Position numbers and translations under genes: made by a program. Below are positions 1 through 24,358 of a stretch of DNA of 24,358 nt, in pieces. The notes under the pieces were generated by a model. The model did not search any database. It was given only the letters and a program-made list of their open reading frames with translations, and was not told where the DNA came from. The stretch's first letter is position 1; each line of letters starts with the position of its first letter. Source of the stretch: Jaapia argillacea MUCL 33604 (taxonomy: Eukaryota; Basidiomycota; Agaricomycetes; Jaapiales; Jaapiaceae); contig KL197792.1 of NCBI GenBank assembly GCA_000697665.1, positions 45,632 to 69,989 on the forward strand, read 5' to 3'.

Positions 1-430
1 ATTATACCTAAAGTAAGACCTGAACGGACGGTCGCGGGGGTTACTGCGCATTCCGGTTTGACCCATGGTCGGCTGGGTGGCTATGCCTCTGCTTCGCAGA
101 CCTATTACGGGTGCAGTCCAGTGTCATGGCAAGATCCGCTCTGCCCGCTGACCGAGTCGGCTGTGATGGAGAAACGGGTATATCATTCCCGATGGGAATT
201 TTCTCATGGGTACTCCGGGGTTAACTCGGGCCGGAACCCATGCCAGGTAATATAAAAGCCTAGAGTAAAGAGTCTGAAGAGATTATCGAAACAGTGTCTA
301 CTCTTCGGATAGCCTGTTATTCTTTACTCCTTTCGACTTAGTTTGATTCGCTCGCGCTTCGCGCTCGCTCCCCCCTAACCCGAGACTAAACTTTCTCTGC
401 GTCTCCTCGTTGTCGGCTATGTCTGTTACA
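1..430 (+). mobile_element. Possible LTR end (solo or truncated), or promoter region
   Basis: No protein is recognisable here. A TATA-like box (TATAAAAG) lies at about 251-258. It is followed by a CT-rich stretch and a TGTTACA at 424-430, which would fit the U3-R-U5 order of a retrotransposon LTR whose start lies outside the window. No second LTR, integrase or reverse transcriptase is visible, so this is a guess. The same features (TATA box, then pyrimidine-rich DNA, then ATG at 419) also fit an ordinary fungal promoter. Confidence 0.22.
348..369. repeat. 22-nt perfect mirror repeat
   Basis: The run TCGCTCGCGCT is followed directly by its mirror image TCGCGCTCGCT, so the strand reads the same in both directions. 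It is GC-rich and sits between the TATA-like box and the CT-rich tract. It also contains a small GCGC-TTC-GCGC hairpin. Its function is unknown. Confidence 0.7.
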
Positions 431-608
431 AGCACTGGTGGAGGAGCTCAGTGTGGAGATTTGGAATTACAGTTGTATGGCGTTCATTGACATCTCTCAC
501 TCGCCACTCGACTACCTCTCGGTGCAGCTGGTGGGGATGGTGCTGGGAGGAAAGTGCCTTGAACAATCGTTCAATGACATTGAAGATATTGAGCTTAGCA
601 TCCCCTAA
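390..608 (+). other. Exon-like open frame, unidentified
   Basis: This frame is open for 72 codons and ends at TAA 606-608. Its composition looks protein-like, with reading such as WNYSCMAFIDISHSPLDYL followed by LVGMVLGGKCLEQSFNDIED. It has no ATG near its beginning and no family I recognise. It could be the last exon of a gene cut off by whatever lies at 1-430. A competing 23-codon ATG frame begins at 419, so assignment is weak. Confidence 0.15.
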
Positions 609-1010
609 TGCGAGGCCGAATGCCCTAGGGATTCAGTGTGAATAGAGGAGGGGGGAGTGCGGGCAGCAAGCGCTTGGGTTCAGGGTGACGGTGTGTTCGC
701 TTGATTTGTTGGGGAGACCTCCGTCCCCTGGTACCGGGGGGATGGGGGCGGTAGGAGTGTTGGGGCGGAGGTGGGTATGTCAATGGAAGTGGGAGGAAGA
801 GTTTCATTACATAGTCATGATTCGGGTGTACATGATACCGCTCTCCCACCTTTGTGTCAAACGGGATCGCCGACAGAAAGGCACCCCTTCACATTCATTC
901 CCCACCGCAAGGCGATTTCTTTCAGAAGAAGTCACCATCACTATACCTCGACCTAAGGATGCCACATCTACACTTCATCAAAGTACGCCTGATTGATGTC
1001 GGATGAATTT
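609..1010. other. Non-coding stretch, nothing recognised
   Basis: G-rich and C-rich low-complexity DNA (about 640-780) followed by mixed sequence. Short open frames exist on both strands, but none has splice-consistent neighbours or family motifs. It serves as the 3' flank of the minus-strand gene ending at 1011. Confidence 0.5.
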
Positions 1011-2142
1011 TCAATCTGTGGTTTGTGTTGGCGGTTGTAACAGGACCGGGGTCAAAATGTGCATGCGTACCCAGTCATGAAGGATGCCAAGAATGTACGC
1101 CAGATTTCCCAGATCCTCTCCTAGGTCGATGACAGTCGAACACCGGAATATGCCTCCCACGTCTATCCTTTCAAACGTGAAGAAGAGCCATTGCTCACCG
1201 CTCGTGATCGCGCCCCTCATACAACCTATCCTACGAACAAAGTCAGTGACGATGGATCGTGGAAGCAGATACTGAGTTCTTACTTGGTCCGTTCGCACCA
1301 GGTGGCAGCAGTCAGAGCCGCTTGAGGAACACCGTGCTTGATGGCCAGCAAGTTCTTTGCCTCAAAGATGTTTGAGGTCCCGATCTGTTTGATATCGGCC
1401 CTTGCCAGCGTCATTTGAGGGTAGTCAAGGACTTGTCCTAGAAAATAGTAGGTAAACATTCGGGGACGGGGAGCCACAGTTATGATCTCACTCGTGAACT
1501 TTGTGGGAAGCCTGGTGAGGAGGTAGTCAACGACTCCAACGAGCGAGTGTCCAGGGTTCAATGCGGTTTCATGGATGGGGTATTCCGGGACGATGCTGAC
1601 TGCCATTTCTTCATTGCTGTCGACAGATGCGACTCGAAGTAGGATGACGTTTATCAGCATACGACATCCCGCCTCAGACGAGAAGGAGTGTTGGTGAGGC
1701 GCATCTTACATATGGGATGAACGTACCAATGTCGAGACGTGCTTCCGAACCAGTCGTATCAATGCTCGAGTATTCTCTATCCCAAACCAGTTCCCTGCCT
1801 TCTCTTGGGAGCTGCGATCTTCAGCCCGTGCCCTACCACCCTCTTTAATCTCAAGGCCCTTCGTCCGGATGTTCGCAGCTGAAAGATCCAAGACAGTTCC
1901 ACTTGAGAACCGAGTCTGCTATGGCAGGTAGACTATATAAGTTCATGGATGAAAATCTCGGTACGAAAGCGCCCAACCGTCTTTGCTTGCAGTTTTGCGC
2001 ATATTTTCTGAATGTCGTCGACCAGACCAGTCGTCTCTGAGTCTTCAACGTCCAATGCTTGGCAATATTCTGCCAGGGTGTCTACGATGGCGTTGGTGTC
2101 CTCGTGCGTGAGATTCGAAATCTTTCGTCGCTTGGCTGGCAT
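1011..2142 (-). CDS. PD-(D/E)XK nuclease-like protein
   Basis: Exons on the minus strand are 2142-1978, 1915-1727, 1672-1284 and 1230-1011, giving 320 residues with all junctions in phase (introns 2 and 3 start GTACGT and GTAAGA; the first, GTTGGG, is the least certain). The N-terminus has a basic KRRK stretch. The core carries the order expected for this nuclease fold: Asp about 167 in VVDYLL, Glu 222 and Lys 224 in FEAKN, then Gln 235 in HGVPQ, followed by a strand-rich C-terminus (GEQWLFFTFE). Such orphan proteins are abundant in Agaricomycetes and usually have no assigned role. Nuclease activity is inferred from motifs only. An in-frame ATG at 2196 would add 18 residues. There is no partner gene next to it that suggests a pathway. 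Confidence 0.8.
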
Positions 2143-3133
2143 TGTGGATGGGAGAGGTGCACTAACTTGGGGTGCTACAGGACCTACGATAGTCATTGGA
2201 ATTACGCGAATGTGTGGCGCCACCAAATCGCACTATGCCTGGTGAGCCCTCCAAGAAACATTGGAGCCGTCTCAGTTTCTTCGAGTTGGTTTTATTGGAC
2301 ATCTGTTGTTTCGCGTTGGTGCATAGGCCACTATGCATATCTGAAGCTCCGTCGGTGCTATTGGGATATACGACACCAATCGAATCAGCCCACCGTGCAG
2401 TTCTCTCTAACTCTCCGGTCACTAGTCACTGTCCATGACCCAATCGTGGCGCCGTGCATAGGGGTGGCTCCTGAGCTCAGAGGGTAGACGCCATTGTCTT
2501 CTATGAGAGATATTTCTTCATTGACATCTTGCTTACATCCGAGTCGGGATTCAGCACTTTCATCGAAACCAACAGGAGATTCTCTCCAAGCCGCCAAGGC
2601 CATGGTAGCTCGGATTCACGTCGAAAGTGTCGCCAAAGGTAACTTTGTTACCTTTTTTGGTCTTCAGACCATCCCTTCGTGTGAAGACTCAAGACCTAAT
2701 GGCGGAGCACTACTGTCAGCGTTTGGTCGATTTAGAAGGCGGCGCATGGGGAAACTAGTTTGGAATCGATTAGTCCGGTATTCATTGGACACACCGGGAA
2801 TCCTTGGGTGGGATATAAGTTGGTATCGAATATCGGGCCGTCAGGCCCAAGGAACATCGACGATCGGAATCCCCGGTAATGCTCCATAGAAGAGACCTTC
2901 GAGACGCACGAAAGATGGGTGATTTTACGAGATATATTCATGACGACTGCGTATTGAGTGGTGTACAGATGCATGCCCTCCAGCTATCCTTTGATCTACA
3001 AGAACCAGTCCAACCCCGAGTTCCAGAAAGCGCGTATAAGTATATGCAGTCCGGAGTGCGAGGCTATTAATGCAGGCGCATCGAGCTTATCATAAACATA
3101 GAGTCATCCATATCGTGTCCATCACAAATCCTG
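2143..3133. other. Intergenic region without a supportable gene
   Basis: About 1 kb separating the nuclease-like gene (its start side) from the 3' end of the TLC gene. Open frames of 130-142 codons occur on the plus strand (2059-2487, 2494-2889), but they lack motifs and plausible introns, and they overlap equally open frames on the other strand. It presumably includes the promoter of the nuclease-like gene near 2143-2350. A 9-bp inverted repeat lies at 2635-2655. Confidence 0.5.
2635..2655. repeat. Perfect 9-bp inverted repeat with 3-nt loop
   Basis: AAAGGTAAC, then TTT, then GTTACCTTT. A second small palindrome, GGTCTTCAGACC, follows at 2659-2670. It could be a paired protein-binding site or an RNA hairpin. 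The run of Ts after it is only six long, and there is no gene end beside it to make it a terminator. Confidence 0.6.
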
Positions 3134-4261
3134 CTACGAGACGACAATGTTCGTAGGTTTCGTCATTGCCGCAACATAGTCTTTGGCGTCCACACTTTGC
3201 GAGTCCCGGTCGACGTTGAAATGCGAGCCCGATGCAAGAGAGGAAGTGTCGCCCTTCATGAGTGGCGGAATCTCGGCTCCCGATAGTCCCTTCTCCAAGT
3301 CAACCGTTGCATCGGACGTCGAAGCTTCCACAGCAGCAGCCACCTTCGCCCTCTCTTTTGCCTCTACAACCTCCTGCCTCATTTTCCTTGCAATCTGCCA
3401 GCATACCCGCCCACCATGAATCTGCGCCGCCATGAAACAACAGTGTAAGATGGGACCGGTTGCTTTGAAGAATACGGTGAGGTTTTTCCAGACGCGGGCA
3501 TAGAAGTAGAAGATTGCCCCTTGTTCGAGGAAGGTGCCGGTGAAGATGCCGATAGCGGTGTAGAGGAACATCTTGTGCAGTAAGGAGGGGTTATTGCGCA
3601 TGATGCGATAAAACATGACAGCCAGATGAGGGAAGATTTCGAAGATCATCTCGAACGTTCCTGAGAACGTGCTCAATTAGAACGAGGTTCAGATATTGAG
3701 TTCGTCGACGTACCGTAAATGAGAATGAGTTTAAACTCGGTTTCCGCAAGGTAGCCTTCCTGCCCATGGCTAATGACGACCATCAGCCCGAGGATGTTGA
3801 TGATGATAGCAGCAATATGATGGATGGCGGAGACGACGGAAATATTATTACGGTAGATGATTTCGAAGAGGTATATCGAGGGGACCGTCAGGTAGCAGAA
3901 CGCTAAGGGCAAGCTTCAACACATGCTATAAACGACCCAAGACAAAACAACGCTCACCCAGAATGTCTCCGTTCGTCGTTTTCCAATGGTGGCTATCCCT
4001 GATGGGTACGTCAAAAGGCTTTTGCGCAATGAGAATCTCCCATATCGAGTACGCCCCGACACAGCAAGTGACCTTGAGGGCAAAGGAGACGACGTGATTT
4101 GTGAGGGACCGACGCGCAGTCAAGTCCATGTCGGGCCATGCTTGGTGGAATACCCGTGGCATGAACCATGGCTCCAGGACAGTTCGCACCAGAATCCAGA
4201 CAACGCAAAGCTCAATCCCAACGACTGGAAGCGAGTAGTCGAGGAGGTAAGAGATGGACAT
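3134..4261 (-). CDS. TLC-domain multi-pass membrane protein
   Basis: Exons 4261-3958, 3902-3714 and 3660-3134 (minus) give 339 residues; introns of 55 and 53 nt start GTGAGC and GTACGT and keep phase. The protein is strongly hydrophobic over residues 1-250 with about six or seven membrane segments. Exon 2 carries the paired histidines (His129-His130, SAIHHIAA) typical of TRAM/LAG1/CLN8 (TLC) proteins. The C-terminal 100 residues are hydrophilic, with an Ala/Glu/Lys-rich helix and a Ser/Asp-rich tail, probably cytosolic. It lacks the extended motif expected of a true ceramide synthase, so a lipid-sensing or transport role is only an inference. The frame stays open upstream of the chosen ATG to about 4373 with hydrophobic content, so a 5' exon may be missing from this model. 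Confidence 0.82.
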
Positions 4262-4730
4262 TACGACGAAAGCCGTAACAGGCGCTGTCCAGGATGGAGC
4301 GGTATGGTCGGGGGTGAGGGGAAAGAGAGGGGCGACGAAACCATCTATAGGTCGTGGGCAAGGGAGAATATAGCGGATTCAAGATATCGTGCGAGGCAAG
4401 AAAATGGGCTTACGAAGGCCTGGTGTTTCGCAGCATGGGAAGTGTCGACGAATTCTTGGCGCAGAATCCCTGGGATCGCACATCACGCCTAAATTTGTGT
4501 TGCCCGCCTCTAGCTTCATAATAATAGATGCATATTTTGAGGTGGCTTCATGGGTCGTCCAAAAGACGCAGGGTCTACGATTTACCGGAGAAACCTGTGG
4601 GCGAGCGCAGTTTGAGGGCGTAGGAAGCAAGGAGAGAAGGCATCGATAGTGACTCTGACAGGTCAGAATGCCCAAATGTGAGTACAAGCGGGCTTCCCTC
4701 GTAATGGGAGGACCTCAGACTACAGATTCT
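4262..4730. other. Spacer between TLC gene and proteasome gene
   Basis: Both neighbours run leftward, so this holds the 3' flank of the proteasome gene and the promoter of the TLC gene. On the minus strand about 4373-4262 is an open extension of the TLC frame without an ATG. An acceptor-like CTATAG near 4346 on that strand could join it to a short upstream exon in 4400-4690. Nothing else is recognised. Confidence 0.4.
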
Positions 4731-5588
4731 TCATAGCTCTACCTCCCGAATACCATCCTTGTCCACCACCTTGACCTTGTATTTCCCCGGCGCCACCACC
4801 AAACGCTTCGAAACTTCGTCGATGCAACGCTTGAGAGTGGCAAGACCTTCCTCGAGAGGAGCCTCTGGATCGTGGTATCTGAGGGAAGAGATGCGTGTGA
4901 GAAATAAGTTTCAGATACACGGCGTGAGAAGGTTGGAGAGTCTGATTGGATGACATGAAAGCCGAACTTAGGCCGGCGAATGAATGGAAAGCCAGTGGGG
5001 ACCTGGCGGTCTGCCTCGTTTTACGGACCATAAAAGTGGGTCGCACGTCCACAAGGAAGGGAAGCATCTACCAAGGATGGAAATGGGCTCTCACCGGTCA
5101 AGCAAACTCAAGGCGAAGTAGCTGCCGTAACCATGAGCCGCAAAGGGAACAGTGGCCATCGTTCCCAAGTAATCGATCCAGTAGAGGTGGGGTGTGTATG
5201 TGGAGGTGTCGTACCCACCCAGAAGCAGATTAACGGAGTAAGGGGAACGTGATCGGAGAGAGTCGGCGAGGGATCGACGAATCCATGAAGCGGCAGAGGG
5301 AGGGCGAAGTGGATAAAGGTTACGGATCTGGTAGAGGCGGATGTTGCGTTCGATGTATTCGGCAAAGTTAACGGTGTCACCTGCAAGCGGTGTCATTAGG
5401 TCGGTGAAAGGACAGTCAATTGGACGAGACAACATACCTGGTTCACCGGAGTATGCCATCAACAAATGAGGACCAAGAGACTTGATCTTGTCCTCGTCGC
5501 CCTTCATTTTTACAATGGAACGAGCAGCGGTGGTGTCTGCGGCGACAAGGACATAGCCTTTTCCCGTTAACGCGAAGGATACGTCCAT
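4731..5588 (-). CDS. PRE1: 20S proteasome subunit beta type-2 (beta-4)
   Basis: Exons 5588-5438, 5380-5095 and 4878-4731 (minus) give 194 residues, close to the 198 of the yeast protein. It is a structural, non-catalytic subunit of the beta ring of the 20S proteasome. The protein begins at the mature fold (GYVLVAADTTAARS) with no propeptide or catalytic Thr1. Clear family blocks are SLGPHLLMAYSGEPG, DTVNFAEYIERN, YSVNLLLGGYD, YWIDYLGT with AAHGYGSYF, and the end KVKVVDKDGIREVEL. Intron 1 is 57 nt; intron 2 is 216 nt, unusually long for this window, and no extra exon fits in it because the family sequence is continuous across the joint. The gene is divergent from the thioesterase, 148 bp apart. 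Confidence 0.96.
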
Positions 5589-5736
5589 GGTTTCAGAGAC
5601 AGTGAAGGTCGGTACGAAGGAGAATAATGGATTATTGGACTCTGCTTGTTCACCAGTCCACGCGTCCTCGACGCGTCATGCTCGTTTCAAACTCCGACTT
5701 GTACCACGGTTCGCTGACCCTGACCGCGTTGATAGC
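5589..5736. promoter_or_regulatory. Bidirectional promoter, PRE1 / thioesterase
   Basis: Only 148 bp lie between the two divergent start codons, so both promoters must overlap here unless the shorter thioesterase start at 5827 is used. I see no TATA box and no match to the proteasome element GGTGGCAAA. The thioesterase frame is open through the whole region without any further required start. Confidence 0.5.
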
Positions 5737-6357
5737 ATGATATCGCTCTCTTCACTTTGTCGACACGGCAGCCTCACTGTTCCACAGTTATTCGCCAGGC
5801 GATCCTCGACTGCTGTTTCCAGCTCAATGTCCAGCACAGACCCAAAATCTCGTACACGATCAGACTATTCCTATTTCCTGGATTACCGGACGCGCTGGTC
5901 AGCTCACTTCCCGCCGGTTTGTCTGTCCGATTGTCAACCACGCTGACTCTGCAGGAGTGATAACGACCAATATTCCCACCTCAATAACTCCATCTACTAT
6001 CACCTCTTCGATTCCATCATCAATGTATATCTCATCGACCATTGCGGCCAAGTGCCCCACTCTTCCCCCCTCATCGGCCTGGTCATTTCTTCCCACTGTC
6101 ACTTCTTCCAGCCACTCTCGTATCCACAGGTCCTGGACCTTGGCCTTCGGGTCAACAAACTAGGCAGTAGCTCCGTTGCGTACGAGGTTGGAGTGTTTGA
6201 GCAGGGAAAAATCACTCCTGCCGCAGTCGGCGGGTATACCCACGTGTTTGTGGATAGTCAGAGTCGGAAGAGTACTCAGATGGGCGAGGAAATCAGGAAG
6301 GGTCTCCAGCGGCTACTTATCCAACCGGAGGGCTCTCACACCATGTCTAAATTATGA
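5737..6357 (+). CDS. Hotdog-fold acyl-CoA thioesterase, likely mitochondrial
   Basis: Exons 5737-5897 and 5955-6357 (intron 57 nt, GTCAGC...CTGCAG) give 187 residues. The domain is a 4-hydroxybenzoyl-CoA/acyl-CoA thioesterase (4HBT): RTRWSDNDQYSHLNN at about 51-65 is the signature with the catalytic Asp region, followed by the helix YYHLFDSIINVYLI, the strand LGLRVNKLGSSSVAYEVG and VGGYTHVFVD near the end. The N-terminus from ATG 5737 is rich in Ser, Arg and Leu with no acidic residues, like a mitochondrial presequence. A second in-frame ATG at 5827 (MSSTDPK) would give a 157-residue cytosolic form. The substrate cannot be told from sequence. It is convergent with CSE1, 162 bp apart. Confidence 0.9.
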
Positions 6358-6519
6358 TGCGACTTCGTCTCGTGCTTTCACCGCCTTCTCTGTGGTCCCT
6401 CCTATTTTTGTGAGGATAACAACTCCATGTGACCAGACCGACGGTTCACTCGTGAGATGCATCAGGATTGATTGTGAATTCCCCGTCAACCTAGTAACTT
6501 CTCATCCTCGAGATCTGAT

Positions 6520-9500
6520 CTACAATACGTACCCAGCTGCCGTTAACGCCTGCACAAACGGTCCGACCACGTTCGCATCACCAGCCCCCAACAGATTCCT
6601 GACTCTCGGATCACTCTTGGAGAGGCGGACCAACTCTTGTCCGAGATATTCTCGTGGATCCTTCACGTACCCAACAGGATCCGCGCTAGGTCCCTCAGAC
6701 GCCGCGAGTCGCGAATACGCTGCCTGATATCCTGCTGTTTGTTCCTCGTAATCGATCGCCGTGATCCCGGCGTCAGGATCATCACCTCCGTCCTTCGATG
6801 TTAAGAACTCCGGTTCGTGGAATAGTCGAACAAGGGATGAAAATGCCGACGGCCTGTCATGGACGGGCGTCAGCATCAGCGGGAGGGATATATTGAGACA
6901 CTGACCAGGTCTGAATGGTTGGTTCTCGAAGCATAATAGAACTCTGCGTCAACATCCTCGTTAGACCGACAACGACAACCTTCCGGTCCTTCGTAGGCAT
7001 TTTTGGAATCTGGGGAATGACGAAGTTACTCAGGACTTGGGACCACAGTCTATTCGAGTATCAATGATTGCACGCAAATAGAAAAGGTCAATCATCGGAG
7101 GCTTACTGAGGCTGCACTTCTTCGACAGTACCCAGAAGATAGTCAGGCGTCAATCCCTCGACTTGAATAGCCATGGTGAACATCAGGAAGTAGACGAAAT
7201 GATAAACATATTTGTCCGTCTTGCTCGTTTGCATTCGGGTGAGGAGCGCAATGATCACAGGGCGGAAGTATTGTTTCAGCGCTGCTCTGAATTCCATGAA
7301 ACGATGAGAAAGGGCTCTGTGAAGGGTACGAACTTAACGCACGGAGGTATATTCTGGACCACGGCCTGGAGCAACTCAAATCCCCATCCATCGTTCAACT
7401 TACTCGGCAACAATCGCTGCTGGACGACAGCGAGAACCGCGGTAAAGTGGCCGGAGGAGACCATATTGGCGGTATCCTTAACCAAAAACGCGTTCAGGAG
7501 TTTCACGAGGCCGGGAATATTGCCCTTTTGCTGCCACACCGGCGGTTGGAGGAGGAATTGCAAGAGTCCACGGTATTCGGCCGGTGCACCCGAATGGTGT
7601 AGTTCGAGCATTTGGGCAAGGATTTGGAAGACATACGGAATATATTCTGGGGAAACCTAGCGTCAGTCACGATAAAGAATGCTCATCCGACATTGCTCAC
7701 GGTCGATATCCTGCTGCAGGATAATTGTAATGGGAGCAAACAATGCTTGTTCGAAGGTAGGATGGGTATTGGGACTACCAGCAACGACGAATCTGCATCA
7801 TTCCGGATGAATACCGCTGACCAGACAACAAAGGGGGGAGGAATGCACCTCATCAGGGCTGAAATACTCTCAAATATGTACTGATCGAAATTCGGGTTGC
7901 TAGGATTTTTCGAGATGACGCCAAGGATGGTAACCAGTCGTTGGAGGATTTGCTGATACACGGGAGTCAGTGTCTGACGAGCAGTGATGATGACCCGCAT
8001 AGCACCTAGGACGTCCAGTTCAGTACTGGAGATGAGGAGAAGAACCGAACAACTAACATTTCATCAGATGGTCATTTTCTGCTACTTTTTCAGGACTTCC
8101 TGCGGACTCAATCTTGGCCAGCAGTACGTTCAATAATTCGGGCGCGAAATCACGAACGTCGGCTTGCGTGAACCTGGGAAACACAATGGAAATCTTCAAC
8201 ACGAGATTCATCAGCAGAGACGAGCGCGTACAAGAGTTGAGTTCCTTGGCGAATGAACAGGATGCGTTCGATGGTGATTGCGGCGTAAGTGTAACATACG
8301 TAGTTGTTTGATCCAAGATGACGATGAAGAAGAGGAAGGACAGAGAGTAGTTGGTCTTTCGACAGCTACCAAGGTGGCTCGATTGTGAGCCGGATATATA
8401 CAGGAAAATTTTTGAGAGAGCTCACCTGATTGCGGAATGTATACAAGAAGCGAATTGCGTCAACCTGCAGCATGGGATGTACTTTGCTTGGGTCTGCTTG
8501 CAAATCCTGAAATACATGATCGGAGAAGAACTTGACGACATCCACCAGCGCATTAGTCGACGTAACGCCATGCTAGGGGACACATCAGCCACGGCAGCTA
8601 GCGCAAATAACAAATGGGAGTACCTGGGTCGTCGACCCTTTGGTCGCAACGGCCGTCAAGAGGTAGACAGCGCTATCCTTTGCTTTCCATGCATCCTCGT
8701 CCTTGCCTGCAGCGTAATCCGACAGGCCTTTACCTATCCATGTCCCCACAACCTCTGTCGTCTCCTTTTCCGATCCTGAAGCCACGAGCGCACGGACCAC
8801 ATCCGCAGCAGCTTGTCGACGGGTCGTCGCATCCGAAACGCCGCCTCCCATCGAAGGAAGAGACAAGTCTTGACGAATGAACTCCAGAGGATCGTCTTCA
8901 AACTGCTCCATTTCGTGATCTAGGAATTCAAAGAATCATGTCACGGACAACACACGAGGGGAGTGGGCGACCATACCTCGCAGTCCGACGTTGGGAACTA
9001 CGACTCCTTGGACAAGGCTGGAGATTGTCTCCGGCGTTCCGAAAAGAGGCTTGTAATGACCCGAACGTATAGCAGTCGAAATGAAATGCAACGATTGAGA
9101 CACAAACTGCACAACACATTTAGGACTGTGCACGAAGGTCAAACGGGAAAACGTACTGAGTCGTTCGCCACTCCTTGCAAAGTTCCTGTCCCTAGGAGAT
9201 TCCAAACCACCTGAGTAAATGCTTCCACGGAAGCTGACTTTGAAAGCATCTCAGGATAAAGTTTGAGATACAGCTACCAAGATGGAGTGTTAGAGGGGCG
9301 AGTGGTTTGTGGATAACTTCATACCTCCGCGATCTCGAGAATGGCGGTTTTAAGTTGTGCAGGAAGGGAAGGGGTCGTATCGTCAGGCTGAATTTACATT
9401 TACGCGATCAGCTGATAGTGTATGACAGCAAATCCATACTCACGTCACCACGAAGCTCAACCGGGTCCCATGCAAGAAATTTGGTAAACCATCCCTGCTG

Positions 9501-10320
9501 AGGCCCAAAATATTCCTCGTGTGCATCCTCGAAATGAGGAGGTAAATCCTGACATGTTAGATCATAGTAAAGGTCGACCATCACGACGGCGGCTTGTGTG
9601 AGGAGCGCAAGATTCGGTGGTGGTGGGGATGAAAGAACGAGGGCAGAGGTATGCCTGAATATTATGAGGAATGGCTGGGCGAATCTTTCAAGGACGTAGT
9701 TGACGGTGGCGAAGAGGTTGTCGCTGCGAACCTGGGACCGCCATCTTCGGAAGATGGAGTGAGCAGTCTCGAGGACAGCAATGTTGATGTTGTAGTTGTC
9801 CTGCGACAGGGAATTGACGAGGGTCTGCAAAAAGCAATAAGGTGAGCGCCAGGCAAGATATGCCGGAAGACCAACGCACCTCGATCAGAGTCGGCCATCG
9901 CTCCGGGAAGTCAACCTCTGCGATGAGGGATACGGATTCAGCGACCTGTGCGCGAGATGCTTTATCCGTAGGGGCAGATAAAGCAATCATGGCAGGAACG
10001 AGGTCATTTCGTAGAACTTCTTTGTCTTGGGAGTTTAATGGCGTCTCGTCCTGCATTCAAGGATGGAGAAAAGGACTCGGATGGATTTCGCGAGCAGAGC
10101 AGGAAGCAAGACTCACATCGTCCCATCTATTCTTCACCAGATTCTTCAGATACACACTAGCAGCTAATCGGACTGCACGATCTTGATTCGGATTGAGTAC
10201 GAGTTGGAGGAGGGATGAAAGGGAGCCGGGCTGGATGCTGAGGGATTGCAGGGACTGCTCTGCTTGTTTTCTGGTGGCAGGATTGAGAGAGGCGAGCAAA
10301 AGAGTTGGAAGATCGGCCAT
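6520..10320 (-). CDS. CSE1: CSE1 / exportin-2, importin-alpha re-exporter
   Basis: Sixteen exons on the minus strand: 10320-10117, 10050-9880, 9824-9444, 9387-9325, 9273-9157, 9106-8977, 8919-8624, 8572-8426, 8365-8232, 8173-8058, 8005-7849, 7792-7701, 7646-7343, 7286-7107, 7049-6906, 6853-6520. All junctions are in phase, giving 989 residues, the usual size. Cse1 is a HEAT-repeat karyopherin that returns importin-alpha to the cytoplasm with Ran-GTP. Diagnostic blocks in order are the N-terminal importin-beta region (VYLKNLVKNRW), EVDFPERWPTLIE, AHSIFRRWR, LYYDLTCQDLPPHFED, MEQFEDDPLEFIRQDL, VDAIRFLYTFRNQ, YVCYTYAAITIERIL, GSPEKVAENDHLMKC, SKNPSNPNFDQYIFES, DQYIPYVFQILAQML and WQQKGNIPGLVKLLNAFL. 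It appears intact and functional. It is divergent from the BTB pseudogene, 110 bp apart. Confidence 0.97.
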
Positions 10321-10429
10321 GTTATCGTGCCAACAATTTGGATGAGAACTAAAGACAAGTCCGTTCTGCTTTGTGGCGCGTCTGCACCTGGACGCGTGCC
10401 TTTGTTTGCTTGTCACGTGAATATATAAA
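10321..10429. promoter_or_regulatory. Short divergent promoter with E-box and TATA
   Basis: The region separates the CSE1 start from the first ATG of the BTB pseudogene. It contains a palindromic CACGTG at 10414-10419 and TATATAAA at 10422-10429 directly before ATG 10430. A TATA box touching the ATG means transcription toward the right would start downstream of it. This argues that the 10430 ATG is not the original start of the BTB gene. Confidence 0.4.
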
Positions 10430-11437
10430 ATGTCTTATTCGTCAACTCCGTCACCGAGTCAGGAGATCTTCAATATTTCCGCGTTCATAAATCCGTTCTC
10501 GCGCATTCGCCGATATGTTTTCGTTCCCAGCACCCGACGACGCAGACTCACGAAGGCGTACCCAGGGTCCGTTTTCCAGATAAAGCGCGAGATGTTGCCG
10601 CTTTCTCCAAGTCCTTCTATCATTCAGAGTACGTTCCAAGGATCGCAAGCCAGTCGACTGTCTCATCTGCCTCCTCCGTGCAGCGAATTCCCTCTGGAGC
10701 GCTACAGCCCGAATAAGCCGCTTGAAGTTCGAGGGTTTCTTGAACTTGCGACAAAATACCAAGCCGATCGACTCTGGGATTACATCGTTCGAAACCTCGT
10801 TGCGGACTGGCCTCAGTGGCTCCCCGGCTGGGACGCCCTAGAAAGGGAATACTCTAGTGAGGCTAACGAACTTGCGGAGCACCTCGACGAAAATGAAATT
10901 GTAGACGTCGAAGACTCGTATCCCGAGCCCGCCTCCGCTATTCGGATTGCCACAGATTTTGACATCCCTGAGATTCTCCCTGCTGCTTTCTACGCCCTAT
11001 CGCAACTATGACTGGATGATGATTGGGATAGTTGCCGCCCTCTTGGTACTCGAGTCTGGTTGGAGGGGACAGGAATGCGCACTGCACGATGGAACCTCCT
11101 AACAGCTTCCGAGCTGTTGGCCGTCATGAGAGGACGCCGCCACGCTGTTGTGGAGCTCCACGACAACCTATTCGACGCCAAGAGCTGCGATGGTAGCCAA
11201 GGTTGCTCTGATGCACGAACAGCGTTGAAACGGGATCTGCAAAGCGACTATTACCATTTCCCACCACAACCCGATCCCCTTTGGCATTTGCAACACTTTT
11301 TCTCCAAAGAACGGTTTCCATCCAAAAAGCTGTGCGAAAGGTGTATCTATAGGATAGGCTGCCATATGGAAGAAGGGAGGCTTCAGTTATGGGATCGCAT
11401 CCCCGAAATTTTCGGGCTCGATAGGGCTCACCCTTAG
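10430..11437 (+). pseudogene. BTB/POZ-domain protein gene, disrupted
   Basis: The family is recognisable from LEVRGFLELATKYQADRLW, LVADWPQWLPGWDALE, PEPASAIRIATDFDIPEIL and LGTRVWL, a BTB-type architecture expanded in Agaricomycetes. A good 55-nt intron (10629-10683, GTACGT...GTGCAG) joins the BTB segment KARDVAAFSKSFYHS to the rest. Two kinds of damage are visible. First, a TGA at 11009-11011 interrupts one continuous frame: the same frame resumes at once with DDDWDSCRPLGTR and runs to the stop at 11435-11437. Second, the N-terminal part is spread over three frames (IFNISAFINPFSR, then AFADMFSFPAPDD, then THEGVPRVRFPDK), with no intron that would link them between about 10500 and 10550. Proteins of this class probably act as adaptors, but this copy is unlikely to make a full product. 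Sequencing error is the alternative. Confidence 0.72.
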
Positions 11438-11830
11438 TTTCCTACTACCTTCGCCCCCCTCTGGCATATCTGTGTTTTTCATTCGATTCTTGATCGCCGA
11501 AATCTACTCCTCTCGTCGTAATCAATCTCGTCGTCGTCGTTCCGTTTTTTGGGTTGGAATTGCACAAGGGACAGCCTGGTATTGCTGCGAAGTCCTTTGA
11601 GAGCCGCTTAGCCGTGATGAATCTGCATTCTTCATCTTCTATTCCCTGACCTGATCTTCGAGGTCTCACATGAAATTGCTATGGCGTTCCGTGTGTCCTT
11701 CCTGAGCTCTGGAGAATTGGTGTGTGGTTCACTATTCTTAGTCCACCATTATGTCATGGCGGTTGTAGCAGGCAAATGTGACTCCCGACGATAGGCAGCT
11801 TTCAACACTGGCTCAGTGGGTGGTACTACA
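11438..11830 (+). promoter_or_regulatory. Upstream region of the MFS transporter
   Basis: About 390 bp with no supportable gene. It starts with pyrimidine-rich DNA and short CGT microsatellite-like runs (near 11510-11540), and it must hold the promoter and leader of the transporter. I see no clear TATA box close to the start. The in-frame GTG at 11816 is not needed, because ATG 11831 begins a normal N-terminus. Confidence 0.4.
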
Positions 11831-14800
11831 ATGGATCTGCCCAAATCCTCTGAACGCTCTCCAGTATCCAAAGTGGACGTGACAGTTGGCGAGGCTGGCG
11901 ATTCGACCGATTTCAATGAGGTACTACCGCTATCTAGCAGAGTTGTTCAGGAGGCAAAGTTGAAGCGTCTCCTCGACTTGAGGTTGATGCCCATGATGAT
12001 ATTGATCTTTTTACTGAACTACATTGACGTGAGTGGTCACGTTGCGCATCTTTGTATTAATTTATCCATCGTCGCATTACAGCGGATTGCTCCAAGTGCT
12101 GCGAGGCTGCAGGGGTTAGAGACGGACCTTCGCCTCTCGGGTCCACCCGTCTTCTTTGACGATGCTAACACTTGCTGACTACTCGCACAGACGTCCAATA
12201 CGAAGCGATTTTGTCCCTAGTATATGCACTATATTGTCCTGCTCAAATTCCTTCGAACGCCGTAAGCAGTTGCCTCGCCCAGTGCCACCCCCCTGACTAA
12301 GTTGGGATGCTGGTAGTGGCTCAACAAAGTTTCAAGGTGAGTCGACTTGCTGCTGGGTCTCGCTTTTCATTTATTCCTGTCAGACCTTCCTTGTATATCG
12401 GCACTTGCGTAGTCATCTGGGGTTTAACCAGTCTTCTTACTGGAGTAGGCATATAGTCCCCATTCTGTGAATTCACCAACATATCTAGCTCTACAGATCA
12501 CGCACAACTTCATTGGCATAGCGTTGTGCCGATTGTTCATCGGCCTTCCCGAGGTTCGTGATGTAACCATTCCGATGAGAACCTTCATCCTAACGACTCC
12601 TCCAGTCGGCGTTTTATCCTGGCGCGGTCTACCTCCTGTCAAGATGGTATACGAAGAAGGTTTTTCACATTCCGATTATCACAGTTTTCCTCAGTTTAGC
12701 ATCGAGGCTAATATCGCTTATAGGAGCTGTCATTCCGAGCGGCCATTCTATACTTTGGTCTCCTCATCTCCAACGCCTTTGGAAGCGTCTGTATCTACCT
12801 ATCTTTTTCATGATCTCGCTCTCAGTTGTCCCTGACATAGCTAATTGCTGCGGGGATTCTCGCACACATGGATGGGGTACGAGGTATCAGGGCATGGAGA
12901 TGGTAAGTTCAACCGTTCAAGTTGCATCGGACTGTTTCCGTGTAACAAATCCATCTGCTCAGGCTATTTTATATCGAGGTACATCGAGCCGTCAAGGAAT
13001 TGACCTGTTGTTGACCGACCTCGTCAGGGCGCGATTACGATCGCTATTGGCTTTCTCGCCATGTATGAAATTTCGACCCCATCTCCTACTTTCTCTCATT
13101 CTTTTTTTCAGGTGGATACTTCCAGATTATGTTCGCTAATTGTCCCGTGTTGTCTGTTCTTTTTCTGTCTCACCGAGCTCTGACAGCCGCATAATAATCG
13201 TTGGATGACTGCTACCCAACGACGATTGGCGCAAAGGCGCATCGCAGAAGATGCCGGTGAAGCTGACGAGGATACCGATAAAGAATCGTAAGTGCAGATC
13301 TAGTGTACGAGTTATCTCAGCTGGACCGATTGCTGCCTGTAGGTTCTGGCAGGGTATGAAGCTTGCATTGAGGGACCCCAAGACATACATCCTTGCGATG
13401 CTCTCGTTCTCTCAGCTCGTGGGCTTGTCGTTCATCAATTTCTTCCCAACGTGAGCTCGGACGAAGTCAATACATCCCCCAGTTCCATTCCTGATTTATG
13501 TTGAGTCTAGGTTAACTGCGTCGTTGGGATTTGATACGACGGTCACCCTTCTTATGGCTGCGTGAGCCTCAACGCACCTACGTCTCCCCCACTAACTTCT
13601 GACATAATCTCAGCCACATCGCGTGGAACTTCTATAAAGGGTAGGCAACACAATTTCTGCTAAGTCCCTCTGGCGGCGGAGACATGGGAGCATGGAAACT
13701 TGTATTCTACTTGTAATTAGCTACGAAAAATCATAAGTTAGGTGCCCTCATCTTCGCGTCGGGGGAGAGTGCGAAAGAACATGGTATTTTGACTGGTACG
13801 GCCCCAAGTACTAGGATAAGGCCCCACTGAGGAGTTCATTTGCTTCTGGAGGGTTTGCCAGTCGCGTCCGGTTTGAAAGAGCGCCCCTCCGCGTTGTTTG
13901 ATGAGATTGAGGAAGCGCATATCCCGAAACTGCTTCTGGAATGCAATTGCCTCGGAGATGAACCTTGATAACGAGATGATTTCATCCATCTCGTCATCAA
14001 ACGTGCCTGCGGAGACATGCGGCGGTCGGTCGTCATCAAGGCCGTAATCATCATCTGCTGCGGCGTCGTCTGCTTCTTCGTCGTTCGCGTATTCGTCGAC
14101 ATCGTCAGAGGGGTGTTGAGGGCGTGTGTTGGCAATCGAGAACGAGTTGGGCAAGCTGGTACCGGGAGGAGGAGGGTATCGGGGAACGAGAAGGGGATGG
14201 TGCCAGAAGGGTGTAGTGCGATTTCTGGTAACTTCCAAGAAGAAGCGCGGATCAACCGGGTGGCAGGTCTGGACAAGATGTTTACATATCAAGAAGCGGT
14301 GCTTGATCATCGCTGGACAGGAACATATCCAAAGGTAGGCATCGGTTTGATACTGGGGTTGATTCCCAACTATCACTTTGTTCTCGCAGTACCGCCACTC
14401 TTTCTTGAAGGCTTTTCGCCATCCTGGCGCACCTCTTTTCCGTCCTGTCTTGTTCTGGAGGCGATCCAGCTTGATCATGTACTCCGGTGATAGCTTCTTC
14501 ACAAGAACCCACACGAGAAGATCAACTCGGGGTTTGTGAAAGTGAGTGAGATAGTCCTTCTTGATTCGCCGCCAGCTGACGAGAACTTCCATCAGTAAGT
14601 TTTCATCCACAGATCCCGGGCCTCACGTACTGGCTTTCACAAATCATGGTTGTTTTAAGACGGGGGATTTCAGGTGATTCACATCTCGCCCAAAGCTCCC
14701 ACCTCCCTCTGCGATACCAGTTTTCCCAAAGGTAAGCCCAACACTCTCGAAGATCATGCTGATAGCAATACTGATACATCTCCTTGACAGCCCATTCTCG

Positions 14801-17800
14801 GATCGCAACAGCATTCGCGGCGTATGGCCCAGGAACCAGCGGGTGAGCACACATATGCCGCTCAACCATATCGACAATTTGTTGGCGGTCCTCCTCGGGG
14901 CAGAAGGAGCGACGTAGTGGTGGGGAGGGGAGTTCAAGTGGCTCGGCCGTGATGTCGGTAAGTGGCCGCCCTAGCTTCGAGAGGCTGATCTTTATTTTGA
15001 GCGGTTCATTTACTCCCCCCCGTGTAGACTCGCATCCCTGGTTGGCCTCGGATCCATTGGCACTTCGGTCGAGAGACTCGGTGGGTTCCGTTTCGTAGAT
15101 TTTCTTTCCTCGCTCCTTTAACCCGATCTCATCAGCCTCTTCCGACTTGACCGCGGTTGATTTGGGACCTGCATATCTTTTTGCGATGTGCTCGTCGCCC
15201 GGCGCCTCGTTGTCGCTGGGGTCAGCTTTGTTTTCTGGGACGAAGTGGATGTCGATGAACGGGAGATCGAGGTGAGCGGCGGTCACGTTGTAGGGAGTCG
15301 TGGTAAGTTTGTTTTTTGATAGACGTTCTCGGATAGCCTTCCGTTGATGCCACCAGCATAGCTGATGTTTTCCTCCCTCCCAGGTATCATTCGCAGCTTT
15401 GATCTCTGCGATGTCTTTGTCTGTATGGACGAACCGTGGATCCACCTTGTAGCGAGTCTTTACGGCCCCCATGAATGATGCCAGGGCCTGCCGATGCTTC
15501 CCATTGTCGATCGCTGTTGCGGTTGATAGCAGTAGGTATGCGAGGGGGATACCTGTGTTATCATACTCCCCCATGACTGCGTATAACTCGAGGTCTTTGG
15601 CGTTTGTATTATCTATGTTTCGGTGAGTCTCTCGTATGCTGAGCGTTGTGACCATTACTTACATGTTGCATCCAGTCCGACTTCAACAATCTCCCCTTCG
15701 ATTCTAGCGGTGATTTTTCTCATCCCCCACGCAACCGCTGTCACCCCGTCGTTGACTTGGAGTTCAAAGACATCCGCATCCCCCATCTCTGCAAACTCAC
15801 CCAGGAGTTCTTTCGCTGACTCCACCTGCCCCTCTTTCCGCTTCCAGAGCCGCTTGCTCATCTCAGCCCACGCTTTATATATCTGAGCTGGTGTAATTTG
15901 AGGCCATCTCTCATGGATTGGTGAGACGAGGCTACTTGGTGGTTGCCAGAGATTCTCCTCAATGAATTTTGTGATTTCGGGTTGGATGTCGACATGGTAG
16001 TAGGCCATATGGGTATGTGAGTGTTCGAGGTAGATTTCGACCCTTTGCTGTTCATCCTTCAGCGTAACTGATATTCGTAATTGTCCGTTACAGGGGAAGC
16101 GGTCCATCCCAAGGTTGTCCCGGTTTTTTATCCCAGGCCCTTGCTTTATCTTTGATTTCTTCTTGTGGACGGAATCTTGACTACACCAGTAGCGTGTGGT
16201 GTGACCATGGACGCGCTTATGGTGCTCACGTACACTTTGATACGAAGTAAGTCTTCAATCTTTGTGAATTAGTATGGTTAGACTCACGTAAATCTCCACT
16301 TTGTTGCCAATGAAACCTCTTCTAGTGTCATATTCACTCTCTGGCGTGCGGTAACAAGTGGATCGCTAGGTAGGGTATATTCTCCCACAAATGACAGATT
16401 ACTTGAATCCTTTGATGTTTCCCGCTGTCGTTTCAGCTTTTGAAATAGATCTCCTGCACTTGTGAAGTGAATAGGATTGGGAGCTGTCTTCAGCACTGTG
16501 AGTGAGATTAATTCTTCCGTGCATCAGGGTTTTGCTCACCTTTTGTTTTTTAGACAGTGGTGCTTCTCCCCTCTTCCCCTTGTTGTTCTCATCACCCCCT
16601 TGCCTATCCTCATCTCCCTCTGTTCCGTCGTCACTATTTGGTGCGACTTGTGGTCGTCCCCCTCCCCCTACCGCGTTTTCTTTCGTGTCATCTCTCTCTC
16701 TCTTCCGCTTTCTATATTCCCTCATCTCCTCACGATGTTTTGCACATGTTTTCCACCGTGTTCCAACTGGAAGCACTGTAGTACAATGTGTATTTGAGCA
16801 CTTACTACCACTCATTGTGCACCAATGTAGAGTTTCGTGTATTTTTTGCGGTTATGCCAGGATTTAAGATGCCAGAAGTGTCTCAGAGGATCATAAAAGC
16901 AACAAATAGATTATTTCGAGGCCGGTAAGACAAGTAAGCAGTCGATAAAGTGTATCCAGATGTTATTCCAAGTTCGACGGAAACAGAAGTTCGTATATGG
17001 CAAGAACAACACCAATTTGGCACGCGCGGGAAAGCTTATGTCAGAAGTTAGTGGGGGAGAAGTAGGATTGCTGTGAGCCTCTGTTGAGATTTCCTGCGCC
17101 TTTGAAATAACCTTCATACAGCCCGCCGTGGATTTGGGCGGCCATCGTTTGCTGTCTGAATGCATGGAGTGCTGGTGAGCGTATATGTAACTTGTCCTGC
17201 TTCTCTTATCCACTCACAAGCATAGACCGGACTGGAGAGCGCTTCTTCCATGTTTCCTTTTGGATTTGGGGTACGATGATTGGATACATCATCTCGCTGT
17301 CCACAAGTTCAGTCGGCGCACGCTACGTGTCCTTGTTCCTGATGGCTAGCGGCTTTGCAGGTGAGGTCTCGTGGGTTCCTCTGTGGCGGCAGCAATTGAA
17401 TAAGGATTACCACAAGGGTTTTCGATGGTTTTAGTCTGGGTTCGTGTCTACGCCGTCTCTAATTCATCCCACTCTAATTATGTCTTCCTAGACATCGAAC
17501 GCCATCCCGAGGCCCCCAGCCAAGCGAGCTGCGGCAATTGGTATCGTTAATGGATTTGGTAACCTGGGTCCATTGTGAGTAAATACGCTTCGCCCTCCCA
17601 TTATCTTCTTATCCCGTATCAGAGTTGGTTCATTTGTCTGGAAGGCCGACTGGGGACCAGACTATCGCCAGTCCATGATTATCGCTTTGGTATCTTTGTT
17701 CATCTCCACTTGCTTTGCCGGTGGTGCGTCTTTCAGTCAGCACCCTCGCTTCCAGTGATCTTCCATTCTCAACCGCTTTGCCCGTGCAGTTATGAGATGG

Positions 17801-17953
17801 ATCCTGATAGGGGATAACCGGCGTATCTCGGAGGAGGAATCAAAATGGCTTCATGGGCCAGATCGAGAACGCGTCGAGGAAGCCGCACGATTGGAAGGCA
17901 TCAGCTTCGAACAAGCCGTTGTGAAGAGGAGAGGGTTCAGATATTTGTACTAG
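11831..17953 (+). CDS. MFS transporter (Dal5/Tna1-like), split by a transposon
   Basis: Twenty-one exons: 11831-12028, 12083-12140, 12191-12261, 12317-12336, 12384-12444, 12497-12553, 12606-12659, 12724-12786, 12841-12902, 12963-12978, 13028-13062, 13112-13130, 13187-13287, 13343-13450, 13511-13561, 17122-17174, 17226-17360, 17417-17439, 17492-17574, 17623-17720, 17790-17953. All phases agree, giving 509 residues, normal for the anion:cation symporter family of carboxylate/vitamin permeases. Blocks: FLLNYIDR (TM1), HNFIGIALCRLFIGLPE, FYPGAVYLLSRWYTKKE, AWRWLFYIEG, MWILPDYPHN, PPWIWAAIVCCLNAWSADRT, AIPRPPAKRAAAIGIVNGFG and a cytosolic tail. It imports an organic anion by proton symport; the substrate is unknown. 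Exons are tiny (down to 16 nt). Intron 15 carries a 3.5-kb Mutator-like element, so expression may be impaired although no codon is damaged. Confidence 0.92.
13562..13570. repeat. Left 9-bp target-site duplication
   Basis: GTGAGCCTC, identical to 17073-17081. It immediately follows exon 15 of the transporter and is itself the intron donor (exon ends GGCTGC). Nine-base duplications are typical of Mutator-like elements. Confidence 0.95.
13571..13607 (+). repeat. Left terminal inverted repeat of the MULE
   Basis: 37 bp, beginning AACGCACCTACG and ending TTCTGACATAA. It matches the reverse complement of the right end at 32 of 37 positions, with the inner 25 bases identical and the five mismatches in the outer 12. 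Confidence 0.93.
13738..16815 (-). CDS. MULE transposase with SWIM zinc finger
   Basis: Exons 16815-16540, 16487-16288, 16234-15663, 15612-14631 and 14575-13738 (minus) give 955 residues with all phases consistent; intron 1 uses a GAAG acceptor. Order: N-terminal Cys/His-containing region (CSNTHC, WKTCAKH) followed by a basic RKRKRER helix; a low-complexity linker; a region with YWCSQDS resembling the FLYWCH/WRKY-type DNA-binding part; then the RNase H-like MULE core. Catalytic candidates are Asp about 347 (GLDATYNTN), Asp about 413 (VHTDKDIAEIK) with the CWWH motif, and Glu about 676 (TTMICESHW). The SWIM finger CSC...CKH lies at about 762-778, before an Asp-rich tail. A disordered insertion of about 150 residues separates the second Asp from the Glu. 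It cuts and pastes the element. It appears intact. Confidence 0.93.
17036..17072 (-). repeat. Right terminal inverted repeat of the MULE
   Basis: 37 bp, beginning TTATGTCAGAAG and ending GTAGGATTGCT on the plus strand. It pairs with 13571-13607. Confidence 0.93.
17073..17081. repeat. Right 9-bp target-site duplication / original donor
   Basis: GTGAGCCTC again. It is followed by the rest of the original intron up to CATACAG at 17121, after which exon 16 starts with the codons for PPWIW. Confidence 0.95.
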
Positions 17954-18104
17954 ATGCCACAGCAGGTTGAATTCAAAGAGTCCAGGGTGAGCAGTAAGGA
18001 GTGGAACTTCAAGGCGATGAGGTGGTACTAGCGTGGACGATGAACCGCTTAACTTTGAGTTGGCATGTTCATAGTCCCGACCACCGAATTGTATATGAAT
18101 GGAT

Positions 18105-19561
18105 CTACTGGCTCTTCGCATCCCTTTCCTTCTTCCTCAAAGCCCGTGCTCTTATACTTCTGTGTAACCGGTGTGTATACGCAATGATACCACTCTTCCA
18201 ACCAATAACCCCCATACCCCAATCTACGAACGCGTGGCTCCAAAATGGGGTGCACGTATGAGGTCGTCCAGTAAACGCTGCACCGCACGAGAGACCAATC
18301 TTCGAGAGGCAAGAGCGAACATAGGAGGCGGGAGTGGGGACTAGAGCTGATGATCGGCGAATTTTGGACATATCAGATACCTAGAAACAAAGCCATGAAG
18401 CGATGATGATGGGTAGGTTTAAACGTAAGAAGGGGAAGAGAACTCACAACGAAGTAGGTGTTGAGATGTTGGACAGTGATACCATGTCTCGTCACTTCCT
18501 CACCCAGGGCAGTAGACCAAGTTGACAAGAAAGCCTTTGAGCCAGAGTAGGTTGCAAGCATCGGTGACGGGATGGATCCGGCAAAGGAGCCAATATTGAG
18601 AATTAACCCTCGTTTCCTAAGACACTCGTTAGGAAGAATTGGGGAGACGGTGTTCGGTTTGAGACGTACCGTTGAATCATGCCAGGAAGGACAATGGATG
18701 TGACACGCAAAACGGCACTGATGTTGATGGCAACTATGTCGTCAATCTCGTGTTTTGGAGTCTCAGCGAAGTCGCTCGGCATTTCATGAGACTTGCCAGC
18801 GTTGTTCACTATAGACGGTCAGACCTCCGTCCTCCTTGATGCTAGAAGCAGTGAAGATCTGGTATCACTCACCGAGAATACCAATATCCATACCCTGACA
18901 TGCATCCACAAGTCGAGTAAATCCATCGTCGCGACCATTTGAGAGATCAACTATGACGATTTTGGTCTGCACCTGGGTCCCACAATTGGCGTCTTACAGA
19001 AGCGAAACAAGGGCATATCAATCAACAACACCACCATACTCGAGAGATGATGGAAGGCGACGCACTAATCTGCGAGACCGTCTCAGCCAACTGGTGATAG
19101 TTCCTCGATGCGACCAAGACATTGAACCCGGCCTTGCCAAGTTGGATAGCGAATTCACGTCCGATTCCACCAGAGGCACCGGTGACAACTGTTATTACCA
19201 AAAGATATCCAGAAGTTCAGTCGGTCCAAAAACCCTGAGGGCGAAATCGTTCACCTGCCCATGAACCACTCTTGGCTCCAAATTTGCGCAACTATGCCGG
19301 AAACGATCTTGTCAACCCAGTCTAAACATTCCACTGGTACGGTTGAAACCCACTTGAGTACCTTTCAGCATAAAGGTCTGAACAAATACCGACAAGGTTT
19401 TTACGACGACGATCACGAATGTGAGGAATCCAAGGGCAGAGAAGAAGACGACCACCGACCCCGGGTGGTAAGTCGCTATGAGGGATTGGAATTAAGCACA
19501 AATGAACTCGGCTTCGCATATCACTGGGATTTTTGAACACACCTAAGGAGCCCAAGGACAT
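18105..19561 (-). CDS. IFA38: Very-long-chain 3-oxoacyl-CoA reductase (KAR)
   Basis: Exons 19561-19543, 19475-19354, 19291-19255, 19188-19040, 18972-18873, 18808-18670, 18616-18448 and 18380-18105 (minus) give 336 residues (yeast Ifa38 has 347). It is an ER short-chain dehydrogenase that reduces 3-ketoacyl-CoA in the fatty-acid elongation cycle feeding sphingolipid synthesis. A membrane segment lies at about 15-45 ([18 protein letters not shown]). The NADP-binding TGASGGIG is at 62-69, NNAGKSHE near 141, the catalytic Ser199 in NIGSFAG and YSGSK with Tyr212 and Lys216. The segment [17 protein letters not shown] and the basic tail ([11 protein letters not shown]) are KAR-specific. The 19-nt first exon is small; the start ATG is supported by phase and family length. 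It is convergent with the transporter, 151 bp apart. Confidence 0.95.
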
Positions 19562-20440
19562 GATGTCGTTGAGGAAGGACAATAGAAACGTTCAATGTTA
19601 CCACAAATTTGTGGCGACGGGCCGTCACGGGCCCACCCACCTCGACATCGAGGACCATCTCTGTTCTGGTTCGTCGAGTGGCCTCCTTTGTGTTTCTCAG
19701 ATGGCGATGAATAAAATACTGCCCGTTCTCAAGTCGCGATCGACGCACCATTGACCATCGTTATTCCCTCTACTGATTTCCTGACCTCTCTGGTGTGTTA
19801 CCTGCTTCGAAGAATACGTTTGCGGAGCCGGTTGTTGTTGAATCGGCCGATTCAGCAGAGATGTAACTGTCTCCTCGGGTTCAACCAAAGTCGTAGTGTG
19901 TCTCGTGTCTACATCTCTCAATTTCTTCAACTGCTGATCAACTCCTTCAGCGATTTGCCTCTCACCGTTACATACTCAAACAAGAACACGGGAACATCTA
20001 TACGACGCATCATCACACCGACTGGGCAGACCTCAACGAACTCTTCCTGGAGCCATATTCACCCATCCGCCTCGCCCGAGATTTTGCCATTCACGATCCT
20101 GCGCCTCCTTCTACCCCTTGCTTGCATCACCCTCAGCCTGTGTCCCACACCCGGTTCCGGATCTTACAATCGCATTCGAATTGGCCCACCCTCATCTCCA
20201 TGAAGTCCCCTGCATGCCGTGAATCTCAGGGTGGTTCCAAGGCCACAGCCCCGAAGGACTGAACCAGCGCCCCCCTAATCTTTCCTGGCGGAAACCTCTG
20301 CGACACTTACCACGAGAGTATCTACATCGCAGCGCATAATAGCTGCAGCCTAGATCGTCGGAGGATTACTAGAACGCCCTTATTTTAGTTCGTCTCATTT
20401 CTTTTCCCCGTGTTCGAGCTGATTCTTTGGGTGGTGGAAC
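19562..20440. other. Region with only weak ORFs; IFA38 promoter
   Basis: The part next to 19561 must hold the IFA38 promoter. On the plus strand a frame of 104 codons at 19951-20262 follows an acceptor-like CTCCTTCAG and reads protein-like (HTDWADLNELFLEPYSPIRL). A second frame over the same bases is equally long, so I cannot choose. No family is recognised. Confidence 0.35.
19951..20262 (+). CDS. Candidate exon of an unknown gene
   Basis: Open for 103 codons to TGA at 20260-20262. It could be preceded by a 52-nt intron (GTAGTG...CTCCTTCAG, with a CTGAT branch-like site) or an 88-nt one starting at GTAACT. The reading is rich in His, Pro and Asp, with DFAIHDPAPPSTP in the middle. No start codon or upstream exon can be defined, and I do not recognise it. 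It may be a remnant or chance. Confidence 0.2.
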   Translation, partial: RFASHRYILKQEHGNIYTTHHHTDWADLNELFLEPYSPIRLARDFAIHDPAPPSTPCLHHPQPVSHTRFRILQSHSNWPTLISMKSPACRESQGGSKATAPKD

Positions 20441-21022
20441 TCATTTTTTCGCTGCTTTCATTCCTTCGTCCCTATCCATCCAGCCCATGCCAATCGGGTC
20501 GTGTATGCTGTAGGTCGTCACTGATCGCGGACAGCGTAAGGGACCACGAATGACGGCATTGTGCTGGACGGCTCTATGCATATCGGCCAACTCATCAAAT
20601 CTTTCCGGAGGCCTTGTGTCTGTAATGAAAGTATTCTTCACACAACGAGCAGCCTCCCTCTTGACGGATCCCAGTAAGCCCCTCGACATAAGAGTCCTCG
20701 AGCCTACGAAGGGGATACTGTGCGATCGCATATCATCCAGGACATCACCCCAGACGGGCCTCGATCTCTGAAGCAGCAGTTCGAAAATGGGAGAATTAGA
20801 GTGGTCGATGATGCGTACGTTCCCCCAGCCAGCCTCCGTCATTTGTTTCGCAAAAGATTTGGACGTCTCGGTCATACTCCGCGTCACCTATTATCTCTTT
20901 ACCACACCAGACCTTGATCAGACCTGATGCCGACTGGGACAAGTGTCCAACTCCTGGCTCGCCGGTTTCAGATTTGGGCAAAGCGTCCTGGCATTTCGGA
21001 GTCTTTTCAATGCTGGCGACAT
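20441..21022 (-). CDS. Hypothetical protein, unrecognised
   Basis: A 149-codon frame at 20887-20441 can be joined to an upstream exon 21022-20924 (MSPALKRLRNARTL...) through a short 36-nt intron (GTCTGATC...AATAG) in phase, giving 181 residues. The protein would have a basic, hydroxylated N-terminus, a mixed middle (WGNVRIIDHSNSPIFELLLQ) and a Lys-rich end (DEGMKAAKK). No membrane segment or known motif is seen. The very short intron and lack of family support make it doubtful. Confidence 0.27.
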
Positions 21023-21729
21023 CGGGCTTACTATGCTTCCTCAATCCGCTGTGACTTCTTCTCCCTAAATGGGTCGATATCCATCAGAGGAATGGGCCGT
21101 ATGTATATGATTCCCGGCCTTCGGACTTGCTCTCGACTAAAAATCTCCCGACGCTTTCTGGGACTCTTTTGCTCGGTCGGTTCCATTGTGGCATACCTCC
21201 GCCATCTACTTCGTTACTTTCGATACCGTGCCATATGCAATCACCCTCCGTTGGACTCTTGAATGCCGCGAGGTTACTTCTTTTTCCTTCCGAGTGACTT
21301 CGGTCTCTGGTTTCATTCTGAGCTTGAAGAACCACGAGGATGGATTTTCGAAGCTTTGCAAAGATATCAAGACTAACAGAAATTCCCCAACGTCGCTGTC
21401 TTGAGACTGCACTCTACCAATACATATCTCACTGATCAAACTCTAATGATTCAACCGCGGGATCTAGGCACGCTACAATCTTTCACACCCCCTCAAACCT
21501 TGGTCCATCGTTCTATTGCCACCACCTCGCCCACATGGGGCTACTCTGCGAAGGTTTGATAGACGGGAGATAGCAAGAGCGAAGAATGATGATCTCTCCA
21601 TGGTGCCTTTGACCAGAACATCGGCGACCTAGATCCCTCCTCAACAACAGTACACCCCGCAAGTTACTTTATCCATCCCACCTTGACCCCCCACAGCTTT
21701 ACCGCGCATCGTTACCTTCAGTATCAGAG
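21023..21729. other. Upstream flank of the MYND gene, no clear gene
   Basis: Plus-strand frames of 72-111 codons (20927-21262, 21186-21404) overlap each other and an 83-codon minus frame. None has motifs. The last 250 bp are pyrimidine-rich toward the MYND start, as in many fungal promoters. Confidence 0.35.
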
Positions 21730-23663
21730 ATGGCTCCAAAGTCCTTCAAGGTACTGCTTCACTAGCTTCACTTGACGACTCTGAGCTAATTCAGACATTC
21801 GAGGCCTTCATGTCAGCTATGGGAAATAACTCGTTCAAGGATATGGACAGTATGGCTCGATATGTTCAACGCAACGCCCCCCAAGAGCTATTGAGCAGGA
21901 CCATCCCAGGATGTTTCGACGTCCTAACTACCCTGCGCCTCCCCAGTCTTCTCACAACTTCAGAGAGCTTACACACCATTCGCACTGTTCTCAGCGCAGT
22001 CGTAATTCTCGACCAATGTGGCCGTTCATCCACAAGTCCCAAACTCGCTGCCCACTTTGTCCATGGTTGGCGTGACCTTCACGCGTGGATCACATTTCTT
22101 TTCGAAAGTATCTACCACGTTGGCTGCGACGGGGTGGAGAAAAGGTTGGCCATGATGGCTATGATGAATATCATCCAGCTCTATCAATCGCGAGAAGATC
22201 TGCGTTCTTGTCTGCTTTCAACCCCGACGCTATTACCAACCATCGTCCGCCTGTGGATCGATCAGGGTCTGACTGTTGGTGTCGTCGAACGGAGCGGTTC
22301 CCATCTACCCAATGCACTGAGTTCATTACAGGATGTGCTAGAAGGGGACGCAACAGGATTTAGGCAGGTGGTAGAAGAAATGCTTCTGCAGCTTTCAGGA
22401 GATCGCGCCACGCTGTGTGAAGTTGCGCTACGCCATCTCCAAATCTCGTCGGCCCAGGATCAGATTGTCGACGAGAACTGGCGCGACACTCACCTCGCAA
22501 TCCTATGCATCAGGCGCCTTGTTGATACCCAGGGCTACCGGACTCTCATGCTGGAGAAGCACGCCGTCGCTACCATGACCAGGACACTGGCCGCATTTGG
22601 TGTCCTTCCGTCGTCAATCGACTCGGCCACCGTCGAGGGTGTGATTACCTGCATTGTAGAATCCTTGTACTTCATCGTGGAGAACCTCGATATGCACACC
22701 CAATCCGTCGTCACGGTGCGAGAATGTCTCGAAGCAGGATTTTTCATCGCACTCCTCCAGTGTCAACAATGGTTCTATCGACTACCAAGTGCCTCGCTCC
22801 GTAACAACATCCCAGATTTCCAGGCTTTCACAGTCATCAAATTCATCCCTTACCTCAGGTATCCCTCGTTATTGACGATGATTTCGCGATCGATCAAGAA
22901 AATTGACCGTCATTACATCGAGAGGCTGCTGAGAGCTGAGGACCCGCTTCTACGCGCATGGCTACAATTCAAAGAGGTGGCTCTGGAACGAATTGAACTT
23001 AAGAAGGAGGTCGAGAAGGAGTGTGAATGCAGTAACCCAGAGGTGAGTCCCAGAGCACTGGCAGTACTCGGGGACAGACATGCGGCTGAAACCACTGTAG
23101 TGCACAGTGAAAGGTCCCCGAAAGCATTTTCGAGAATGTGCTGGATGCGAAGGTGCCCTATATTGTAGTAGGGGATGCCAGAGTCGTGATTGGAAAGAGG
23201 GAAATCATCGATCGGCTTGCAAGCTGATCGACCGGGGTGAGTAGTTTGTTCCCATTTCTCCTTCGCGCACTCACCCCCAACAGACACAGCCCGCGATACC
23301 AAGTTCATTCACGCGATGATGAAACGCGGATTGCCTCAGGTCGCAGATAAGCTTTGCGCTCAGAAACGAGCTTCGTTCCCCGATACGCCATGGTCATCGT
23401 TGTGGATCGATTGCAACTGCATGGGCTCAGAGCCTGAGTATCGTGTTCAGAGACACCTCACACCAGCGGCCGTAGCACTGCCAAGGGCGGAGGAAATCGA
23501 TCATGACATCGAAGGAGAGCCGGTAAAGGTAGCCATCTCGACATGGCATGGGAATGGGATGTTTCGTCTCATGACAATGGTCGGCCTGGCTTCAATCGAA
23601 GCAGAGTTGCCTCTCGATCCAGGGGATGAGTTCGTTCACAGAATTGATACTCACAGAGACTGA
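21730..23663 (+). CDS. MYND zinc-finger protein with helical repeat N-terminus
   Basis: Exons 21730-21750, 21795-23042, 23101-23236 and 23284-23663 give 594 residues. The start is set by the 7-codon first exon (MAPKSFK), whose intron GTACTG...TTCAG keeps phase. Residues 8-400 are Leu-rich and alpha-helical, like an armadillo-type scaffold. The MYND finger spans about 417-463: Cys417/419/424, Cys436 and Cys439 (ECAGCEG), Cys445 and Cys449 (LYCSRGCQ), Trp454, His459, Cys463. MYND fingers bind proline-rich peptides. Such large MYND proteins are expanded in Agaricomycetes without known functions. The frame reopens right after TGA 23661-23663, so the C-terminus may be truncated. Confidence 0.84.
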
Positions 23664-24269
23664 GAAAATAGTATATTTTGTAATCATAATGCTGAGACGG
23701 CGTTTGCAGATGTGGACGAAGACGTGGTTCTCATGCACAGAATTCAAAGGCGAGAAATATTCAGTACATGGATGCAAGCGAATAGAAAGAGCTGGAGATT
23801 GTTCATGATCACGGACGAGGTCGACATGTGCCATGTGGCGAGATTCACAATATCCGTTTCAAGTTCTTTCCGCCACCCCAACATGACTGACCACCTGGAA
23901 CAGAGTCTACGCATCCTCAACGATGGAATCGCGAAACTATTCTCTAACGCTCTCGCTGATGACCCCACAGTCGAACTTACGCCTGTTATCCAGCAGGCAT
24001 CCGACAAGTACGCGAGAATTCGAGCGGAGAAGTATCAGCTTCAAGCGAAGTCATCAGCAAATCTGCAAACCGTGCTGACAGCGCTGATAGTGCCTATCAG
24101 CGGCTTCAGATGCTTCAGATTGACGTTCAGCGGCCAGCTGTCAGCAATGCGGAATTTTGGTTTCAGCAGACTACTACCGATTTTGTCAGCACGTTCAGTA
24201 GCTATCAGTGTCGTCACCCTGGTCAGAGTCTTCAGCGACTCGAGCCAGAAGTTGTGCTTCATTTGGTGA
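23664..24269 (+). other. In-frame continuation after the MYND stop
   Basis: The frame used by MYND exon 4 continues without another stop from 23664 to 24269. It reads like coding sequence, particularly FADVDEDVVLMHRIQRREIF and STWMQANRKSWRLFMITDE, then HVARFTISV. This looks like the missing C-terminal part of the MYND protein behind a nonsense codon. Alternatively, a separate gene begins at ATG 23883 (MTDHLEQSLRILNDG), possibly with an intron at 24008-24061 whose removal leads into a Gln-rich frame ending at 24304. I cannot decide between them. Confidence 0.4.
24035..24235. repeat. Dense, roughly 9-bp phased TCAG repeats
   Basis: Thirteen TCAG copies occur in about 200 bp (starting 24035, 24054, 24097, 24106, 24115, 24127, 24141, 24163, 24186, 24195, 24205, 24223, 24232), where under one would be expected by chance. 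Several intervals are 9 or 18 bp. In one frame this puts a CAG (Gln) codon about every third residue, as in YQRLQMLQ. Confidence 0.65.
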
Positions 24270-24358
24270 ATTATCATGCCAAAATAATAGATTGTCTATT
24301 CTAGATACAGTACCACAGGCACAGATTAGTCAACGGATACTGGGAAAGACTGAGCGGG

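Follow-up and report, generated by a model that had tools for sequence, protein, structure and literature searches.

A Mutator-like element at the 5' splice site of a transporter intron in Jaapia argillacea and its predicted effect on splicing

Hop of Fusarium is a Mutator-like element (MULE), whereas Ds1 of plants belongs to a different superfamily, hAT. In Aedes aegypti, the MULEs Muta1 and Muta5, the latter 3,496 bp long, have a MULE transposase domain, terminal inverted repeats (TIRs) and a 9-bp target-site duplication (TSD), and the element described here is like them in these features (available sections of PMC5225508). It differs from typical MULEs in its TIRs of about 40 bp, against a typical length of more than 100 bp, and in its position at a host 5' splice site; TIRs shorter than 60 bp were reported for two of 14 Aedes MULE families (PMC5225508). 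In the exonization of Ds1, a host intron likewise acquires an acceptor from the end of a DNA transposon. The Ds1 splice sites lie no more than 35 bp from the ends, over 70% of the simulated products were cut short by early stops, and the evidence consisted of RT-PCR, transcript matches and simulation (excerpts of PMC5432752). The exonization proposed here is a prediction, and its acceptor, unlike those of Ds1, lies 43 nt inside the element end.

A donor from the TSD combined with an acceptor from the element, as predicted here, is one of the arrangements described for DNA-transposon introners (in parts of PMC9860276 and PMC12403724). Unlike in introners, however, the intron existed before the insertion, the acceptor belongs to the near end of the element, and the remainder would stay in the RNA. 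A whole-element introner was rejected on the age of the intron, on the near-end position of the acceptor and on the far end of the element, which is not AG. Introners are recognized by many copies sitting as introns; three copies of this element were found, and the other two sites are not intron-like to the splice scorer, the genes there being unannotated. A literature search brought up no report of a MULE at a splice donor in a fungus, which does not prove absence. The RNA prediction made here is sharper than that of the sequence-only reading which preceded this analysis, and the insertion appears otherwise to be that of an ordinary young MULE.

The host gene, the element and its copies

The window analysed is a stretch of 24,358 nucleotides from contig KL197792.1 of J. 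argillacea MUCL 33604. The features of the host gene and the element are as follows.

11831-17953, plus strand: host MFS transporter gene (PF07690; MFS_1, 131.8 bits), with 20 introns and, taking 13562-17121 as intron 15, 509 aa; a model predicted from reading frame and splice sites
13562-13570, plus strand: left target-site duplication GTGAGCCTC, bases 1-9 of intron 15
13571-17072, minus strand: MULE of 3,502 bp, its transposase on the minus strand
13571-13610, plus strand: left terminal inverted repeat
13738-16815, minus strand: transposase gene with five exons, 955 aa, open; a spliced model in which intron 1 is uncertain
17033-17072, minus strand: right terminal inverted repeat
17073-17081, plus strand: right target-site duplication GTGAGCCTC, in which the 5' splice site recurs
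17073-17121, plus strand: ancestral 49-nt intron 15, complete behind the element

As modelled, intron 15 has 3,560 nt, and the remaining 19 introns of the gene range from 47 to 69 nt (mean 54.4). The sequence-only reading had calculated that joining 13561 to 17122 would restore 509 residues in frame and that the empty site would be a normal intron of 49 nt, and both statements are correct. In all three paralogs examined, which lie on contig C18, the same codon is split by an intron of 53-54 nt; intron 15 therefore predates the insertion. These MFS paralogs are neighbours (C18, 292500-304500) and share the intron position between MAA and PPW. The host exons have all stayed open, as would fit either recency or retained function. 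It had been pointed out that the insertion left the exons untouched; this is borne out, although it is not special in itself, because 41% of the empty gene is intron. Gene function need not persist after an insertion within an intron, even with the exons intact.

The ends of the element, at 13571 and 17072, hold to the base, and the 9-bp duplication does cover bases 1-9 of intron 15, its 5' splice site included. Both ends are inverted: the arms 13577-13610 and 17033-17066 (34 nt, 94% complementary) stand first in the list of inverted repeats of the window, and the two ends agree at 34 of their first 40 bases. By sequence, a low-copy MULE that looks complete has landed at base 1 of an old intron of 49 nt, whose 5' splice site was duplicated.

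Three copies of the family were found in the 43.7-Mb assembly, near-identical where visible, with identical left ends. The C16 copy shows both ends (left, 81/81 bases identical; right, 99% over 356 query positions) around an interior of 3,636 N, and it is flanked by a 9-bp duplication of its own, CCTGATCAC. In the C54 copy, the left 332 bases are visible and all identical, preceded by the flank GTGGCAAAT; an N run of about 13.3 kb follows, which spans two adjoining stretches and in which the second flank is lost. The alignment of the copies was a check that could have told against the proposed element: it gave the same ends, and the differing duplication at C16 is read as ordinary transposition. 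Since the copies share their ends and differ in their duplications, the element ends are right and the transposition is real. That the copies are nearly identical where visible, and that the TSD is perfect, suggests a recent insertion.

A search of the assembly with a 24-base TIR core (at most three mismatches) returned the five known ends and nothing else, with 0 matches for the control. A laxer search for extra copies gave 44 matches, namely the five known ends and 39 with two or three mismatches, against 74 for the control pattern. In viral contigs, four stretches matched the pattern sought for relatives and none was confirmed. A Pfam scan of the two ORFs beside the C16 copy gave no match.

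The element is assigned to the MULEs on its transposase domain and its TSD. The spliced transposase model scored 37.7 bits against PF10551 (MULE; cut-off 27.6), and a single exon scored 25.3 bits, below the cut-off, or 28.1 in the genome search. A duplication within the 8-10 bp usual for MULEs is present at two of the three copies (GTGAGCCTC here and CCTGATCAC at C16); TIRs are present and short. The junction of transposase intron 1 is uncertain because the 44-nt form favoured by the scorer breaks the frame, and the 52-nt form was retained in the model. Candidate catalytic D-D-E residues were picked by eye in GLDAT, HTDKD and CESHW.

Splice signals in the left end and the fate of the transcript

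Beyond the left copy of the donor, the left TIR reads TCTCCCCCACTAACTTCTGACATAATCTCAG, in which a run of pyrimidines, a pair of CTRAY branch sites and an AG can be recognized. Two further features were predicted here.

13592-13613, plus strand: predicted decoy branch sites CTAAC and CTGAC and acceptor CTCAG, giving an intron 13562-13613 of 52 nt
13614-13644, plus strand: predicted element-derived exon stretch ending in the stop TAG, giving a 334-aa product

Splice sites were scored with matrices built on the 19 remaining introns of the host gene, and branch sites with a fixed CTRAY matrix. The donor at 13562 scored 5.8 bits, and 5.7% of window GTs are as good. For branch site plus acceptor, 13613 scored 11.2 and the native acceptor 9.9; 12 of the 19 other introns equal or exceed 13613, as do 3,083 of 48,316 window positions for an acceptor at that distance, and the long intron contains 203 AGs, of which 25 match or surpass the native acceptor. 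The total scores were 17.0 for the 52-nt intron, 16.2 for a 78-nt alternative (acceptor 13639), 15.7 for the 3,560-nt intron and 15.3 for the empty 49-nt intron. With a length prior, the scorer chose the assigned acceptor in 19/19 left-out host introns, in 3/3 introns from the paralogs and in 3/4 from the transposase; without the prior it found 8/19 true acceptors, against 13/19 for a first-AG rule. Prior and scoring set both come from 19 introns of one gene; the prior amounts to assuming intron definition, and much of the outcome depends on it. With the prior, 13613 is picked for the donor at 13562 and 17121 for the right donor at 17073. The predicted products have 334 residues for acceptor 13613 (ending ...MAAHIAWNFYKG), 356 for 13639 and 325 for retention.

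In the inward direction, each element end (13571-13620 and 17022-17072) contains CTCCCCCACTAACTTCTGACATAA, a sequence similar to a fungal 3' splice region. The right TIR, so read, has an AAG acceptor at 47 nt that scores lower than the left one (7.4 vs 11.2), and a good AG follows the left end only.

In fungi, basidiomycetes included, splice sites are inferred to be recognized mainly by intron definition (available text of PMC2397502), for which reason use of the decoy acceptor would be expected, together with splicing of the 49-nt intron, which is intact. The explanation we favour, with a probability of about 0.6, is that a recent MULE insertion at the donor led to a decoy 52-nt splice, exonization of the element and a truncated protein. 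The left donor copy now faces a left TIR that reads as a pyrimidine tract, CTAAC/CTGAC branch sites and CTCAG; intron definition would most likely pair donor 13562 with acceptor 13613, and donor 17073 would pair independently with 17121. The element would then be exonized, translation would stop after 334 residues, and the allele would presumably be null or truncated until the element leaves, while a minor transcript that lacks the 3,560-nt intron and encodes 509 aa may also be present. If the element were excised, the site could be restored; among Muta1 revertants from sites with TSDs, about 90% were reported to be precise (available sections of PMC5225508). What counts against the decoy splice is that an acceptor as good as 13613 is found by chance at 6.4% of positions and that the 78-nt alternative scores nearly as high. 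Against it also stands stwintron missplicing, by which fungi can at times remove a double intron as a single unit, contrary to intron definition (parts of PMC12403724). A twin intron at this locus was itself considered and rejected, since the last bases of the element before the second donor are not AG.

The sequence-only reading had the whole element spliced out as a 3,560-nt intron, so that the 509-residue transporter is made, and it overlooked the strong acceptor in the left inverted repeat. Intact donor and acceptor sites, the in-frame join and the score of 9.9 for the native branch site and acceptor all speak for such a rescue, yet the donor has a better acceptor 52 nt away, and the second donor still defines a 49-nt intron. 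An intron of this size is, moreover, far out of line with the other 19 of the gene, which makes the rescue unlikely, if possible; in the available table rows of PMC2397502, as they appear to read, introns above 200 bp make up 5% in C. neoformans and 18% in U. maydis. The higher-scoring acceptor in the left TIR and the predicted stop argue instead that the gene is more likely cut short by the decoy than rescued by a giant intron. Alternatively, most transcripts might end within the element or retain it, donor 13562 remaining unspliced and reading stopping at once; retention is indeed predicted to stop the protein at 325 aa, but with the donor intact and a good acceptor at a normal distance we regard this as quite improbable. 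It would be more surprising still if the locus were an assembly join that had misplaced repeat sequence in the MFS gene. The N runs in the C16 and C54 copies imply that the assembler struggled with this family, and the interior could be a mosaic; the perfect TSD, however, flanks exactly the ends that the other copies define, the window contains no N, and either flank (280 bases on the left, 279 on the right) matches this place alone in the assembly, so that no empty allele is seen there. For a fungus with short introns, the locus is a clean test of competition between acceptors, with one donor, a transposon decoy at 52 nt and the native acceptor 3.5 kb off.

Target sites of the family and other loci

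A TSD starting exactly at a donor would be expected by chance at 20 of 2,612 positions of the empty gene (0.8%), and one copying the first six donor bases at 3.1%. A single insertion cannot tell luck from preference. The proposed preference of the element for GTGAG-type donors found no echo in the other copies: GTGAG occurs in neither of the two other targets (C16, CCTGATCAC; C54, left flank GTGGCAAAT). In both targets, one end of the 9-mer next to the element is GTG, against 709 of 24,350 window 9-mers (2.9%), a post hoc count with n = 2 in which C16 is read on the opposite strand and C54 from the left flank alone; a bias toward targets with GTG at one end is thus a weak lead. Under such a bias, splice-site targeting is unnecessary, because 8 of the 59 eligible sites in the empty gene (34 starting with GTG, 25 ending with CAC) are donors already. 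For the active MULE Muta1, no target sequence preference was apparent (PMC5225508).

The C16 site on its other strand, GTGATCAGG, has a donor score of 4.1 bits, a value matched by 17% of window GTs, the 19 true donors ranging from 1.1 to 10.1; the C54 9-mer scores -1.0, below all true donors. The C16 site was rejected as a hidden intron, its best acceptor lying at 71 nt and 222 of 243 comparable window GTs being equal or better. As far as the scores go, neither site appears to support a habit of landing on donors, in regions whose genes are unannotated. It is conceivable, though in our estimate very unlikely, that the family acts as a splice trap, favouring GTG-end targets so that the duplication often puts a GT at the element edge and the TIR adds a branch site and an AG 47-52 nt inward. 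Suitable insertions would then create mini-introns of normal size that fuse host transcripts to the element.

Two other MULE-domain loci, C14 (387-6395) and C4 (739-6586), have related inverted ends (TGGATAAT.../GATAAT...) and are flanked by direct repeats, read by eye, of 7 bp (GAGTTAT) and 10 bp (CCAAATTCAC); the C4 locus has one stop within the domain match. Around the transporter gene, a Pfam scan gave matches in three of eight neighbouring ORFs, all on the minus strand: 8585-8935 (Cse1), 5091-5675 (proteasome subunit) and 18373-18741 (short-chain dehydrogenase).
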